From Nocardioides thalensis (lineage in GTDB: Bacteria > Actinomycetota > Actinomycetes > Propionibacteriales > Nocardioidaceae): a stretch of 64,000 nt of DNA. Below the pieces are notes generated by a model. The model had not been told where the DNA came from. It saw nothing but the letters and a program-made list of their open reading frames with translations, and did no database searches. Position numbers and translations under genes: made by a program. Below are positions 1 to 64,000 of the stretch, in pieces (positions within the stretch are counted from its first letter, which is position 1; each line of letters starts with the position of its first letter). Location: the NCBI RefSeq assembly GCF_013410655.1, contig NZ_JACCFP010000001.1, positions 744,001 through 808,000 on the forward strand, in the 5' to 3' direction.

Positions 1-1
1 C

Positions 2-2467
2 GTGCGCGACGTGCTCGTCATCGTCTCCGCGCTCTCGGTGCAGGACCCGCGCGAGCGGCCCGGCGCCGACCAGCCGGCCGAGCAGGCCAAGGCCGACCAG
101 GCGCACGCCCGGTTCAAGGCCGAGGGGTCGGACTTCCTCACCTGGCTCAACCTGTGGCGCTACCTGCGCGAGCAGCAGCGCGACCTGTCGGGCAGCGCGT
201 TCCGCCGGATGTGCAAGCGCGAGTACCTCCACTACCTGCGCGTCCGGGAGTGGCAGGAGCTCGAGGCACAGGTGCGGCAGGTGTGCAAGGAGGTCGGGAT
301 CCGGATCGAGAAGGGTCGCGGCGACCCTGACGCGGACGGGATCCACCAGGCGCTGTTGTCCGGTCTCCTGAGCCACATCGGCGCTCTGGAGGAGCGGGTT
401 TCGACAGGCTCAACCACCGGTGGCAAGCCCGGGGCGAAGGGCCGCGACCGCAGGCCGGGGCCGCGGGAGTACCTCGGCGCCCGCGGAGCGAAGTTCGCGA
501 TCTTCCCCGGCAGCGGCCTGGCGCGGAAGAACCCGCAGTTCCTGATGGCCGCCGAACTGGTGGAGACCGGCCGGCTGTGGGCGCGGCAGAACGCCGAGAT
601 CAAGCCGGAGTGGGCCGAGCGCATCGGCGCCCACCTCGTGAAGCGGACCTACAGCGAGCCGCACTGGTCGCGGAAGCGTCAGCAGGTGCAGGCGCACGAG
701 CGGGTGACGCTGTACGGCGTACCGCTCGTCGCCGACCGGGTCGTCTCCTACGGGAAGGTCGACCGCGAGCTGTCGCGCGAGATCTTCATCCGGCACGCGC
801 TGGTGTACGGCGAGTGGTCGACCCGCCACGACTTCTTCCACCGCAACCGCAAGTTGCTGGAGCAGGCCGAGGAGCTCGAGCACCGCGCGCGGCGGCGCGA
901 CCTGGTGGTCGACGAGCACACGCTGTTCGAGTTCTACGACGACCGGGTCGGGCGGGACGTCGTCAGCGGCGCGCACTTCGACCAGTGGTGGAAGCAGGCC
1001 CGGCGCGACGACCCCGAGCTGCTGACGTTCGACCCGGCGATGCTGACGCACGACCGCGCGGCCGAGGTGACCGAGGCCGACTATCCGGAGCGCTGGCGGG
1101 TCGGCGGCAGCGCCGACGAGGGCCTGACGTTCAGCATCGGCTACCACTTCGAGCCCGGCGCGGTCGATGACGGGATCACCATCGACATCCCGGTCGGCAC
1201 GCTCAACCGGGTCGAGGACGACGACTTCTCCTGGCTGGTACCGGGCCTGCGCGAGGAGCTGGTCACCGAGCTGCTGCGCAGCCTGCCCAAGCAGCTGCGG
1301 GTCAACTTCGTGCCGGCGCCCAACACGGCGCGCGAGTTCCTCGCCAACGTGCCGCCGGGGGAGGAGCCGCTCCTCGACGCGCTCGAGCGCTACCTGCGCT
1401 CGACGACGGGGGTGCACGTGCCGCGCGATGCGTGGGGCATCGACGCCCTGCCGCCGCACCTGCGGCCGACCTACCGCGTCGTCGACGACCACGGCAAGGA
1501 GCAGGGCCGTGGCAAGGACCTGGACGCGCTGAAGGCGCCGCTGCGGCCGCGGTTCGAGCAGGCCATGGCGGAGGTCGCCACGGACAGCGGGCTCGCGCGC
1601 ACCGGCGAGACGGCGTGGGTGTTCGGCGACATCGCCGAGACCGGCACCTGGACCCGCGCAGGCCACGAGGTCGCGGCCTACCCCGGTCTCGACGACGAGG
1701 GCGCGACAGTCGGGCTCGGTGTCTTCGGGTCGGCGGACGAGCGCGACGCGCGGCACCGGCTCGGCGTCGCGCGCCTCTTGCTGATCGCGCTCGGGTCGGC
1801 GCCCCTCAAGGGTGTCGTGGAGGGCCTCTCGATGCAGGAGAAGCTCGGGCTCGCCGGCACGCCGTACGCCTCCGTCGACGCGCTCGTCGCCGACTGCCTG
1901 CGCGCCGTCGTGATGGACGCGCTCGACGCGGCGGGACCGGTCCGCACCGAGAAGGAGTACGACGCGCTGCTCGCGCGCGTGCGGGCCGACGCGCCCGCCG
2001 CGGTGCGCGCCACGCTCGGTGACCTGCTGCGGGCGCTCGACGCCTGGCGTGCGACCGACAAGGTGCTCGGTGGCCGGGCCGACATGCGGCTGCTGCCCGC
2101 GCTCACCGACCTCCAGGGCCAGCTCGGGCGGCTCGTGCACGACGGCTTCGTCGGGGAGGCGGGGGCGCAGAGGCTGCGCCGCTACCCGGTCTACCTCGAC
2201 GCGATGCGGCGCCGCCGTACCCAGCTCGACGAGGGCGGCTCCGCCGTACCGCGGGACCAGCAGCGCCTCGACCGGGTGCAGCCGCTCCAGGAGGCCTACC
2301 TGCAGCGGATCGCCGCGCTGCCCGCCGGCCGCCCGCCGTCGGCCGGGCTCCGGCAGGTGCGGTGGATGCTCGAGGAGTTCCGGGTCTCGCTGTGGGCGCC
2401 GGAGCTCGGGACCGACGGCAAGGTCAGCGACGTGCGGATCCTGAAGGCGTTCGACCAGCTCCGCTGA
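2..2467 (+). CDS. hrpA: ATP-dependent RNA helicase HrpA, C-terminal part (5' end outside window)
   Basis: This is the C-terminal 821 residues of a DEAH-box RNA helicase of the HrpA family, which unwinds RNA in the cytoplasm. The reading frame is already open at the window edge, so the start codon and the helicase motifs I-VI lie upstream. What is visible starts at the post-motif-VI segment SALSVQDPRERP. It runs through the helicase-associated region (EYLGARGAKFAIFPGSGL, near residue 155) into the long DUF3418-type C-terminal domain that distinguishes HrpA from short DEAH helicases. The loop just before REYLGARG carries about 25 extra residues, partly encoded by an intergenic-type repeat (397-420). 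The gene ends with TGA 24 bases before the next gene, which has its own promoter-like hexamer. Confidence 0.93.
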   Translation: MRDVLVIVSALSVQDPRERPGADQPAEQAKADQAHARFKAEGSDFLTWLNLWRYLREQQRDLSGSAFRRMCKREYLHYLRVREWQELEAQVRQVCKEVGIRIEKGRGDPDADGIHQALLSGLLSHIGALEERVSTGSTTGGKPGAKGRDRRPGPREYLGARGAKFAIFPGSGLARKNPQFLMAAELVETGRLWARQNAEIKPEWAERIGAHLVKRTYSEPHWSRKRQQVQAHERVTLYGVPLVADRVVSYGKVDRELSREIFIRHALVYGEWSTRHDFFHRNRKLLEQAEELEHRARRRDLVVDEHTLFEFYDDRVGRDVVSGAHFDQWWKQARRDDPELLTFDPAMLTHDRAAEVTEADYPERWRVGGSADEGLTFSIGYHFEPGAVDDGITIDIPVGTLNRVEDDDFSWLVPGLREELVTELLRSLPKQLRVNFVPAPNTAREFLANVPPGEEPLLDALERYLRSTTGVHVPRDAWGIDALPPHLRPTYRVVDDHGKEQGRGKDLDALKAPLRPRFEQAMAEVATDSGLARTGETAWVFGDIAETGTWTRAGHEVAAYPGLDDEGATVGLGVFGSADERDARHRLGVARLLLIALGSAPLKGVVEGLSMQEKLGLAGTPYASVDALVADCLRAVVMDALDAAGPVRTEKEYDALLARVRADAPAAVRATLGDLLRALDAWRATDKVLGGRADMRLLPALTDLQGQLGRLVHDGFVGEAGAQRLRRYPVYLDAMRRRRTQLDEGGSAVPRDQQRLDRVQPLQEAYLQRIAALPAGRPPSAGLRQVRWMLEEFRVSLWAPELGTDGKVSDVRILKAFDQLR
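397..420. repeat. short repeat inserted in frame inside hrpA
   Basis: The 24-base stretch begins GGTTTCGACAGGC and ends CAACCACCGG. It resembles in style the element at 32191-32235, which also starts with GGTTTCGA and ends with CAACCACCGG. Here it lies inside a coding region and is translated as R-V-S-T-G-S-T-T-G-G, in a loop that HrpA proteins normally keep short. The reading frame is preserved. Confidence 0.6.
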
Positions 2468-2478
2468 ACGTCCGGTCG

Positions 2479-2484
2479 TAGTCT
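2479..2484 (+). promoter_or_regulatory. -10 hexamer of a leaderless promoter
   Basis: TAGTCT lies 7 bases before the ATG at 2492. In actinobacteria this spacing places the transcription start on the start codon itself. No Shine-Dalgarno sequence is present, which fits. Confidence 0.5.
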
Positions 2485-2491
2485 GGGTGGG

Positions 2492-3085
2492 ATGTCTGAG
2501 CGCCCTCACCACAAGCCCTCGCCCCGCACCGGCGACTTCTTCGACGACTTCGTCGGCGGGAGCGACCCGGCGCTGGTGAGCGAGGCCGCCGACCGGGCCG
2601 CGGCGCTGCTGGTGAGGGGCGCGCGCGACGAGGGCGACGCCGCCGTCGCCGAGCGGATCGTGCACCTGGCCGACACCGAGGGCATCGAGGCGATCGCCGA
2701 GCTGTGGTCCGCGGCGCCGGCCGAGTCCTTGGCCGGCTGCCTGTGGCGGCTCTACCTGCTGCGGTCGTGGGTCCACGCCGACCCGGCGACCGTCGCCCGG
2801 GAGTACGACGCCGGCCGGCACGCCGCCGAGTTCGCCCGGGTGGTCGCCGGGGTCGCCGACCCGCCGGGACCCGACGAGCTGCGGTCGATGATCGACGAGG
2901 TGCTGCGCGGCATCACCGGCGGCGACTTCGCCGACGTGCTGTTCCGGGCCGCGGCCTTCGCGCGCGTGGTCGCCACGGGGCGGGCGTCGCTGCCCGGCAC
3001 CGGCGACGGCGTACGGCGGATGCTCGTGCTCGGCGAGCAGCTGGAGGCCGCGGGCCACCTCGAGCTCGCCAGCCGCCTGGGCTGA
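2492..3085 (+). CDS. hypothetical protein, all-alpha, 197 aa
   Basis: I do not recognise this family. The protein is 197 residues long, acidic and alanine-rich. It has no signal peptide, membrane segment or cysteine motif, and looks mainly alpha-helical. The N-terminus MSERPHHKPSP is polar and probably flexible. The ATG at 2492 was chosen because a TAGTCT hexamer sits 7 bases upstream and no earlier start has a ribosome site. It follows hrpA by 24 bases but appears to have its own promoter. No function is proposed. Confidence 0.75.
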   Translation: MSERPHHKPSPRTGDFFDDFVGGSDPALVSEAADRAAALLVRGARDEGDAAVAERIVHLADTEGIEAIAELWSAAPAESLAGCLWRLYLLRSWVHADPATVAREYDAGRHAAEFARVVAGVADPPGPDELRSMIDEVLRGITGGDFADVLFRAAAFARVVATGRASLPGTGDGVRRMLVLGEQLEAAGHLELASRLG

Positions 3086-3346
3086 GGCGCTCGCTCGCCG
3101 ACGCGGCAGAATACGCCCTCCCCCGCTTCGCTCCTCCGGTGCGTTTCTGCCGAGTCGGCTCGCGGCATCGGTCGCTTCGCTCCCTCGCTCGCGACCGCCT
3201 AGTAACGTTGGGGGTCGAGCACGCCGGGCTGCGGCAGCCCCGGGTCCCAAAATTAGCCGCCTAGAGCGGCCACGCGCCGTGAGGCGCTCCCGGTCCGGCG
3301 TGCTCGTTCATCTCGGTCTCGGGCCTGTCGGTAAGGTGTCCGGACC
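3086..3346. other. intergenic region with inverted repeat related to the 32-bp family
   Basis: No gene is visible. Bases 3104-3117 (CGGCAGAATACGCC) and 3138-3152 (GGTGCGTTTCTGCCG) are imperfect inverted repeats. They run into CCGAGTCGG at 3150-3158, the box that defines the 32-bp repeats at 35.5 and 38.1 kb. This may terminate the upstream gene. Further on, 3199-3206 to 3250 is comparatively AT-rich. TAAGGT at 3332-3337 is a plausible -10 hexamer, 9 bases before the next ATG. Confidence 0.45.
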
Positions 3347-4819
3347 ATGGCGAACGACGGACGACTGACCTGGCGCACGTGGACCGTCGTACTCGTAGTG
3401 GCCGTCGCGGTGGTGGTCGGCATGCTCGTGTGGGGCGAGGCCGACACCACGGACGACGACGGCCCCGGCCCCGGCCCGACCGCGACGGCGTCGACCAGCG
3501 CGACCCCGATGAGCACCCTCGTGTTCGCGGTCTGGGGCACCGAGGCGGAGGTCGCGGCCTATCAGCGCGTCGTCGACGACTACAACGACAAGTCGACGAC
3601 CGTCGACGTGACGATCGAGGCGTACGACGACCCGCAGGCCCTCCAGGACGCGATCGACGCGGGCGAGGTGGAGCCCGACCTCTTCCTGATCCGGCACCAG
3701 GACCTGCCCGAGACGATGGCGGCCGGCCGCAACCAGCCGCTGCAGGACCTGCTCGACGCCCGCGACGTGCACACCAGCGACGGCTTCTCGCGCGACGCGG
3801 TGATCTCGTTCTCGGCCGAGGACGACCTCCAGTGCATGCCCTACACGGCGTCGCCGATGGTCATCTACTACAACACCGACCTCATCGACTTCGACCGGAT
3901 GGAGGAGCGCGAGCTCCCCGTGCCCAACGAGGAGCGCACGAGCTGGACGCTCGAGGACTTCCGTGCCGCGGCCGAGTTCGCCAGCCGGCCGCGCAACCAC
4001 GCGAAGGGCGTCCACATCGCGCCGACCCTGACCGGCCTCGCGCCGTTCATCTACTCCGGCGCGGGCCACCTGTTCGACGACGAGGCCGAGCCGACGTCGC
4101 TCGCCCTCGGCGACGACGACGCGTCGGGCGCGATGCGCGAGACCCTCGAGGTCCTCCGCGACCCGCACCTGACGCTGACCGACCAGCAGCTCGAGCAGCG
4201 CTCGCCGCTGGAGTGGTTCCAGGCCGGCAAGCTCGGCATGATCGCCGGCTACCGCGACCTCACCCCGATCTTCCGGCAGACCGAGGATCTCCGCTTCGAC
4301 GTGATGCCGATGCCGGTGCTCGGCTCGGCGGCGACGCTCGGCGAGCTCAACGGCGTGTGCGTGACGGCCGGCGCCCGCGACCGGGTCGGGCAGGCGGCCG
4401 ACTTCCTCGTCACGCTGGTCAGCGACGACGCCGTCGCCGAGCTGACCTCGACCGGGTCCGTCGTACCGACCAACCTCAGCGTCGCGCTCACCGAGCCGTT
4501 CCTCCAGCCCGGCCAGCAGCCCGACAACGCGGCGGTGTTCACCTCGACCCGCCGCTCGATCCAGGCGCTGCCGCTCAGCGTCGACTGGACGCGGCTCCAG
4601 GCCCACGTCGGCGCCTCGATCGCCGCCCTGCTGAGCCAGCCGGTGCTCGACGACCTCGACGCGCAGCTCGACCTCATCGACGAGATGTCGCGGGCGGTGC
4701 TCGATCCCGACTACGTGGAGGAGTCGGAGACCCCGTCCGACGACGCGCTCGACCCGCCGGACTCCTCGGACTCGTCCGACGACGACGTCTCGACGACGGT
4801 GCCGGACTCCTCGGACTGA
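3347..4819 (+). CDS. membrane-anchored extracellular solute-binding protein (family 1 type), orphan
   Basis: The 490-residue protein resembles sugar-type ABC transporter substrate-binding proteins: FAVWGTEAEVAAYQRVVDDYN near residue 60, then the hinge segment PYTASPMVIYYNTDL near residue 165. It would capture a solute outside the membrane. Unlike most of this family it has no lipobox cysteine. Residues 13-30 form one hydrophobic segment followed by an Asp/Gly/Pro/Thr-rich linker, so it looks anchored by an N-terminal helix. The last 30 residues are almost only Ser, Asp and Pro. No permease or ATPase gene is adjacent, so the ligand and partner are unknown. The last 109 bases overlap the end of the convergent RNase D gene. 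Confidence 0.8.
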   Translation: MANDGRLTWRTWTVVLVVAVAVVVGMLVWGEADTTDDDGPGPGPTATASTSATPMSTLVFAVWGTEAEVAAYQRVVDDYNDKSTTVDVTIEAYDDPQALQDAIDAGEVEPDLFLIRHQDLPETMAAGRNQPLQDLLDARDVHTSDGFSRDAVISFSAEDDLQCMPYTASPMVIYYNTDLIDFDRMEERELPVPNEERTSWTLEDFRAAAEFASRPRNHAKGVHIAPTLTGLAPFIYSGAGHLFDDEAEPTSLALGDDDASGAMRETLEVLRDPHLTLTDQQLEQRSPLEWFQAGKLGMIAGYRDLTPIFRQTEDLRFDVMPMPVLGSAATLGELNGVCVTAGARDRVGQAADFLVTLVSDDAVAELTSTGSVVPTNLSVALTEPFLQPGQQPDNAAVFTSTRRSIQALPLSVDWTRLQAHVGASIAALLSQPVLDDLDAQLDLIDEMSRAVLDPDYVEESETPSDDALDPPDSSDSSDDDVSTTVPDSSD

Positions 4820-6126
4820 CGCCGGCCCCGGCTCGGGCGGACCAGGGTGTCCTTCTCGGCCTCGGCGTCGAGGACGGCCTGGGCCAGCGCCGCGGCGGTC
4901 AGGCCGACCTGCCACGAGCGGGCGCCGAGCGCCCGCAGCTGGTCGATCAGCGCCTCCAGCAACGCGACCGGGTCGCGGGTCGAGGGCGGGGTCCACATCG
5001 CGCGTCGTACGGTGTCCGGGGTCAGCAGGTTCTCGACCGGGAGGTCGTTGGCCGCCGCGATCTCGGTCACCGACGCCCGCGCCAGCTCGAGGCGACGGGC
5101 CGCGACCGGGTCCTTCTCGGCCCAGGCGCGCGGGGACGGCGGGCCGTCGCCCCGGGTCACCCGGGTCGGCAGGTCGGCCTCGTCGGCGTCGACGGCCTCG
5201 CGGATCGCCGCCAGCCACTCCTTCGCGTAGCGCGACGCGCCCCGGCCGTGGAAGCCCTGGGTCGACATCAGGGCACCGCGGTCGGTGGGCAGCGCGGTGG
5301 CGGCCGCGACGATCGCCGAGTCGGGGATCAGGCGGCCGGGGGTGACGTCGCGCTCGCGGGCGATCCGGTCCCGCGTCTCCCAGAGCGCCTTGACCGCGCC
5401 GAGGGCCCGGCGGCCGCGCACCTTGTGCAGCCCCGAGGTACGGCGCCACGCGTCCACGCGCGGGGTCACCTCGAAGCCCCGCAGGTGCTCGAACTCCTGC
5501 CGCGCCCAGTCGTCCTTGCCGGCTTCGACCAGCTGCGACGCGAGCAGCTCGCGCAGCTCGACCAGCACCTCGACGTCGAGGGCGGCGTACTCCAGCCAGG
5601 GCGCGGGAAGCGGGCGGGTCGACCAGTCCACGGCGGAGTGCTCCTTGAGCATCTGCACGCCCAGGAGCGTCTCGACCAGGGTCGCCAGTCCGACGCGGGG
5701 GTAGTTGAGCAGCCGGCCGGCGAGCTCGGTGTCGAAGAGCGCGGCCGGGCGCAGCCCGACGTCGGCGAGGCAGGGCAGGTCCTGCGTCGCGGCGTGCAGG
5801 ATCCACTCGGCGTCGCCGATCGCCTCCTGCAGCGGGGCGAGCGACTCGAGCGGGATCGGGTCGATGAGCGCGGTGCCGGCGCCGTTGCGGCGTACCTGGA
5901 TCAGGTAGGCGCGGTTGGAGTAGCGGTAGCCCGAGGCGCGCTCGGCGTCGATCGCGACCGGACCGGTCCCGGCAGCCAGCGCCGCGCAGTAGTCGGCCAG
6001 CGCCTCCGCGGTCTCGATGACCGGGGGGAGGCCGTCGGCGAGCCGGAGCAGCTCGACCTCGGGCGCCGTCTCGGCCTCGACGTCGACCGCGGTGTCGGCG
6101 TCCGTGGGGCTCGGGTCCTGCGTCAA
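4711..6126 (-). CDS. rnd: ribonuclease D (3'-5' exoribonuclease with HRDC domain)
   Basis: A DEDD-family exonuclease that trims structured RNA 3' ends. The first catalytic pair is D60 and E62 in VAIDAERASGYRYSNRAYL. HAATQDLPCL supplies the second acidic residue, and EYAALDVEVL the Tyr and Asp of the last motif. The C-terminal half carries HRDC-like helices (PRAWAEKDPVAARRLELAR) and ends in a Ser/Glu-rich tail. I chose the TTG start at 6126 because TTGA overlaps the stop of the upstream DUF3000 gene, which implies translational coupling. Any earlier start would run inside that gene. The tail overlaps the convergent solute-binding protein gene by 109 bases. The order hemE, DUF3000, RNase D is common in actinobacteria. 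Confidence 0.9.
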   Translation of the reverse strand: MTQDPSPTDADTAVDVEAETAPEVELLRLADGLPPVIETAEALADYCAALAAGTGPVAIDAERASGYRYSNRAYLIQVRRNGAGTALIDPIPLESLAPLQEAIGDAEWILHAATQDLPCLADVGLRPAALFDTELAGRLLNYPRVGLATLVETLLGVQMLKEHSAVDWSTRPLPAPWLEYAALDVEVLVELRELLASQLVEAGKDDWARQEFEHLRGFEVTPRVDAWRRTSGLHKVRGRRALGAVKALWETRDRIARERDVTPGRLIPDSAIVAAATALPTDRGALMSTQGFHGRGASRYAKEWLAAIREAVDADEADLPTRVTRGDGPPSPRAWAEKDPVAARRLELARASVTEIAAANDLPVENLLTPDTVRRAMWTPPSTRDPVALLEALIDQLRALGARSWQVGLTAAALAQAVLDAEAEKDTLVRPSRGRRQSEESGTVVETSSSDESEESGGSSASSDGVSDSST

Positions 6127-6728
6127 CTTCCGGCGCCCCGCTGACCTCGCCGGGACGGCATCACCGCGACCCCGTCGGGCACCGGCTCCATGCCGCCCGC
6201 CGTGCAGAGGAGCTCGCCCCACGCCTCGACGTGGCGAGCGAGGTCGGGCACGTCGTGGGGCGTCCAGGACGCGCGGATCTCCAGCTGGGCGGAACCGCCG
6301 TCGTCGGACATGCTGCCGTAGCTCTCGGTCTGCACCCGGGTCACGGTGCCCGAGATCGCGCCGTACTCGGCCCCGTGGGCCTCGAGGGCGTCGGTCAGCC
6401 AGGTCCAGCCGACGTCGGTGAGCAGCGGATCGGTGGCCAGGTCGCCCTCGATCTCGGCGCGGCAGTAGGCGACGCACCGGAAGGTGCCGTCCCAGGCGGC
6501 GTTGCCCGCGGGGTCGTGGAGCACCACGATCCGGCCGGTGGCGACGTCCTCGCCGTCGACGGTCACGTCCGCGGAGAGGGCCGTGGCGTGGGGTGCGATC
6601 CGCTGCGGCGCGGGCATCTCCTCGCAGTACACCTCGGGGCGGAGGACCGCCTCGCGGAGGCTGGCCACGGCAGCGGCGAACTCAGGGGGCACGCCGGCTC
6701 CCTGGTGCGTCTCCTCCCGGGCCACCAT
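6123..6728 (-). CDS. DUF3000 family protein
   Basis: The 201-residue protein belongs to a family of unknown function found next to hemE and RNase D in actinobacteria. Recognisable parts are PPEFAAAVASLREA at the N-terminus, a central DPLLTDVGWTWLTDAL and a C-terminal LLCTAGGMEPVPDGVAVMP. It has no signal peptide or membrane helix and is probably cytoplasmic. The ATG at 6728 is supported by a TAATCT hexamer 6 bases upstream on the same strand. It is the first gene of a two-gene operon with rnd (4-base overlap) and is divergent from hemE. Confidence 0.88.
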   Translation of the reverse strand: MVAREETHQGAGVPPEFAAAVASLREAVLRPEVYCEEMPAPQRIAPHATALSADVTVDGEDVATGRIVVLHDPAGNAAWDGTFRCVAYCRAEIEGDLATDPLLTDVGWTWLTDALEAHGAEYGAISGTVTRVQTESYGSMSDDGGSAQLEIRASWTPHDVPDLARHVEAWGELLCTAGGMEPVPDGVAVMPSRRGQRGAGS

Positions 6729-6734
6729 GAGGTC

Positions 6735-6740
6735 AGATTA
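6735..6740 (-). promoter_or_regulatory. -10 hexamer of a leaderless promoter for DUF3000/rnd
   Basis: On the minus strand TAATCT lies 6 bases before the ATG at 6728. This is the best match to TAnnnT in the hemE/DUF3000 divergent region. Confidence 0.55.
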
Positions 6741-6794
6741 GGTCCAACGGCCCGGTTTTGAGGTTCAGGCGCGCCGCCTGAGAGGCTGGGAGGC

Positions 6795-7838
6795 GTGGGT
6801 GACCTCAGTCAGAGCGCGTTCCTGAAGGCCCTCCGGGGGGAGCAGGTGCCGCACACGCCGGTGTGGTTCATGCGGCAGGCGGGCCGCTCGCTGCCCGAGT
6901 ACCTCAAGGTGCGCGAGGGCGTCGCGATGCTCGACGCGTGCGCCACCCCGGAGCTGATCGTCGAGATCACGCTCCAGCCCGTCCGCCGCTACGGCGTCGA
7001 CGCGGCGATCTTCTTCTCCGACATCGTGCTGCCGCTCAAGGCGGTCGGCGTGGACCTCGACATCGTGCCGGGCGTCGGGCCGGTCGTGGCCTCGCCCGTC
7101 CGCACGCTCGCCGACGTGGAGGCGATCCCGGACCTCACCCCCGAGCACGTCCCGTACATCACCGAGGCGGTCTCGACCCTCACCGGCGAGCTCGCGAGCG
7201 TCAACGGCGGTACGCCGCTCATCGGCTTCGCCGGCGCGCCGTTCACCGTGGCGTCGTACCTCGTGGAGGGCGGCCCGTCGAAGGAGCACGCGAAGACCAA
7301 GGCGATGATGTTCGGCGCCCCCGACGTGTGGGACGCGCTGATGCAGAAGATCGCGGGCATCTCCGCAGCGTTCCTCGAGGTCGAGGTGGCGGCCGGCGCG
7401 TCCGCGATCCAGCTCTTCGACTCCTGGGCGGGCGCGCTGACGCCGGCCGACTACGGGCGCTACGTGCGGCCGCACTCGGCGCGGGTGCTCGAGCGGATGG
7501 GCGAGCTCGGCGTACCGCGCATCCACTTCGGTGTCGGCACCTCCAACCTGCTCGGCCTGATGGGCCGCGCCGGCGCCGACGTCGTGGGCGTCGACTGGCG
7601 CACCCCGCTCGACCAGGCGATCGCGCTGGTGGGTGACCGCGGCGTCCAGGGCAATCTCGACCCGACGCTGGTGTTGGCGCCGACCGACGTGATGACGTCC
7701 CGGGCTGCCGAGATCATCGAGGCCGGGCGCGCCGCCAAGGGCCACGTGTTCAACCTCGGCCACGGCGTCATTCCGTCGACCGACCCCGACCAGCTCGCGC
7801 GGCTGACGGAGTTCGTGCAGTCCTACCCGCTCGACTGA
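6795..7838 (+). CDS. hemE: uroporphyrinogen decarboxylase
   Basis: HemE removes the four acetate carboxyls of uroporphyrinogen III to give coproporphyrinogen III, in the cytoplasm. The 347-residue protein has the family signatures FMRQAGRSLPEY near residue 25 (Arg/Gln that hold the substrate), FFSDIVLP near residue 75 (the catalytic Asp), GFAGAPFTVASYLVEGG and FDSWAGALTPADY. The start is GTG at 6795. The hexamer GAGGCT 7 bases upstream is a weak -10, and no ribosome site is visible. In many actinobacteria hemY and hemQ follow directly. Here they are displaced to 15.1 and 20.4 kb by other genes. Confidence 0.96.
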   Translation: MGDLSQSAFLKALRGEQVPHTPVWFMRQAGRSLPEYLKVREGVAMLDACATPELIVEITLQPVRRYGVDAAIFFSDIVLPLKAVGVDLDIVPGVGPVVASPVRTLADVEAIPDLTPEHVPYITEAVSTLTGELASVNGGTPLIGFAGAPFTVASYLVEGGPSKEHAKTKAMMFGAPDVWDALMQKIAGISAAFLEVEVAAGASAIQLFDSWAGALTPADYGRYVRPHSARVLERMGELGVPRIHFGVGTSNLLGLMGRAGADVVGVDWRTPLDQAIALVGDRGVQGNLDPTLVLAPTDVMTSRAAEIIEAGRAAKGHVFNLGHGVIPSTDPDQLARLTEFVQSYPLD

Positions 7839-7848
7839 ACGCCGGGGC

Positions 7849-8763
7849 TCAGCTCGCCCGCGCCGCCTGGTACTCGCCCGCGAGCGCGACGAGCGTGTTG
7901 TGCAGGTCGCGGACCGGCAGCGGGGTCTGCAGCGACTTGCGCTGCCGCAGCACGAGGTTGACCACGGTCTGGTCGCCCGCGATCGGACGCGCCTCGATCA
8001 GCCCGGCACGCTCCAGCGGGTCGCCGAGCACGCTGTAGTCGGGAAGCACGGTCACGCCGAGACCCTCGGCGACCAGCGCCTTCCCCATCTCGGCGCCGTC
8101 GGTGTGGTGGCAGGCAAGGGGTGGCTGCGCACCGAAGATCCGGTGCACGTAACGGTGCATGAGATAGCCCGCGCGCATCATCACGAACCGCTCCGGTCGG
8201 AGGTCCTCGACGCTGACGTGGGTCTGCGCAGTGAGGGGATGCCCGGCGGGGAGCACCGCTACGGGCCGGCCGACGATCAGGTCGGTCCCGACCAGGTCGA
8301 TCGGTGCGTCGTCCCCGTCCAGCACGTTGACGAGGCCGAGGTCGAGCGAACCCTCGGCCAGCCCCTCGTCGATCTGCGCCTGTTGCAACGTCAGCACCTC
8401 GACGGTCGTGCCGGGCAGGCGGTCCTGGAAGGCCCGGACCGCCGGCACCAGGAGCGTCGAGGTGGCCGCGTGGACCGTGCCGAGGCGGATCAACCTGCTG
8501 TCCGTCCGCTGGTCGCCGGCGGCGATGCGGAGCCGGTCGACGGCGGCAAGGACCTCGACCATGTAGGGCAGCAGGTCGCGCCCCTCGCGGCTGATCTTCG
8601 CGCCGGACCGGCGCCGGTCGAGCAGGGTGACGCGGAGCTCGCGCTCGAGCTTGGTGACGGCCTCGCTGAGCGCCGGCTGCGAGATGTGGAGCTTCTCGCT
8701 CGCTCTGCGTAGGGAGCCGTGCTGCGTCACGGCGGTGAGGTACTGCAGCTGTTCGATCCGCAT
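7849..8763 (-). CDS. LysR-family regulator of the sulfur cluster
   Basis: The 304-residue protein has an N-terminal winged helix-turn-helix (residues 1-60, MRIEQLQYLTAVTQHGSLRRA then ISQPALSEAVTKLE). A periplasmic-binding-fold effector domain follows from about residue 90. It is divergent from the sulfone/sulfonate operon that begins at 8941, the classic LysR arrangement, so it probably controls that operon in response to sulfur supply. I placed the start at 8763, because this ATG begins the conserved MRIEQLQYL; the frame stays open upstream but that part is not family-like. It is convergent with hemE with only 10 bases between them. The effector is unknown. Confidence 0.88.
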   Translation of the reverse strand: MRIEQLQYLTAVTQHGSLRRASEKLHISQPALSEAVTKLERELRVTLLDRRRSGAKISREGRDLLPYMVEVLAAVDRLRIAAGDQRTDSRLIRLGTVHAATSTLLVPAVRAFQDRLPGTTVEVLTLQQAQIDEGLAEGSLDLGLVNVLDGDDAPIDLVGTDLIVGRPVAVLPAGHPLTAQTHVSVEDLRPERFVMMRAGYLMHRYVHRIFGAQPPLACHHTDGAEMGKALVAEGLGVTVLPDYSVLGDPLERAGLIEARPIAGDQTVVNLVLRQRKSLQTPLPVRDLHNTLVALAGEYQAARAS

Positions 8764-8940
8764 TTCTTCGTTCCGTTCGGGGGTCAGGGTGCCCGGAGTG
8801 GTGGTCGGCCGCCCGTGAAAGGGGCCGCCGATGTCTCCGTCTGCGACTCCTGCACTTCGCGTCCTTGCCCGTGCGCCAAAGACAAGTAACTCTGTAGACA
8901 AACGTTAGCAGAACGCCTCGATCAGACCGGGAGACATTCC
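8764..8940. promoter_or_regulatory. divergent control region between LysR gene and sfnG
   Basis: Bases 8877-8912 are AT-rich compared with their surroundings and contain GTAACTCTGTAGACAAACG. This is the likely place for the operon promoter and LysR contacts. GGGAG at 8930-8934 is the ribosome site of sfnG. I cannot define the operator precisely. Confidence 0.4.
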
Positions 8941-10074
8941 ATGAGCAGTGCAGGAAGCGACCGCGCGTCGTACGGACCGTCGTTCCACGAGCCCCTCAAG
9001 TTCGCCTACTGGGTGCCTAACGTCAGCGGCGGCCTGGTGGTCAGCAAGATCGAGCAGCGCACCGACTGGGGCTACGACTACAACGTCAAGCTCGCCCAGC
9101 TGGCCGAGAACAACGGCTTCGACTACGCGCTGTCGCAGGTGCGCTACATAGCGTCGTACGGCGCCGCCTACCAGCACGAGTCGACGGCCTTCAGCCTCGC
9201 GCTCACGCTCGCGACCGAGCGCCTGAAGGTGATCGCAGCGATCCACCCGGGCCTGTGGCAGCCGGGCGTCCTCGCCAAGTGGATCGCCACGGCCGACCAG
9301 ATCACCGGCGGGCGGATGGCGATCAACGTGGTGTCGGGCTGGTTCAAGGACGAGTTCACCAAGCTCGGCGAGCCGTGGCTCGAGCACGGCGAGCGTTACC
9401 GCCGGTCCGAGGAGTTCATCCGCTATGTCCGGGAGATCTGGACATCGGACAACGCCGAGTTCAACGGCGACTTCTACAACCTGCACGACTTCGACCTGAA
9501 GCCGAAGCCGGTCATCACCGACTCACGGCCGCACCCCGAGATCTTCATGGGCGGCAACTCCACGGACGCGCGCGGGATGGGGGGTCGGGTGACCGACTGG
9601 TACTTCGCCAACGGCAACACCCCCGAGGGCATCCACGAGCAGATCCGGGACGTCACCGACGTAGCGACGGTCCACGGCCGCATCGTGAAGTTCGGGGTCA
9701 ACGGGTTCCTGATCGGCCGCGACACCGAGGCCGCCGCCCGCGACGTGCTGCGGGAGATCGTCGACAAGGCCGACCGCGAGGCCGTTGAGGGCTTCGGGGC
9801 GGCGGTCAAGCAGGCCGGCCAGTCGACCGGCGACAAGAAGGGCATGTGGCAGGACTCGGAGTTCGCCGACCTGGTCCAGTACAACGACGGCTTCCGCACC
9901 GGACTGATCGGCACGCCCGAGCAGATCGCCACCCGGATGATCGAGTACAAGAAGCTGGGCGTGAACCTCTTTCTCCTCGGGTTCCTCCACTACCACGAGG
10001 ACGTCGAGTACTTCGGCCGCGAGATCCTGCCCCTCGTCCGCGAGCTCGAGGCCGCGGAGCTGGAGCGGGTCTGA
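8941..10074 (+). CDS. sfnG: dimethyl sulfone monooxygenase SfnG-type (FMNH2-dependent)
   Basis: A two-component flavin monooxygenase of the bacterial luciferase-like fold. SfnG uses FMNH2 and O2 to cleave dimethyl sulfone to methanesulfinate and formaldehyde. The N-terminal KFAYWVPNVSGGLVVSKIEQ and the segment LAENNGFDYALSQVRYIASYG are characteristic of the SfnG branch. The C-terminus has the usual GTPEQIATRMIEYKKLG helix. Length is 377 residues, normal for the family. The ATG at 8941 has GGGAG 7 bases before it. It is first in a six-gene operon. The stop overlaps the next start by one base (TGATG). Reduced flavin would come from the reductase at 12516. The function is assigned by family; the substrate is not proven here. 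Confidence 0.9.
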   Translation: MSSAGSDRASYGPSFHEPLKFAYWVPNVSGGLVVSKIEQRTDWGYDYNVKLAQLAENNGFDYALSQVRYIASYGAAYQHESTAFSLALTLATERLKVIAAIHPGLWQPGVLAKWIATADQITGGRMAINVVSGWFKDEFTKLGEPWLEHGERYRRSEEFIRYVREIWTSDNAEFNGDFYNLHDFDLKPKPVITDSRPHPEIFMGGNSTDARGMGGRVTDWYFANGNTPEGIHEQIRDVTDVATVHGRIVKFGVNGFLIGRDTEAAARDVLREIVDKADREAVEGFGAAVKQAGQSTGDKKGMWQDSEFADLVQYNDGFRTGLIGTPEQIATRMIEYKKLGVNLFLLGFLHYHEDVEYFGREILPLVRELEAAELERV

Positions 10075-11345
10075 TGACGTCGCGATCGGTGGTCGAGGAG
10101 GTCGCCCGGCGACCGTCGCTCGGCCAGGCCGGACGGGTACCGGTGCTGACCGCCACCGAAGCGGTCGCCGTCGCCCGGGACGTCGGCGCGCGGCTCGCGA
10201 CCGGAGCGGGGGAGCGGGACCGGTACCGGGTCCTGCCGACCGAGCAGCTCGACGAGCTGTCGGCCTCCGGACTGCTGGCGGTGACCGTCCCCCGCGAGCA
10301 CGGCGGGGCGGGCCTCGGCGCCGCGACCCTGGCCGAGGTGGTGCGCCACCTCGCGGCGGGCGACCCCAACGTCGCCCAGATCCCGCACAGCCACTTCGTC
10401 TACGTCAACGCGCTGCGCCAGCAGGGCACCGCCGACCAGCAGGCGTTCCTCTTCGCAGAAGTGCTCCGCGGCAAGCGGTTCGGCAACGCTCAGTCGGAGA
10501 TCAAGAGCCGGCACCTCCGGGAGCACGCCACGACACTCCGCCCGGTCGGACCGACGGGCTCCGGCGGTACGGCGCGCGAGTGGCTGCTCGACGGGGAGAA
10601 GGGCTACGCGACCGGGGCGTTGTTCGCGCACTGGATCCCGGTGCTCGCCCACCTCGGCGAGAACGGACCGTTGCACGTCGCCTGGATCGAGCGGCACGCC
10701 GAGGGCGTCACGGTCGTCGACGACTGGGACGGCGTCGGTCAGCGGACCACGGCGTCCGGCAGGGTGCTCCTCGAGGGCGTGCGCGTCCCGGCCGACCGGC
10801 TGACGCCGTACCACCTGACGTTCGAGCGGCCGCAGGTCTACGGCGCGTTCGCCCAGCTGCTGCACGCGGCGATCGACGCGGGCATCGCGCGGGCGGCGCT
10901 CGCCGACGCCGCGGAGTTCGTCACCACGAGGAGCCGCCCCTACCCCGACGCCGGCGTCGAGCGCGCCGCCGACGATCCGCTCGTCGTGCACGCGTTCGGC
11001 GAGCTGGAGCTCCAGACGCGCGCCGCCGAGGCGCTCGTCGCCGAGGCCGGACGCGCGGTCGACCGGGCCTCCGCGGCCGGGGCGGGTCTCACCGCGGAGG
11101 CAGCCGCGGAGGCGAGCCTCGCGGTCGCCGCGGCGCGCGCCGCCACCACCGCTGCCTCCCTCGACGCCGGAAGTCGGCTCTTCGAGGTGTGCGGCACCCG
11201 CTCGGCGCTCGCCGGGTTGGCGCTCGACCGCCACTGGCGCAACGCCCGCACGCACACCCTGCACGACCCCGCGGCATGGAAGGTGCAGCACCTCGGTCGC
11301 TACGCGGTCGACGGCACCCTCCCGCCCAACAACGGACAACTCTAG
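10074..11345 (+). CDS. acyl-CoA-dehydrogenase-fold monooxygenase, SfnB/MsuC type
   Basis: The 423-residue protein has the acyl-CoA dehydrogenase fold: the N-terminal helical part contains VPREHGGAGLGAATLAEVV near residue 65, the beta domain WLLDGEKGYATGALFAHW near residue 170, and the C-terminal helices LDRHWRNARTHTLHDP. Its setting among sulfur genes fits the SfnB/MsuC group, flavin monooxygenases that act on organosulfur compounds, and not fatty acid oxidation. MsuC oxidises methanesulfinate to methanesulfonate, which would fill the step between SfnG and SsuD. Which of the two such proteins here does this cannot be told from sequence. It is coupled to sfnG by a one-base overlap. Confidence 0.82.
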   Translation: MTSRSVVEEVARRPSLGQAGRVPVLTATEAVAVARDVGARLATGAGERDRYRVLPTEQLDELSASGLLAVTVPREHGGAGLGAATLAEVVRHLAAGDPNVAQIPHSHFVYVNALRQQGTADQQAFLFAEVLRGKRFGNAQSEIKSRHLREHATTLRPVGPTGSGGTAREWLLDGEKGYATGALFAHWIPVLAHLGENGPLHVAWIERHAEGVTVVDDWDGVGQRTTASGRVLLEGVRVPADRLTPYHLTFERPQVYGAFAQLLHAAIDAGIARAALADAAEFVTTRSRPYPDAGVERAADDPLVVHAFGELELQTRAAEALVAEAGRAVDRASAAGAGLTAEAAAEASLAVAAARAATTAASLDAGSRLFEVCGTRSALAGLALDRHWRNARTHTLHDPAAWKVQHLGRYAVDGTLPPNNGQL

Positions 11346-11355
11346 GAAGGTTGCG

Positions 11356-12519
11356 ATGTCCCTGAAGTTCCACTGGTTCCTGCCCACCAACGGTGGCGAC
11401 GGGAGGCACGTCGTCGGCGGTGGCCACGGCCTCACGCCCGGCCGTGCAGGCCGCCCGGGCGACGTCCCCTACCTGACCCAGGTGGCGCGAGCGGCCGAGG
11501 ACAACGGCTTCGAGGCCGCGCTCACCCCGACCGGGGCGTGGTGCGAGGACGCCTGGCTGTCGACAGCGATGCTCAGCCAGACGTCGGACCGGCTGAAGTT
11601 CCTCGTCGCGTTCCGGCCCGGTCTGGTCTCCCCGTTCCTCGCCGCGCAGATGGCCGGCACCTTCCAGAACCTGACGGGTGGGCGCCTGCTGCTCAACGTC
11701 GTCACCGGCGGCGAGCCGCACGAGCAGCGGATGTTCGGCGACTTCCAGGACAAGGACGCCCGCTACCGCCGGTGCGACGAGTTCCTCGAGATCGTGCGGC
11801 GGCTCTGGGCCCGGGAGACCGTCGACTTCGACGGCGAGTTCCTGAAGGTCGAGGCTGCGTCGCTCGACCAGGTCCCCGATCCCGTGCCGGACATCTACTT
11901 CGGAGGCTCCTCGCCGGCCGCCGGAACCGTGGCGGCGAGGCACGCCGACGTCTACCTCACCTGGGGCGAGCCGCCCGAGGCGGTCGCCAGGAAGATCGCG
12001 TGGATCCGCGAGCTCGCCGACGCGGAGGGCAGGGACGCGCGCCCGATCCGCTTCGGCATCCGGATGCACACGATCACCAGGGACACCCCGGAGGCCGCGT
12101 GGTCCGAGGCGGACCGGCTGCTCAGCCAGATCCCCGCCGACGCGATCAAGCGCGTGCAGGAAGGCCTGCGTCGCAGCGAGTCGGAGGGCCAGCGGCGGAT
12201 GCTCGCGCTGCACGGCGGCAGCACCGACGACCTCGAGGTCTATCCGAACGTGTGGGCGGGCGTCGGTCTGGTCCGCGGCGGCGCCGGCACGGCGCTCGTC
12301 GGCAGCCACGAGCAGGTCGCCGACCGGATCCAGGAGTACGCCGAGCTGGGCATCGAGGAGTTCGTGCTGTCGGCCTATCCGCACCTGGAGGGGGCGTACT
12401 GGTTCGGCGAGGGCGTCCTCCCGATCCTCGCCGACCGGGGACTCTGGAAGGACGAGCGCCCCGACCGACACCACAACGCCGCGGTCCCGTTCGCGACCGC
12501 CGGGAAGGCCGCCTCGTGA
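11356..12519 (+). CDS. ssuD: FMNH2-dependent alkanesulfonate monooxygenase
   Basis: A luciferase-like monooxygenase that releases sulfite from alkanesulfonates with reduced FMN. The 387-residue sequence has the SsuD N-terminus FHWFLPTNGGDGRHVVGGG and the segment MAGTFQNLTGGRLLLNVVTGG. Near the C-terminus is GSHEQVADRIQEYAELGIEEFVLSAYPHLEG in family-typical order. A ribosome site AGGAAGG precedes the ATG. It lies 10 bases after the upstream monooxygenase gene, and its TGA overlaps the GTG of the flavin reductase gene (GTGA). With SfnG and an MsuC-like enzyme it would complete sulfone to sulfite. No SsuABC transporter is in the window. Confidence 0.92.
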   Translation: MSLKFHWFLPTNGGDGRHVVGGGHGLTPGRAGRPGDVPYLTQVARAAEDNGFEAALTPTGAWCEDAWLSTAMLSQTSDRLKFLVAFRPGLVSPFLAAQMAGTFQNLTGGRLLLNVVTGGEPHEQRMFGDFQDKDARYRRCDEFLEIVRRLWARETVDFDGEFLKVEAASLDQVPDPVPDIYFGGSSPAAGTVAARHADVYLTWGEPPEAVARKIAWIRELADAEGRDARPIRFGIRMHTITRDTPEAAWSEADRLLSQIPADAIKRVQEGLRRSESEGQRRMLALHGGSTDDLEVYPNVWAGVGLVRGGAGTALVGSHEQVADRIQEYAELGIEEFVLSAYPHLEGAYWFGEGVLPILADRGLWKDERPDRHHNAAVPFATAGKAAS

Positions 12520-13064
12520 GCACACCAGCCCTGATCCAGCAGACCGGCCTGCTCGCCGGCGCGTTCGCCACCAACCAGGACCTCGACCCCGGTGCCCTCC
12601 GGCAGGCGTTCGGCGTGTTCCCGAGCGGTGTCGTCGCCGTCGCCGCCGAGGTGGACGGCCGGCCCGTCGGGCTCGCCGCCAGCTCGTTCACCTCGGTCAG
12701 CCTCGACCCGCCACTGGTGTCGTTCTCGATCGCGACGACGTCCAAGACCTGGCCGGACCTCCGCCGCGCCGACCACCTCGGCGTCACGATCCTTGCCGAC
12801 CACCACGGCGACGTCTGCCGGCAGCTCGCCGGGCCGGTCGCCCACCGGTTCGACGGGGTGCCGTTCTCGGTCTCGTCCGCCGGCGCGGTGACCGTGGACG
12901 ACGGCCTGGCCCGGTTCGACTGCACGATCTACCGCGAGGTCGAGGCCGGCGACCACACGATCGTGCTGCTCGAGCTGCACGCCGTCGATCACCCCGACGA
13001 GCCGCGATCGGCCTCGTCGCCGCTCGTGTTCCACCGTTCGGGCTTCGGTCGGCTCCACCGCTGA
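12516..13064 (+). CDS. flavin reductase domain protein
   Basis: The 182-residue protein is an NAD(P)H:flavin reductase of the HpaC/DszD-like fold. The signature is FGVFPSGVVAVAAEVDGRP followed by GLAASSFTSVSLDPPLVSFSI. It would supply FMNH2 to the three or four monooxygenases of the operon. The GTG start overlaps the ssuD stop by four bases, indicating coupled translation. About 30 residues precede the usual start of the fold. A strong hairpin follows (13081-13114). Confidence 0.9.
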   Translation: MSTPALIQQTGLLAGAFATNQDLDPGALRQAFGVFPSGVVAVAAEVDGRPVGLAASSFTSVSLDPPLVSFSIATTSKTWPDLRRADHLGVTILADHHGDVCRQLAGPVAHRFDGVPFSVSSAGAVTVDDGLARFDCTIYREVEAGDHTIVLLELHAVDHPDEPRSASSPLVFHRSGFGRLHR

Positions 13065-13080
13065 CCACCCGACCTCGACT

Positions 13081-13114
13081 CCGGCGGCCGGCCACGCACC
13101 CGGTCGGCCGCCGG
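13081..13114 (+). terminator. GC-rich hairpin inside the sulfur operon
   Basis: CCGGCGGCCG and CGGCCGCCGG form a perfect 10-bp stem with a 14-base loop between the flavin reductase and the next monooxygenase gene. There is no T-run, so it may reduce read-through or stabilise the upstream message. Confidence 0.45.
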
Positions 13115-13148
13115 GCACCAGTCCCACCACCCATCACAAGGAGAGTCC

Positions 13149-14378
13149 ATGACCACAGACACCAGCCCCACGCGGGTCACCCCGGTGACCCGGCCCGGGA
13201 CGCCCGAGTGGCGCGCCCTGCTCGACCGGATCGCCGAGGGCGCCTCGGAGCGCGAGCGCGACAAGACCCCACCCCACGAGGTCATCGGCTGGCTCAAGGA
13301 GGCCGGGACCGGCCGGCTCCGGCTGCCCGTCAAGGACGGGGGAGCGGGCCTGAGCATCCCCGAGCTGTTCTCCGCGCTCATCGACCTCGCGGAGGCCGAC
13401 TCCAGCGTGCCGCACATCCTCCGCACCCACTACTGGTTCGTCGAGCAGCACCTGCAGGGTGCCGACGACCCGGCGTTCCGCACGCGGCTCCTGGAGCTCG
13501 CGGGCAAGGACCTCTTCGTCGGCAACGGGTTCAGCGAGCAGAGCAAGCGACCGGTCGGGCTGTACTTCGACACCGCGTTCACCCCGGACCCGGCCGGCGG
13601 CTACCGCCTCAACGGCACCAAGTACTACTCGACCGGCAGCATCTACTCCGACTACACCCAGATCTGGGCCGCAGCCCCCGAGGGCCGGATCGCCGGCGCG
13701 GTCATCCCCGTCGACCGCGAGGGCGTCTCGATCCTCGACGACTGGGACGGCTTCGGACAGCGGCTGACCGGGACGGGCACTACCCACCTCCAGGACGTGC
13801 GGGTCGCCGAGGAGGAGTTCTTCGACCTCGGAGAACCCGACGGCGAGCCCGTGCCGGGCTACCAGGGCGCGTTCCTCCAGCTCTTCCTCCAGGCGGTCAC
13901 GGCCGGGATCCTCCGCAACGTCCGCAACGATGCGGTCGCGCTGGTCAAGCGGAGGGCGCGCAACTACAGCCACGCCAACGCGCCGCAGAGCCCGGCCGAG
14001 GACCCGCAGGTGCTGCAGGTCGTCGGCGAGATCGCGGCCGACGCGTTCGCCGCGGAGGCGATCGTCCTGCGTGCGGCCGAGGCGCTCCAGGTCGCGGCCG
14101 ACTCGGTCGTCGACGGGGTGCCCGGCAAGGACGAGGCGGCGGCGGCGCAGCGTGCCGCCGCGGAGGCGAAGGTAGCCGTCGACCGGTTCTCGTATGCCAC
14201 GGCGGCGCGCCTCTTCGACGTCGGCGGCACGTCGGCCACCCAGGCGGCGTACAACCTCGACCGGCACTGGCGCAACGTGCGCACGATCTCGACGCACAAC
14301 CCGACGTTCCTCAAGGCCTCGTCGCTCGGCGCCAACTTCGTCCACGGCACGCCGTTCCCGGCGAACGCCTACTTCTGA
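13149..14378 (+). CDS. acyl-CoA-dehydrogenase-fold monooxygenase, DszC-like
   Basis: The second acyl-CoA-dehydrogenase-fold protein of the cluster has 409 residues. It has LPVKDGGAGLSIPELFSALIDLA near residue 60, the beta-domain segment YRLNGTKYYSTGSIYSDY and the C-terminal YNLDRHWRNVRTISTHNP. The family includes DszC and MsuC, which use FMNH2 and O2 to oxygenate sulfur. It is a candidate methanesulfinate or sulfoxide monooxygenase. The sequence clearly differs from that of the product at 10074, so two substrates or two steps are likely. AAGGAGA lies 6 bases before the ATG, giving a strong start. The gene follows the hairpin at 13081 and is 10 bases from the channel gene. Confidence 0.84.
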   Translation: MTTDTSPTRVTPVTRPGTPEWRALLDRIAEGASERERDKTPPHEVIGWLKEAGTGRLRLPVKDGGAGLSIPELFSALIDLAEADSSVPHILRTHYWFVEQHLQGADDPAFRTRLLELAGKDLFVGNGFSEQSKRPVGLYFDTAFTPDPAGGYRLNGTKYYSTGSIYSDYTQIWAAAPEGRIAGAVIPVDREGVSILDDWDGFGQRLTGTGTTHLQDVRVAEEEFFDLGEPDGEPVPGYQGAFLQLFLQAVTAGILRNVRNDAVALVKRRARNYSHANAPQSPAEDPQVLQVVGEIAADAFAAEAIVLRAAEALQVAADSVVDGVPGKDEAAAAQRAAAEAKVAVDRFSYATAARLFDVGGTSATQAAYNLDRHWRNVRTISTHNPTFLKASSLGANFVHGTPFPANAYF

Positions 14379-14388
14379 GGAGGCGACG

Positions 14389-15018
14389 GTGTCCACAGTT
14401 GGACTGTTGTTCGTCGGGGCCGTGCTGTTCGTGAACGGACTGCTCTTCCTCGGCAAGGTCGACGCCAAAAGTGCCGGCGTCTTCAACCTGTTCGTCGGCG
14501 GCCTGCAGACGGCGATCCCGTTCTACCTGATCGCGACGGCTGAGACGCCCGACGAGATCCTCTCGGCGGCCGGGATCTTCCTGTTCGGGTTCACCTACCT
14601 CTACGTCGGGATCGGCAACCTCAAGGGGTACGCCGCCGACGGGCTGGGCTGGTACTCGGCCTGGGTCGCCGTGATGGCAGCCGGCTTCGGCGTCGTCAAC
14701 ATCGTGCGGTTCGACGACCTCGCGACCGGACTGCTCTGGCTGCAGTGGTCGGTCCTGTGGGCCGTCTTCTGGGTGGTGCTCGCCCTGGGTGTCGAACGGC
14801 TGACGACCGCTGCCGGGTGGCTCACGCTCATCCAGTCGTTCACGACCTGCACGGTGCCGGGGTTCGTCATCCTGCTCGGGGAGTGGGGCAGCGTGCCGGA
14901 GTGGTCGATCGTGGCCTCGATCGTGGCATCGGCCGCGGTCGTCGTACCGATCGCCCTGCGGTCGCTGCAGGCCCCGGTCGACCGGCCGAGCGAGGTGGCC
15001 GCGCCCGTGGCCGCCTGA
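14389..15018 (+). CDS. AmiS/UreI-family small-solute channel
   Basis: The 209-residue protein is almost entirely membrane helix (about six segments). It matches the AmiS/UreI family, proton-gated or constitutive channels for urea and short amides: GLLFVGAVLFVNGLLFLG at the start, GIFLFGFTYLYVGIGNL, then LQWSVLWAVFWVVLALG. It is the last gene of the sulfur operon, 10 bases after the monooxygenase gene, with GAGGAGG before its GTG start. No urease or amidase is nearby. Dimethyl sulfone and sulfoxide are small, neutral and polar like acetamide and urea, so it may admit the operon's substrate; this is inference. A terminator-like hairpin follows. Confidence 0.85.
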   Translation: MSTVGLLFVGAVLFVNGLLFLGKVDAKSAGVFNLFVGGLQTAIPFYLIATAETPDEILSAAGIFLFGFTYLYVGIGNLKGYAADGLGWYSAWVAVMAAGFGVVNIVRFDDLATGLLWLQWSVLWAVFWVVLALGVERLTTAAGWLTLIQSFTTCTVPGFVILLGEWGSVPEWSIVASIVASAAVVVPIALRSLQAPVDRPSEVAAPVAA

Positions 15019-15028
15019 TCCCGCGAAC

Positions 15029-15065
15029 CAGAGGTGGGCTCGCGTGGGGAGCGGGCCCACCTCTG
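15029..15065 (+). terminator. hairpin ending the sulfur operon
   Basis: CAGAGGTGGGC and GCCCACCTCTG form a perfect 11-bp stem with a 15-base loop just after the channel gene and 13 bases before the hemY start. No clear T-run follows, as is common in high-GC genomes. Confidence 0.6.
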
Positions 15066-15078
15066 CCATCCTGAGCAG

Positions 15079-16434
15079 GTGCGTGCGGTCGTCGTCGGTG
15101 GGGGCATCAGCGGACTGGTCGCTGCGCGGGACCTCGCGGCCGCCGGTCACGACGTGCTCGTGCTGGAGGCGACCGACCGGGTCGGCGGCAAGCTCCGTCG
15201 GGGCGAGGTCGCCGGGATCACCGTCGACGTCGGCGCCGAGGCGATGGTCAACCGGCGCCCCGAGGGCGTCGCGCTGGCCGGAGACCTCGCCCTGCCGGTG
15301 ACGCATCCGTCCGGGGCGTCGTCGCGGATCTGGACCAGGGGAGCGCTGAGGCCGCTGCCGCGCACGCTGATGGGGGCGCCGCTCGACCTCGACCAGCTGG
15401 CCGACAGCGGGGTGCTCTCGCCCGAGGGGCTGGAGCGGGCGCGCCGCGAGCCCGACCTGCCGGCCTCCGAGCTCGACGACGACGTCTCCGTCGGGGCGTT
15501 GGTCGACGACCGCTACGGCCCGGAGGTCACCGACCGGCTCGTGGAGCCGCTGCTCGGCGGGGTCTACGCCGGCCACGCCCGAGAGATCTCCGCACGGGCC
15601 GCGATCCCGCAGCTGGTCACCATGGCCGCGCGCGGGTCGATCACGGCGCAGGCGCCGGCGCTGCCCGACCCCGGGAGCGCGGCCTCCCCGGTCTTCGCCG
15701 GCATCGCGGGCGGCATGTGGCAGCTGCCCGAGCGGATCGCCGAGACGCTCGCGGCCACCGGTCGGGTCGAGGTGCGCACCGGGGTCTTCGTGCGGCGCCT
15801 GCAGCGCCCCGCCGCCGGTTGGGACGTCGACGGCGAGCAGGTCGACGCCGTCGTCCTGGCGACACCCGCGCCGGCCACCGCCCGGCTGCTGGGCGAGATC
15901 GCGCCGGCCGCCGCCAGCGAGCTGGCCACCCTCGACTACGCCTCGACCGCGCTCGTGACCTTCGCCTTCCGGGTCGCCGACGCGGGCGACGCGCTCGACG
16001 TCGGCGCGTCCGGGTTCCTCGTGCCGCCGGTCGACCGCCGCCGGGTCAAGGCAGCCACGTTCTCGTTCGCGAAGTGGGATTGGGTCCGCGCGGCCGGGGC
16101 CGCCGATGACCTGCTGGTCCTGCGCAGCTCCCTGGGCCGCCGCGGCGAGGCCGAGAGCCTCCAGGTGGCCGACGACGAGCTGATCGGCGTGTCCCTCGCC
16201 GACCTGGCCGAGGCCACCGGGCTCCGCGCGACTCCCGTCGACGCGGTCGTGCAGCGCTGGGGCGGCGGGCTCCCGCAGTACGCCGTCGGCCACGTCGACC
16301 GCGTCGCCCGCATCCGCGCCGCGATCGACCAGGTCCCCGCCCTGGAGGTCTGCGGGGCGGCGTACGACGGGGTCGGCATCGCCGCCTGCGTCGCCAGCGG
16401 TCAGCGCGCCGCCGCCTCCATCGACGCGAGTTGA
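15079..16434 (+). CDS. hemY: coproporphyrinogen/protoporphyrinogen oxidase (FAD)
   Basis: An FAD-dependent oxidase of the HemY/CgoX type. In actinobacteria it oxidises coproporphyrinogen III to coproporphyrin III in the coproporphyrin-dependent heme pathway. The N-terminal dinucleotide motif is VVVGGGISGLVAARDLAAAGHDVLVLEA. VGGKLR and the C-terminal VCGAAYDGVGIAACVASGQ complete the FAD site. Length is 451 residues. The start is GTG at 15079. CATCCT sits 6 bases upstream as a possible leaderless -10, and the terminator of the previous operon ends just before it. It normally sits next to hemE and hemQ, but both are several kilobases away here. A 22-bp tandem array begins 11 bases after its stop. 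Confidence 0.93.
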   Translation: MRAVVVGGGISGLVAARDLAAAGHDVLVLEATDRVGGKLRRGEVAGITVDVGAEAMVNRRPEGVALAGDLALPVTHPSGASSRIWTRGALRPLPRTLMGAPLDLDQLADSGVLSPEGLERARREPDLPASELDDDVSVGALVDDRYGPEVTDRLVEPLLGGVYAGHAREISARAAIPQLVTMAARGSITAQAPALPDPGSAASPVFAGIAGGMWQLPERIAETLAATGRVEVRTGVFVRRLQRPAAGWDVDGEQVDAVVLATPAPATARLLGEIAPAAASELATLDYASTALVTFAFRVADAGDALDVGASGFLVPPVDRRRVKAATFSFAKWDWVRAAGAADDLLVLRSSLGRRGEAESLQVADDELIGVSLADLAEATGLRATPVDAVVQRWGGGLPQYAVGHVDRVARIRAAIDQVPALEVCGAAYDGVGIAACVASGQRAAASIDAS

Positions 16435-16445
16435 ATCTGATGGTT

Positions 16446-16700
16446 CGCCGAGTTGTCGGTGATGGTCCGCCGAGTTGTCGGTGATGGCGCGGACAAGTGC
16501 CGGATCCACCCCGCACAACTCGACGGACCACGGCGTACAACTCGACGGACCACGGCGTACAACTCGACGGACCACGGCGTACAACTCGACGGACCACGGC
16601 GTACAACTCGACGGACCACGGCGTACAACTCGGCGGACCACGGCGTACAACTCGGCGGACCACGAGGTCCAACTCGGCGGACCACGAGGTACAACTCGGC
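16446..16700. repeat. 22-bp tandem repeat array (2 inverted plus 8.5 direct units)
   Basis: Two units on the opposite strand (16446-16467, 16468-16489, each starting CGCCGAGTTGTCGGTGATGG) are followed by eight full direct units. These start at 16515 and repeat exactly every 22 bases (16537, 16559, 16581, 16603, 16625, 16647, 16669), with a ninth partial unit at 16691. Each direct unit begins ACAACTCG, then RCGGACCA, and most end CGGCGT. The first six units are nearly identical; the last ones change A to G at position 9 or CGGCG to CGAGG. Because 22 is not a multiple of three, the array is open in several frames but is not coding. It fills most of the 365-base gap between hemY and the next gene. 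Confidence 0.93.
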
Positions 16701-16720
16701 CTGTCCCGGCAGGTGTGCCG

Positions 16721-16765
16721 TCCTGTCCCTGCTGCCCGGGACGCCGGGCCCGGCACCGTCTGGTC
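16721..16765 (+). promoter_or_regulatory. upstream element shared with the LuxR gene at 56618
   Basis: Starting TCCTGTCCCTGCTGCCCGGG and ending CGGCACCGTC, this stretch matches 56573-56617 in about 35 of 40 positions. Outside these two places I do not see it. GTCC...GGGAC half-sites suggest a NarL/DevR-type response regulator site. The two-component pair at 17607-20376 is the nearest candidate. Confidence 0.45.
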
Positions 16766-16799
16766 ATCGCAGCACCCCATCCCCGAGAGGAACGCACCG

Positions 16800-17519
16800 A
16801 TGACCACCCACACCGTCCACCACAACCCGGTCCGCAGCGACCTGCCGCCCGCGCCGGGAGCGCCGGCCCAGGCGCAGCCGTCGACCCGCTGGGCGCTCGC
16901 CGGCCTCGTCGCCGGGATCGCCGGAGCGGGCGCGATCGCCAGCTCGCTGGCCGTGAGCGCCGTCTACGACGAGTCGCTCGACCGGGACGCCGCGGCGATC
17001 GCCGACAAGATGGGCGACTTCGTGCCCCAGATGCTCGCGTTCCACGTGCTCGGCATGGTCAGCGCGGTCCTCATGATCGTGTTCGCCGCCGGCCTCTACC
17101 GCCGCCTGCGCGCGTCGCTGCCCGCCGACAGCACGCTGCCGATGATCGGGTTCAGCGGCCTGTTCGGCACCGCCATCGTGGTGGTGCTCGGCACCGGCCT
17201 CGACACCGAGTTCATCTTCGCCGCGGCCGACGGCGAGATCGTGGTCGACGAGGCGCTGGTGTTCTACAACCACTGGATCGGCACCATCCCGTGGATCTGG
17301 GGTCTGCTCGGCCTGTCCGGCATCGTCCTCTTCCTCGCCTCGCGTGCCGGCGCCGTCGCGAAGTGGCTCGGCCTGGTCGGCCTCCTCGGTGGCGGCCTGA
17401 CCCTGCTGCTCGGCATTTCCCCGCTGCAGTACATGGCCGGCTTCACCGGCCCGGTCGGCCTGGTCGTGGTCTCTCTCGGCTTCCTCGTCGGCGACAAGGC
17501 GTTCCGCGGCCGCGCGTGA
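16800..17519 (+). CDS. membrane protein of unknown function, about six helices
   Basis: The 239-residue protein has a polar proline-rich N-terminus of about 30 residues and then roughly six hydrophobic segments, for example WALAGLVAGIAGAGAIASSLA near residue 35 and WIWGLLGLSGIVLFLASRAG near residue 160. I do not recognise a named family. The ATG at 16800 has GAGAGGAA about 7 bases upstream and begins after the 22-bp array. Apparent starts within the array are artefacts of the repeat. It stands in front of a two-component system but is separated from it by a strong hairpin. Confidence 0.82.
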   Translation: MTTHTVHHNPVRSDLPPAPGAPAQAQPSTRWALAGLVAGIAGAGAIASSLAVSAVYDESLDRDAAAIADKMGDFVPQMLAFHVLGMVSAVLMIVFAAGLYRRLRASLPADSTLPMIGFSGLFGTAIVVVLGTGLDTEFIFAAADGEIVVDEALVFYNHWIGTIPWIWGLLGLSGIVLFLASRAGAVAKWLGLVGLLGGGLTLLLGISPLQYMAGFTGPVGLVVVSLGFLVGDKAFRGRA

Positions 17520-17558
17520 CCGTGTGACCTTCGTGACCGACCTGTGACACCACCACTT

Positions 17559-17595
17559 GCAGCCGATCCGGCCCCGAGAGGGCCGGGTCGGCTGC
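17559..17595 (+). terminator. strong 16-bp hairpin between membrane protein and kinase genes
   Basis: The arms 17559-17574 (GCAGCCGATCCGGCCC) and 17580-17595 (GGGCCGGGTCGGCTGC) pair over 16 bp, including one G-U, with loop CGAGA. It ends exactly where a CACACT hexamer begins, 6 bases before the GTG of the kinase. One transcript seems to end where the next starts. Confidence 0.7.
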
Positions 17596-17606
17596 ACACT
17601 GTGCCG

Positions 17607-19694
17607 GTGCAAGTCGCCCCCGTGTCCGACGAGCCGGCGCCGGGAGCCCCGGGCCGGCCTGCCGCGGCGTGGGCGCTCGCCGTCGTCTGCGCGCTGCTGT
17701 TCGCGGCGTCCGTCGCGCTCGACGCGATCGCCCCGGCCGACGGCCCCGGCTCCCGCTACGTGACCGAGCCCGGCTGGCCGTTCACGTTCAACGGCGTCTT
17801 CCTGGCCGGCCTTGCCGTACCGATCCTCCTCGGCCGGACGGCGCACATCTTCGGCTGGCTGCTCGGCGGCCTCGGCGTCTTCTGGTCGCTCGACGGCCTC
17901 GCCCAGTCCTACATCCGGGCGGGCGTCACCGACGAGGGCGTGTGGCCCGGCATGACGTTCGCGGTCTGGTTCCTCGACCGGTTCGGGTCGTTCCTGTCGG
18001 TGTGGATCGCGGCCGTGCTGCTGGTCTTCCCGAGCGGCCGCCTGCTGCCGGGCTGGCACGGGATCGTCGCCCGGATGTCGCTGGGCCTCGGCGTCCTCGC
18101 GTGCCTCGCGCTGCTCGTCATGCCGTTCGAGCCGCAGGTGGAGGACGACAAGCGGCTGCCGCGCTCCGTCGACATCGACCCGACCTCGATCGACGCGCTG
18201 TCCGGCATCGCCGAGACGGCGCAGCCGATCGTCGTCGGCGGCCTCTACGCGTCGTTCATCACCGGGCTCGTGCTCATCATCGTGCGCTACCGCCGCTCCC
18301 GCGGCATCACGCGCGACCGGATGCGCTGGCTCGCGTGGGCCACCGTGGTGATCGTGGCGTTCGAGCTCGTCACCATGACCGTGCTCCCCATCCCCGGCAC
18401 CGACTTCTTCGGCAGCTTCGTCGCGCTGGTTCTCCCCGGCGCGGCGATGACGGTCGGGGTCGTCCGGCCGCAGCTCGTCCCGATCGAGGACCTGCTCGGT
18501 CGCACGGTCGTCCTGACCGTCGTGCTCGCGGCCCTGGTCGCCGCCGACGTGGTCGTGCTCGCGGCGCTGACCCTGGTGCTCGACGACGACCTCACCCAGG
18601 CGCAGGTCGTCGCGGTGGTGCTCCTGGTCGCGGTGGTGCTCTACGGCCCGCTGCGGCAGCGCCTGTCCGCGTTCGTACGGCGCCGCATGCTCGGAGAGCG
18701 CGACAACCCCTACGACGCGCTCGCCGGTCTCTCCTCGACGCTCGAGACGACCGACGACCCGCGCGAGCAGCTCGCCGCCGTCGCGCAGGCGGTCGCCTCC
18801 GCGTTCGGCGTCCGCTTCGTCAGCCTCGAGGTCGACTGGAGCAGCGGCGACCGCACCGTCACCACGTTCGGCGAGCGCCCCGCCGCCGTCCGCACCCTGC
18901 CCATCACCTACCGCGGCGCGCAGGTGGGCCGGCTGGTCCTGCCCGCCCGCGGCGTCCGCAGCCGGCTCAGCGCCCGCGACGAGCAGCTGCTCGGCGACCT
19001 CGTGCGCCAGGCCGCCGTCGCCGCGCGCACCGGCCAGCTCGCCGAGGAGGTGCAGCACAGCCGCGAGCGGCTGGTGACCGCCCGTGAGGAGGAGCGGCGC
19101 CGGATCCGCCGGGACCTGCACGACGGTCTCGGCCCCGCCCTCAGCGGCGTCGTCTTCCAGCTCGAGGCGGCCCGGATGGCCGTCGACGCCGACCCCGCCG
19201 CCGCCCGCGATCAGCTCTCGGGGATCACCGAGCACGTGCAGGGGATCGTGGCCGACGTACGGCGCCTCGTGCACGACCTGCGCCCGCCCGCCCTCGACGA
19301 CCGCGGCCTCGTCGGGGCGCTCAAGCAGCAGGCAGACCGGCTCGACGTACCGCTCGCCGTCGACGCGCCCGAGCTCGACGGCAGGCTGCCCGCCGCGGTC
19401 GAGGTGGCCGCGTACCGGATCGTCGGCGAGGCGCTCACCAACGTGGCCCGCCACGCGCAGGCCGAGGTCGCGCGGCTGCGGCTCGAGCTCGACGACGACA
19501 ACCTGCTCGTCGAGCTCGCCGACGACGGTGTCGGCATCAGCGCCGACCGCCAGGCCGGCGTCGGCCTGGTCGGCCTCCGCGAGCGGGCCGCCGAGCTCGG
19601 CGGCAGCTCCGAGGTCCTCTGCCCACCGGACGGCGGCACCGTCGTCCGCGCCCGACTGCCCCTCCTCACCGGAACCCGAGGCGACCATGACTGA
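17607..19694 (+). CDS. NarL-type sensor histidine kinase with multi-helix membrane domain
   Basis: The 695-residue sensor kinase has about eight hydrophobic segments in the first 320 residues. A soluble GAF-like region follows, then a HisKA_3 dimerisation domain with the phospho-accepting histidine at about residue 505 (EEERRRIRRDLHDGLG). The ATPase domain contains EALTNVARHAQ, DDGVGI and GVGLVGLRERAAELGG. I chose the GTG at 17607: CACACT lies 6 bases upstream and the previous gene's terminator hairpin ends at 17595. An in-frame GTG at 17544 would lie before that hairpin. The gene overlaps the response regulator gene by 8 bases, so the two form a two-component system; the signal is unknown. 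Confidence 0.88.
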   Translation: MQVAPVSDEPAPGAPGRPAAAWALAVVCALLFAASVALDAIAPADGPGSRYVTEPGWPFTFNGVFLAGLAVPILLGRTAHIFGWLLGGLGVFWSLDGLAQSYIRAGVTDEGVWPGMTFAVWFLDRFGSFLSVWIAAVLLVFPSGRLLPGWHGIVARMSLGLGVLACLALLVMPFEPQVEDDKRLPRSVDIDPTSIDALSGIAETAQPIVVGGLYASFITGLVLIIVRYRRSRGITRDRMRWLAWATVVIVAFELVTMTVLPIPGTDFFGSFVALVLPGAAMTVGVVRPQLVPIEDLLGRTVVLTVVLAALVAADVVVLAALTLVLDDDLTQAQVVAVVLLVAVVLYGPLRQRLSAFVRRRMLGERDNPYDALAGLSSTLETTDDPREQLAAVAQAVASAFGVRFVSLEVDWSSGDRTVTTFGERPAAVRTLPITYRGAQVGRLVLPARGVRSRLSARDEQLLGDLVRQAAVAARTGQLAEEVQHSRERLVTAREEERRRIRRDLHDGLGPALSGVVFQLEAARMAVDADPAAARDQLSGITEHVQGIVADVRRLVHDLRPPALDDRGLVGALKQQADRLDVPLAVDAPELDGRLPAAVEVAAYRIVGEALTNVARHAQAEVARLRLELDDDNLLVELADDGVGISADRQAGVGLVGLRERAAELGGSSEVLCPPDGGTVVRARLPLLTGTRGDHD

Positions 19695-20376
19695 GCCTTC
19701 CGCCCCGCGCGAGACTGCCGTCCCACCGATCCGGGTGGTCGTCGTCGACGACCACCAGATCGTCCGCGACGGGCTCGCCGCCCTGCTCGGCGCCCTCGAC
19801 GGCATCGAGGTGGTCGGCTCCGCCGCCGACGGCCGGGAGGCGCTGCACGTGGTGGGGGAGACCGCGCCGGACGTCGTCGTGATGGACATCCAGATGCCGC
19901 AGCTCGACGGCATCGAGGCGACCCGGTTCCTCACCGGCCGGACGCCCGGCCTGCGGGTGGTGATGCTGACGATGAACGAGGACGACGACACCATCCTGTC
20001 GGCCATGCGCGCCGGGGCCAGCGGCTACCTGCTCAAGGGGTCCGGCGCGCCCGAGGTCGAGAGCGCGATCCGTACGGCGGCCGCCGGCGGCATGGTGTTC
20101 GGTGCCTCGCTCGCCGCCAAGGTCGCGGCGTTCTTCTCCGGCGCCTCCGCAGCTCCCGTGGAGGAGGTCGAGCCGTTCCCCGACCTCACCGAGCGCGAGC
20201 GGTCGGTGCTCGAGATGATCGCCGCAGGCCGGTCCAACGACGACATCGCCGGCGAGCTCTACGTCTCCAACAAGACCGTGCGCAACACCGTCTCCTCGAT
20301 CTACGCCAAGCTGCACGCCACCGGCCGCGCCGACGCGATCGTGAAGGCGAGGGAAGCGGGGTACGGGCGGTCGTAG
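19687..20376 (+). CDS. NarL/LuxR-type response regulator
   Basis: The 229-residue regulator has a receiver domain with the acidic pair VVVDDHQIVRDGLAALL and the phospho-acceptor D67 in VVVMDIQMPQLDG. K of YLLKGSG completes the site. The C-terminal LuxR helix-turn-helix is LTERERSVLEMIAAGRSNDDIAGELYVSNKTVRN. It is the partner of the kinase just upstream (ATGACTGA overlap). It may act on the shared elements at 16721 and 56573, which contain GGGAC half-sites; this is inference. Confidence 0.93.
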   Translation: MTEPSAPRETAVPPIRVVVVDDHQIVRDGLAALLGALDGIEVVGSAADGREALHVVGETAPDVVVMDIQMPQLDGIEATRFLTGRTPGLRVVMLTMNEDDDTILSAMRAGASGYLLKGSGAPEVESAIRTAAAGGMVFGASLAAKVAAFFSGASAAPVEEVEPFPDLTERERSVLEMIAAGRSNDDIAGELYVSNKTVRNTVSSIYAKLHATGRADAIVKAREAGYGRS

Positions 20377-20388
20377 ACAATGGAGGGC

Positions 20389-21114
20389 ATGAGCGACCCC
20401 CAGGCCCACATCAAGTCGAACGCGGCGAAGATCAACGAGCTCAACGACACGATCCGCTTCACGATGTGGTCGGTGTTCAGGCTCGAGCGGGCGTTCGGCG
20501 GCGACGACGTCGCGCGCAAGAGCGAGGCCGAGGAGGTCGAGCAGCTGCTCGCCGACCTCGCCGCGGAGGACGTCGTCGTCCGGGGCCTGTACGACGTCGC
20601 GGGCCTGCGCGCCGACGCCGACCTCATGATCTGGTGGCACGCCCCCACGTCCGACGCGCTCCAGGTGGCCTACAGCCGGCTGCGCCGTACCGCCCTGGGC
20701 GCCCGGCTGACCCCTGTCTGGTCGCAGATGGCGCTGCACCGGCCGGCCGAGTTCAACCGCAGCCACCTGCCGGCGTTCCTCGCCGACGAGCGCGCCCACC
20801 GGTACGTCGCGGTCTACCCGTTCGTGCGGTCCTACGAGTGGTACCTCCTCGAGGAGTCCGAGCGCCGCCGCTTGCTCGCCGAGCACGGCCAGATGGCGCG
20901 CGACTACCCCGACGTGCGGGCCAACACCGTGCCCAGCTTCGCCCTCGGCGACTACGAGTGGATGCTGGCCTTCGAGGCCGACGACCTCACCCGGATCGTC
21001 GACCTGATGCGGCACCTGCGCGGCTCGGAGACCCGCCGCCACGTGCGCGAGGAGGTGCCGTTCTACACCGGCGCCCGGGTCGAGGTCGCGGAGCTGGCCG
21101 AGCGGCTGCCCTGA
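20389..21114 (+). CDS. hemQ: coproheme decarboxylase HemQ (ChdC), chlorite-dismutase fold
   Basis: HemQ decarboxylates coproheme to heme b, the last step of the coproporphyrin-dependent pathway. The 241-residue protein starts with the actinobacterial signature [19 protein letters not shown]. It contains [21 protein letters not shown], where the His is in the position of the proximal heme ligand, then [24 protein letters not shown]. Two ATGs are possible. I prefer 20389, because GACAAT lies 7 bases upstream; 20380 would add three residues (M-E-G). It directly follows the response regulator gene by 12 bases. Chlorite dismutase activity is unlikely given the heme genes hemE and hemY nearby. Confidence 0.93.
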
Positions 21115-21152
21115 GGTCTGACGAATCTCCGGCGCCCGGCAGTCGTCGGACC

Positions 21153-21158
21153 TAGGAT
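21153..21158 (+). promoter_or_regulatory. -10 hexamer, leaderless promoter of the lipoprotein gene
   Basis: TAGGAT lies 6 bases before the ATG at 21165, with no Shine-Dalgarno sequence between. Confidence 0.6.
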
Positions 21159-21164
21159 CTGCAC

Positions 21165-21905
21165 ATGTCTCGGGTGGCCCGAGCGGTCGCCCTGACCGCC
21201 CTCACGCTGTGCTGCGCCTCTGCGACCGTCGGTTGTGGCGTCATCGATCGACCGGTGTCCGGGACCCGGGTGGCGCAGGACGTCTATGTGCCGCTGTCCG
21301 AGAACGCCTTCGCGATGGCCGTGGTGGACTCGTCGACGCGTTTCGACACCTACCGCGCTGAGATGACGTCCGACGATATGTCGATGGACATCCGGATCCG
21401 GTTCGAGGACGACGGTGAGTTCTCGTTCAGGAGCACGGTCGACGAGGCGGGCGACGTGGTCACGATGCTCGGGCTGGACGGCGAGGTCTACGTCCGTGAC
21501 AAGGGGCAACGCACGTTCTTCCAGTTCCCCGACGAGCTTGCCGCGCAGATGCTCGCGGACATCGAGATGGGTCAGCCGCTGACGATGGCGAGGGACTTCG
21601 CCTCGGGGATGGAGTCGCTCGAGTACGGCGGTGCGTTCAACGTCGACTACGGGAAGGCGCACCAGTACGACGTCACGATGTCCGACGAGTTCCTCGCGGA
21701 GCAATTGAGGATCGAGCCCGAGCAGGTGCCCAACGTCGTCTACCGGATGTGGCTCGACGACACGCACCTTCTGCACCGGATCACGACCTGGGTGGAGACC
21801 TATCGGGTCGATTTCCGGATCAGCGAGTGGGGCGAGCCGGTCGAGGTGGAGGCGCCACCCAAGCACTTGGTCAAGCCGCTACCGATGCCGACGGACGCGA
21901 CCTGA
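21165..21905 (+). CDS. putative lipoprotein, LppX/LprG-like
   Basis: The 246-residue protein has a signal peptide ending in the lipobox TVGC (Cys at residue 24), so it should be lipid-anchored outside the cytoplasmic membrane. The mature part has alternating strands (FDTYRAEMTSDDMSMDIRIRFEDDG, then VVTMLGLDGEVYVRD) like the half-barrel lipoproteins LppX/LprG that carry lipids. The resemblance is by pattern only. Codon use is less GC-biased than in its neighbours (for example GATATG, CAATTG), hinting at low expression or more recent arrival. The start is fixed by the leaderless hexamer TAGGAT. Confidence 0.75.
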   Translation: MSRVARAVALTALTLCCASATVGCGVIDRPVSGTRVAQDVYVPLSENAFAMAVVDSSTRFDTYRAEMTSDDMSMDIRIRFEDDGEFSFRSTVDEAGDVVTMLGLDGEVYVRDKGQRTFFQFPDELAAQMLADIEMGQPLTMARDFASGMESLEYGGAFNVDYGKAHQYDVTMSDEFLAEQLRIEPEQVPNVVYRMWLDDTHLLHRITTWVETYRVDFRISEWGEPVEVEAPPKHLVKPLPMPTDAT

Positions 21906-21920
21906 CCTGGCGTGGCTGAG

Positions 21921-21926
21921 TAGGCT
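21921..21926 (+). promoter_or_regulatory. -10 hexamer, leaderless promoter of msrB
   Basis: TAGGCT lies 6 bases before the ATG at 21933. Confidence 0.6.
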
Positions 21927-21932
21927 CGTGGC

Positions 21933-22334
21933 ATGACGTACAACGTCGAGAAGACCGACGAGCAGTGGCGGGCCGAGCTCTCGCCCGAGGAGTACCAGGT
22001 GCTGCGCCAGGCGGGCACCGAGCGCGCGTTCACCGGCGAGTACACCGACACCGAGACCAAGGGCGTCTACCGCTGCAAGGCGTGCCAGGCCAAGCTCTTC
22101 GAGTCCGACACCAAGTTCCACTCCGGCTGCGGCTGGCCGAGCTTCTACCAGCCGATCAGCGACACGATCGAGTACCTCGAGGACAACTCCCACGGCATGA
22201 AGCGGGTCGAGGTCCGCTGCGCCAACTGCGGGTCGCACCTCGGGCACGTCTTCCCCGACGGCTACGGCACCCCGACCGGTGACCGCTACTGCATCAACTC
22301 GATCTCCCTCACGTTGGAGCCGGCCGACCAGTAG
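21933..22334 (+). CDS. msrB: peptide-methionine (R)-S-oxide reductase
   Basis: MsrB repairs methionine-R-sulfoxide in proteins, using thioredoxin. The 133-residue protein has both zinc-binding CxxC pairs ([11 protein letters not shown] and [14 protein letters not shown]), the substrate pocket [10 protein letters not shown] and the catalytic cysteine in [10 protein letters not shown]. It is full length with no transit sequence, so cytoplasmic. It has its own leaderless promoter and is followed immediately by a hairpin. No msrA is nearby. Confidence 0.96.
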
Positions 22335-22359
22335 CCGCCGGCGGCGCGCAGACGCCGGC
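22335..22359. terminator. hairpin directly after msrB stop
   Basis: CCGCCGGCG and CGCCGGCGG form a perfect 9-bp stem with a 7-base loop in the convergent gap to the minus-strand gene ending at 22400. It may serve both strands. Confidence 0.6.
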
Positions 22360-22399
22360 GGCCTCTCGACCGCCGGCGCCCACGTCGTGTGGTGTCAGG

Positions 22400-23713
22400 T
22401 CAGGGCACCACGTCCACCACGTCGCACCCGAAGAAGCTCAGGCCCGACGTCGTCGTACCCCGCACGCACAGCTCCGTCGTGCTCGCGGTGACCGGGATCT
22501 CCCGGCCGGCCGCGTGGAGCATCGCGTCGACGTCGCCGTCCTTCGGGGTGACGTCCTCGAGGTGCACCTTGCCGTGCCGCTCCGGGACGCCGCTCGCCGA
22601 CGTCACCAGGGCGTCGCGGTCGCCGATCCGCAGCCCGGCCACCTTGACGGTGGTCGCGTCGAACGCCAGCGGCAGCCCGAACTCGCCGGCCTCCGTCGTG
22701 AGCACCGCCATCGGGATGGTGGCCTCGTTGACGTTGACCGGGTTGCGGTCCGAGCCGGGCTTGATGTCCAGCTTCACCGGGATCGCGCACTCGATCTCGA
22801 GCTCGGCCGTGCCTGCGTTGTTGGACGCGTCCGGGTCCGCGACCTTCGCCAAAGCGGGCTCGATGGTCGACTCGACGGTCACGGTGTGCACGCCGGGCTC
22901 CTCGCACGTGACGTCGTACGACGACGCGTGCTCGCGCGGTGCGCCGACGGCGAGGCCGTCCGCGTCCCACGTGGAGCCCGTCGGTGTCACCGTGACGCCG
23001 GCGGGAGCCGTGACGACCTCGTCGACGACCCCGTCGACGGGACCGTCCGGGCCGAGGTTCTCGACCGTGGTCGCGACCTCGACCTGCGTCGTCTCCCCGA
23101 CCACGCTGAACCCGGTGCCGGTGGCCTCGCTCGCCGTGACGGCGAGGTCGGCCGAGACGCACTGGGCGTCCTCGGGGTGGTCGAGGCAGTACTCCCGGAT
23201 CGCGGGAGCGAGGTCGACCGTGGTGAGCGCCTCGCCCGCCTCGACGTCATAGACGACCATCGACTCGGCGTCCGCGTCGAACGGCGTGATCAGCATGCCG
23301 GGGCCCGGACGGATCTCCATCCGCTCCCCGCCTCCGGCGGTCTCCTCGAACACCCACCGGGGGTCCCAGGCGTCGATCGACCCCAGCGGTGCGTCCGTCG
23401 CGCTCCGGAGCCGCAGCTCCAGGAGCGACGGGTCACCGAGGTGGGAGCGCGACCGCCCCATCCCCACGCTGACATCGTTCACTGTGGCGCCGTGCATGCC
23501 GAAGTGGGCCTGGACGACGAACGACCGGGAGGGGTCGTCGTAGTCGTAGGTCGGGATCGATGCGTTGGCGGGGTTCGTGCCGTCGAACGGGCCGGGGTCG
23601 GCAGCCAGGGGCTGCGGACCGCTGGCTGCACTGACGGCGGTCGTGGCGATCGCGGCCACGGCGGCGAGGCCAGTGGCGACGGCGAGGTGCTTCCTGTGGA
23701 TTCGCGTGTTCAT
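22400..23713 (-). CDS. secreted protein with CARDB/DUF11-like and KPGS-type domains
   Basis: The 437-residue protein starts with a signal peptide (residues 1-31, ending near SAASG). A middle region resembles immunoglobulin-like CARDB/DUF11 repeats (SADLAVTASEATGTGFSV to VENLGPDGP). The C-terminal part VKLDIKPGSDRNPVNVNEA is a motif often found in large secreted proteins. No catalytic motif is seen. The ATG at 23713 is preceded by AAGGAGAA. It is 13 bases after the protease gene, so they form an operon and the protein may be a partner or substrate of that protease; this is inference. Confidence 0.72.
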   Translation of the reverse strand: MNTRIHRKHLAVATGLAAVAAIATTAVSAASGPQPLAADPGPFDGTNPANASIPTYDYDDPSRSFVVQAHFGMHGATVNDVSVGMGRSRSHLGDPSLLELRLRSATDAPLGSIDAWDPRWVFEETAGGGERMEIRPGPGMLITPFDADAESMVVYDVEAGEALTTVDLAPAIREYCLDHPEDAQCVSADLAVTASEATGTGFSVVGETTQVEVATTVENLGPDGPVDGVVDEVVTAPAGVTVTPTGSTWDADGLAVGAPREHASSYDVTCEEPGVHTVTVESTIEPALAKVADPDASNNAGTAELEIECAIPVKLDIKPGSDRNPVNVNEATIPMAVLTTEAGEFGLPLAFDATTVKVAGLRIGDRDALVTSASGVPERHGKVHLEDVTPKDGDVDAMLHAAGREIPVTASTTELCVRGTTTSGLSFFGCDVVDVVP

Positions 23714-23726
23714 GTCATTTCTCCTT

Positions 23727-25379
23727 TCAGCACGAGCCGTCGAGGCACTCGGTGAAGTACCAGTCGATCCGGCGGATGTCGCCGGCCTGCGGGGGGTGCC
23801 GGTCGGAGTTCATCAGGTCCGTGATGTCCGGCTCGGAGGTCCAGAACATCCGGTTAGGCGGGTCGACGTCCGTGATCTGGCGGCAGTCGCTCGCCACCCG
23901 GCCGAGGCTCGGCGCGTCGGCCTGGCACTCCGCCAGCGTGTCCCACATCGTCGCGTTGGGGGTGTTCTCCCAGTAGCCGCCGTCACAGGGACCGCAGTAC
24001 TCGTCCGGAAGCCCGAACGGGGCGTGTCCGGTCTCGTGCAACGTGGTTCCCAGCGAGGCCGGCTCTGCCGAGAACAGCCCGTTCGATGCACAGTCACGGA
24101 AGACGTCCGTGTGCATCAGCGCGCCGGTGTCGGCCCACGTGTAGCTGTCGCCCCAGTTGGCGGGGGCGGTGAGCACGCACCTGGTGTTGGCGGGGTCGGC
24201 CGGTGTCGGGTCCGGGACCCGCTCGGCATCGCCGGTGGTGTTCGCGAGCCAGAAGTTGAAGCCCTGCTGCCGCGCGAGGAAGAAGCCCTCGCCGTAGTAG
24301 GACCCCTTGATCAGGCTCTCCATGGCCGTCTGGAAGGCGGCGTCGCCGGCACCGGTGAAGTTGTCGCCGTCGGGCACGAGGACGACGTCGACCCGGTTGG
24401 CGCGCCCGCCCGTGAGCACCACGGGGATCGCCTCGCCCTGAGCCGGAGCGCCGACCCGGGTCCGGCGCCACCCGGTGAAGCTCTCCTCGTCACCGGTCGC
24501 GACCTTGCACGAGTACACGAGGTCGCCGGCGTTGATGTCGTTGATCGTGTACGTAGTGCTGGTGGTCGTGGTCGCGACCTTGTCCGGGGCGTCCTTGTCG
24601 TTGACCCAGATCTCGAGCCGGTCCGCCGTCACCGCGCGGTTCACGAGGGCCGGCGGCGGGTTGGGGTTGTTCGAGTCGTCGGTGACGGTGTCGCCGACGT
24701 TGAGCGCCGGATCCAGGGCCTCGACCGTGATCGTCACGTCGTCGCCGGGCTTGGGCCACAGCGGGGAGTGCAGGCAACGGACGAGGGCGTCGTCGGCGGT
24801 CTGCGGCGGCGCGTCCTGGTCGACCTCCACCCGGAACCGGACGAAGACACTCTCGCCACCGCCGCCGGTGGTCGTGAACGTCGAGTCGCAGGCGCCGCTG
24901 ACGTGACCGGAGACCGAGCAGCCTGCGACAGGGTCGATCCCGACGGTGAGCTCCAGGTCGTCGCCGCCCGGGGCGGTGAGGTCGCAGGCGTCGTCACCGA
25001 AGTTCAGGAAGCCGTCCGAGTCGTGGATCTTGACCCTGATCGGGACCGAGGTGGTGACGTCGGCGTCGACGACCTCCTCCGCCACCCAGTTGGGCGAGAT
25101 CTCGTCCTCGTCCTCGATCTCGCCGAAGTCGTGGTCGACGCCGTTGATCGTGATGCGCGAGTAGAAGTCGGAGCCGTCGAGGGTGTCGGTGCACCCACGC
25201 TCTTCGACCCGCTCGATCACGATGCGCACGTTCGTCGGGGTCTCGCCGGAGGCGGGCGAGGTGGTCGCCACCGCGGTGAGGGTCGCGCCGCCGAGCAGCG
25301 CGAGCATGGTGAATCGCAGGAGCCGTTGACAGCGCCGTCGTACCGACGTCTTCGTCGGGTGCAGCGTCAGTGGAGCCAT
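23727..25379 (-). CDS. secreted zinc metalloprotease, M64-like
   Basis: The 550-residue protein has a signal peptide (hydrophobic core at about residues 24-42). A long beta-rich N-terminal region is followed by a protease domain with HETGHAPFGLPDEYCGPC near residue 447. That is the HExGHxxxGLxDEY zinc site of M64 (IgA-protease-like) enzymes, with both His, the catalytic Glu and the downstream Asp-Glu. Many cysteines suggest disulfides in the exported form. AGAGGAGA before the ATG supports the start. It is the first gene of a two-gene operon with the protein at 22400 and is divergent from the Prim-PolC gene. The substrate is unknown. Confidence 0.82.
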   Translation of the reverse strand: MAPLTLHPTKTSVRRRCQRLLRFTMLALLGGATLTAVATTSPASGETPTNVRIVIERVEERGCTDTLDGSDFYSRITINGVDHDFGEIEDEDEISPNWVAEEVVDADVTTSVPIRVKIHDSDGFLNFGDDACDLTAPGGDDLELTVGIDPVAGCSVSGHVSGACDSTFTTTGGGGESVFVRFRVEVDQDAPPQTADDALVRCLHSPLWPKPGDDVTITVEALDPALNVGDTVTDDSNNPNPPPALVNRAVTADRLEIWVNDKDAPDKVATTTTSTTYTINDINAGDLVYSCKVATGDEESFTGWRRTRVGAPAQGEAIPVVLTGGRANRVDVVLVPDGDNFTGAGDAAFQTAMESLIKGSYYGEGFFLARQQGFNFWLANTTGDAERVPDPTPADPANTRCVLTAPANWGDSYTWADTGALMHTDVFRDCASNGLFSAEPASLGTTLHETGHAPFGLPDEYCGPCDGGYWENTPNATMWDTLAECQADAPSLGRVASDCRQITDVDPPNRMFWTSEPDITDLMNSDRHPPQAGDIRRIDWYFTECLDGSC

Positions 25380-25469
25380 AGCTGTTCTCCTCTGGGGGGA
25401 TGGATGAGGGGGAGTCCCTCAACCCGTGAGGAGTGCCGGCAGCGCGGCCTGATACGTGCGGCGGTCGGC

Positions 25470-25475
25470 TAGTTT
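25470..25475 (+). promoter_or_regulatory. -10 hexamer, leaderless promoter of the Prim-PolC gene
   Basis: TAGTTT lies 7 bases before the ATG at 25483, with no ribosome site. Confidence 0.55.
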
Positions 25476-25482
25476 GAGCGGC

Positions 25483-26622
25483 ATGGCGAAGACCCCGGCA
25501 GCCGAGGTCCAGGCGGGCGACCGCTCCGTGCGGGTCTCGAGCCCCGACCGCGTCATCTACGAGGCGACCGACCGCACGCCCGAGGTGACCAAGCTGATGG
25601 TGGCGGAGTACGTCGCCGCCGTCGGCGACGGGCTGATGCGCGCGCTGCGGCACCGGCCGACCGCTCTCGAGAGGTGGCCGTCCGGCGTACGGGAGGGCTT
25701 CAAGCTGGCCACCGGGCCGCAGGACAAGGACGCCGAGGCGTTCTACCAGAAGCGCGTCCCGAAGGGCGCTCCCGACTACCTCGAGTCCGTGGAGATCACG
25801 TTCCCGTCCGGGCGCAGGGCGGAGGAGATCTGCCCGACCGAGATCGCCGTCCCGGTGTGGTGCGCGCACATGGGCACCATCGTCTTCCACCCCTGGCCGG
25901 TGCGGCGCGACGACGTCGACCACCCCGACGAGCTGCGGATCGACCTCGACCCCCAGCCGGGCACGACGTTCGCCGACGCCGTGCGCGTCGCCGGGGTGGC
26001 GCGCGAGCTGCTCGAGGAGCTCGGGATCCGCGGCTACCCGAAGACGTCCGGCAACCGTGGCGTCCACATCTACGTGCGGATCGAGCCGCGGTGGACCTTC
26101 GAGGACGTGCGGCACGCCGCGATCGGTTTCGGCCGGGAGCTCGAGCGTCGCGACGGCGGCGTCACCACGGCCTGGTGGAAGGAGGAGCGCGGCGAGCGGA
26201 TCTTCGTCGACTACAACCAGAACAACCGCGACCGCACGATCGCCTCGGCCTACTCCCTGCGGCCGCTGCCCGGCGCCCCGGTGTCGACGCCGATGACCTG
26301 GGAGGAGCTCGCCGAGGTGAAGGACCCGCGCGAGTTCAACCTGTTCACCGTGCCCGACCGGCTCGCCAACGGCGACCCGTGGGCGACCATCGACGACGAG
26401 GCGTTCTCGCTCGAGCCGCTGCTGCGGCTCTGGGAGGAGCTGCCGGGCGGCGAGCTCAACTTCCCGCCCGACTACCCGAAGATGCCGGGCGAGCCGCCCC
26501 GGGTGCAGCCGTCGAAGAAGCGCGAGGACCACTGGGACGAGCAGGGCAACTGGGTCGGTGGCGACCGGCCGGAGCGGCCGCGCTGGCGCGACCTCCATCC
26601 CGAGGAGGCCGGCGGTGAGTGA
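25483..26622 (+). CDS. stand-alone LigD-type primase-polymerase (Prim-PolC)
   Basis: The 379-residue archaeo-eukaryotic primase-superfamily polymerase corresponds to the polymerase domain of LigD without ligase or nuclease parts. The metal-binding pair is D154 and D156 in LRIDLDPQPG. KTSGNRGVHIYVRI is the nucleotide-binding motif, and FVDYNQNNRDRTIASAYSLR gives the third acidic residue. In mycobacteria Prim-PolC works with LigC in gap filling during base excision repair. Here a LigC-type ligase lies 1.4 kb away on the other strand (27982). No Ku gene is in the window. The stop overlaps the next gene by 8 bases. Confidence 0.9.
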   Translation: MAKTPAAEVQAGDRSVRVSSPDRVIYEATDRTPEVTKLMVAEYVAAVGDGLMRALRHRPTALERWPSGVREGFKLATGPQDKDAEAFYQKRVPKGAPDYLESVEITFPSGRRAEEICPTEIAVPVWCAHMGTIVFHPWPVRRDDVDHPDELRIDLDPQPGTTFADAVRVAGVARELLEELGIRGYPKTSGNRGVHIYVRIEPRWTFEDVRHAAIGFGRELERRDGGVTTAWWKEERGERIFVDYNQNNRDRTIASAYSLRPLPGAPVSTPMTWEELAEVKDPREFNLFTVPDRLANGDPWATIDDEAFSLEPLLRLWEELPGGELNFPPDYPKMPGEPPRVQPSKKREDHWDEQGNWVGGDRPERPRWRDLHPEEAGGE

Positions 26623-27175
26623 CGACCAGCGGATGGCGCGCAACGGCGCCGAGCCGACCAAGGCGGGCGCCGCTGGTTCGCAGCGCTGGGCCGACTACCT
26701 CGACTGGGTGCGCTCCGAGCTCGTCGACGGCGTGCTCGGACTCACGCCCGAGCAGCAACGGGCCGCGCTCGTGCCGTCGGGCTGGACGCCGATCGAGCTG
26801 CTCTCGCACGTGCTGCACATGGAGCAGCGCTGGTTCGTCTACGGGTTCCTCGCTGAGCAGGTCGCGGAGCCGTGGGGCGACTGGAACGTCGACGAGCCGT
26901 GGCACTCCGACGACTCCGACGACACCCGCCCGGCAGCGCGGTGGCAGGTCGCCGACGAGGTCACCGCCGAGCAGCTCGCGGGCCGGCTCGACGCGATCGG
27001 GGCCCGCACCCGCGAGATCCTGGCGTCGTACCCCCTCGACGCCGTGGGCTCGACCGGCGGCCGCTTCAGCGACGACCCACCCACCCTGGAGTGGATCTGC
27101 TTCCACGTGCTCGCCGAGTACGCCCGGCACGCCGGGCACCTCGACATCGTGGTCGAGCTCTCCGCGAGCGCCTAG
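26615..27175 (+). CDS. DinB-like / DUF664 family protein
   Basis: The 186-residue protein has the four-helix DinB/maleylpyruvate-isomerase fold: RWADYLDWVRSELVDGVLGLTPEQ, then LLSHVLHMEQRWFVYGF and a C-terminal LAEYARHAGHLDIV. The three histidines (H of HVLHME and of ARHAGH) are in the usual metal-binding order. Members are thiol transferases or hydrolases of mostly unknown substrate. The GTG start overlaps the Prim-PolC stop by 8 bases (GTGAGTGA), so it is co-translated. Its TAG shares the bases CTAG with the stop of the convergent gene at 27172. Confidence 0.85.
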   Translation: MSDDQRMARNGAEPTKAGAAGSQRWADYLDWVRSELVDGVLGLTPEQQRAALVPSGWTPIELLSHVLHMEQRWFVYGFLAEQVAEPWGDWNVDEPWHSDDSDDTRPAARWQVADEVTAEQLAGRLDAIGARTREILASYPLDAVGSTGGRFSDDPPTLEWICFHVLAEYARHAGHLDIVVELSASA

Positions 27176-27429
27176 AGCCCGCGCACGACCACCAGCTCGC
27201 ACAGCCGCGCGAGCTCACCCCGGTTGTCCGCCGGCAGGTGCGGCACCGCCTCCGCGAGCAGCAGCTGTACGGCGCTGCGGGCGGTGCGGCCACGGTGGGA
27301 GACGTCCACGTCCAGCGCGATGGCGACGGCGTCGATGCAGAGGTCGACGATCAGGTCCTGGTCGTGGCTGCAGATGCCGGGCGCCGCGGCGGCCGTCTCG
27401 TAGAGGCGTACGTCGAGCGCGGAGGACAT
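27172..27429 (-). CDS. small hypothetical protein, 85 aa
   Basis: I do not recognise this small protein. It is probably alpha-helical (LYETAAAAPGICSHDQDLIVDLCIDAVAIAL) and has two cysteines, with no signal peptide or membrane segment. Coding is supported by the fit to the gap between neighbours and a normal start ATGTCCTCC, but no clear ribosome site or -10 is visible. It ends head to head with the gene at 26615, sharing CTAG as both stops. Confidence 0.5.
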   Translation of the reverse strand: MSSALDVRLYETAAAAPGICSHDQDLIVDLCIDAVAIALDVDVSHRGRTARSAVQLLLAEAVPHLPADNRGELARLCELVVVRGL

Positions 27430-27459
27430 GTCACCACAACGCCGCCCGTGCCCGGCGGG

Positions 27460-27972
27460 TTATGCCGGCTCGTGCTCGAGCAGGTGGAGGACCGGCACGC
27501 CCAGCTTGCGGCGGGCGCGGGAGGTCCAGTCGACGTGGAAGAACTCGGCGACGACGTGCGGCCGGGTCAGGACGATGGCCTCGGAGCCGGAGACCTCGCC
27601 GACTTTCGCGATCAGCGCGTCGACCGGCGGGCCGGCGACGATCGTGCCCTCGCCGACGGTCGCGCCGGTGGCCTCGAGAGCGGCGACGGTGGCAGCAAGC
27701 TCGCGCTCGGCGCGCTCGCGGTTCTCCTCGCGCATGGCCTCGATCTCGGCCGTGCTCGGCGTGACCGCGGGGGCCATCAGGTCGGCGCCGCCCATCACCC
27801 CGAGGGACGCCTCGACCGCGGCAGCGGCGTCGGCCATCGGCAGCAGCACGTGGTAGACCACCACGGCATCGAGCGACTCGTGCAGCGCCCGCACCTGGGC
27901 GGCGTCGGCGGCGGTGAGCGCCTGCTCGACCAGGAGGACCACGTCGTACCGTTCCTGGAGCTCTGTGCCCAT
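27460..27972 (-). CDS. universal-stress-protein-like protein
   Basis: The 170-residue protein has alternating strands and helices like the UspA fold: YDVVLLVEQALTAADAAQVRALHE, then VVVYHVLLPM and EAIVLTRPH. I do not see the ATP-binding G-x2-G-x9-G(S/T) motif of typical Usp proteins. The ATG at 27972 has TAATAC 6 bases upstream on the same strand, so it may be leaderless. It lies 9 bases after the ligase gene, which it follows on the minus strand. Confidence 0.68.
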   Translation of the reverse strand: MGTELQERYDVVLLVEQALTAADAAQVRALHESLDAVVVYHVLLPMADAAAAVEASLGVMGGADLMAPAVTPSTAEIEAMREENRERAERELAATVAALEATGATVGEGTIVAGPPVDALIAKVGEVSGSEAIVLTRPHVVAEFFHVDWTSRARRKLGVPVLHLLEHEPA

Positions 27973-27981
27973 GTTCCAGTA

Positions 27982-29121
27982 TTACCCCTCGGCAGCCCCC
28001 GGTCCCAGCACGTCGGCCAAGTCGTAATTCACCGGTTGCTCGAGCTGCTCGTAGCCGCAGGAGCGCGGGTCACGGTCCTCGCGCCAGCGCTTGAAGTGCG
28101 CGGTGTGGCGGAACCGGCTGCCCTCCATCGCGTCGTACTTCACCTCGAGCACGCGCTCGGGCCGCAGCGGCGTGAACGACAGGTCCTTGCCCTGGCTCCA
28201 CCGGCTCTGGGTGCCCGGCTGGCGCCCCGGGTTGGCGACCAGGAACTCCTGCCACTTGCCCCACGGATGGTCCTCGATCGGGCACACCAGCGGCTGCAGC
28301 TCCTCCCACAGCTCGGCCCGCCGCGCCTCGGTGAAGCTCGCCGAGACGCCGATGTGGTGCAGGTCGTCCCCGACGTACAACCCGAGCAGCAGGCTGCCGA
28401 TCAGCGGACGCTCCGGCGTGCTCGTCTTGTGCTCGCGATAGCCGGCGAGCACCACGTCGGCGGTGCGCTCGTGCTTGATCTTCAGCATGGTGCGGGCGTT
28501 GGGCTGGTACGGCGCCGCGAGCGGCTTGGCGACCACGCCGTCGAGGCCGGCGCCCTCGAACGTGTGGAACCACTCCTCGGCGACGGCCGGGTCGGTGCTG
28601 GTGCGGGTGAGGTGGCAGGGCCCGTCGGGCGGCAGGTCGGCGAGCGCCTCCTCGAGGGCGGCACGCCGTACGGCGAAGGGCTTGTCGACGAAGGAGCGGT
28701 CGTCGAGGGCCAGGAGGTCGAACGCCACGAAGCTGGCCGGCGTCTGCTCGGCGAGCAGGTTGATGCGGCTCTCGGCGGGGTGGATCCGCTCCTGGAGCAC
28801 CTCGAACTGAAGCCGGTCGCGACCGTCGGTCGGCAGCGCCACGAAGATCTCGCCGTCGAGCACGCACCGAGAGGGCAGCTGCTCCCGCGCGGCGGCCACG
28901 AGCTCGGGGAAGTAGCGGGTCAGGGGCTTGGTGTTGCGGCTCGCGAGCTCGACCTCGTCACCGTCCTTGAACAGGATGCAGCGGAAGCCGTCCCACTTCG
29001 GCTCGAACGACAGGCCGCGGCCGCCGTACACCCCGTCGGGGTCGAACTTCGCCGGGTCGGGCACGCCCTTCACGGCCTTGGCGAGCATCGGCTGGACGGG
29101 CGGCATCACGGGCAGGTCCAC
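27982..29121 (-). CDS. ligC: ATP-dependent DNA ligase, LigC type
   Basis: The 379-residue ligase has the adenylated lysine K42 in SFEPKWDGFRC. ELASRNTKPLTRYFPELVAA, CVLDGEIFV, LDGVVAKPL and MLKIKHERTADVVLAGY are motifs III, IIIa, IV and V in order, followed by the OB-fold. LigC seals nicks and in mycobacteria works with Prim-PolC in base excision repair; a Prim-PolC gene is close by at 25483. I chose the GTG at 29121 because TAGTCT lies 7 bases upstream; an upstream ATG at 29154 would be internal to the preceding gene and not family-like. The -10 overlaps the stop of the DUF4032 gene. Confidence 0.92.
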   Translation of the reverse strand: MDLPVMPPVQPMLAKAVKGVPDPAKFDPDGVYGGRGLSFEPKWDGFRCILFKDGDEVELASRNTKPLTRYFPELVAAAREQLPSRCVLDGEIFVALPTDGRDRLQFEVLQERIHPAESRINLLAEQTPASFVAFDLLALDDRSFVDKPFAVRRAALEEALADLPPDGPCHLTRTSTDPAVAEEWFHTFEGAGLDGVVAKPLAAPYQPNARTMLKIKHERTADVVLAGYREHKTSTPERPLIGSLLLGLYVGDDLHHIGVSASFTEARRAELWEELQPLVCPIEDHPWGKWQEFLVANPGRQPGTQSRWSQGKDLSFTPLRPERVLEVKYDAMEGSRFRHTAHFKRWREDRDPRSCGYEQLEQPVNYDLADVLGPGAAEG

Positions 29122-29128
29122 GCGAGTG

Positions 29129-29134
29129 AGACTA
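29129..29134 (-). promoter_or_regulatory. -10 hexamer, leaderless promoter of ligC
   Basis: TAGTCT lies 7 bases before the GTG at 29121. Its first three bases are the stop codon of the upstream DUF4032 gene. Confidence 0.55.
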
Positions 29135-30352
29135 GTGACCCGCCCGCGAATCATCGGGCCGCGTCGGCAGGATCCGCTCGATGTAGTCGGCCGCGGACTT
29201 GAAGATGTCGACCTCGTGCCCGGCCTGCTCGGAGAGGTACCACCGGTGCACGAGCACCTCGTGGAAGAACTCGGCCGGCTCCAGCTTGGCGCGCGCCTCG
29301 GGCGGCACCATCGCCGTCAGCGGCTCGTAGACCTCGAGCAGCCACCGGTTGGCGACCACCGTGCGGTCGAGGTCGCCGAGGCCGTGGTGCGCGGTGAATG
29401 CGGCGATGTCGTTGAGCAGCCGCCGCGCCTGGGCGTCCTCGACGTCCAGCCCGGTGAGCGCCGACAGCTCGCGCCGATGGTGGCCGGCCTCGACCACCTT
29501 GGGCTGGATACGCACGCGGCCGCCCTCGCCGCCGGTGGCGCTGCCCTCGGTGACGATGTCGAGCTCGTCGACGTCGAAGCCGAGGTCGTTGAGCCGCTCG
29601 ATGCGCTTCTCGATCCGCCACATCTCGCCCGACTCGAACTCCTCGACCGCGGTGAGGTCGGCCCACAGCGCGCGGTAGCGCTCCTCGAGCATGTCGATGA
29701 TCTCGTGGCCCGGCACCTCGGCATCGAGCTCGGCCGAGGCCTGGAGGTCCATCAGCTCGGCGAAGACGTTCTCGCGCGCGATGGTGATGTCGTGCTCGCG
29801 CATCCGGTCGGACAGGGTCGGCGTCAGCTCGCCGGTCTCGGCGTCCACGAGGTACGCCGCGAAGCCGCCCGCGTCGCGCCGGAAGAGGACGTTGGACAGC
29901 GACACGTCGCCCCAGTAGAAGCCGGCGAGGTGCAGGCGGACGAGGAGCACCACCATCGCGTCGATGAGGTTAGGCAGCCGCTCAGCGCCCAGGCCCTGCT
30001 GGAAGAGCGAGCGGTAGGGCAGCGAGAAGTGCAGGTGCTCGGTGAGCAGCGTCGCCGGGAGCTCGTCGCCGTCGATGTCGGTGCGGCCGGTGACCACGCC
30101 CTTGGCGGTGACCGTCGGCAGCCCGCGCTGGCGCAGCTCGCGCAGCATGCGGTACTCCCGGAAGGCGATCGCCTCCTCGGTCTCCTTGGCGACGAGCGTC
30201 TGGCGCTCGACCTGGATGATCCGGACCACGTGGCGCGACAGGCCGCGCGGCAGCCGGACGACCGGAGGCTCCGGCCACTCCGCCAGCGAGGAGGACCAGG
30301 GCAGCGTCAGCAGCGCCGGGTCGGGTCTGCTGGCGACGACGTGCAGCGCCAT
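29132..30352 (-). CDS. DUF4032 protein with kinase-like fold
   Basis: The 406-residue protein combines a lipopolysaccharide-kinase-like N-terminal half with a C-terminal DUF4032 domain. Kinase-like elements are TLVAKETEEAIAFREYRML (Lys and Glu in place of the VAIK pair), LHLAGFYWGDVSLSNVLFR (HRD-like loop with Asp and Asn) and YLVDAETGE (DFG position). Whether it phosphorylates anything is unknown. The ATG at 30352 has TAAGTT 6 bases upstream. The family is common in actinobacteria with no assigned role. Confidence 0.85.
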   Translation of the reverse strand: MALHVVASRPDPALLTLPWSSSLAEWPEPPVVRLPRGLSRHVVRIIQVERQTLVAKETEEAIAFREYRMLRELRQRGLPTVTAKGVVTGRTDIDGDELPATLLTEHLHFSLPYRSLFQQGLGAERLPNLIDAMVVLLVRLHLAGFYWGDVSLSNVLFRRDAGGFAAYLVDAETGELTPTLSDRMREHDITIARENVFAELMDLQASAELDAEVPGHEIIDMLEERYRALWADLTAVEEFESGEMWRIEKRIERLNDLGFDVDELDIVTEGSATGGEGGRVRIQPKVVEAGHHRRELSALTGLDVEDAQARRLLNDIAAFTAHHGLGDLDRTVVANRWLLEVYEPLTAMVPPEARAKLEPAEFFHEVLVHRWYLSEQAGHEVDIFKSAADYIERILPTRPDDSRAGH

Positions 30353-30358
30353 AGCGGC

Positions 30359-30364
30359 AACTTA
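30359..30364 (-). promoter_or_regulatory. -10 hexamer, leaderless promoter of the DUF4032 gene
   Basis: TAAGTT lies 6 bases before the ATG at 30352. Confidence 0.55.
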
Positions 30365-30377
30365 CGCCGCCGGGCAC

Positions 30378-30578
30378 CTACCGCGCGTGCGCCGCCCGCG
30401 ACGGCCTGTTCTCGGCGAACCACTGCCGGAACGTCATCGGCTGCTCGAGGTCGACGCCCTTGTTGGCGGCTGCGTAGTCCCGAACCGCCTTCTCGAGGTC
30501 GCGGCGGCCGCTGGGACGCTCGATCAGCTCCTGGTAGGTCAGGAACAGGCGACGGCTGTACTGCTTCGTTGCGGACAC
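30378..30578 (-). CDS. small hypothetical protein, 66 aa
   Basis: An unrecognised small basic protein (KQYSRRLFLTYQELIERP, then PMTFRQWFAENRPSR). I placed the start at GTG 30578 because GGAGG lies exactly 7 bases before it. Longer versions from upstream ATGs have low-complexity ends and no ribosome site. No signal peptide or membrane segment is seen. It lies between the tRNA gene and the DUF4032 gene on the opposite strand to the tRNA. Confidence 0.6.
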   Translation of the reverse strand: MSATKQYSRRLFLTYQELIERPSGRRDLEKAVRDYAAANKGVDLEQPMTFRQWFAENRPSRAAHAR

Positions 30579-30707
30579 GAGGGAGCCTCCCGAATGGCGG
30601 ATCGTGCGGACCTCCGGCATCGTGCCCGATCCTGCCGGGGATGGCCAACCGAGGTCCGGACAACGGATACGGCGGTCGCCGGTTCGGGCGGCAGGGCGTG
30701 GGCTGAC

Positions 30708-30713
30708 TAACAT
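30708..30713 (+). promoter_or_regulatory. -10 hexamer of the tRNA-Thr promoter
   Basis: TAACAT lies 22 bases before the mature 5' end of the tRNA. No good -35 is evident. Confidence 0.45.
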
Positions 30714-30735
30714 TGGCGGGCGCCCGCGGGTGCAC

Positions 30736-30808
30736 GCCGGTGTAGCTCAGTTGGTAGAGCGCCTCACTTGTAATGAGGATGTCGCGGGTTCGACTCCTGT
30801 CACCGGCT
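30736..30808 (+). tRNA. tRNA-Thr (anticodon TGT)
   Basis: The 73-base cloverleaf has acceptor arms GCCGGTG/CACCGGC, D arm GCTC/GAGC with AGTTGGTA, anticodon stem CCTCA/TGAGG with loop CTTGTAA (anticodon TGT), a 5-base variable loop and T arm GCGGG-TTCGACT-CCTGT. The discriminator base is T and no CCA is encoded. It reads ACA and, by wobble, other ACN codons. Confidence 0.96.
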
Positions 30809-30812
30809 CCGA

Positions 30813-30830
30813 CCTCAAGTTTCCTTGAAG
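30813..30830. promoter_or_regulatory. SoxR box
   Basis: CCTCAAGTTTCCTTGAAG is an 18-base dyad with 7-base arms and a 4-base centre. It differs from the classic enterobacterial SoxR site (arms CCTCAAG and CTTGAGG) at one position. It sits 29 bases before the start of soxR. Confidence 0.75.
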
Positions 30831-30859
30831 TACGGCGCGCGACGCGCCATCATCGCGAC

Positions 30860-31291
30860 GTGACCCTCCTGACCATCGGCCAGCTGTCCGAGCGCTCCGG
30901 CGTCGCGCCGAGCGCGATCCGGTTCTACGAGTCCGAGGGCCTGATCCACTCGACCCGCACCACCGGCAACCAGCGCCGCTACGAGCAGTCGACGCTGCGC
31001 CGGGTGGCGTTCATCCGGGCGGCCCAGCGCGTCGGGCTCTCGCTGACGGAGGTCGGCGAGGCGCTGCGCACCCTCCCCGACAACCGCACGCCGACGAAGT
31101 CCGACTGGCACCGCATCAGCCGCGAGTGGCGGCCGCGTCTCGACGAGCAGATCCGCCGGATCGAGCTGCTCCGCGCGCGCCTCGACAGCTGCATCGGCTG
31201 CGGCTGCCTCAGCATGAAGAGCTGCGCGTTGAGCAACCCCGGCGACGTCGCGGCCGAGCACGGCACCGGCGCGGTGCTGCTCGAGCCCTGA
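30860..31291 (+). CDS. soxR: redox-sensitive activator SoxR (MerR family, [2Fe-2S])
   Basis: The 143-residue regulator has a MerR helix-turn-helix (LTIGQLSERSGVAPSAIRFYESEGLI) and a long dimerisation helix. The four iron-sulfur cysteines lie in CIGCGCLSMKSC (CxxCxC then C after five residues), as in SoxR. In actinobacteria SoxR mainly senses redox-cycling compounds. The GTG at 30860 has CATCAT 6 bases upstream. The SoxR box at 30813-30830 suggests autoregulation. It is convergent with pdxY. Confidence 0.94.
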   Translation: MTLLTIGQLSERSGVAPSAIRFYESEGLIHSTRTTGNQRRYEQSTLRRVAFIRAAQRVGLSLTEVGEALRTLPDNRTPTKSDWHRISREWRPRLDEQIRRIELLRARLDSCIGCGCLSMKSCALSNPGDVAAEHGTGAVLLEP

Positions 31292-31306
31292 GTCGGAGCT
31301 CTTCGG

Positions 31307-32170
31307 TCAGCGCAGCTGCCGCGCCGCGAACCGCGTCGGCGGTACGGCGATCGCGTCCTGTGCGCCGACGATCTGGAGCTCGCGCGTGCCCGCGGCGAGC
31401 GTCGCCTCCAGCACCGCGAAGACCGAGCCCGCCGTACGCTCCAAGGCGACGGCCGGCGAGCCGCTGTCGAGCAGGTGCGCGAGGTAGAGCGCCGCGGTGA
31501 TGTCGCCCCCGCCGTTCGGCGCGATCGGCAGCAGGGGAGTGGTCACCGACCACGCGCCGTCGTCGGAGACCGCAATCATCTCCAGCAGCTCCTCCTCGCC
31601 CTCCCAGCCGGGGTCGTCGTAGCGGACCGACGTGACCAGGACCTGCCGCGGCCCGCGGGCCCGCACCGCGTCGACGGCGGCGAGGACCTCGGCCTCGGTG
31701 GTGGTCGTAGTGCCGGCGAGGAAGTCGAGCTCGAAGTGGTTGGGCGTGATCAGGTCCGCCCTCGGCACGACCTCGTCGCGCATGAACTCCGGGATCCCGG
31801 GCCGCACGAACATGCCGCGGCCGACGTCGCCCATCACCGGGTCGCAGCAGTAGACGGCGTCCGGGTTGGCCGCCTTGACCCGCGCGACCGCGTCGAGGAT
31901 GACCGCGCCGACGGCCGGGTCGCCCTGGTAGCCGGAGAGGACCGCGTCCGCGGTGCCGAGCACGCCGCGGTCGTCGATCCCGTCGATCACCTCGCGCACG
32001 TCGGCCGGGTCGAGCAGCGGCCCGCGCCAGGCGCCGTACCCCGTGTGGTTGGAGAAGTGGACCGTGAGCACCGGCCAGACCTCGTGCCCGAGGCGCTGCA
32101 GCGGGAAGACCGCCGCGGAGTTGCCGACGTGGCCGTAGGCGACCGAGGACTGGATCGACAGGATGCGCAT
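31307..32170 (-). CDS. pdxY: pyridoxal kinase
   Basis: PdxY phosphorylates pyridoxal to PLP in the salvage pathway. The 287-residue ribokinase-fold protein begins ILSIQSSVAYGHVGNSAAVFPLQRLG. It has the substrate residues in VHFSNHTGYG, YCCDPVMGD in the middle and the catalytic anion hole region NGGGDITAALYLAH near residue 218. The ATG at 32170 has GACGAT 6 bases upstream. It is divergent from the GMC oxidoreductase gene; a repeat lies between them. Confidence 0.92.
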   Translation of the reverse strand: MRILSIQSSVAYGHVGNSAAVFPLQRLGHEVWPVLTVHFSNHTGYGAWRGPLLDPADVREVIDGIDDRGVLGTADAVLSGYQGDPAVGAVILDAVARVKAANPDAVYCCDPVMGDVGRGMFVRPGIPEFMRDEVVPRADLITPNHFELDFLAGTTTTTEAEVLAAVDAVRARGPRQVLVTSVRYDDPGWEGEEELLEMIAVSDDGAWSVTTPLLPIAPNGGGDITAALYLAHLLDSGSPAVALERTAGSVFAVLEATLAAGTRELQIVGAQDAIAVPPTRFAARQLR

Positions 32171-32190
32171 GAGCCCATCGTCGCAGCCGG

Positions 32191-32235
32191 AGGTTTCGAG
32201 GCTCCTCGCTGCGCTCGTCGCACCTCAACCACCGG
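32191..32235. repeat. dispersed repeat between pdxY and the GMC operon
   Basis: The 45-base element starts AGGTTTCGAGGCTCCTCGC and ends CACCTCAACCACCGG. The ends match the shorter element inside hrpA (397-420). GAGG and CCTC segments can pair into a hairpin. I regard it as a genome-wide dispersed repeat of the kind seen in this group. Confidence 0.55.
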
Positions 32236-32263
32236 CAAACATGAAACCCTTTCGTGAAGAAAC

Positions 32264-32277
32264 TAGAACGCGTTACA
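32264..32277. promoter_or_regulatory. KstR-like TetR operator overlapping the GMC operon promoter
   Basis: TAGAACGCGTTACA fits TnnAACnnGTTnnA, the site known for the mycobacterial steroid regulator KstR, at every fixed position. It overlaps TACAGT (32274-32279), a likely -10, with TTCGTG at 32251-32256 as a weak -35 17 bases upstream. A similar site lies before the FadD19-like gene at 54079. Confidence 0.55.
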
Positions 32278-32311
32278 GTTGCTCGACCGCTGCACATCGA
32301 AGGGGATGGAC

Positions 32312-33961
32312 ATGGCCCGAAGGCGCCCGCACCACAGCAACGAGGCCGACTACGTCGTGGTCGGCTCCGGCAGCTCCGGCTCGATCATCGCCGGCCGCCT
32401 GGCCGAGTCGGGCGCCAGCGTGATCCTGCTCGAGGCGGGCAAGACCGACCAGCAGCTGCTGACAAAGCTCCCCGGGATGATCGGCCCGATGCACGCCGAG
32501 CCGAAGCTGAAGAAGCTCAACGACTGGGGCTTCTACTCCGTGCCGCAGGAGAACATGGACGGCCGCAGGATGCCGGCTCCCCGCGGCAAGGTGCTCGGCG
32601 GCTCGAGCTCGGTCAACGGCATGGTCTACGTGCGCGGCAACCGCGCCAACTACGACTCGTGGGCCGCCGAGGGCAACACCGGCTGGTCGGCCGACGACGT
32701 CAACCCCGCGTTCAAGCGCTACGAGGACTTCGAGGACGGCGAGAACGACTACCGCGGCGCCGGCGGGCCGATCAAGATCACCCGCAGCAAGACGCCGCAG
32801 GAAGCCACCGCCCAGTTCATCCAGGCGACCGCCGACACCCTCGGCGTGAAGATCCTCGACGACTACAACGCCGCCGAGCAGGAGGGCATCGCCCGGATGC
32901 AGCAGAACGCCTCCGGCGGCCTGCGGTACTCCTCCTCCCGCGGCTACGTCCACCACCTCGCACCGCGCACCCTCGAGGTGCAGACCCGCGTGCAGGCCAC
33001 GAAGGTCGTCGTCGAGAACGGCCGCGCCACCGGCGTCGAGGTCGCCGACCTCGACAAGGCCGGCAAGGTCGCCACGACACGGCGCTTCATCCGGGCCGGC
33101 AAGGAGGTCATCGTCTCCTCCGGGTTCATCGGCAGCCCCCAGCTGCTGATGCTCTCCGGCATCGGCCACCCCGACCACCTCGCGTCCGTCGGCATCGAGT
33201 GCATCGCCGACCTGCCGGTGGGCGACAACCTGCACGACCACCTCTTCCACCCGCTGACGTTCCACGTCCCGTCGGTCACCCACCGCGGCACGCCGATCTA
33301 CTTCGGCAAGGGCCTGGTGAGGGAGAAGACCCGGGGCGGCTCGTTCCTCGCCAACTCGGTGTTCGAGTCGGTCGGCTTCGTGCGGACGTCGTACGCCGGT
33401 GACGGCCCGCCGGACCTGCAGCTGCACATGCTGCCGTGGTCCTACCCCACGCCCAACCAGGACGCCCCGGTGCGGCACGAGGTCGACCCACGGCCGTCGA
33501 TGACGGTGTTCTCGACCCTGATCTACCCGCGCAGCCGTGGCACCCTGCGCCTCGCGTCGAGCGACCCGCTCGCCGCGCCGCTCATCGACTACGGCTACTT
33601 CCGCGAGCCCGACGACGTGTCCGTGCTCGCCGAGGGCACCGAGATGATCCGCGAGATCATGCGTGCCGCCGCGTTCGGCGGCGCGGTCAAGGGTGCCATC
33701 CACCCCGACCCCGGGTTGACCGGGCAGGCGCTGCGCGACGCCCTCAAGCAGCGGTCGACGTCGGTCTACCACGGCGTCGGCACCTGCCGGATGGGCGTCG
33801 ACGAGCGCGCGGTCGTCGGCCCGGACCTGAAGGTGCGCGGCATCGAGGGGCTGCGCGTCGCGGACGCCTCGATCATGCCGTCGATCACGGGCGGCAACAC
33901 CAACGCGCCGTGCTACATGATCGGCGAGCGCGCGGTCGACTTCATCCTCGGCAGGGCCTGA
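32312..33961 (+). CDS. GMC-family FAD oxidoreductase (choline/alcohol dehydrogenase type)
   Basis: The 549-residue flavoenzyme oxidises an alcohol, probably to an aldehyde for the next enzyme. It has the FAD motif YVVVGSGSSGSIIAGRLAESG, the GMC signature GKVLGGSSSVNGMVYVRG, and at the C-terminus VYHGVGTCRMG (catalytic His) followed by RVADASIMPSITGGNTNAPCYMIGERA. I chose the ATG at 32312: AAGGGG lies 6 bases upstream, while ATG 32306 lies on the ribosome site itself. Its stop overlaps the start of the aldehyde dehydrogenase gene (TGATG). The KstR-like operator suggests induction by a steroid- or fatty-acid-derived ligand. Confidence 0.9.
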   Translation: MARRRPHHSNEADYVVVGSGSSGSIIAGRLAESGASVILLEAGKTDQQLLTKLPGMIGPMHAEPKLKKLNDWGFYSVPQENMDGRRMPAPRGKVLGGSSSVNGMVYVRGNRANYDSWAAEGNTGWSADDVNPAFKRYEDFEDGENDYRGAGGPIKITRSKTPQEATAQFIQATADTLGVKILDDYNAAEQEGIARMQQNASGGLRYSSSRGYVHHLAPRTLEVQTRVQATKVVVENGRATGVEVADLDKAGKVATTRRFIRAGKEVIVSSGFIGSPQLLMLSGIGHPDHLASVGIECIADLPVGDNLHDHLFHPLTFHVPSVTHRGTPIYFGKGLVREKTRGGSFLANSVFESVGFVRTSYAGDGPPDLQLHMLPWSYPTPNQDAPVRHEVDPRPSMTVFSTLIYPRSRGTLRLASSDPLAAPLIDYGYFREPDDVSVLAEGTEMIREIMRAAAFGGAVKGAIHPDPGLTGQALRDALKQRSTSVYHGVGTCRMGVDERAVVGPDLKVRGIEGLRVADASIMPSITGGNTNAPCYMIGERAVDFILGRA

Positions 33962-35547
33962 TGACGGCAACGGGCGGTACGGCGCTGCGGCGGCCGGCGT
34001 CGGTGACCGACGAGCTGCTCGAGCGGCTCGTCGCCCGGGTCCCGGGCTCGAGCGGCGCCACGTGGAAGCTGGCCGAGGTCTACACCGGCGAGGTGCTCGT
34101 CGAGCTGCCGCAATCGACGCCGACCGACATCGAGCGTGCCTTCCACGAGGCACGTGCGGCCCAGAAGCTGTGGTCGCAGTGGTCGGTGAAGAAGCGGCTC
34201 GAGGTCTTCGAGCGCGCCCACACGCTGCTCGTCGACAACGCCCTGACGACCGCCGACCTCATCCAGGTCGAGAGCGGGAAGAACCGGCGGATGGCGGTCG
34301 AGGAGACCTGCGACCCGCCGATGATCATCAGCCACTACCTCAAGCGCGCCCCGTCGCTGCTCAAGCCGAAGACGCGCGGCGGCCCGATCCCGTTCCTGTC
34401 CACCTCGACCGAGGTGCACGTCCCCAAGGGCGTCGTCGGGATCATCGCCCCGTGGAACTTCCCGTTCGCCACCGGACTGTCCGACGCGATCCCGGCGCTG
34501 ATGGCGGGCAACGCGGTCGTGGTGAAGCCCGACAACAAGACGGCGCTCTCGCCGCTCTACGGCATCTCGCTGCTCGAGGAGGCGGGCCTGCCCAAGGGCC
34601 TGTTCCAGGTCGTGTGCGGCGAGGGCCCCGATGTCGGGCCGACGCTGATCGACAACGCGGACTACATCATGTTCACCGGCTCGACCGCGACCGGTCGGGT
34701 CATCGGCGAGCGGGCCGGCCGCAACCTGATCGGCTGTTGCCTGGAGCTCGGCGGCAAGAACCCGATGATCGTGCTCGACGACCTCGACGAGGCGGGCGTC
34801 GAGGAGTGGGTCCAGTCCTCGGTCTTCGCGGTGTTCGGCAACACCGGTCAGATCTGCATGCACATCGAGCGGATCTACCTGCCCGACTCGCGCTACGACG
34901 AGCTGTCCGCCGCGTTCGTGAAGGCGGCTGAGGGGCTGAAGATCGGCGCCGCATACGACTTCGGCCCCGAGATCGGGTCTCTCGTCTCCGTCGACCACAA
35001 GGACCGCGTCGCGTCCCACGTCGCCGACGCCGTGGCGAAGGGCGCGACCGTGCGCACCGGCGGCCGGGAGCGGCCCGAGATCGGCCCCGCGTTCTTCGAG
35101 CCGACCGTGCTCGAGGGCGTCACGAAGGACATGCTCGCCGGGCAGACGGAGACGTTCGGTCCGGTCGTGGCGCTGCACCGCTACCGCACGGTGGACGAGG
35201 CGGTCCACCTGGCCAACGACACCGACTACGGCCTCAACGCCTCGGTCTGGTCGGGCGACATCGCCCGCGCCGAGGCGGTGGCCGCGCGGATCGAGTCCGG
35301 CAACGTCAACATCAACGACGGCCTCGCCACGGCGTACGCCTCCAAGGGCACCCCGTCGGGCGGCGTGAAGAACTCCGGCGTCGGCGCGCGCCACGGCGAC
35401 CAGGGCCTGCTGAAGTACACCGACGTCAAGAACGTCGCGGTGCTGAAGAAGCAGGTGCTCGGCGCCCGCCCCGGCCAGGACTACGACGCCTACGTGAAGC
35501 AGATGCTGAGCTCCCTCAAGCTGATGAAGAAGCTCCGCATCCGCTGA
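33961..35547 (+). CDS. aldehyde dehydrogenase (succinate-semialdehyde dehydrogenase-like)
   Basis: The 528-residue NAD(P)-dependent aldehyde dehydrogenase would convert the aldehyde made by the GMC enzyme to an acid. The motifs are IIAPWNFPFATGLSDAIPALMAGNAVVVKPD, FTGSTATGRVIGERAG, LELGGKNPMIV (catalytic Glu) and FGNTGQICMHIERI (catalytic Cys). The C-terminal 30 residues (DYDAYVKQMLSSLKLMKKLRI) are longer than usual and basic. It is translationally coupled to the GMC gene. The 32-bp palindromic repeat starts 7 bases after its stop. Confidence 0.9.
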   Translation: MTATGGTALRRPASVTDELLERLVARVPGSSGATWKLAEVYTGEVLVELPQSTPTDIERAFHEARAAQKLWSQWSVKKRLEVFERAHTLLVDNALTTADLIQVESGKNRRMAVEETCDPPMIISHYLKRAPSLLKPKTRGGPIPFLSTSTEVHVPKGVVGIIAPWNFPFATGLSDAIPALMAGNAVVVKPDNKTALSPLYGISLLEEAGLPKGLFQVVCGEGPDVGPTLIDNADYIMFTGSTATGRVIGERAGRNLIGCCLELGGKNPMIVLDDLDEAGVEEWVQSSVFAVFGNTGQICMHIERIYLPDSRYDELSAAFVKAAEGLKIGAAYDFGPEIGSLVSVDHKDRVASHVADAVAKGATVRTGGRERPEIGPAFFEPTVLEGVTKDMLAGQTETFGPVVALHRYRTVDEAVHLANDTDYGLNASVWSGDIARAEAVAARIESGNVNINDGLATAYASKGTPSGGVKNSGVGARHGDQGLLKYTDVKNVAVLKKQVLGARPGQDYDAYVKQMLSSLKLMKKLRIR

Positions 35548-35553
35548 TCCGGG

Positions 35554-35617
35554 CCGAGTCGGCTCATCTTCTCGCCCCGAATGGCCCGAGTCGGCGCGTG
35601 ATCACGCGCCGACTCGG
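35554..35617. repeat. 32-bp-unit palindromic repeat between convergent genes (probable bidirectional terminator)
   Basis: CCGAGTCGG occurs at 35554 and again exactly 32 bases later at 35586. From 35586 to 35617 lies a perfect 32-bp palindrome (half-site CCGAGTCGGCGCGTGA). It sits between the stops of the aldehyde dehydrogenase gene and hsp20. The same core, with two changes, is the centre of the larger array at 38071-38230. Confidence 0.85.
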
Positions 35618-35649
35618 CGAAGAGGACACCTGATGCGTGATCAGGCGGG

Positions 35650-36093
35650 TCAGGCCTCGATGGCCTCCGTCTTCTGGGTGGGCTCGACGCCCGCGATCTG
35701 GATCTTCCGCGGCTTGGCCTTCTCGGCGACGGGTACGACGAGCCGCAGCACGCCGGAGTCGTAGCCGGCCTCGATCCGCTCGAGGTCGAGGTTGTCGCCC
35801 AGGACGAGCTGGCGGCTGAACTGGCCGTGCACCCGCTCCGACGCGAGCTTCTGCCAGTCACCGTTGCCGGCGACGCGCTCGGCCTTGACGGTGAGCACGT
35901 TGCGCTCGACGTCGAGGTCGATCGTCTCCGGGTTGACGCCCGGGAGGTCGAACTCGATGACGAACTTGTCGCCCTCGCGCCACGCGTCCATCGGCATCAC
36001 GGCGGGGCGGTTGGTCGTGCCCCAGCCGGAGCCCAGCAGCTGCTGGGTGATGCGGTCGAAGTCGCGGAACGGGTCAGTAGAACGCAGCAACAT
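35650..36093 (-). CDS. small heat-shock protein (Hsp20/alpha-crystallin)
   Basis: The 147-residue chaperone holds unfolding proteins. The alpha-crystallin domain runs from about residue 35 ([20 protein letters not shown]) to 130. It contains [10 protein letters not shown] and ends with the conserved [25 protein letters not shown] lies 4 bases before the ATG at 36093. It is divergent from an HspR-like regulator, the usual arrangement. Confidence 0.94.
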
Positions 36094-36138
36094 GGTTTCC
36101 TCCTCGGTGGAGTTGTCGGGACACGATCTGCAACAACC

Positions 36139-36174
36139 GTTATAGATAATCTGTTCCGGAGAATCAAGTAGGAT
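36139..36174. promoter_or_regulatory. divergent promoters hsp20/hspR
   Basis: On the minus strand TATAAC (36139-36144) is a -10 for hsp20. On the plus strand TAGGAT (36169-36174) is a -10 for hspR. An imperfect dyad centred on TCCGGA (36156-36161) lies between them and could bind the HspR-like protein. I do not see a canonical HAIR site. Confidence 0.5.
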
Positions 36175-36195
36175 CGGAGTCGAGGAGGTGACCGG

Positions 36196-36468
36196 ATGTC
36201 CGACGAGAACCGCGGCGTCTTCGCCATCTCGGTGGCCGCCGAGATGGTGTCGATGGAGATCCAGAACCTGCGCGTCTACGAGCGCCGCGGGCTGGTCGAG
36301 CCCGATCGCAGCCCGGGCGGCACGCGCCTCTACAGCCCGCGCGACGTCGAGCGCCTTCACCGCGTCCGCGACCTGCTCGCCGAAGGCCTCAACCTCGCCG
36401 GCATCCGTCGTGTGCTCGAGCTGGAGGACGAGGTCGACCGCCTGCGCCGCAAGCTCGCTCGCCGCTAG
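36196..36468 (+). CDS. hspR: MerR-family repressor, HspR-like
   Basis: The 90-residue protein is a short MerR-type regulator with winged helix [40 protein letters not shown] and a C-terminal helix that may dimerise. HspR represses heat-shock genes with DnaK as co-repressor in Streptomyces. Here it is divergent from hsp20, so it most likely controls that gene. GAGGAGG lies 7 bases before the ATG. It lacks the C-terminal hydrophobic tail of longer HspR proteins. Its TAG forms part of the -10 of the next gene. Confidence 0.86.
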
Positions 36469-36471
36469 GGT
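36466..36471 (+). promoter_or_regulatory. -10 hexamer, leaderless promoter of the aldolase gene
   Basis: TAGGGT lies 6 bases before the GTG at 36478 and includes the hspR stop codon. Confidence 0.55.
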
Positions 36472-36477
36472 GCCTGC

Positions 36478-37158
36478 GTGACCGACGGCAGCACCGCGTA
36501 CGACGCCGCGCGCGGAGCCGTCGCCGACGCTGCTCGGCGCCTCGCGGCCGAGGGCCTTCTGATCGGTACGGCGGGCAACGTGAGCGTCCGGATCGCCGGC
36601 TCCGACCTGATCGCCGTGACGGCGACCGGGGTGGTGCTCGCCGACTGCGGGCCGGAGCACGTCTCGGTCGTCGACGCCACGGGCGCAGTGGTCGCCGGAG
36701 AGCTGGCGCCCACCTCGGAGCTCGAGCTGCACCAGGCGGCGTACGCGACCGCCGCGACGGGCGCCGTGGTGCACACCCACGCGCCGTACGCCACCGCCGT
36801 GGCGTGCGTGCTCGACGAGCTGCCCGTCCTGCACTACCAGCAGCTGCTGCTCGGCGGCAGCGTCCGGGTGGCGCCGTACGCCACCTTCGGCACGACCGAG
36901 CTCGCGGGCGGCGTCGCCGCCGCCCTGGAGGGCCGCGCCGCCGCGCTGATGGCCAACCACGGCGCAGTGACCACGGGCGCCGCCCTCGACAAGGCCGTGG
37001 ACGCGGCGCTGCTCCTCGAGTGGTGCTGCCGGCTCTACGTCAACGCCGCCCGGATCGGCACCCCGCGCGTGCTCGACGACGCGCAGCAGGCGGCCGTCAT
37101 CGAGGCCGCGATCGCTCGCCGCTACGGCACCACCCGACCGGCGGAGGAGACCCCGTGA
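36478..37158 (+). CDS. class II aldolase/adducin family protein (fuculose-phosphate-aldolase-like)
   Basis: The 226-residue protein has the zinc aldolase motifs: [10 protein letters not shown] near residue 30, the Glu of [23 protein letters not shown] and the third His in [11 protein letters not shown]. The family cleaves sugar phosphates or acts as epimerase or decarboxylase. It overlaps the PfkB kinase gene by 4 bases (GTGA), which suggests a small pathway in which the kinase makes the phosphorylated sugar that the aldolase cleaves. The sugar is unknown. Confidence 0.87.
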
Positions 37159-38096
37159 CCGAGAAGATGACCATCGCCGTCGTGGGCGTCCACGTGCTCG
37201 ACACCCACGTGCTGCGGGTGGAGTCGATCCCCGAGGGCTCCGACGGGGCGCTCGTCGACACGATCCGGATGTCGCCCGCCGGCACTGCCGGGGGCACCGG
37301 CGTGGTCCTCGGCCGGCTCGGCGCGGACGTCCACTCCATCGGGGCCGTCGGCGACGACCCGATCGGGGACGCCCTCGTCGGGCTGCTCCAGCGCGAGGGC
37401 CTCGACACGAGCCGCCTCGTGCGCCGTACCGACCAGCAGACGTCGGCCTCGGTCCTCCCGGTGCGGCCCAACGGCGACCGGCCGGCGTGGCACGTCGTCG
37501 GCGCCAACGGCAGCCTCACCCTCGACGACATCGACCTGGCGTCGGTGCCGGGCCTGACCCACGTGCACCTGGGCGGGCCGGAGTTCCTCGGCGGTCCGGC
37601 GGCCGGAGAGCTGCTCGCGCAGGCGCGGGAGATGGGCTGCGTGACGTCGGTCGACGTGCTCGCGCCGGGCGACCCGGACCTGCTCGCGTGGATCGCCGAC
37701 TGCCTGCCGCACACCGACTACCTGCTGCCCAACGACGAGCAGGTGCTCGGCTTCACCGGAGCTGCCTCGCTCGAGGAGGGCGCCCGCGCGCTCGTCGACG
37801 CCGGCGCCGGCTGCGTCGCCGTCACCCACGGCGCCAAGGGCGCGCTGGTGGTCACCGCCGACACGGTCGCCGCGGTTCCGGCGTACGAGATCGGCGTCGT
37901 CGACACCACCGGCTGCGGCGACGCGTTCTCGGCGGGCTTCCTTCGCGGCCTGTCGCTCGGCCACGACCTCGAGGCCGCGGCCCGGCTCGGCTGCGCGACG
38001 GCCGCGCAGGTCGCTCAGGGCGTCGGCACCGACCACGGGACCTACGACCTGGACGTGGTCCTGTCGTTCGCCGAGTCGGCAGAAGTTCGCGCCTGA
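37155..38096 (+). CDS. PfkB-family carbohydrate kinase
   Basis: The 313-residue ribokinase-fold kinase has [29 protein letters not shown] at the N-terminus. The catalytic signature [20 protein letters not shown] lies near residue 250, with Asp of GCGDAF as base. It is probably the partner of the aldolase encoded upstream. The last seven residues and the TGA stop come from the first unit of the 32-bp repeat array (38071 onward), so the repeat has set the C-terminus (ESAEVRA). Confidence 0.9.
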
Positions 38097-38230
38097 GCGG
38101 GGCCGAGTCGGCAGAAGGTCACGCGTGAGAGGGACCGAGTCGGCGCGTGATCACTGGCCGACTCGGCGCCCTACACGCGTGAAGACCGGCCGACTCGGTG
38201 CCCTACAGACGTGAAGACGGGCCGACTCGC
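38071..38230. repeat. symmetrical array of 32-bp units around a palindrome
   Basis: CCGAGTCGG boxes lie at 38071, 38103 and 38135, and inverted boxes CCGACTCGG at 38158, 38190 and 38222, all exactly 32 bases apart within each orientation. The centre 38135-38166 is the same palindrome as at 35586-35617 with two changes. Spacers of the units share CACGCGTG-like middles. The array fills the gap between two convergent genes: it supplies the stop of the kinase gene and ends 1 base from the dioxygenase stop. It could fold into a long imperfect hairpin and end transcription both ways. Confidence 0.88.
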
Positions 38231-38231
38231 G

Positions 38232-39014
38232 TCAGGCGACTTGCAGGGAGCGCTTCGAGAGGCCCATCCAGAAGCCGTCGATGACCTGGAGGCCGGGGGT
38301 GCCGGGGTCGGTCGCCGCGCCGAGCGTGACGAACAGCGGGCTGTAGTGCTCGACGGTCGGGTGGGCGTAGGGCATGCCCGGGGCCTTCGTGCTGTACGCC
38401 GCCAGCGTGTCGACGTCGCCGGCGCTCAGCGCCTCGGCCGCCCACGCGTCGAAGTCGCGCGACCAGCCGGGCGCGTCGGCCTCGATGCGGAAGTCGCGGA
38501 GGAACGGCAGCCCGTGGGTGAGGAAGCCCGACCCGATGATGAGGACGCCCTCGTCGCGAAGCGGCCGGAGCCGCTCGCCGAGCCGCAGCAGCCGCTCCGG
38601 GTCGTGGGTGGGCAGCGACATCTGGAGCACGGGGATGTCGGCCTCGGGATACATGATCCGCAGCGGCACCCACGCCCCGTGGTCGAGGCCGCGCGAGACG
38701 TGCTGGTGCACCGGCTCGGTGTCGGGCATCGTCGCCGCGATCCGCTCGGCGAGCGCGGTGGCGTCGGGGGTGCGGTAGGTCATCCGGTAGTACTTCGGGT
38801 CGAAGCCGCCGAAGTCGTAGACCAGCTCGGCGCCGCTCGCGCTGAGCGAGACCGGCGCGGACTCCCAGTGGGCGCTCACGATCAGGATCGCCTTCGGCCG
38901 CGGCAGGTCCTGCGCCCACGCTGCGAGCTGGCCCGACCAGATCGGGTCGTCGAGCAGGGGCGGCGCACCGTGACCGATGTAGAGCGCAGGCATGCGGCCG
39001 TCGTAGGTCTCCAT
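38232..39014 (-). CDS. class III extradiol dioxygenase, 4,5-DOPA-dioxygenase-like (LigB family)
   Basis: The 260-residue protein begins MPALYIGHGAPPLL after a seven-residue extension. It has ILIVSAHWE (metal His), SRGLDHGAWVPLRIMYPEADIPVLQMSL and VEHYSPLFVTLGAA, the YgiD/DODA pattern. Such enzymes cleave catechol rings or bind zinc. The start at 39014 is the first ATG; ATG 38993 is an alternative that matches the family's usual length better. A dyad at 39028-39041 may bind a MarR-type regulator. Confidence 0.88.
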   Translation of the reverse strand: METYDGRMPALYIGHGAPPLLDDPIWSGQLAAWAQDLPRPKAILIVSAHWESAPVSLSASGAELVYDFGGFDPKYYRMTYRTPDATALAERIAATMPDTEPVHQHVSRGLDHGAWVPLRIMYPEADIPVLQMSLPTHDPERLLRLGERLRPLRDEGVLIIGSGFLTHGLPFLRDFRIEADAPGWSRDFDAWAAEALSAGDVDTLAAYSTKAPGMPYAHPTVEHYSPLFVTLGAATDPGTPGLQVIDGFWMGLSKRSLQVA

Positions 39015-39027
39015 GCCGATTAGAACC

Positions 39028-39041
39028 GTTGAAGATTCAAC
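39028..39041. promoter_or_regulatory. MarR-type dyad upstream of the dioxygenase gene
   Basis: GTTGAAGATTCAAC is a perfect inverted repeat with a 2-base centre, 14 bases upstream of the start at 39014. TTGAAnnTTCAA is a common half-site arrangement for MarR-family proteins. No marR gene is in the window. Confidence 0.4.
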
Positions 39042-39042
39042 T

Positions 39043-39753
39043 TCATTCCCCGTCCACGGGCGGCAGGGTCCAGTCGACCGGAGCGCCGCCGCGCTCGCCC
39101 AGCAGCTGGTTGACCCTGCTGAACGGCCGCGACCCGAAGAACCCGCGGTGCGCCGACAGCGGCGACGGGTGCGCGGACTCGACGTACGGGATCGGGCCGA
39201 GGTGCGGCACCAGTGTCTGCGCGTCGCGCCCCCACAGGACCGCGGCCATCGGCGCGCCGGCCTCGGCCCGCCGTACCAGGGCCTGGATCGCGCACGCTGT
39301 CACGTGCTCCCAGCCCTGGCCGCGGTGCGACGCGGGGGAGCCGGGCCGGACGGTCAGCACCCGGTTGAGCAGCATCACGCCCTGCTCGGTCCACGCGGAC
39401 AGGTCGCCGTGCTCCGGAGGTACGACGCCCGCGTCCTCCGCGAGCTCGCGGTAGATGTTGACCAGGCTCTTGGGGAGCGGCCGCACGGCCGGGTCGACCG
39501 CGAAGCACAGGCCGATCGGGTGCCCCGGAGTGGGGTACGGGTCCTGCCCCACCACCAGCACCCGCACGTCGGCCAGCGGTCGCCGGAACGCACGGAAGAC
39601 GTCGTCGCCCGCCGGCAGGTAGGGCCGCCCGGCCGCGAGCTCGGCGCGGAGGAAGCGGCCCATCGCCGCCACCCGGTCCTCGACCGGCGCGAGCGCCTCC
39701 GCCCAGTCGGGTGCCATCAGTCCCTTGTCCACGAGTCCTTGGAGCGTGCTCAC
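39043..39753 (-). CDS. ung: uracil-DNA glycosylase, family 1
   Basis: UDG removes uracil from DNA. The 236-residue protein has the water-activating motif [18 protein letters not shown], the uracil-binding [11 protein letters not shown] and the DNA-intercalating [23 protein letters not shown]. All catalytic residues (Asp and His) are present. I used GTG 39753; ATG 39771 would add six residues and is possible. Two 22-bp repeats end just upstream (39776-39819). The gene is divergent from the acetyltransferase gene and tail-to-promoter with the dioxygenase gene. Confidence 0.93.
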
Positions 39754-39775
39754 AACCCCGAACCCTGCCATCTCG

Positions 39776-39819
39776 AACGCCGAGGTCTGCCAGTTCGCGC
39801 CCCGAGGTGTGCCAGTTCG
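39776..39819. repeat. two 22-bp tandem units, family B
   Basis: Units 39776-39797 (AACGCCGAGG then TCTGCCAGTTCG) and 39798-39819 (CGCCCCGAGG then TGTGCCAGTTCG) repeat every 22 bases. The inverse complement of the second differs at only two positions from the units at 48358-48401. It occupies the divergent gap between the glycosylase and acetyltransferase genes. Confidence 0.82.
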
Positions 39820-39828
39820 GCCAGCCAG

Positions 39829-39834
39829 TAGGTT
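39829..39834 (+). promoter_or_regulatory. -10 hexamer, leaderless promoter of the acetyltransferase gene
   Basis: TAGGTT lies 7 bases before the ATG at 39842. Confidence 0.6.
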
Positions 39835-39841
39835 CTGAGGC

Positions 39842-40129
39842 ATGAGCAGCGAGCCGACCGTGACCAACAACCCCGACCGCAACCGCTTCGAGATCACGAC
39901 CGAGGACGGGCGCCTGGCGGGCTTCGCGCAGTACGTGCCCGGCGACGGCGTCCGCGACTTCAACCACACCGTGGTCAAGGACGAGTTCGAGGGCCAGGGG
40001 ATCGGCGGCCGGCTGGCGCGGGCTGCGCTCGACCAGACCCGGTCCGAGGGGCTCAAGGTGCTCGCCACCTGCCCGTTCATCAAGAGCTGGATCGACAAGC
40101 ACCCCGACTACCAGGACCTGCTCGCCTGA
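39842..40129 (+). CDS. short GNAT-fold N-acetyltransferase (YjdJ type)
   Basis: The 95-residue single-domain acetyltransferase belongs to the short GNAT group. The acetyl-CoA loop is [22 protein letters not shown], and the C-terminus [20 protein letters not shown] is typical. The substrate is unknown. It has its own leaderless promoter. A 38-bp repeat starts one base after the stop, and a minus-strand RNA candidate follows. Confidence 0.88.
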
Positions 40130-40130
40130 G

Positions 40131-40168
40131 GGTCTCGTGACGGCGCTGGGCGCCTCCTCGACCACCGG
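40131..40168. repeat. 38-bp dispersed repeat abutting a stop codon
   Basis: Starts GGTCTCGTGACGGCGCTGGG and ends CTCGACCACCGG. The inverse complement of 45424-45460 is the same element. GGCGC...GCGCC allows a small hairpin. In both places the GGTCTCGTGACG end touches the stop codon of the preceding gene in the same orientation. Confidence 0.7.
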
Positions 40169-40170
40169 AG

Positions 40171-40347
40171 AAAATGCAGTAGCGACGCCCCTCTCCCTCC
40201 CAGGGGCGTCGCCAATGCGCAATCCAGCGGCATGCTGAATCCGACGCGGACCACGGCACTCTCTGGTCCGCCGGCGGCGGCCACCCAGTCGGGGGCGCCG
40301 GTCCCGGAGGGGCTCCCTCCAGTCTCCTGCCGTGGTTCCGCGTCGGT
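40171..40347 (-). ncRNA. candidate structured RNA with own promoter and terminator
   Basis: The minus strand has TAGATT (40354-40359) followed after 6 bases by A40347, a plausible start. The first 20 bases (ACCGACGCGGAACCACGGCA) pair with 40241-40258 (TGCCGTGGTCCGCGTCGG on the minus strand) to form an 18-bp closing stem with one bulge. Inside are smaller GC hairpins. Outside is a 7-bp hairpin (ATTCAGC/GCTGGAT), then an 11-bp stem (40182-40192 with 40202-40212) followed by TACTGCATTTT, an intrinsic terminator. There is no reading frame of note. It is not tmRNA, RNase P RNA or SRP RNA by their conserved motifs. The 5'-end closing stem recalls 6S/Ms1-type RNAs, but I cannot assign it. Confidence 0.6.
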
Positions 40348-40399
40348 GAGAGAAATCTACGAAGGCCGGGACCCTCCCGGGATCGGGCAAGAGTCCGAC

Positions 40400-40427
40400 G
40401 TTGCCTAGTCACTTGTGACTAGGCGAC
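40400..40427. terminator. symmetrical hairpin after the hydrolase gene
   Basis: GTTGCCTAGTCAC and GTGACTAGGCGAC pair over 13 bp (one G-U) around TT, 4 bases beyond the hydrolase stop at 40432. No T-run follows on the minus strand. It separates the hydrolase message from the RNA candidate. Confidence 0.6.
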
Positions 40428-40431
40428 CTCT

Positions 40432-41643
40432 CTACTTCGCGCCCAGCGCCCGCGAGGCGGCTGAGCCGTGCTTGCGCTTGCGGTTGGTGCCGATCCGGGT
40501 CGTCGACTCCGGCGTGGCCTTCGGCTCGGCCGCGGCCGGCTCGTCGGTCGACCACTCGGCGATCCACTCGTCCATCACCGGCCACGTCGTGTGCCGCGCC
40601 GCCCGGCCGGTCAGCATCCCGAGGTGCCCGCCCGGCACGATCTCGAACCGGACCGCGGGAGCCCCGGTCAGCAGCGGTACGACGGCCCGGACAGCACCGA
40701 CCGGCGCGATCCCGTCGGTCGAGCCGCCGAACACCAGCACCGGCACCTTCACCTCGGCCAGGTCGATCGTGCGGTCGTCGAGCTCGAAGACACCGGTCGC
40801 GAGCTGGTTGCCCTTCGCGAACCGGTGGTAGAGCTGGCCGAACGTGCGGCCGGGGTAGGCGATCATGTTGTCGGTGAACCGGTCGACCGCCTCGATCTGG
40901 GCGAGGAACTCGGTGTCGTCGATGTGGGTCGCCAGCGCCAGCGGCTTGGTCACCATCTTCTGGAACGACGACAGCTGGAACGCCCACCGCACCACGGGCT
41001 TCGGAGCGCCGCCGAGCAGCTGGTAGCCCTTGGTGATCGGGCCCTTGCCGTTGAACCAGTTGAGCAGCGGCCGCAGCGGCGCCACGAGCGGCACCTGGCT
41101 GACGTCGATCGGCGAGCCGACGACGGTCAACGACGCGATCGGCAGGTCGGTGGAGTCGGCGGTCGCGAGCAGCGCGAAGATGCCGCCGAGGCTCCAGCCG
41201 ATCACGTGCACGGGACGGCCGCCGGCGTGCTCCGAGGCGGCCCGGATCGCGCTCGGCACCACCTCGTCGATCCAGTGCTCGATGCCGAGGTTGCGGTCGC
41301 GGAAGGAGACCTCGCCGTACTCCACGAGGTACGTCGGCCGCCCTCCGGTGACGAAGTGCTCGACGAGGGAGCACCCGCGGCGCAGGTCGTAGCAGATCGC
41401 CGGCGCGGCGAGCGGGGTCACGAGCAGGACCGGGTCGCCGGTCTCCTTGACGGTCCCGGAAGGGCGGTAGTGGTAGACCTCGCGCAGGGTGCCGTCGTCG
41501 ATGAGCGTGCGCGGCATCGGACGCAGGTCGGCGAGCCCGCCGTACAGCACCTTGTGGCCGACGTTGCTCGCCGCCGCGACCACGCGATCGGGTCCGGGGA
41601 CCAGACCGGCGCCGGGGAGCGAGCGGAGCGGGACCAGTGCCAT
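40432..41643 (-). CDS. alpha/beta hydrolase, PHA-synthase-like
   Basis: The 403-residue protein resembles class I/III polyhydroxyalkanoate synthases and related hydrolases. VLLVTPLAAPAICYDLRRGCSLVEHFV precedes the nucleophile elbow IGWSLGGIFALLAT, where Ser replaces the Cys of true PhaC. LVFGGSTDGIAPV holds the Asp and VPGGHLGMLTG the His. With Ser it is more likely an esterase or a PhaC-like protein of other function. The ATG at 41643 has TACCCT 7 bases upstream. The C-terminal 40 residues are polar and basic. It follows otsA on the minus strand by 17 bases but has its own promoter hexamer. Confidence 0.85.
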   Translation of the reverse strand: MALVPLRSLPGAGLVPGPDRVVAAASNVGHKVLYGGLADLRPMPRTLIDDGTLREVYHYRPSGTVKETGDPVLLVTPLAAPAICYDLRRGCSLVEHFVTGGRPTYLVEYGEVSFRDRNLGIEHWIDEVVPSAIRAASEHAGGRPVHVIGWSLGGIFALLATADSTDLPIASLTVVGSPIDVSQVPLVAPLRPLLNWFNGKGPITKGYQLLGGAPKPVVRWAFQLSSFQKMVTKPLALATHIDDTEFLAQIEAVDRFTDNMIAYPGRTFGQLYHRFAKGNQLATGVFELDDRTIDLAEVKVPVLVFGGSTDGIAPVGAVRAVVPLLTGAPAVRFEIVPGGHLGMLTGRAARHTTWPVMDEWIAEWSTDEPAAAEPKATPESTTRIGTNRKRKHGSAASRALGAK

Positions 41644-41650
41644 GTCCCGC

Positions 41651-41656
41651 AGGGTA
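41651..41656 (-). promoter_or_regulatory. -10 hexamer, leaderless promoter of the hydrolase gene
   Basis: TACCCT lies 7 bases before the ATG at 41643. Confidence 0.5.
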
Positions 41657-41660
41657 ATGC

Positions 41661-43094
41661 TCAGGAGCGGTTCGCGGGGCGGACGACCTTCTGGTGGTCG
41701 GTGTGCACCTGGTCCTCGAGCTCGGTCATGAAGCTGCTGGCCCACGCCTTCACGTCGTGCTGGCGGATCTGCTTGCGCATGGCGCGCATCCGGCGGGTGA
41801 GCTCCTTGGGCTCGGCCTGGTAGGCCTCGAGCAGCGCCGTCTTCATGCCGTTGATGTCGTAGGGGTTGACCAGCCACGCCTGCCGCAGCTCGTCGGCGGC
41901 GCCGGCGAACTCCGACAGCACCAGCGCGCCGTCGTCCTCGACGCGGCACGCGACGTACTCCTTGGCGACGAGGTTCATGCCGTCGCGGTACGGCGTGACG
42001 ACCATGATGTCGGCGGCCCGGTAGAGCGCGGCCATTTCCTCGCGGGGGTACGACGTGTGCAGGTAGCTGATCGCCGGGCGGCCGATGCGGCCGAGGTCGC
42101 CGTTGAGGCGGCCGACCAGGCGCTCGATCTCGTCGCGGAGCAGCCGGTACTGCTCGACCTGCTCGCGGGAGGGCACCGCCACCTGCACGAACACGGCGTC
42201 CTCGACGTCGAAGTGCCCGTCGCGGATCAGCTCGCCGAACGCGCGGAGGCGCGCGTAGATCCCCTTGGTGTAGTCGAGGCGGTCGATGCCGAGGAAGATC
42301 GTGCGCGGGCTGCCGAGCGCCTCGCGCAGCGCCTTCGCCCGCTCGACGACCTGGTCGGAGTTGGCGAGGTCCTCGAAGCCGGCGGCGTCGATCGAGATGG
42401 GGAACGCGGCCGCGCGGACCACCCGGCCGTCGGGGAGGTAGACCAGGTCGCGGTGGGTCTTGTGGCCGACCCGCTGCCGCACCAGGCGCACGAAGTTCTG
42501 CGCCGCGCCGGGCAGCTGGAACCCGACCAGGTCGGCGCCGAGCAGGCCCTCGAGCAGCTGCCGGCGCCACGGCAGCTGCTGGAACAGCTCCGCCGGCGGG
42601 AACGGGATGTGCAGGTAGAAGCCGATCCGCAGGTCGGGGCGCAGCTCGCGGAGGTACTGCGGCACCAGCTGGAGCTGGTAGTCGTGCACCCACACGGTCG
42701 CGTTCTTGGCGGCGAGGTCGGCGGCCTTCTCGGCGAAGCGCCGGTTGACCTTGACGTACTCGTCCCACCACTCCCGGTGGAACTCGGGCTTGGCCACGAG
42801 GTCGTGGTAGAGCGGCCACAGGGTGCCGTTGGCGAATCCCTCGTAGTGACCCTCGATCTCGTCCTGGGTCATCGACAGCGGCACCAGGGCGAGGCCGTCC
42901 TCCTCGAAAGGCTTCAGCTTCTGGTCGGTGCCGCCGGGCCAGCCGATCCACACACCCCCGCCGTGGGTGCGCATCACCGGCTCGATCGCGGCGACCAGCC
43001 CGCCGGGCGAGCGGCGCCAGCCCGTCTCTCCGTTGGGCAGCGTGACGCGGTCGACGGGGAGACGATTGGCCACGATCACGAGGTCATTGCCCAC
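41661..43094 (-). CDS. otsA: trehalose-6-phosphate synthase
   Basis: OtsA couples UDP- or GDP-glucose with glucose-6-phosphate to trehalose-6-phosphate. The 477-residue GT20 enzyme starts with [11 protein letters not shown]. It has [44 protein letters not shown] and the nucleotide-sugar site [16 protein letters not shown] chose GTG 43094 because TAAGGT lies 7 bases upstream; the frame stays open for 34 more codons, but that part is low-complexity. The phosphatase otsB is 4.4 kb away on the other strand. Confidence 0.95.
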
Positions 43095-43101
43095 GTTGTC
43101 C

Positions 43102-43107
43102 ACCTTA
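43102..43107 (-). promoter_or_regulatory. -10 hexamer, leaderless promoter of otsA
   Basis: TAAGGT lies 7 bases before the GTG at 43094. Confidence 0.6.
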
Positions 43108-43181
43108 GTCTTCGGTCCGGTCGTTGCGGCGCCCGGCGAAGGTGTCGGGCTGGCTGGATAGTTACCCGGTTTCCAAATCCC

Positions 43182-43187
43182 TAGCGT
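43182..43187 (+). promoter_or_regulatory. -10 hexamer, leaderless promoter of the two-component operon
   Basis: TAGCGT lies 7 bases before the ATG at 43195. Confidence 0.6.
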
Positions 43188-43194
43188 CGACGAC

Positions 43195-44493
43195 ATGACC
43201 CAGACGATGCTTCTCCCCGTGGCGACTACGTACGACGACCGGCCGTCGCTGGTGCGCCGGACGCTGCTCGACAGCGCCTACTCGTTCACCGCGCTGCTGC
43301 TCGCCGTACCCGCCTTCTCGCTCGTGGTCGCCGGCCTGGCCGCGGGGCTCGGCACCCTCGTCGTCGCGGGCCTGGGCCTGGCGATCCTGCTCGGCACGGC
43401 GTACGTCGCCCGCGGGTTCGCGTCGGTGGAGCGGATCCGGCTGCGGTCGATGCACGGCGTCGCCACGCCGTTCCCGCGCTACAACCGCGCGGAGCCGGAG
43501 GACGGCAGGGTGCGGCAGCTGCTCACGCCCCTGCGCGACGTGCAGTCGTGGCTGGACATCCTGTGGTGCCTGCTGTCGCTGGCCACCGGGGTCTTCGCGT
43601 TCGTCCTCACCGTCTCCTGGTGGGCGACGGCGGGCGGCGGGCTCACCTACTGGTTCTGGCAGCGCTACATCCCCTACGACCCGCAGGACAACGTCACCCT
43701 CTCCGGGCTGATCGGCCTGGGCGAGGGCCGCGACGCCGAGTCGGTGCTGCTCCTCGGCATCGGGGTCGTCGCGCTGCTGACGCTGCCATTGGCGGTGCGG
43801 CTCGCCGCGGCGGCCTCCGCGTCGGTCTCGCGGGTGCTGCTGTGCAGCCGCGTCGAGATGGTCGAGCGGCTTGCGGAGTCGGAGGGGCGGCGCGAGTCGG
43901 CGCACCGCGCGGAGGCTGCGTCGCTGCGCAAGCTCGAGCGCGACATCCATGACGGACCGCAGCAGCGGCTGATCCGGCTGGGGATGGACCTCGGCCGGGC
44001 GCGCAGCCAGGTCCACGAGGACCCCGACCGGGCGGCCGCCACGCTCGACGCCGCGCTCGACCAGGCACGTGACGCCGTCGAGGAGCTGCGGGCGCTGTCG
44101 CGCGGCATCGCGCCGCCGTTGCTCGTCGACCGCGGCCTCGCCGTCGCTCTCCGCGAGATGTCCGACGGCCAGTCGTTCCCCGTGCGGCTGAACGCCTCCC
44201 TCCCGCCGCGGATGGACGAGGCGCTCGAGACCGTCGCCTACTTCGTGGTCTCCGAGGCGCTGACGAACGTCGCCAAGCACGGCGGTGCGACGCAGGCGTC
44301 CGTCGACGTAGTCGTCGCCGGCGGCTGGCTCACGGTCGTGGTCGAGGACGACGGCCGGGGCGGCGCGCGGGTCGCGCCGGGTCACGGGCTCGCCGGGCTG
44401 CAGGAGCGCCTCGCCGGGGTGGGCGGCGCGCTCCAGGTGATCTCGCCGGAGGGCGGCCCGACGCGGGTGATCGCCGAGGTGCCCTTGACGTGA
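43195..44493 (+). CDS. NarL-type sensor histidine kinase with putative sensor domain
   Basis: The 432-residue kinase has four hydrophobic segments in residues 28-220 in the pattern of the actinobacterial putative-sensor domain. A HisKA_3 domain follows with H252 in KLERDIHDGPQQRLIRLG, then an ATPase domain with SEALTNVAKHGGATQ, VEDDGRGG and GHGLAGLQERLAGVGG. It overlaps the response regulator gene by 4 bases and has a leaderless promoter. The signal is unknown; related systems respond to envelope stress. Confidence 0.92.
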   Translation: MTQTMLLPVATTYDDRPSLVRRTLLDSAYSFTALLLAVPAFSLVVAGLAAGLGTLVVAGLGLAILLGTAYVARGFASVERIRLRSMHGVATPFPRYNRAEPEDGRVRQLLTPLRDVQSWLDILWCLLSLATGVFAFVLTVSWWATAGGGLTYWFWQRYIPYDPQDNVTLSGLIGLGEGRDAESVLLLGIGVVALLTLPLAVRLAAAASASVSRVLLCSRVEMVERLAESEGRRESAHRAEAASLRKLERDIHDGPQQRLIRLGMDLGRARSQVHEDPDRAAATLDAALDQARDAVEELRALSRGIAPPLLVDRGLAVALREMSDGQSFPVRLNASLPPRMDEALETVAYFVVSEALTNVAKHGGATQASVDVVVAGGWLTVVVEDDGRGGARVAPGHGLAGLQERLAGVGGALQVISPEGGPTRVIAEVPLT

Positions 44494-45134
44494 GGATCGT
44501 CCTTGCCGACGACTCGGTGCTGCTGCGGGAGGGCCTGCAGCTGCTGCTCGCCGAGGCCGGCCACGAGATCGTCGGCGCGGTCGGCGACGGGCCCGCGCTG
44601 GTCGCGGCGACGCTGGAGCAGCGGCCCGACCTCGCCGTCGTCGACGTACGGATGCCGCCCTCGCACACCGACGAGGGGCTGCGGGCCGCGGTCGCCGTAC
44701 GCACCGAGTGGCCGGAGGCGCGGCTGCTCGTGCTGTCGCAGTACGTCGAGGTGTCGTACGCCGACGAGCTGCTCGCGACCGGCGAGCAGGGGGTGGGTTA
44801 CCTGCTCAAGGACCGGGTCACCGAGGTGCGGGAGTTCCTCGGGGCGGTCGAGGCCGTTGCCGCGGGAGGTACGGCGCTGGACCCGCTCGTGGTGCGGCAG
44901 CTCATGAACCGGCGGGCCGACCCGATCGCGCGGCTCACGCCGCGGGAGCGGGAGGTGATGACCTTGATGGCGGAGGGGCGGTCGAACGCGTCGATCGCGG
45001 AGGCGTTGGTCGTGACCTTGGGTGCGGTCGAGAAGCACACGCAGCGGATCTTCGCGAAGCTGGACCTGGCGCCGGATGACGACAGTGCGCATCGTCGGGT
45101 GTTGGCCGTGGTTCGATTTTTGGCTGCTGGCTGA
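44490..45134 (+). CDS. NarL/LuxR-type response regulator
   Basis: The 214-residue regulator has a receiver domain with RIVLADDSVLLREGL, the phospho-acceptor D52 in LAVVDVRMPP and LLKDRV. The LuxR domain is LTPREREVMTLMAEGRSNASIAEALVVTLGAVEKHTQRIF. It is the partner of the kinase encoded upstream (GTGA overlap). Targets are unknown. A repeat-rich gap of 325 bases follows. Confidence 0.93.
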   Translation: MRIVLADDSVLLREGLQLLLAEAGHEIVGAVGDGPALVAATLEQRPDLAVVDVRMPPSHTDEGLRAAVAVRTEWPEARLLVLSQYVEVSYADELLATGEQGVGYLLKDRVTEVREFLGAVEAVAAGGTALDPLVVRQLMNRRADPIARLTPREREVMTLMAEGRSNASIAEALVVTLGAVEKHTQRIFAKLDLAPDDDSAHRRVLAVVRFLAAG

Positions 45135-45234
45135 GCGTTTTTCCAGTGTTGCCGGGGTGCTAGGCGGTGGGCAGGGACGGCCGCCCGGCCGGCCCCGCTC
45201 CCGGCTTGGTCGCTCCGCCGCGCTCGTACCCGTG

Positions 45235-45370
45235 CCGGTCGCTCGCCCCACCTCGCTCCCGGCTTGCTCGCTCCGCCGCGCTGCGGCGCTCGGTTGCTGG
45301 GCGCCGCGGTGGTTGGGGCGCCGGCGCGTCGTCGCGAAATCGCCGGGAGCGAGGTGGGTCGAGCGACCGG
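45235..45370. repeat. 29-bp inverted repeat in a 325-base intergenic region
   Basis: Arms 45235-45263 (starts CCGGTCGCTCG, then CCCCACCTCGCTCCCGGC) and 45342-45370 pair with one mismatch around a 78-base loop. A direct repeat of about 27 bases (GCTCCCGGCTTG then TCGCTCCGCCGCGCT) occurs at 45196 and again at 45254. The gap 45135-45459 holds no gene. It looks like a pile-up of dispersed repeats between convergent genes. Confidence 0.75.
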
Positions 45371-45423
45371 CCCGGGGACCCGCCGTTGGCTGTTGGTGGA
45401 CGAGGCCGCGGGGATTGTGGGCT

Positions 45424-45460
45424 GTTGGTCGAGGAGGCCCGCCAGGGCCGTCACGAGACC
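45424..45460. repeat. second copy of the 38-bp dispersed repeat
   Basis: Starts GTTGGTCGAGGAGGCCCGCC and ends CGTCACGAGACC. GGCCC-GCCA-GGGCC forms a hairpin. It reaches the stop codon of the oxidoreductase gene, in the same relative orientation as the copy at 40131-40168. Confidence 0.72.
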
Positions 45461-46470
45461 TACCCGCTGCCGACCTGGGCGCGGAGGTCGTCGAGCTGGC
45501 CCATGATCGTGAGGGTCTGGGTGTGGGGGACGAGGGGTGACTCGAGCAGGCCCTCGTGGAGGCAGCGGGCGACCTCGACGGCCTCGTTGCCGTAGCCCTC
45601 GCCGATGCGGGGGACGGGCGGGTCGAAGCGGACCGGGTCGTGGTCGGGGCGGTGGAACGTGAAGTGGGTGGGGTGGTGGAACTCGGTGGGCACCTCGATC
45701 CAGCCCTCGTCGGTGCGGATGCAGGCGGTGATGGGGGAGTGGGAGGTGAAGCCGGCGGCGAGGTCGGCGAGGGTGTCGCCGGGGTAGCGGCCGGCGATCG
45801 AGACGTCGAGGTCGACCACTGGTCGGGGGGAGACGCCTTCGGGGACCGTGTCGAGGACGGCGACCGCGCGGAGGTCGAGGGCCTCGCCGAGCATCAGGTG
45901 GGCGAACGTCAGGGGGTAGATGCCGACGTCGAGCAGGGCGCCGCCGCCGAGGGCGGGGTTGCGGAGCCGGTGGTCGGGCTCGGTGACGAAGTGGAAGCTC
46001 AGGTCGGCGGAGAGGTGGCGGGGCGTGCCGAAGTCGCCGGCGCGGAGCCGGTCGGCGAGGTCGCGGATGACCGGGCTGCACGCCATCCACATCGCCTCCA
46101 TGAGTAAGACGCCGGCGTCGCGCGCGGTCGTGATGAGCTGCTCCGACGTCGCGCGGTCGAGCGTGAGCGGCTTCTCGCAGAGGACCGGCTTGCCGTGCTC
46201 GATCGCCAGCAGCGCCTGCTCGAGGTGGAGGGCGTGGGGCGAGGCGACGTAGACCACGTCGACGCCGGGGTCGGCCACGACCTCCTCGTAGGAGGAGTAG
46301 GCGCGGGTGTCGCGGCCGCCGTACTCCTTCGCGAACGCGGTCGCGCGCGCCAGGTCGCGGGAGCCGACGGCGGCCAGCTCGGCGCCGGGAACGAGGGCGA
46401 GGTCGCTCGCGAACAGGGCGGCGATGGCGCCGGGGGCGAGGACGCCCCATCGCACTGGGGGCTGGGTCAC
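45460..46470 (-). CDS. Gfo/Idh/MocA-family oxidoreductase
   Basis: The 336-residue NAD(P)-dependent sugar or cyclitol dehydrogenase has an N-terminal Rossmann fold (WGVLAPGAIAALFASDLALV), the catalytic-lysine motif GKPVLCEKPLTLD near residue 95 and GGGALLDVGIYPLTFAHLML in the C-terminal domain. The substrate is unknown. GTG 46470 is supported by TAGGGT 7 bases upstream. It is monocistronic between repeats and the DUF3263 gene. Confidence 0.9.
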   Translation of the reverse strand: MTQPPVRWGVLAPGAIAALFASDLALVPGAELAAVGSRDLARATAFAKEYGGRDTRAYSSYEEVVADPGVDVVYVASPHALHLEQALLAIEHGKPVLCEKPLTLDRATSEQLITTARDAGVLLMEAMWMACSPVIRDLADRLRAGDFGTPRHLSADLSFHFVTEPDHRLRNPALGGGALLDVGIYPLTFAHLMLGEALDLRAVAVLDTVPEGVSPRPVVDLDVSIAGRYPGDTLADLAAGFTSHSPITACIRTDEGWIEVPTEFHHPTHFTFHRPDHDPVRFDPPVPRIGEGYGNEAVEVARCLHEGLLESPLVPHTQTLTIMGQLDDLRAQVGSG

Positions 46471-46477
46471 GACGGGA

Positions 46478-46483
46478 ACCCTA
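46478..46483 (-). promoter_or_regulatory. -10 hexamer, leaderless promoter of the oxidoreductase gene
   Basis: TAGGGT lies 7 bases before the GTG at 46470. Confidence 0.6.
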
Positions 46484-46571
46484 TCGACCAGTTTCGGCGT
46501 GGGAATGACACCCGTGTGATTCGCCGTCTACAGTGGTGGAGAACGTACGTCGACCAGGGGGAGATGTGAGC

Positions 46572-46874
46572 ATGGAGACCCAGCGAAGCAGTCAGGCCCA
46601 CGCGGCCGAGGCCTCGCCTGCGGCCGAGCTCAGCGTTCGTGACCGCGAGATCCTCGAGTTCGAGCGCCAGTGGTGGAAGTACGCCGGCGCCAAGGAGACC
46701 GCCGTCCGCGAGAAGTTCGACATGAGCTCCACGCGCTACTACCAGGTCCTCAACGCCCTGATCGACCGGCCCGAGGCGCTCGAGGCCGACCCGCTGCTCG
46801 TCCGTCGTCTCCGCCGCCTCCGCTCGCAGCGGCAGCGCCAGCGCTCGGCGCGGCGCCTCGGCTTCGAGATCTGA
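46572..46874 (+). CDS. DUF3263 protein
   Basis: The 100-residue protein belongs to an actinobacterial family of unknown function with a helix-turn-helix look: LSVRDREILEFERQWWKYAGAKETAVREKFDMSSTRYYQVLNALID. The C-terminus is very basic (RRLRRLRSQRQRQRSARRLG), so it could bind nucleic acid. I chose the ATG at 46572 because GGGGAGA lies 7 bases upstream. It is 5 bases from the next gene, encoding a LytR C-terminal-type protein, with which it commonly pairs. Confidence 0.88.
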   Translation: METQRSSQAHAAEASPAAELSVRDREILEFERQWWKYAGAKETAVREKFDMSSTRYYQVLNALIDRPEALEADPLLVRRLRRLRSQRQRQRSARRLGFEI

Positions 46875-46879
46875 GCGCC

Positions 46880-47419
46880 ATGGCCGGCACGAGCCGACGC
46901 AGCGACCAGCGCGGGGCGGTGCTGCCCTCGCCGGTGATCCTCTTCAGCATCCTGGTGCTGGCGGTCGCCGCGGTGGCCTACTTCGCCACCCGCGACGCCG
47001 AGCCGACCGAGCGCGAGATCACGACCGCGTCCGACACCCCCTCCTCCGACGGCGACTCCACCGAGTCGACCGACGACGAGACCGAGGCCACCGACGAGCC
47101 GACGGAGGAGGAGACGAAGAAGCCGAAGCCGCCCATCGACAAGGCGACGGTCGGCGTCAACGTCTTCAACAACACCACCATCGCCGGGCTCGCCTCCGAG
47201 GTGCTGGCCCAGGTCGACGAGATCGGGTGGAACGCCCTGATCGCCGACAACTGGTACGGCACGATCCCGGCGACCACCGTCTACTACCCCGAGGGCATGA
47301 AGCGCGAGGGTCGCCAGTTGGCTCTCGACCTCGGCGTGCAGCGGGTGATGCCCGCCGACCTCGACAGCGACATGAGCACCGAGAACCTCACGCTGATCCT
47401 CACCGGCGAGGTCGGCTGA
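46880..47419 (+). CDS. membrane protein with LytR_C (CpsA-like C-terminal) domain
   Basis: The 179-residue protein has one membrane helix (residues 17-37, SPVILFSILVLAVAAVAYFA), an acidic Thr/Ser/Glu-rich linker, and an extracytoplasmic LytR_C domain from about residue 92 (VGVNVFNNTTIAGLASEVLAQV). The domain often accompanies cell-wall ligases, but no LCP catalytic domain is present here. It is co-transcribed with the DUF3263 gene. Confidence 0.88.
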   Translation: MAGTSRRSDQRGAVLPSPVILFSILVLAVAAVAYFATRDAEPTEREITTASDTPSSDGDSTESTDDETEATDEPTEEETKKPKPPIDKATVGVNVFNNTTIAGLASEVLAQVDEIGWNALIADNWYGTIPATTVYYPEGMKREGRQLALDLGVQRVMPADLDSDMSTENLTLILTGEVG

Positions 47420-47443
47420 CGCTCGGCCACTGCGACCAGCCGT

Positions 47444-47462
47444 CGGCGGATTTCACCCGCCG
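47444..47462 (+). terminator. weak hairpin before otsB
   Basis: CGGCGG and CCGCCG form a 6-bp stem with a 7-base loop after the LytR_C gene. Confidence 0.3.
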
Positions 47463-47500
47463 GCCACCTGCGCTGTTGCGTCCCATGATTGGCTGGGAGC

Positions 47501-48349
47501 GTGGAGTTCTCGTCGCTCGAGGGTGAGCATCGCTACGCGGCCGTCGTCCGCGCGGCGTCGCGCACCGTCGTCGGGCTCGACTTCGACGGCACCCTCGCCC
47601 CGATCGTCGACGACCCGACCCGGGCCCACATCCACCCCGACGCCAGCGACACGCTCGTCGACCTCGCCGCCGAGGTCGCCGCGATCGCGGTGATCACCGG
47701 CCGCCCCGCGCGCCAGGCGCTCGACCTCGGCGGGCTCGAGGAGGTCGGCGACGCGATCCAGGCCGCCGGCAAGGAGCTGTTCCTCTTCGGCCAGTACGGC
47801 AACGAGCGCTGGAGCTCCGGCAACCGCCGCATCGTCGGACCCCGACCGCCACGCGGGCTCGCGACGTTCGAGCGCGACCTCCCGCGGGTGCTGCGGCAGG
47901 CCGGCGCCGCCGACGCCTTCGTCGAGGACAAGGGACTGGCGGTCGCCGTCCACACCCGCCGGCTCGACGACCCCGAGGCGACCTTCAAGGAGCTCCTCGA
48001 GCCGATGTCGCAGCTGGCGGTCCGGCACGGCCTGGTCATCGAACCCGGCCGCAACGTGATCGAGGTGCGCTCCGCCGGCGCCCACAAGGGCATGGTCGTC
48101 GACCGGCTCGCCGCCGACCTCGACGCGCAGGGGTTCGTCTTCGCCGGCGACGACCTCGGCGACATCGAGGCGTTCGAGGCGGTCGCCGACCTCGAGAAGG
48201 AGGGCCTCGCCACCCTGCGCGTCTGCTCGGCGTCCTCGGAGGAGAGCGCCCTGATCCCGCTCGCCGACGTCGTCGTCCACGGCCCCGAGGGCGTGCTCGG
48301 CCTGCTCCGCCAGCTCACCGCCGACGCCCGCGAGGCCCGCGCCGCCTGA
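47501..48349 (+). CDS. otsB: trehalose-6-phosphate phosphatase
   Basis: OtsB removes phosphate from trehalose-6-phosphate. The 282-residue HAD phosphatase has the nucleophile D27 and acid D29 in VGLDFDGTLAPIVDDP, the second motif AVITGRPARQ and GAHKGMVVDRL. The Mg site is VFAGDDLGDIEAFEAV. I used GTG 47501, which begins the family sequence; TTG 47489 is possible. With otsA it completes the OtsAB trehalose route, though the two genes are apart. Two 22-bp repeats follow the stop. Confidence 0.93.
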   Translation: MEFSSLEGEHRYAAVVRAASRTVVGLDFDGTLAPIVDDPTRAHIHPDASDTLVDLAAEVAAIAVITGRPARQALDLGGLEEVGDAIQAAGKELFLFGQYGNERWSSGNRRIVGPRPPRGLATFERDLPRVLRQAGAADAFVEDKGLAVAVHTRRLDDPEATFKELLEPMSQLAVRHGLVIEPGRNVIEVRSAGAHKGMVVDRLAADLDAQGFVFAGDDLGDIEAFEAVADLEKEGLATLRVCSASSEESALIPLADVVVHGPEGVLGLLRQLTADAREARAA

Positions 48350-48357
48350 CGCCGCGC

Positions 48358-48401
48358 CGAACCGGCACACTTCGGGGCGCGAACCGGCACACTTCGGGGC
48401 G
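48358..48401. repeat. two perfect 22-bp tandem units, family B
   Basis: Units 48358-48379 and 48380-48401 are identical: CGAACCGGCACAC then TTCGGGGCG. A third begins (CGAG) and stops. The same unit, inverted and with two changes, is found at 39798-39819. It fills the gap between otsB and the convergent sigma factor gene. Confidence 0.88.
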
Positions 48402-48408
48402 CGAGACG

Positions 48409-49635
48409 TCAGGATCCGGGGTCGAGCAGCGCGCGACGAGCCACCAGGTGGGACCGCTCGGCCTTGTTGCCGCACAGCGCGATGGCGGCCTCGTACGACG
48501 CCCGCGCCTCCTCCGTCGCCCCGGTTCGCGCGAGCAGCTCGGCCCGCGCGGCCGGCAGGCGGTGACCGCGCATCGCGACGCCCGCGAGCGCGGCCAGCCC
48601 GGCCTCCGGCCCCGACGCCTCGGCGAGCGCGACCGCGCGGTTGAGCCGCACGACCGGGGAGTCGCCGAGCGCGAGCAGCTCGTCGTAGCGCGCGACGATC
48701 CGGTCCCACGCCGTCGCACCGGTGAACGCGGATATCGCGTGCTCCGACGCGATCAGCGCCTGGAGGAGGTACGGCGCCGCGGGCCGGTCGGTCAGCGGCC
48801 GCAGCAGCGCGAGCGCCTCCTCGATCTCGTCGTGCCGCCACAGCGACCGGTCCTGGTCGGGCAGCAGCACCATGCAGCCGTCGCGGACGCGCGCGTCGCG
48901 ACGCGAGTGCTGGAGCAGCATCAGCGCCAGCAGCGCGGTGAGCTCCGGGTCGTCGTACGGCAGGAGCGAGCGCAGGACGCGCACCAGCCGGATCGCCTCC
49001 CCGGCGAGCTCTGCGCGGAGCACGTCCGGCCCGGAGCCCGGCGCGTAGCCCGCGGTGAACGCCAGGTAGGCGACGTCGGCGACCGCGGCGACGCGGCCGG
49101 GCAGCTCCCCCGCGGACGGTACGGCGAACCGCTCGCCCGCGATCCGCTTACGGGCGCGGGTGAGGCGCGCCGCCATCGTCGGCCCCGACTGGAGGAACAG
49201 CCGGGCGATGTCGTCGGTCGACACACCGAGCACCATCCGGAGCGTGAGTGCCGCCGCGGCCTCGCGCGAAAGCTGGGGGTGGGCGCACAGCAGCACGAGT
49301 CGGAGTCGCTCGTCGACCAGCTCGTCGCCCGGGTCAGCCATGACGCGCTGCGCCTCCGCGGTGAGCCCGGCCTCGACAGCGAGCAGCGGCATCCGCCGGG
49401 CGAGCACCTCCTCGCTGCGCAGGCGGTCGAGCACGCGGCGCCGGGCAGTGGTCAACAACCAGGCCGCCGGGTTGGCCGGCACGCCCGCGTCCGGCCAGGT
49501 GCGTGCCGCCGCCTCGAAAGCCTCGGCGAGGCCGTCCTCGGCGAGGTCGAGCCGGCGGAACCGCGCGACGAGCAGGGCCAGCAGCCGGCCCCACTCGTCG
49601 TGCAGGGCTGCGGCGAGCGCCGCCTGCGGGTCCAC
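48409..49635 (-). CDS. ECF sigma factor, ECF42 type with C-terminal TPR-like extension
   Basis: The 408-residue protein has an N-terminal sigma-2 region (LALLVARFRRLDLAEDGLAEAFEAAARTWP) and a sigma-4 region (LRMVLGVSTDDIARLFLQSGPTMAARLTRARKRIA). About 230 helical residues follow, including ALIASEHAISAFTGATAWDRIVARYDELL and VRLNRAVALAEASGPEAGL. This is the layout of ECF42 sigma factors, controlled through the C-terminal domain and partnered by DGPF proteins. No anti-sigma gene is adjacent. A DGPF/YCII gene lies 2 bases upstream. Confidence 0.92.
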   Translation of the reverse strand: MDPQAALAAALHDEWGRLLALLVARFRRLDLAEDGLAEAFEAAARTWPDAGVPANPAAWLLTTARRRVLDRLRSEEVLARRMPLLAVEAGLTAEAQRVMADPGDELVDERLRLVLLCAHPQLSREAAAALTLRMVLGVSTDDIARLFLQSGPTMAARLTRARKRIAGERFAVPSAGELPGRVAAVADVAYLAFTAGYAPGSGPDVLRAELAGEAIRLVRVLRSLLPYDDPELTALLALMLLQHSRRDARVRDGCMVLLPDQDRSLWRHDEIEEALALLRPLTDRPAAPYLLQALIASEHAISAFTGATAWDRIVARYDELLALGDSPVVRLNRAVALAEASGPEAGLAALAGVAMRGHRLPAARAELLARTGATEEARASYEAAIALCGNKAERSHLVARRALLDPGS

Positions 49636-49637
49636 CG

Positions 49638-50012
49638 TCAGCCGGCGTCCCCGCTGTGGTCGACCGCCGCCCGCACCTCGACCGGCGGGCCGCCGGGGTC
49701 GGCGAGGATGGCGGAGACCTGGACCAGGTCGTCGAGGTCGTCGGACTCGACGACGTAGAAGCCGCTCAGCTGCTCGACGGTCTCGGCGTAGGGGCCGTCG
49801 GTCACCACGAGCTGCCCGGCCGCGTCGCGCGCGACCTTGCGGGTGGTGCGGGAGTGGGTGAGCTCCGCGCCGCCGGTGACGTTGTGGCCCCGCTCGGCGA
49901 GAGCCCGGCTGAACTCCTCGTGCCGCGCGAACACGGCTGCTTGCTCCTCCGGGGTCGCGCGCTCCCAGGCGCCTTCGTCGCCGGGCAGCAGTACGACGTA
50001 CGTGGTGGTCAT
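49638..50012 (-). CDS. YCII-related (DGPF-domain) protein
   Basis: The 124-residue protein has the DGPF/YCII fold: MTTTYVVLLPGDEGAWERATPEEQAAVFARHEEFSRAL, then VVTDGPYAETVEQLSGFYVVESDDLDDL with the DGPYAE motif. Such genes are the usual target and neighbour of ECF42 sigma factors. It is first in the two-gene operon, with its promoter in 50013-50150. Confidence 0.92.
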   Translation of the reverse strand: MTTTYVVLLPGDEGAWERATPEEQAAVFARHEEFSRALAERGHNVTGGAELTHSRTTRKVARDAAGQLVVTDGPYAETVEQLSGFYVVESDDLDDLVQVSAILADPGGPPVEVRAAVDHSGDAG

Positions 50013-50113
50013 GCTGCGATCCTTCCTGTTGCTGGTCGGTCTGTCACCGGGATGACGCGCGACCCGGCGCCGGATCGACAGCGGCGGAACGTTTCAACGA
50101 CAGATCCGACAAA

Positions 50114-50130
50114 TGTCCGCATCCTGGACA
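50114..50130. promoter_or_regulatory. inverted repeat upstream of the thrC-like operon
   Basis: TGTCC and GGACA are separated by 7 bases. It could be a regulator site or part of the ECF42 promoter region; I cannot decide. Confidence 0.3.
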
Positions 50131-50179
50131 CCGGTCTCGAATGTCGGGACCTCGATTCGGTGCGCGACCAGGCTGCCGA

Positions 50180-50185
50180 TAGGTT
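50180..50185 (+). promoter_or_regulatory. -10 hexamer of the riboswitch-controlled operon
   Basis: TAGGTT predicts transcription starting near 50192, just at the first stem of the riboswitch. TTCGGT at 50156-50161 is a weak -35 with 18-base spacing. Confidence 0.55.
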
Positions 50186-50193
50186 GACGACTG

Positions 50194-50330
50194 CTCATCC
50201 AGAGGGACTGAGGGAACGGCCCGTTGAAGTCCCGGCAACCGCCACGAGCCTCCTGCCGCGCAGATGCGGCGGCAGTCGTGGAGACGGTGCCAAATCCGGC
50301 CCGCACGACGGACGTGACGGGACAGATGAG
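50194..50330 (+). promoter_or_regulatory. SAM-I (S-box) riboswitch
   Basis: CTCATC (50194-50199) and GATGAG (50325-50330) form P1. The conserved core reads AGAGGGACTGAGG, then GGCCCGTTGAAG and TCCCGGCAACC, the S-box signature. CCACGA and TCGTGG form P3, with a long GC-rich inner hairpin. GGTGCCAAATCC begins P4. The Shine-Dalgarno AAGGAGG (50331-50337) adjoins P1, so SAM binding probably shuts off translation of the gene at 50343. S-box RNAs control methionine and SAM genes. Confidence 0.9.
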
Positions 50331-50342
50331 AAGGAGGATCCC

Positions 50343-51644
50343 ATGAGCGCCGTCGTGACCGACGAGACCGGCACCATCGACACCCCAGCGACGAGCACGG
50401 CCACGTCCGGCCTGCGGGAGGGCGCGTTCGGCCACGCCGTCGCGCTGTCCTGTCGTGAGTGCGGCCACCGGGTCGACCTCGGCCCGTTCTACGCGTGTCC
50501 GGAGTGCTTCGGCCCGCTCGAGATCGCCTACGAGTTCCCCGAGGTCACCCGCGAGGAGATCGAGGCCGGTCCGCGCAACATCTGGCGCTACAAGGCGCTG
50601 CTCCCGGTGCCGTCCGACATCGAGCAGAGCCCGAACATGGAGCCCGGCTTCACCCGGCTCCTCAAGGCCGAAAACCTCGGCCGCGAGCTCGGCATCACCA
50701 ACCTGTGGGTGAAGGACGACTCCACCAACCCGACCAACTCCTTCAAGGACCGGGTCGTCGCCTGCGCCCTCTCGGCCGCGCGCGAGCTCGACGCCAAGGT
50801 CTTCGCCTGCCCTTCCACCGGCAACCTCGCCAACGCGGTCGCCGCCGCCGGCGCCCGGGCCGGGATCAAGACCGTCGTCTTCATCCCGAGCAACCTGGAG
50901 AAGCCGAAGCAGGTCAACTCCGCGATCTACACCGAGAACCTCGTCGCCGTCGACGGCAACTACGACGACGTCAACAAGCTCGCCTCGGAGATCGCCGGCG
51001 AGGAGGACGGCTGGGCGTTCGTCAACGTCAACGTCCGTCCCTACTACGCCGAGGGCTCCAAGACGCTGGGCTACGAGATCGCCGAGCAGCTCGGCTGGCG
51101 GCTGCCCGACCAGATCGTCATCCCCGTCGCGTCCGGCTCGCAGCTGACCAAGGTGCACAAGGCGTTCCAGGAGCTGATCAAGGTCGGCCTCGTCGAGGAC
51201 AAGCCCTACAAGGTGTACGGCGCTCAGGCCACCGGCTGCTCGCCGGTCTCGGTCGCCTACAAGGCCGGCACCGACGCGATCCGCCCGGTCAAGCCCGACA
51301 CCATCGCCAAGAGCCTCGCGATCGGCAACCCCGCCGACGGCATCTACGTGCTCGACATCTGCCGCCAGACCGGCGGTGCCGTCGAGGACATCACCGACGA
51401 CGAGGTGCGCGAGGCGATCGTGCTGCTCGCCCGCACCGAGGGCGTCTTCACCGAGACGGCCGGCGGCACGACGGTCGGCGTCCTGAAGAAGCTCGTCGAG
51501 ACCGGCCAGCTCGACCCGTCGCTCGAGACGGTCGTGATCAACACCGGCCACGGCCTGAAGACCCTCGACGCGATCTCCGACCAGGTCGCCCCCCGCGCCA
51601 CGATCGCGCCCACATACGACGCCTTCAAGGCCACCGGCATCTGA
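50343..51644 (+). CDS. thrC: threonine-synthase-like PLP enzyme with N-terminal zinc ribbon
   Basis: The 433-residue fold-type II PLP enzyme is annotated by family as threonine synthase (O-phosphohomoserine to threonine). The PLP lysine is K135 in NSFKDRVVAC. CPSTGNLANAVAAAGARAG binds PLP phosphate. C37, C40, C52 and C55 form a zinc ribbon (SCRECG, ACPECFG). The genetic setting does not fit threonine synthesis: a SAM-I riboswitch controls it and the next gene encodes a CysO-like sulfur carrier. It may instead replace the phosphate of O-phosphohomoserine with sulfur to make homocysteine; this is inference. The ATG has AAGGAGG 5 bases upstream. Confidence 0.85.
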   Translation: MSAVVTDETGTIDTPATSTATSGLREGAFGHAVALSCRECGHRVDLGPFYACPECFGPLEIAYEFPEVTREEIEAGPRNIWRYKALLPVPSDIEQSPNMEPGFTRLLKAENLGRELGITNLWVKDDSTNPTNSFKDRVVACALSAARELDAKVFACPSTGNLANAVAAAGARAGIKTVVFIPSNLEKPKQVNSAIYTENLVAVDGNYDDVNKLASEIAGEEDGWAFVNVNVRPYYAEGSKTLGYEIAEQLGWRLPDQIVIPVASGSQLTKVHKAFQELIKVGLVEDKPYKVYGAQATGCSPVSVAYKAGTDAIRPVKPDTIAKSLAIGNPADGIYVLDICRQTGGAVEDITDDEVREAIVLLARTEGVFTETAGGTTVGVLKKLVETGQLDPSLETVVINTGHGLKTLDAISDQVAPRATIAPTYDAFKATGI

Positions 51645-51675
51645 GAACACCACAGAACAGAGGAACGACAACAGC

Positions 51676-51954
51676 ATGAGCGTCAGCGTCCGGATCCCCA
51701 CCATCCTCCGCACCTACACCGGCGGCGACTCCGAGGTCACCGCCAACGGCGCGACCCTGAGCGAGGTGCTCGACGACCTCGACGCCAACTTCGCCGGGAT
51801 CAAGGGCCGGATCGTCGACGAGGACGGCAAGCTGCGCCGCTTCGTCAACGTGTACGTCGGCGAGGACGACGTGCGCTTCCAGCAGGACCTCGCCACGCCG
51901 ACCCCCGACGGCACCAAGGTCTCGGTGATCCCGGCCGTCGCCGGCGGCTGCTGA
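51676..51954 (+). CDS. ubiquitin-like sulfur carrier, CysO/MoaD family, ending Gly-Gly-Cys
   Basis: The 92-residue beta-grasp protein closely resembles mycobacterial CysO: RIPTILRTYTGG at the start, DANFAGIKGRI, RRFVNVYVGEDDVRF and VIPAVAGGC at the end. CysO carries sulfur as a C-terminal thiocarboxylate on Gly-Gly. Here the gene encodes an extra Cys after Gly-Gly, so processing by a JAMM/Mec-type peptidase would be needed first. No mec or cysM is in the window. It lies 31 bases after the thrC-like gene under the same SAM riboswitch, which points to methionine-linked sulfur transfer. Confidence 0.9.
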   Translation: MSVSVRIPTILRTYTGGDSEVTANGATLSEVLDDLDANFAGIKGRIVDEDGKLRRFVNVYVGEDDVRFQQDLATPTPDGTKVSVIPAVAGGC

Positions 51955-51974
51955 GCAAGCGCCACAATGGCCGG

Positions 51975-52454
51975 GTGACCGACCACCACTACGCGCTCGA
52001 GCTCACCTGGCAGGGCAACCGGGGCACCGGGACCAGCGGCTACCGCGACTACGGGCGTCAGGTGCTGCTGCACGCCGACGGCAAGCCCGACCTGCTGGGG
52101 TCGGCCGACCCGACGTTCCGGGGCGATGCCGACCGGTGGAACCCCGAGGAGCTGTTGGTGGCGGCGCTGGGGCAGTGCCACCTGCTGTCCTACCTGCACT
52201 CGGCGGTCAACCACGGGATCACGGTGCTCGCCTACGAGGACAGCCCGGTCGGCACCATGGCGCAGGTCGGCCAGGGCGGCCGCTTCACCGACGTGCTGCT
52301 CCGGCCACAGGTCACGATCGCCGATCCCGCGCACGTCGGGCTCGCCCGGGAGATCCACCACGAGGCGAGCGCGAACTGCTTCATCGCGCAGTCGGTCAAC
52401 TTCCCGGTGCGCCACGAGCCGACGATCCTGGTCGCCGGCGACCAGGAGTCCTAG
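51975..52454 (+). CDS. OsmC-family peroxiredoxin-like protein
   Basis: The 159-residue OsmC/Ohr-fold protein reduces organic hydroperoxides in better-known members. Both reactive cysteines are present: LGQCHLLSYLH and SANCFIAQSVNFPV. The GTG start at 51975 has CACAAT 6 bases upstream, so it may be transcribed separately from the sulfur-carrier gene. Its TAG shares CTAG with the stop of the convergent ligase gene. Confidence 0.9.
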   Translation: MTDHHYALELTWQGNRGTGTSGYRDYGRQVLLHADGKPDLLGSADPTFRGDADRWNPEELLVAALGQCHLLSYLHSAVNHGITVLAYEDSPVGTMAQVGQGGRFTDVLLRPQVTIADPAHVGLAREIHHEASANCFIAQSVNFPVRHEPTILVAGDQES

Positions 52455-54061
52455 GAGAGCAGCTCCACCGCCAGGGCCGCGCTGGCGGCGTAGTCGACCT
52501 TGCTGACCGCCGTCCGCGGGACCCGGTCGACGAATAGCACCTCCTTGGGCACCTTGTAGTTGGCGATCAGCGCGCGGCAGTGGTCGCGCAGGTCGTCCGC
52601 CGACACCGGCGACCCCTCCCGTCGCTCGACGAGGGCGGTCACCTGCTGCCCCCACCGCTCGTGGGGCGTGCCGATGACCGCGGCGTCGAAGACGTCGTCG
52701 TGGCGTAGCAACACCGACTCGACCTCCTCCGGGTGGACCTTCTCGCCGCCGGTGTTGATGCAGACCGAGCCGCGGCCGAGCAACGAGATCATCCCGTCCT
52801 CCTCGAGCCGGGCCGCGTCGCCGGGGATGGTCCAGCGCTTGCCGTCGATCTCCTTGAACGTGGCGGCGGTCTTGACCGGGTCCTTGTAGTAGCCCTGCGG
52901 CATCGGTCCCGAGCGGCCCAGCAGGCCCTCCTCGCCGACGGCGGCCGGCCGGAGGTCCGGCGTGAACACCATGACGTCGGGGCCCGGCGTGAACCGCGGC
53001 GCCCCGACCGGCCCGTCCGTGCCCTCGTCGACCCGCGACGCGGTCGCGCCGGACTCGGAGGCGCCGTAGGTGTCGAGGATGAAGCGGCCCGGCAGGGCCC
53101 GTCGGATCTCGGCGCGCACCCCGTCGGACAGCGGCGCCGCCCCGTTGGAGACCGCCGCCAGGGAGGACAGGTCCCAGCGGTCGGGCTCGGCGAGGATCGC
53201 CTCCGCGACCGGACGGCCCATCGCGTCGCCGAGGAACGTCAGCGAGTTGACGCCGGCGGCCTGCACGAGGTCGAGGATCTTGGCGGCGTCGAACGACGGC
53301 TCGGTGTAGAGCGCCACGGTGTAGCCGGCGACGTGGCCGTTGCCCAGGATCCACTGGCTGCCGCCGTGCATCATCGGCCCGCACGCGAGGAGCGTCATCG
53401 GGTTCTCGTTGGCCGCCGCCTCCCGGCCGAGCGCCTCGACCGACTCGACAGGAGCGCCGTACCGCGCCGCGTTGAGCGCCGCGAGGATCAGGTCCTCGTT
53501 GCGCCACACCACGCCCTTGGGGTTGCCGGTGGTGCCGCCGGTGTAGAGCACGTAGGAGTCGTCGCCCGACCGGCCCACGTCCGGCCGTTGCGCCGACGCG
53601 GCGGCCAGCGCGGCGTCGTACTCCTCGTTGAGCACGACCAGGTGTCGCAGGTCGGGGAGGCCCAGCTCCCGTACGGCGTCGACGTGCTCCGGCGCGATGA
53701 TCGCGGCGACGCAGTCGGCGTTGTCGTAGAGGTAGGCGAGCTCGTCGTGGAGGTACTTGTAGTTGACGTTGATCGGCACCGCACGGATCTTGAGGCACGC
53801 GTAGAGCGCGTCGACCCACTCGATGCGGTTGGAGGCGTGCACGGCGACATGGTCGCCCGGCGCGATGCCGAGGCCGAGCAGGTGGTTGGCGAGCCGGGAG
53901 GCGCGCTCGTCGACCTCCGCGTAGGAGTACGTCCGGGCCATCGTGAAGACGGCGGCGCGCTCGGGGATCGCGTCGGCCATCACCTCGATGACGTCGGCGA
54001 GGTTCAGCGGTCGGGCCGGGGCCGGGGTCGCAGCGTCGGGGTTCGCCGTGGTCTGGGTCAC
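52451..54061 (-). CDS. acyl-CoA synthetase, FadD19-like
   Basis: The 536-residue AMP-forming ligase activates a carboxylic acid to its CoA thioester. YVLYTGGTTGNPKGVVWRNED is the ATP loop, LDTYGASESG the A5 motif, WTIPGDAARLEEDG the ribose Asp, and the C-terminal VPRTAVSKVDY holds the catalytic Lys. MHGGSQWILG and SLTFLGDAMGRPV resemble mycobacterial FadD19, which works on the cholesterol side chain. GTG 54061 begins the coding sequence, and a KstR-like dyad lies 18 bases upstream, supporting a steroid or branched-lipid role. Confidence 0.87.
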   Translation of the reverse strand: MTQTTANPDAATPAPARPLNLADVIEVMADAIPERAAVFTMARTYSYAEVDERASRLANHLLGLGIAPGDHVAVHASNRIEWVDALYACLKIRAVPINVNYKYLHDELAYLYDNADCVAAIIAPEHVDAVRELGLPDLRHLVVLNEEYDAALAAASAQRPDVGRSGDDSYVLYTGGTTGNPKGVVWRNEDLILAALNAARYGAPVESVEALGREAAANENPMTLLACGPMMHGGSQWILGNGHVAGYTVALYTEPSFDAAKILDLVQAAGVNSLTFLGDAMGRPVAEAILAEPDRWDLSSLAAVSNGAAPLSDGVRAEIRRALPGRFILDTYGASESGATASRVDEGTDGPVGAPRFTPGPDVMVFTPDLRPAAVGEEGLLGRSGPMPQGYYKDPVKTAATFKEIDGKRWTIPGDAARLEEDGMISLLGRGSVCINTGGEKVHPEEVESVLLRHDDVFDAAVIGTPHERWGQQVTALVERREGSPVSADDLRDHCRALIANYKVPKEVLFVDRVPRTAVSKVDYAASAALAVELLS

Positions 54062-54078
54062 ACGGACATGGTGACCGC

Positions 54079-54092
54079 TAGAACATGTTCTC
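54079..54092. promoter_or_regulatory. KstR-like TetR operator before the FadD19-like gene
   Basis: TAGAACATGTTCTC fits TnnAACnnGTTnnA except for the last base. AGAACATGTTCT (54080-54091) is a perfect 12-bp palindrome. A full match lies at 32264-32277. Confidence 0.6.
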
Positions 54093-54132
54093 GCCAGTGC
54101 CGACGGCAAGTCGCGGTTCGATGGGAACCCGG

Positions 54133-54714
54133 TCAGTCGACCTCGGCGAGCGTCTCGAGCAAGACATCGAGGTATTCGCGAGTGAGCAACCGGCTGCCCG
54201 TGTCGAGGTGGATCGATGTCACCCCGGCCTCGGGGGCGACGAAGAGCATCGCGGCGTAGCCTCCCTTGAAGGCGAACTCCCCGACGAGGCCGGGGCCGAC
54301 CGCGGTGTCGACGTAGGCAGAGTGGCGCAACTGCCGCGTGCCCCGGGTGGTGATCATGAAGTCGTTCCGGAGCGTCGACGTCGTCGGAACCCGGTCCAGC
54401 TGAGGCTCTGGGCGCACGACGAGGTTGCCGCCGAGCGCATGGGCGACGTGATCCGTGGCCGCCGCCTCGCGCTCGGCCTGCTCCGTGCTGAGGTTCGTGT
54501 AGTCACGCATCAGCTCGGCGTGGCGCTCCGGCGTGATGGTCTGCCAGTGCTCAGGCACGGCCATCTGGAGCCGGGTCTCGTCCGTCTCCACGAGCCGGTA
54601 CCCGTCGGGGACTCGTGCTTCGTCGGCTCCACCCGGCTCGCCGCGGTCGAGTGACGAGCAAGCCGCGACGAGGCAGGCAGCGAGAACGACAGCCGCCGTA
54701 CGGGTCTTCAGCAC
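54133..54714 (-). CDS. putative lipoprotein, 193 aa
   Basis: The N-terminus VLKTRTAAVVLAACLVAACSS carries a lipobox (VAAC, Cys at residue 19), so the protein is probably membrane-anchored outside. The mature part (DGYRLVETDETRLQMAVPEHWQTI, then GLVGEFAFKGGYAAMLFVAPE) is a predicted beta-rich domain of unknown family. GTG 54714 has TACAGT 6 bases upstream. Codon use is somewhat less biased than in its neighbours, as for the lipoprotein at 21165. Confidence 0.78.
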   Translation of the reverse strand: MLKTRTAAVVLAACLVAACSSLDRGEPGGADEARVPDGYRLVETDETRLQMAVPEHWQTITPERHAELMRDYTNLSTEQAEREAAATDHVAHALGGNLVVRPEPQLDRVPTTSTLRNDFMITTRGTRQLRHSAYVDTAVGPGLVGEFAFKGGYAAMLFVAPEAGVTSIHLDTGSRLLTREYLDVLLETLAEVD

Positions 54715-54720
54715 GGCGGG

Positions 54721-54726
54721 ACTGTA
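54721..54726 (-). promoter_or_regulatory. -10 hexamer, leaderless promoter of the lipoprotein gene
   Basis: TACAGT lies 6 bases before the GTG at 54714. Confidence 0.6.
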
Positions 54727-54819
54727 CGTGAGCCAAGCCGCCGGAACGCGCGTATCCGCGACACGAACACGCCACCGCGCCGCCACGGTCCGTTCAGGTG
54801 GGTCTGGTTCAAACATCAC

Positions 54820-55701
54820 GTGATCCGCAAGCGCACGATGATCGGGGGCGCGGCCGTGGTGGGGGCGATCAGCCTGACGGCCGGCGGCACCCGTGAGCTG
54901 CTGCGACGGCAGGCGGCGATCGCGCGCCGGCGGATCGGGAAGCCGCTGGGTGAGGACGCGATCGACGCGTCCCGCACCTGGAAGAAGTCGTACGGCGACC
55001 GCCTCGACCTCGTCGTGCTCGGCGACTCGATCGCGGCCGGTCTCGGTGCCGAGCGGCCCAAGGACACGCTCGGCGGGCGGCTCGCCCGCGGGCTCGCGAA
55101 GGAGCTCCAGCGGTCGGTGCGGCTGCGCACGACCGCGGTCGTGGGCTCCGAGTCGTCGGCCCTCGCCGGCCAGCTGGACGGGCTCCCGGCGGGCTACCGG
55201 CCCGACCTGGCGGTCATCGTCGTCGGCGGCAACGACGTGACCCATCGGGTGCCGGTCTCGACGTCGGTCAAGCACCTCGAGGACGCGATCGTGCGGCTGC
55301 GCGAGCTCGGTGCCGAGGTCGTCGTCGGCACCTGCCCCGACCTCGGCGCGCTGCGCCCGGTCCCGCAGCCCCTGCGCTCGCTCGGCTCGCGGATGTCGCG
55401 CCAGCTCGCCACCGCGCAGGCTGCGGCCGCCGTACGGAACGGAGCGCATGCGGTGTCCCTCGCCCGCGTGGTCGGACCGTTCTTCATCACCAACCCCGAC
55501 GAGATGTTCAGCCTCGACCGGTTCCACCCGAGCGCGCTCGGCTACAAGCGCACCGCCAAGGCGCTGCTGCCCTCGCTGCTGACCGCGCTCGGCGAGCACG
55601 AGAGCGTACCGTTCGGCCACCACGCGCCCCAGGTCGTGGAGCCCGATCCGGACGTGATCGAGGCCGAGACCGGCGAGCAGATCGCGGACCCCTCCGCGTG
55701 A
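54820..55701 (+). CDS. SGNH/GDSL-family hydrolase, paralog 1
   Basis: The 293-residue esterase-fold protein has an N-terminal hydrophobic segment (about residues 8-22) that may anchor or export it. The catalytic blocks are VVLGDSIAAGLGA (Ser), VVGGNDVTHRV (block III Asn) and LDRFHPSALGY (Asp and His). It overlaps its paralog by 4 bases. The start is GTG 54820; no ribosome site is visible. Substrates may be cell-envelope lipids or acetyl groups. Confidence 0.85.
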   Translation: MIRKRTMIGGAAVVGAISLTAGGTRELLRRQAAIARRRIGKPLGEDAIDASRTWKKSYGDRLDLVVLGDSIAAGLGAERPKDTLGGRLARGLAKELQRSVRLRTTAVVGSESSALAGQLDGLPAGYRPDLAVIVVGGNDVTHRVPVSTSVKHLEDAIVRLRELGAEVVVGTCPDLGALRPVPQPLRSLGSRMSRQLATAQAAAAVRNGAHAVSLARVVGPFFITNPDEMFSLDRFHPSALGYKRTAKALLPSLLTALGEHESVPFGHHAPQVVEPDPDVIEAETGEQIADPSA

Positions 55702-56504
55702 GGAGACGCGTCGTGCTCGCCCTCGCGGCGGGCGCGGCCGCGACGTACGGCGTGGTCGCCGGCGGCAAGGCCCTGATCGAGCGGCAGGTCGCCTACACGC
55801 GCAGCATCACCGGGACGCCGCTCGGCTGGGCGGCGCCCAATGCCGACGGGCGGTACGGCGACCGCTACCAGCGCGAGCTGCTCCGCATCGTCGTGGTCGG
55901 CGACTCAGTGGCGGCCGGCCTCGGCGCGACCCTCCCGTCGCACACCGTCGGCGCCCGGGTCGCCCGCCGGGTCGCGCGGCACGCGAGGCGGCCGGTCCGG
56001 CTGCGCACCGTCGCGCGGATCGGTGCCGAGTCGCGCGACCTCGCCGGGCAGCTGGCCCACTTCGGCCCGGCCTACCGGCCCGACCTCGCGATCGTGGTCG
56101 TCGGCGGCAACGACGTGCTCCACCGGGTGCCGGCCGAGGAGAGCGGCCGCAACCTCGCCGCCTGCGTGCGGAGCCTCCAGGAGCGGGGAGCGGCGGTGGT
56201 CGTCGGCACCTGCCCCGACCTCGGCGCGCTCAAGCAGGTGCCGCAGCCGCTGCGCACGCTCGCCTCGATCGCCTCCCGCCAGGTCGCCGCCGCCCAGGCG
56301 CGCGCGGTCGCGCCGCTCGGCGTCGAGGTCGTCGACCTCGCTCGCGTGGTCGGGCCGTTCTTCCTGGCGCACCCGGAGGAGATGTTCGCGCTGGACCGCT
56401 TCCACCCGAGCTCCCTGGGCTACCAGCGCACCGCGCGGGCGATGGTGCCCGCCGCCCTGCGGGCGATCGACGCTCGTGGTGGTCCGATCCGTCCTGCGGG
56501 CTGA
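55698..56504 (+). CDS. SGNH/GDSL-family hydrolase, paralog 2
   Basis: The 268-residue paralog of the preceding protein has the same blocks: VVVGDSVAAGLGA, VVGGNDVLHRV, GTCPDLGALKQVPQPLRTL and LDRFHPSSLGY. It also has an N-terminal hydrophobic segment. The GTG start lies in the stop of paralog 1 (GTGA), so both are made together, and they arose by tandem duplication. The C-terminus is shorter than that of paralog 1. Confidence 0.85.
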   Translation: MRRRVVLALAAGAAATYGVVAGGKALIERQVAYTRSITGTPLGWAAPNADGRYGDRYQRELLRIVVVGDSVAAGLGATLPSHTVGARVARRVARHARRPVRLRTVARIGAESRDLAGQLAHFGPAYRPDLAIVVVGGNDVLHRVPAEESGRNLAACVRSLQERGAAVVVGTCPDLGALKQVPQPLRTLASIASRQVAAAQARAVAPLGVEVVDLARVVGPFFLAHPEEMFALDRFHPSSLGYQRTARAMVPAALRAIDARGGPIRPAG

Positions 56505-56572
56505 GCCCCGTTGCGACCCCGTCGCAGGACGCAACGCGCGACTCGGGACAAATCCCGCGGCCAGGTCGGGAC

Positions 56573-56617
56573 TCCTGCCCCTGCCGCCCGGGACGGCCGG
56601 CCCGGCACGGTCGTCCC
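56573..56617 (+). promoter_or_regulatory. upstream element shared with the membrane protein gene at 16800
   Basis: Starts TCCTGCCCCTGCCGCCCGGG and ends GCACGGTCGTCCC just before the ATG. It matches 16721-16765 closely. GGGACTCCTGCCCC straddling its start (56569-56582) resembles the NarL/DevR-type inverted half-site pair. Confidence 0.45.
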
Positions 56618-57010
56618 ATGAGCCTGATGCCCTGCCCCCGGAACCCCCCGACCCACCGGCCGATCCCGACGGTGCGGACCCGCCACGGCATCCTCCGCTC
56701 CGTCCCGGCGCCCGGCCCGATGCCCGCCCCGGCCACGCCGGCGCCGACGACCCTCCCCGCTCCCGACCCCGCCGGCCCGGCCTGGGCCGAGCTGCTCTCG
56801 CGCCGTGAGCAGGAGGTCCTGCGGTGCGTGGCGCGCGGCCTGAGCAATGCCGAGATCGCCGCCGAGCTGTTCATCTCGATCGCCACCGTCAAGAGCCACG
56901 TCGCCCGCCTCCTCGGCAAGCTGTGCGCCCGCGACCGGGTGCAGCTGGTCGTGATGGCGTTCCGCTCGGGCTTCGTCGAGTGCCCCGCCCACAAACGCCG
57001 CGGCGCGTGA
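56618..57010 (+). CDS. orphan LuxR-type DNA-binding protein without receiver
   Basis: The 130-residue protein has a Pro-rich N-terminal 55 residues (PAPGPMPAPATPAPTTLPAP) and a LuxR helix-turn-helix: LLSRREQEVLRCVARGLSNAEIAAELFISIATVKSHVARLL. No receiver or sensor domain is present, so it is not regulated by phosphorylation in the usual way. The element in front of its ATG is shared with the gene at 16800, so a two-component regulator may control it. It is not part of the downstream OmpR-type system by spacing (62 bases). Confidence 0.85.
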   Translation: MSLMPCPRNPPTHRPIPTVRTRHGILRSVPAPGPMPAPATPAPTTLPAPDPAGPAWAELLSRREQEVLRCVARGLSNAEIAAELFISIATVKSHVARLLGKLCARDRVQLVVMAFRSGFVECPAHKRRGA

Positions 57011-57072
57011 TCCTGGCTTGAGGCTCGGGCTGCTCTTCATCTCCTCTCAGGATCGGCGGGCACCCTGGTCCG

Positions 57073-57774
57073 GTGAACCACGAGCCGCGTCCTGCGGGCG
57101 CCCGGATCCTCGTCGTCGACGACGAGCCCGACGTCCGCGGCAGCCTGGCCGGCGGCCTGTCCTTCGAGGGCTATGACGTGGTCACCGCCGCCGACGGCGG
57201 CGCGGCACTCGGCGCCATCGCCGACGCGGTCCCCGACCTCGTCGTGCTCGACGTCGGCATGCCGCACATCGGCGGGCTCGAGGTCTGCCGGCGGATCCGC
57301 TCGCGCGCGCTCGACGTACCGATCCTGCTGCTGACCGCCCGCGACGGCACCGACGACCGGGTGCTCGGGCTGGACGCCGGCGCCGACGACTACCTGGTGA
57401 AGCCGTTCGCGCTCGAGGAGCTCCTCGCCCGGCTCCGCGCCCTCCTCCGCCGCCGGAGGGGGCCAGTGGACCCGGTGCTGCGGTACGGCGGGGTGGTGCT
57501 CGACCCGGCGTCGCGCGAGGCGACGCGCGACGGGCGGCCGCTCGAGCTCACCCGCACCGAGTTCGACCTGCTCGAGCTGTTCCTCCAGAACCCGCGGCGG
57601 GTCCTCGAGCGCCGGCTGATCCTCCGCGAGGTGTGGGGCCTCGACTTCGACTCCGGCTCCAACACCCTGGACGTGTTCGTCGGCTACCTGCGGCGCAAGA
57701 CCGAGATCGACGGTGGCAGCCGGCTGCTGCACAACGTGCGCGGCGTGGGCTACGTGCTGCGGGAGCCGGTGTGA
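57073..57774 (+). CDS. OmpR-family response regulator (MprA-like)
   Basis: The 233-residue regulator has the acidic pair [14 protein letters not shown], phospho-acceptor D60 in [13 protein letters not shown] and [23 protein letters not shown]. The winged helix domain is [32 protein letters not shown] to [14 protein letters not shown]. It overlaps the kinase gene by 4 bases. CTCCTCTCAGG lies upstream and a related CTCTCAG box lies before the efflux operon at 59339, so both may be its sites. Confidence 0.94.
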
Positions 57775-59225
57775 AGTCGCTGGTGCGGCGGCTGACGATC
57801 CGCTCCCGCCTGGCGCTCCTCTGCGCCGCTGTGGTCGCCCTCGGTATCGTCGCCGCGAGCGTGGTCGCGTGGGTCGCGGCCCGCGAGACGCTGCGCGCCC
57901 AGATCGACGCGTCGCTCGGGCTGCCGACGATGGTGCGCAGCGTGCAGCTCGACGGGTCGGCGGAGCCGCCCGGCGCCACCCGGGTCGAGCTGCCGGCCGA
58001 CCTGGCCGCGCGGCTCTGCCAGGATGTCCCCCTCGCCGCGGAGGAGGAACGGCTCATCGCCAACGTGCAGGTGATCCTGCCGGGTGGCGAGGTCTGCAGC
58101 CCCGGCCGCGAGACGCCGATCCTCCAGCCGACGGCCGACGAGCTCGCCGTCGCCGTCGACGGCAGCGGGCAGGTGCTGCGGGACGCGGTCGACAGCAACG
58201 GCGACGACGTACGCGTGCTGACCCGCCCGCTCGAGGACGGCACGGCCGTGCAGACGGTGCGGTCGCTCCAGGAGGTCAACACGACGCTCGACCGGCTCGC
58301 CTGGATCCTCGGGCTCGCCTCCGGCCTCGGCGTCCTCCTCGCCGCGCTCACCGGGTGGTACGTCGCTCGCACCACCCTGCGGCCGGTGGAGCGGGTGGCC
58401 GACGCCGCCGAGCACGTCGCGGCGACCGACGACCTCTCGGTCCCGCTGACGTACGACGCCGCGGCCGGCGGCGCGCCGCGCGACGAGGTCGCCCGCCTCA
58501 CGACCGCGTTCAACGCGATGACCACCCGGCTCGCGGCGTCCCGCGCGCGCCAGCAGCAGCTCGTCGTCGACGCCAGCCACGAGCTGCGCACCCCGGTCAC
58601 CAGCCTCCGCACCCACGTCGAGTGGCTGATGCGGGCCGACGACCGCGGTCGGCCGCTGTCGCCGGAGGAGCGCCGCCGCGTCGGACGCGCCGTGCTCGGG
58701 CAGGTGGAGGAGCTGACCGACCTCGTCGCCGAGCTCGGCGAGATCGCACGCGGGGGAGCGGCCGACGCCGTCGTACCGGTCCGGCTGGACGAGGTCGCCC
58801 TGCGTGCCGTCGACCGCGCCCAGCGGCGCGATCCCGCGCGACGGCTGGACATCGACGTCGCGCCGGGTTCGCCGGTCGCCGGCGACCCGGCGGCGCTGGA
58901 GCGCGCGGTGGTGAACCTGCTCGACAACGCCCTGAAGTTCTCCGACGGCCCGGTCGGGCTCTCGGTCCGCGACCAGGCGGTCACGGTCAGCGACCGCGGG
59001 CCGGGCCTCCCCGCGGAGGAGCGGGCGGCGGCGTTCGAGCGGTTCTGGCGGTCGGCCGGTGCGCGCGAGCTGCCGGGCTCCGGCCTCGGGCTCGCGATCG
59101 TGGCCGACGTCGCGGAGCGGCACGGAGGTGCCGCGTTCTTCCGGCCCCGCGCCGGAGGCGGGAGCGAGGTCGGGTTCACGGTCGGAGCCCCCGTCGGCGC
59201 CCCGGTTGCCGTCCCCGCGCGCTGA
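57771..59225 (+). CDS. OmpR-type sensor histidine kinase (MprB-like)
   Basis: The 484-residue kinase has two membrane helices (about 17-37 and 175-195) bounding an outside sensor domain, then a HAMP segment ([21 protein letters not shown]). The HisKA domain has H270 in [23 protein letters not shown]. The ATPase domain has [21 protein letters not shown] and GSGLGLAIV. It pairs with the regulator just upstream and precedes a lipoprotein/efflux operon that it likely controls. Confidence 0.94.
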
Positions 59226-59287
59226 CTCCACAGGCAGCCCTCACGAAGCTCTCAGACTTCCTTGGCTCGGCTCACGAGCCCGGTTCC

Positions 59288-59293
59288 TAGCGT
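59288..59293 (+). promoter_or_regulatory. -10 hexamer of the lipoprotein/efflux operon
   Basis: TAGCGT precedes a leader of about 45 bases and the ATG at 59339. CTCTCAG at 59250-59256, a possible response regulator box, lies about 35 bases upstream. Confidence 0.45.
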
Positions 59294-59338
59294 CGCCGTC
59301 ACCCGGGCAACGAGGTGCCCGCGACGGAAGGCCAGAAG

Positions 59339-59914
59339 ATGATGAGACGACTGGGTGCGGCGCTGTGCGTGGCCGCCTTGCTGCTGTTCACCGCCACCGC
59401 GTGCGGGTCGGAGGACGACGGGACCGACGGCGTGGCGAGCCTCGACGACGGGGCAGCCGGCGACGACGGCGGGGACAGCGGCGGCGACGGTGGCGACGAG
59501 AAGTCGGCCGAGGAGCAGGCGCTCGAGTTCGCGCAGTGCATGCGCGACAACGGCGTCGACATGCCCGATCCGGAGGTGGACGAGGACGGTCGCCTCCAGT
59601 TCCGCGCCGGCGATGGCGAGGGCGAGATGCCCGACCAGGCGACGCTCGAGAAGGCCCAGGAGGCGTGCGAAGACCTCCAGCCCGACTTCGGCGGCCAGTT
59701 GTCGCCCGAGGACGAGTCGGAGATGCAGGACCGGCTGCTCGACTTCGCCGAGTGCATGCGCGACAACGGCATCGACATGCCTGACCCGGAGTTCGACGAC
59801 GGCATGGTCCGCTTCGGCCCGCCGGAGGGCGTCGACCCCGAGGACCCCACCTTCCGCGAGGCCCAGGAGACCTGCATGGACGAGGTCGGCATGGGTGAGG
59901 AGATGCGGCCGTGA
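59339..59914 (+). CDS. lipoprotein with duplicated Cys-rich module
   Basis: The 191-residue protein has a signal peptide with lipobox TATAC (Cys near residue 22), then an acidic Gly/Asp-rich linker. Two copies of a module of about 50 residues follow: FAQCMRDNGVDMPDPEV ending in EACEDL, and FAECMRDNGIDMPDPEF ending in ETCMDE. Each has two cysteines that could form a disulfide. The family is unnamed to me but often precedes MacA/MacB-type genes in actinobacteria. The ATG at 59339 was chosen by ribosome site (GGAAGG). It overlaps the adaptor gene by 4 bases. Confidence 0.85.
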   Translation: MMRRLGAALCVAALLLFTATACGSEDDGTDGVASLDDGAAGDDGGDSGGDGGDEKSAEEQALEFAQCMRDNGVDMPDPEVDEDGRLQFRAGDGEGEMPDQATLEKAQEACEDLQPDFGGQLSPEDESEMQDRLLDFAECMRDNGIDMPDPEFDDGMVRFGPPEGVDPEDPTFREAQETCMDEVGMGEEMRP

Positions 59915-60993
59915 CCGTGTTCTCGGTCCCGCGCGTACGCCGCCTGCTGCTCGGCGTGGTGCTGCTCGCGCTCGCGGTGGCCGGCGGCACGGCGTACCTC
60001 TGGCAGCGCGAGGGCGGCGCCTCGGCCGACGACGGCGCGGAGACCACGACGGGCGCGACCGCGACCGCCGAACGGCGCGACCTCGTCGACGCGGAGCGGG
60101 TGAGCGGCACGCTGGAGTACGCGGACTCGATCACGGTCACCGCCAACGGCGAGGGCACCGTGACCGAGCTGCCCGAGGAGGCGAGCGTGCTCCGCCGCGG
60201 CGACGTCGCCTACCGCGTCGACGACCTGCCCGTGGTCGTGCTGCTGGGCGACCTGCCGATGTGGCGCGACCTCTACGAGGGGGTCGAGGACGGCAAGGAC
60301 GTGCGCCAGCTCGAGCGCAACCTCGCCCGCCTCGGCTACGACCCGGGCACCGTCAACAAGGAGTTCACCTGGTACACCGAGTCGGCGCTGCTCGACCTCC
60401 AGGAGGACCTCGGCGTCGACGAGGACGGGATCGCCAGCCCCGCCGACTTCGTGGTCGTCGAGGACGCCCTGCGGGTCGGCGCACACACCGCCACCGTCGG
60501 GCAGCAGCTGGTGCTCGGCACGACCACGGAGCTCTACAGCGCCTCGGCGCTGGACCGCGTGGTCAACGTCGACCTCGAGCCCTCGGACGAGTCGCTCGCC
60601 AACGTCGGCGCGAAGGCCACGGTCACGCTGCCGGACGGCGCGACCATCAGGGCGACGGTGTCGTCGGTCGGCGAGGTCGAGACCACCACGGCGGCGGACG
60701 GCACCGAGACGTCGACGATCCCGGTCGAGCTCGCCGTCGAGGAGTCGAAGAAGGTCGCCGACCTCGACGTCGCGACCGTGAGCGTCGACCTCGCGCGCGA
60801 CACCAAGAAGGACGTCGTCGCCGTGCCGGTCACCGCCCTGGTCGCGCTCGCCGAGGGCGGCTTCGCCGTGGAGCTCGTCGAGGGGTCCGGCGACCCGGTG
60901 CTGACCGCGGTCGAGCCGGGCCTCTACGCCGACGGCTACGTCGAGATCATCGACGGCCTCGCCGTCGGCGACACGGTGGTGGTGCCGGAATGA
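59911..60993 (+). CDS. efflux adaptor (MacA/HlyD-like) with peptidoglycan-binding domain
   Basis: The 360-residue membrane-fusion-type protein is anchored by one N-terminal helix (residues 10-30). A lipoyl-like segment (VSGTLEYADSITVTANGEGTVTELPEEASVLRRGDVAYRVDD) and a peptidoglycan-binding motif (VRQLERNLARLGYDPG near residue 132) follow. DKKDVVAVPVTALVAL and VEIIDGLAVGDTVVVPE are typical adaptor ends. With the ATPase and permease encoded next it forms a MacAB-like exporter. The GTG start overlaps the previous stop. Confidence 0.9.
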   Translation: MTVFSVPRVRRLLLGVVLLALAVAGGTAYLWQREGGASADDGAETTTGATATAERRDLVDAERVSGTLEYADSITVTANGEGTVTELPEEASVLRRGDVAYRVDDLPVVVLLGDLPMWRDLYEGVEDGKDVRQLERNLARLGYDPGTVNKEFTWYTESALLDLQEDLGVDEDGIASPADFVVVEDALRVGAHTATVGQQLVLGTTTELYSASALDRVVNVDLEPSDESLANVGAKATVTLPDGATIRATVSSVGEVETTTAADGTETSTIPVELAVEESKKVADLDVATVSVDLARDTKKDVVAVPVTALVALAEGGFAVELVEGSGDPVLTAVEPGLYADGYVEIIDGLAVGDTVVVPE

Positions 60994-61688
60994 GCGCGCC
61001 CGTCCTCGACGTACGAGACGTGCGCAAGAGCTACGGCGACCTCGAGGTGCTGCACGGGGTCTCGCTGACGGTGGAGCGCGGCGAGCAGGTTGCCGTCGTC
61101 GGGCCGTCCGGCTCGGGGAAGTCGACGCTGCTGCACATCATCGGCACGCTCGACCGGCCGACCTCGGGCACGGTGGTCATCGACGGCCGCGACACGTCCG
61201 GGATGTCCGAGGCCGAGCTCGCCGGCCTGCGCTCGCACCGGATCGGCTTCGTGTTCCAGTCCTTCCACCTGCTCGACGGCGTGAGCGCGACGGACAACGT
61301 CGCGCAGGGCCTGCTCTACCGGGGGGTACGGCGCAGGGAGCGCACCCAGCGGGCCCGCGAGGCCCTGCGCCGGGTCGGCCTGGGTCACCGGCTCGAGCAC
61401 GACCCGCGGCTGATGTCGGGAGGCGAGCGCCAGCGGGTGGCGATCGCGCGGGCGCTGCTCAACCGCCCGGCGATCGTGTTCGCCGACGAGCCCACCGGCA
61501 ACCTCGACAGCCACTCCGGGGCCGAGGTGCTCGGGCTGCTCGACGAGCTCCACGCGGAGGGCACCACGATCGTCGTGATCACCCACGAGCACGAGGTGGC
61601 CGCCGCCATGCAGCGCCGGGTCGAGATCCGGGACGGCCTGATCAACGCGGACACGGCCGTCGCGCCCGGTGCCGGGGGGTTGCGGTGA
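60990..61688 (+). CDS. ABC transporter ATPase, MacB/LolD type
   Basis: The 232-residue ATPase has Walker A GPSGSGKSTLLHIIG, Q-loop FVFQSFHLLDG, signature LMSGGERQRVAIARAL, Walker B AIVFADEPTGNLD and H-loop VITHEHEV. It powers the permease encoded next. Start and stop overlap both neighbouring genes by 4 bases (ATGA, GTGA), so the operon is tightly coupled. Confidence 0.95.
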   Translation: MSAPVLDVRDVRKSYGDLEVLHGVSLTVERGEQVAVVGPSGSGKSTLLHIIGTLDRPTSGTVVIDGRDTSGMSEAELAGLRSHRIGFVFQSFHLLDGVSATDNVAQGLLYRGVRRRERTQRAREALRRVGLGHRLEHDPRLMSGGERQRVAIARALLNRPAIVFADEPTGNLDSHSGAEVLGLLDELHAEGTTIVVITHEHEVAAAMQRRVEIRDGLINADTAVAPGAGGLR

Positions 61689-62881
61689 GCCGGCTGCGGT
61701 CGCGGGTCGGCCTCGTCGACCAGGCGCGGGTCGGCGGCGTCGCGCTCCGGTCGCGGAAGGTGCGCAGCGTGCTGTCCGCGCTCGGCATCGCGATCGGTGT
61801 CGCGACCGTGGTGAGCGTGCTCGGCATCTCGCGGTCGTCGCAGGCCGACCTGCTCGACCAGCTCGACGCGCTCGGCACCAACCTGCTCCAGGCGGAGTCC
61901 GGCGAGGGCTTCGGGCTCGGCGACGACACCACGCTCCCCGACACGGCCGCGGCCGGCGTACGCAACATCGCGCCGGTGGAGTCGGTCGCCATGGTCACCG
62001 ACCTGTCCGAGTCGGCACTGCGCAGCGCGCTCGCCGACCCCGACGAGACCAACGGGATCTCGCTCAAGGCGGCCGAGCCGACCACGCTCGACGCGCTGGC
62101 CGGGACCATGGCGCAGGGCAGGTTCCTCGACGACGCGATCGGCGCCTACCCGACCGCCGTCCTCGGCGCGGTCGCCGCCGAGCGGCTCGGCATCACCGAG
62201 GTCGACGGCAGCACGTCGGTGTGGATCGATGGCCGGTCGTGGCTCGTGGTCGGGATCATGGACGAGCTCCCGCTCGCGCCCGACCTCGACCGCTCGGTCC
62301 TCGTGGGGTACGGCGCCGCCGAGGCCTGCGTCGAGGACGACCTCGCGCCGACGCGGCTCTACGTCCGGACCGATCCCGACGTGGTGGAGGACGTCGCGTC
62401 GGTGCTCTCGGCGCAGGCCAACCCCGAGGCGCCCGAGAACGTCGACGTGTCCCGCCCCTCCGACGCGCTGGAGGCCAAGGCCGCCGCCGAGGACGCGTTC
62501 ACCTCGCTCTTCCTCGGACTCGGCGCGGTCGCTCTGATCGTGGGCGCGGTGGGCACCGCCAACGTGATGGTGATGTCCGTCCTCGAGCGACGCGGCGAGA
62601 TCGGGCTGCGTCGCGCGCTCGGCGCGACCCGTGGCCACGTGCGCGTGCAGTTCCTCGTCGAGGCCGTACTGCTGTCGATCGGCGGTGGCGTCCTCGGCGT
62701 GCTCGGCGGTGCCGGCGTCACCTGGGGCTACACCGACTGGAACGGCCTGACGTTCTCGCTGCCGCCCGAGGCCGTCGGCTACGGCCTGCTCGCGGCGGTC
62801 GCGATCGGGGTGCTCGCGGGCGTCTATCCCGCGGCCCGGGCCGCCCGGATGTCGCCCACCGAGGCGCTGCGCGCCGGGTGA
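61685..62881 (+). CDS. ABC transporter permease, MacB/FtsX type
   Basis: The 398-residue permease has one N-terminal helix (ALGIAIGVATVVSVLGIS near residue 35) and a large extracytoplasmic domain. Three C-terminal helices with the FtsX pattern follow (LFLGLGAVALIVGAVGTANVMVMSVLERRGEIGLRRALGATR). It ends GVYPAARAARMSPTEALRAG as usual. With the adaptor and ATPase it should export an envelope-active compound or a lipoprotein-linked substrate; the cargo is unknown. Confidence 0.94.
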   Translation: MSRLRSRVGLVDQARVGGVALRSRKVRSVLSALGIAIGVATVVSVLGISRSSQADLLDQLDALGTNLLQAESGEGFGLGDDTTLPDTAAAGVRNIAPVESVAMVTDLSESALRSALADPDETNGISLKAAEPTTLDALAGTMAQGRFLDDAIGAYPTAVLGAVAAERLGITEVDGSTSVWIDGRSWLVVGIMDELPLAPDLDRSVLVGYGAAEACVEDDLAPTRLYVRTDPDVVEDVASVLSAQANPEAPENVDVSRPSDALEAKAAAEDAFTSLFLGLGAVALIVGAVGTANVMVMSVLERRGEIGLRRALGATRGHVRVQFLVEAVLLSIGGGVLGVLGGAGVTWGYTDWNGLTFSLPPEAVGYGLLAAVAIGVLAGVYPAARAARMSPTEALRAG

Positions 62882-62887
62882 GGGTGG

Positions 62888-62933
62888 GTCGTGCGGGTGA
62901 GCGTGGCCTATCGGTCACTCTCACCCGCACGAC
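62888..62933. terminator. 14-bp hairpin after the efflux operon
   Basis: GTCGTGCGGGTGAG and CTCACCCGCACGAC are perfect arms (62888-62901 and 62920-62933) with an 18-base loop, 7 bases after the permease stop. No T-run follows. Confidence 0.72.
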
Positions 62934-63026
62934 TCGTCGCTTCGTGGTCCGGTCACGTTCAACCTCCGCGGCGAGGGTGGTCCGCGCCCCCATCCCGCTC
63001 TCGCCCATCTCGGAGGTTGATGAGTC

Positions 63027-64000
63027 ATGTCCGCATCCCCCACGCGCTCGGCCGGCCCGGCCGCGAAGGCCGCCATCGGGCGCCGCGGCTTCGTCGGCGG
63101 CGCCGGCGCGGCCGCCGTACTCCTCGGCACCGGCGCCATCCCCGGCGAGGCCGCGGCCGTCCGCTCGGCTGCCGCCCGCACCGCCGCCCGCGACTACCCG
63201 TTCACGCTCGGGGTCGCGTCCGGCGACCCGCTGCCCAACTCGGTCGTGCTCTGGACCCGGCTGGCCACCGACCCGCTCGCCGCCGACGGCTCCGGCGGGA
63301 TGCCGCCCCGGCCGGTCGGCGTCGCCTACGAGGTCGCCGAGGACGAGCGCTTCCGCCGGGTCGTGAAGCGCGGCGCCGTCACGGCCACGCCCGCGCTCGG
63401 TCACTCGGTGCACCCGGAGGTGTGGGGCCTGCGCCCCTCGACCGTCTACTACTTCCGGTTCCGGGTCGGCGGCCACATCAGCCCGGTCGGCCGCACGAGG
63501 ACGGCGCCCTCGCTCGACGCCCGCAACGCGGCCGTGTCGTTCGCGTTCGCCAGCTGCGCCCGCTGGGACCAGGGCTTCTACACCGCCTACGGCCACCTGG
63601 CGAACGAGGATCTGGACCTGGTCGTCCACCTCGGCGACTACCTCTACGAGTACGGCATCAACGCCACCGGCGGCGCACGCAACCAGCCGATGGGCCCGGA
63701 GTTCGCGGGCGAGACCACCGACCTGGCTCGCTACCGGCTCCAGTACGGCCTCTACAAGAGCGACCCGAACCTGATGGCCGCGCACGCGTCGGCGCCGTTC
63801 GTCGTCACGCCCGACGACCACGAGGTCGAGAACAACTGGGCGGACGAGATCCCCGAGGCGTCCAGCCAGAGCCAGGGCGAGCTGTGGATGCCGCGCCGTA
63901 CCGCCGCGTTCCAGGCCTACTACGAGAACCTGCCGTTCCGCGCCGGCTCGGTGCCGAGCGGCGCCGACATGCAGATCTACCGCAAGCTGTCCTACGGCAC
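63027..64000 (+). CDS. phoD: alkaline phosphatase D (PhoD-like), Tat-exported, 3' end outside window
   Basis: The frame is open from ATG 63027 to the window end (over 320 residues), so the gene is cut by the edge. The N-terminus has the Tat motif GRRGFVGGAG and a hydrophobic stretch. YPFTLGVASGDPLPNSVVLWTRL starts the N-terminal domain. The metallophosphatase part shows ASCARWDQGFYTAYGHLA, LDLVVHLGDYLYEYG (metal Asp) and VTPDDHEVENNW (Asn/Asp/His). PhoD is a Ca/Fe phosphodiesterase secreted under phosphate limitation. GGAGG lies 10 bases upstream. No PHO box was recognised. Confidence 0.92.
   Translation, partial: MSASPTRSAGPAAKAAIGRRGFVGGAGAAAVLLGTGAIPGEAAAVRSAAARTAARDYPFTLGVASGDPLPNSVVLWTRLATDPLAADGSGGMPPRPVGVAYEVAEDERFRRVVKRGAVTATPALGHSVHPEVWGLRPSTVYYFRFRVGGHISPVGRTRTAPSLDARNAAVSFAFASCARWDQGFYTAYGHLANEDLDLVVHLGDYLYEYGINATGGARNQPMGPEFAGETTDLARYRLQYGLYKSDPNLMAAHASAPFVVTPDDHEVENNWADEIPEASSQSQGELWMPRRTAAFQAYYENLPFRAGSVPSGADMQIYRKLSYG

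Follow-up and report, generated by a model that had tools for sequence, protein, structure and literature searches.

The window analysed here, a stretch of 64,000 nucleotides from Nocardioides thalensis, carries on its forward strand a SAM-I riboswitch followed by genes for a threonine synthase-like protein, which we call ThrC2, and for a CysO-like sulfur carrier. The locus contains the following features.

50192..50332, + strand: SAM-I (S-box) aptamer, RF00162 (Rfam, 71.8 bits against a gathering threshold of 44.4)
50194-50199 pairing with 50325-50330, + strand: the two strands of the P1 helix, the 3' strand reading GATGAG
50332..50337, + strand: Shine-Dalgarno sequence AGGAGG of ThrC2, directly 3' of the 3' strand of P1 (from the sequence)
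50343..51644, + strand: ThrC2, a predicted PLP-dependent zinc-ribbon ThrC-like enzyme of 433 aa (profile and PDB matches, surveys)
50451..50507, + strand: four-cysteine N-terminal ribbon, predicted to hold zinc (C37, C40, C52, C55; Cys in 107/107 ThrC2 sequences)
50745..50747, + strand: Lys135 codon; this lysine, within SFKDR, is predicted to bind PLP (Lys in 107/107 ThrC2 and 11/11 canonical ThrC sequences)
51645..51675, + strand: gap of 31 bases between ThrC2 and the carrier (from the sequence)
51676..51954, + strand: CysO-like sulfur carrier of 92 aa with the C-terminus ...PAVAGGC (PF02597, 50.2 bits, cut-off 22.5)
51943-51951, + strand: the GGC codons of the carrier C-terminus (from the sequence)

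The aptamer is matched with an E-value of 7.9e-15 over the whole window and is the single SAM-I match in the whole genome (4.57 Mb). It lies just 5' of the ThrC2 gene, with the ribosome site against P1 and 10 bases between the aptamer end and the ATG at 50343. A first-pass annotation of this DNA had described an S-box core directly before the ribosome site of a gene resembling thrC; the Rfam match and the Shine-Dalgarno sequence from 50332 bear this out, and the start it gave, 50194, is the first base of P1. A transcription terminator was rejected as the expression platform because the 10-base gap leaves no room for one, and control would therefore be translational, with the AGGAGG beside P1 predicted to act as an off-switch. 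The ribosome site of SAM-I riboswitches can form part of the 3' side of P1, according to the account in PMC2258182. In the ligand-free fold of the leader, the start-codon region is covered by the 5' strand of P1; this fold does not represent an open ON state, which counts against the prediction.

The PDB matches of ThrC2 are threonine synthases, both by sequence and by predicted fold. On TIGR00260, the threonine synthase equivalog, the protein scores 261.5 bits (cut-off 167.1); its score on NF006050 is 289.5, under the cut-off of 303, and the match to TIGR03844 (cysteate synthase) is weaker, at 70.5 bits. The predicted structure has a mean pLDDT of 82.8, its best Foldseek matches are 6nmx, 6cgq and 2c2b, and the 22 best PDB matches to the fold are threonine synthases or, once, CapA2. 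The earlier assignment to the zinc-ribbon type of ThrC agrees with the presence of all four cysteines (37, 40, 52 and 55). ThrC2 thus has the fold, the equivalog score and the PLP lysine of a ThrC. It is not, however, the sole ThrC of its genome, and the residues that hold the substrate phosphate in ThrC are replaced in it.

These differences were located in an alignment of 107 ThrC2 with 11 canonical ThrC sequences. The PLP lysine is retained in ThrC2, as are the STGN and GLK motifs. The position of STGN-Thr (Thr in 11/11 canonical ThrC) is Leu162 in 107/107 ThrC2 sequences, and that of NPxR-Arg (Arg in 11/11) is Tyr235 in 107/107, the latter pairing being less certain owing to a one-residue shift among the alignment columns of the NPxR loop. 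The two replaced residues are ligands of the substrate phosphate in the Thermus ThrC complex. The GNAGN loop of ThrC is ASGS in ThrC2, with Ser264 in 107/107, and Arg232 (107/107), Lys270 (106/107) and Lys323 (105/107) are new, near-invariant residues. The Leu162 and Tyr235 replacements and the new near-invariant residues argue against ThrC2 being merely one more threonine synthase. If the phosphate ligands of ThrC are lost, the substrate may also differ from O-phosphohomoserine, which counts against the reaction proposed below. In a quick tree, ThrC2 forms one clade, with a node support of only 0.33.

The carrier, placed by the first-pass annotation 31 bases after the ThrC-like gene, is confirmed by its PF02597 match at 51676-51954. 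It is of CysO type, a ThiS/MoaD family member in which residues 90 and 91 are the Gly-Gly pair and a single additional Cys comes after them. Its best PDB match is 3dwg_C (E 3e-27), which we take to be mycobacterial CysO, the partner of CysM, and which the PDB names a culture-filtrate antigen; the other best match is 4n6e_B. A molybdopterin or thiamine carrier role is not favoured, since both of these best-matching solved sequences are of CysO type. The carrier shares 55% identity with the CysO of this genome; the latter ends in AVAGG, the ThrC2 carrier in AVAGGC. Among 63 adjacent carriers in the class, 48 have no residue after GG, 13 have C, one has CA and one has A, and further tails (S, SR, AR, Q, AV, AG, AGA, STDDGV) occur outside the class and in a set of named loci. 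Such short, variable tails would fit a precursor trimmed by a JAMM peptidase, as are the precursor tails of QbsE and HcyS. The CysO-cysteine adduct is a known substrate of the peptidase Mec, and the GGC end of the ThrC2 carrier is formally the same chain as that adduct.

Assembled as a single contig of 4.57 Mb, the genome is 99.9% complete and contains 10 PALP-family matches. A canonical ThrC (TIGR00260, 278.1 bits), 32% identical to ThrC2 and separate from it, is encoded between hom (NF004976, 560.1 bits) and thrB (TIGR00191, 207.4 bits, cut-off 168.25), so that O-phosphohomoserine should be available. The suggestion of the first-pass annotation, that the ThrC-like protein is a homocysteine synthase fed by the carrier, was not to hold for a gene that was the only thrC in its genome; the canonical thrC in hom-thrC-thrB removes this objection. 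A separate operon (L245) contains a JAMM gene (PF14464), a CysO-like carrier and CysM; in the PDB this CysM matches best to 3dki (E 5.7e-147), an entry with the name O-phosphoserine sulfhydrylase. Because both hom-thrC-thrB and mec-cysO-cysM are present, ThrC2 and its carrier constitute a second, parallel ThrC and carrier. Profile searches of the genome found no MetX (best match 30.7 bits), no MetA and no MetY. The two PF01053 proteins above 100 bits are cystathionine gamma-synthase/lyase-like and were rejected as a hidden MetY, because their scores against the MetY model (315.6 and 191.7) fall short of its cut-off of 495.1; a hidden MetX among the hydrolase matches was rejected on its best MetX score of only 30.7 bits. 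The OsmC-like gene at 51975-52454 was rejected as a third member of the ThrC2 locus, since within the flanks fetched its relatives accompany just 2 of the 80 named loci.

The co-occurrence survey proposed by the first-pass annotation was carried out in one draw of 118 actinomycete genomes, the same set for all profile counts. ThrC2 was called above 500 bits with alignment A1, the next score down being 304, and is found in 88/118 genomes. SAM-I riboswitches were counted with stricter Infernal filters, under which weak sites may be missed, and occur at 96 sites in 93/118 genomes, with exactly one in 90. A SAM-I match lies upstream, on the same strand, of all 88 ThrC2 genes, at a distance of 8-279 bases (median 32), measured to the first base of the alignment, from which we conclude that the pairing is not due to chance; a match anywhere is found in 5/30 genomes without ThrC2. 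We fetched 94 of the 96 riboswitch loci, read that of the window directly and left out a cut-off site in genome G071. ThrC2 is present at 87/94 fetched sites (88/95 with the window), the seven sites without it being L129, L132, L133, L135, L139, L140 and L141. Six of these were read by eye, with ABC transporter genes seen at L129 and L135 and a peroxiredoxin at L133; L141 breaks off at the end of its contig.

Canonical ThrC (at least 395 bits) is present in 116/118 genomes, including all 88 with ThrC2; the two genomes in which it is missing (G091, G102) have no ThrC2. A CysO-like carrier is encoded somewhere in 88/88 ThrC2 genomes against 17/30 of the others, and a JAMM protein (PF14464) in 88/88 against 15/30. 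The carrier adjoins ThrC2 in 63/87 fetched loci. An adjacent carrier was not found in the remaining 24, in some because the contig ends nearby; this counts against the reaction proposed below, and such ThrC2 proteins would depend on CysO as a shared carrier or on sulfide. ThrC2, carrier, riboswitch and a second thrC thus occur together in 88/88 genomes, which favours the first reading, with the carrier adjacent in 63/87 loci. With the genome's own Mec as the query, no JAMM gene was found beside ThrC2 in the flanks fetched for the class loci (94), the phylum loci (20) and the named loci (80). In the 87 class loci, a core resembling the Shine-Dalgarno sequence overlaps the GATGA(G) strand of P1 in 59, follows within 4 bases in 14 and lies later in 5; in 8-9 loci no such core was found up to 16 bases from that strand, which counts against the proposed switch.

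The association extends beyond the class. In a phylum draw of 197 genomes, ThrC2 exceeds 500 bits in 72, of which 63 are outside the class. Among 20 fetched ThrC2 loci from outside the class, the carrier adjoins in 18 and a riboswitch lies within about 500 bases in 15; no riboswitch above threshold was found in the other 5, which again counts against the proposal. The carrier adjoins ThrC2 in 71 of 80 named loci from species genomes, which include Nocardioides, Kribbella, Actinomadura, Streptosporangium, Lentzea, Kitasatospora and Streptomyces; Rfam, run on 16 of the 80, placed a riboswitch upstream in 16/16. The ThrC2 family is large, species genomes containing at least 591 stretches that encode a member, and among the best 120 relatives the name, wherever the source gives one, is threonine synthase.

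We then compared ThrC2 with the known enzymes of homocysteine synthesis in the same 118 genomes. MetX was counted as present above 300 bits, a threshold set after seeing the gap between 313.6 and 168.6. It is found in 65/118 genomes, MetY (over its curated cut-off) in 65/118, and MetA only in G057, G069 and G075; all three are absent from 51/118, Nocardioides thalensis included. ThrC2 is present in 48 of these 51 genomes versus 40 of the 67 with at least one of the three (Fisher p 1.2e-5, not corrected for kinship). Three intermediate MetX scores were counted as absent (G046, 159.5; G017, 148.3; G080, 92.1), and taking them as present gives 45/48. The genomes with neither ThrC2 nor any of the three enzymes, which count against the proposal, are the fragmented G007 (970 contigs), G010 (100) and G071 (470). 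In G071 a riboswitch is cut off where a contig stops. MetX is missing from G009, whose MetY lies at the end of a contig. Ten families contain ThrC2 genomes both with and without MetX. Among six sampled Nocardioides, ThrC2 is missing only from G079, a genome with both MetX and MetY, and it is present in G000 and G054, the two that lack MetX. MetX is also present in 39/88 ThrC2 genomes, so the ThrC2 route would not always be the sole one, a point against it.

Streptomyces coelicolor is described as being without metA and metXY in PMC11356490. In PMC2267785, SCO4293, a 'putative threonine synthase', and SCO4294 are grouped with cysM, the cys operon and the ssu genes, and sulfate-assimilation genes including these two share one expression pattern. 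An ArgR box of 20 bases is printed at the start of SCO4293 in PMC5839063. This 20-mer occurs exactly in 8 fetched loci, which reduce to 5 separate records (G076, G106 and three named Streptomyces); every one is a ThrC2 locus; since it recurs exactly in ThrC2 loci alone, we take SCO4293 as a ThrC2 orthologue. The Actinobacteria in the table of PMC3766115 are Corynebacteriaceae and Mycobacteriaceae. The literature searched, which covers only a minority of subscription journals, describes neither a ThrC that depends on a carrier nor ThrC2 as a target of this riboswitch, although such an account may exist elsewhere.

SAM-I riboswitches are markers of methionine and SAM genes, and ThrC2 and its carrier very likely serve the methionine branch. 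We infer the substrate, the sulfur donor, the product and the binding of SAM, and consider it probable that ThrC2 converts O-phosphohomoserine and carrier thiocarboxylate to homocysteine. In the mechanism that we propose, the JAMM peptidase Mec, encoded elsewhere with cysO and cysM, would remove the extra C-terminal residue of the carrier to expose Gly-Gly, and an E1-like/rhodanese enzyme would charge the carrier to give the thiocarboxylate. ThrC2 would eliminate phosphate from O-phosphohomoserine by ThrC-like chemistry, forming a vinylglycine-type PLP intermediate whose C-gamma the carrier sulfur would attack. The carrier-homocysteine adduct would rearrange to an amide from which Mec would free homocysteine, as in the CysM/CysO/Mec route to cysteine, and homocysteine would pass through methionine synthase to SAM synthetase. 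SAM would then stabilise P1 against the ribosome site and stop the translation of ThrC2.

Other readings of the locus must be weighed against this one. ThrC2 could use free sulfide (or cysteine) with O-phosphohomoserine to give homocysteine (or cystathionine), the carrier serving another step. PALP-fold relatives do use free sulfide, and the 24/87 class loci in which no adjacent carrier was found would suit such an enzyme; we nevertheless think this unlikely, given the carrier and JAMM protein in 88/88 ThrC2 genomes (17/30 and 15/30 of the others) and the carrier as the next gene in 63/87 class, 71/80 named and 18/20 outside-class loci. Were ThrC2 instead an alternative threonine synthase, SAM would only gate the outflow of O-phosphohomoserine from the methionine branch. 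The TIGR00260 match of 261.5 bits and the name threonine synthase, carried by the named ones among the best 120 relatives, point this way, as does plant threonine synthase, which is under SAM control (the PDB title of 2c2b names 'S-adenosy...'). Such a role is highly improbable, however, because an off-switch responding to SAM has the wrong sign for sparing a methionine precursor, a canonical thrC is present in 88/88 ThrC2 genomes, the ThrC-specific residues are replaced and the carrier is left without a role.

That ThrC2 forms another sulfur amino acid (cysteine from O-phosphoserine) or uses another activated amino acid would accord with a phosphate site unlike that of ThrC and with weaker relatives that include cysteate synthase (TIGR03844, 70.5 bits; 9k3c). 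We judge this very unlikely in view of the mec-cysO-cysM operon already serving cysteine in this genome, of the methionine and SAM genes that SAM-I riboswitches generally mark, and of ThrC2 in 48/51 genomes without MetX, MetA and MetY. Finally, species without MetX may obtain homocysteine through a MetB-like enzyme from O-phosphohomoserine and cysteine, ThrC2 being unrelated. Plants make methionine from O-phosphohomoserine and cysteine (as stated in PMC13257386), and the genome encodes a cystathionine gamma-synthase-like protein (PRK07811, 672.9 bits, cut-off 513) that could supply homocysteine and so counts against our proposal. We give this explanation very little credence, as it accounts neither for the riboswitch on ThrC2 nor for the presence of ThrC2 in 48/51 genomes lacking the known route.

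Returning to a carrier-fed ThrC2 that acts on O-phosphohomoserine, we lean towards the view that the Actinomycetota have an ancient homocysteine route under SAM-riboswitch control, in which a ThrC-fold enzyme carries out a gamma-replacement, with O-phosphohomoserine as substrate and a protein thiocarboxylate as sulfur donor, and no acyl-homoserine, MetY or MetB takes part. If so, the many species without MetX, MetA and MetY, Streptomyces coelicolor probably among them, would make methionine mainly in this way, and hundreds or thousands of proteins named threonine synthase would be homocysteine synthases. It may answer where many actinobacteria without the textbook enzymes (51/118 here), Streptomyces included, obtain homocysteine, and it names a target for the one SAM-I riboswitch found in most sampled genomes (exactly one in 90/118). 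A ThrC-fold gamma-replacement synthase would also join the short list of enzymes that use carrier-protein sulfur.

Several known systems resemble the ThrC2 locus in part. Canonical ThrC shares the fold, PLP lysine, STGN and GLK with ThrC2, but differs from it at the four-cysteine ribbon, L162, Y235, the ASGS loop, R232, K270 and K323, and it coexists beside ThrC2 in 88/88 genomes. In Wolinella succinogenes, HcyS and HcyD with MetY carry out protein-thiocarboxylate methionine synthesis, MetY acting on O-acetylhomoserine. In that system, as proposed for ThrC2, a carrier thiocarboxylate provides the sulfur of homocysteine and a JAMM peptidase cuts the precursor tail; the Nocardioides thalensis genome, with neither MetX nor MetY, does not belong to it. 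The mycobacterial CysM-CysO-Mec system is similar in its CysO-like carrier, its PLP fold-type II synthase and a JAMM peptidase in the genome. It is unlike the ThrC2 locus, where the partner is ThrC-like rather than CysM-like, a SAM riboswitch is added, the carrier has an extra C-terminal residue, and the predicted substrate and product are O-phosphohomoserine and homocysteine; the CysM-CysO-Mec operon itself is the separate locus L245. The ThiS/MoaD-JAB neighbourhoods of Iyer et al. 2006 (PMC1779556), whose main text has 0 occurrences of 'threonine synthase', contain cysteine synthase or O-acetylhomoserine sulfhydrylase in table rows 4c-4e, and at the ThrC2 locus, as in those rows, a carrier adjoins a putative enzyme of sulfur amino acid synthesis.

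Carriers with residues of an unusual kind after the C-terminal Gly-Gly were found at the fetched loci L287, L291 and L299 (AG, STDDGV and A), and at several of the 80 ThrC2 loci from species genomes the tail is S, SR, AR, Q, AV or AGA. Such carriers would be handy test substrates for the proposed trimming by the JAMM peptidase Mec. Immediately 3' of the carrier lies a further ORF:

51975-52454, + strand: OsmC-like ORF (PF02566, 44.3 bits)

The position of this ORF is not conserved: in the flanks fetched, relatives occur close to 2 of the 80 loci.

A third ThrC-like clade (L257-L262) has the four ribbon cysteines as in ThrC2; FKDR is replaced by FKAR, and STGN by TNGN.

SAM-I riboswitches also occur in front of other genes, these genes being identified by eye. 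At L129 and L135 the downstream genes encode an ABC transporter (ATP-binding protein, substrate-binding protein and permease); the genomes concerned, G021 and G056 respectively, contain MetX and lack ThrC2. Behind the second SAM-I site (L133) of G100, a ThrC2 genome, we read a peroxiredoxin-like ORF.

For SCO4293, taken as the S. coelicolor ThrC2 orthologue, an ArgR box at the start codon is reported in two papers (PMC5839063, PMC3293853). Because this box is kept exactly in eight loci (L034, L037, L072, L075, L201, L202, L204 and L276; 5 distinct records), arginine control may overlap SAM control there.
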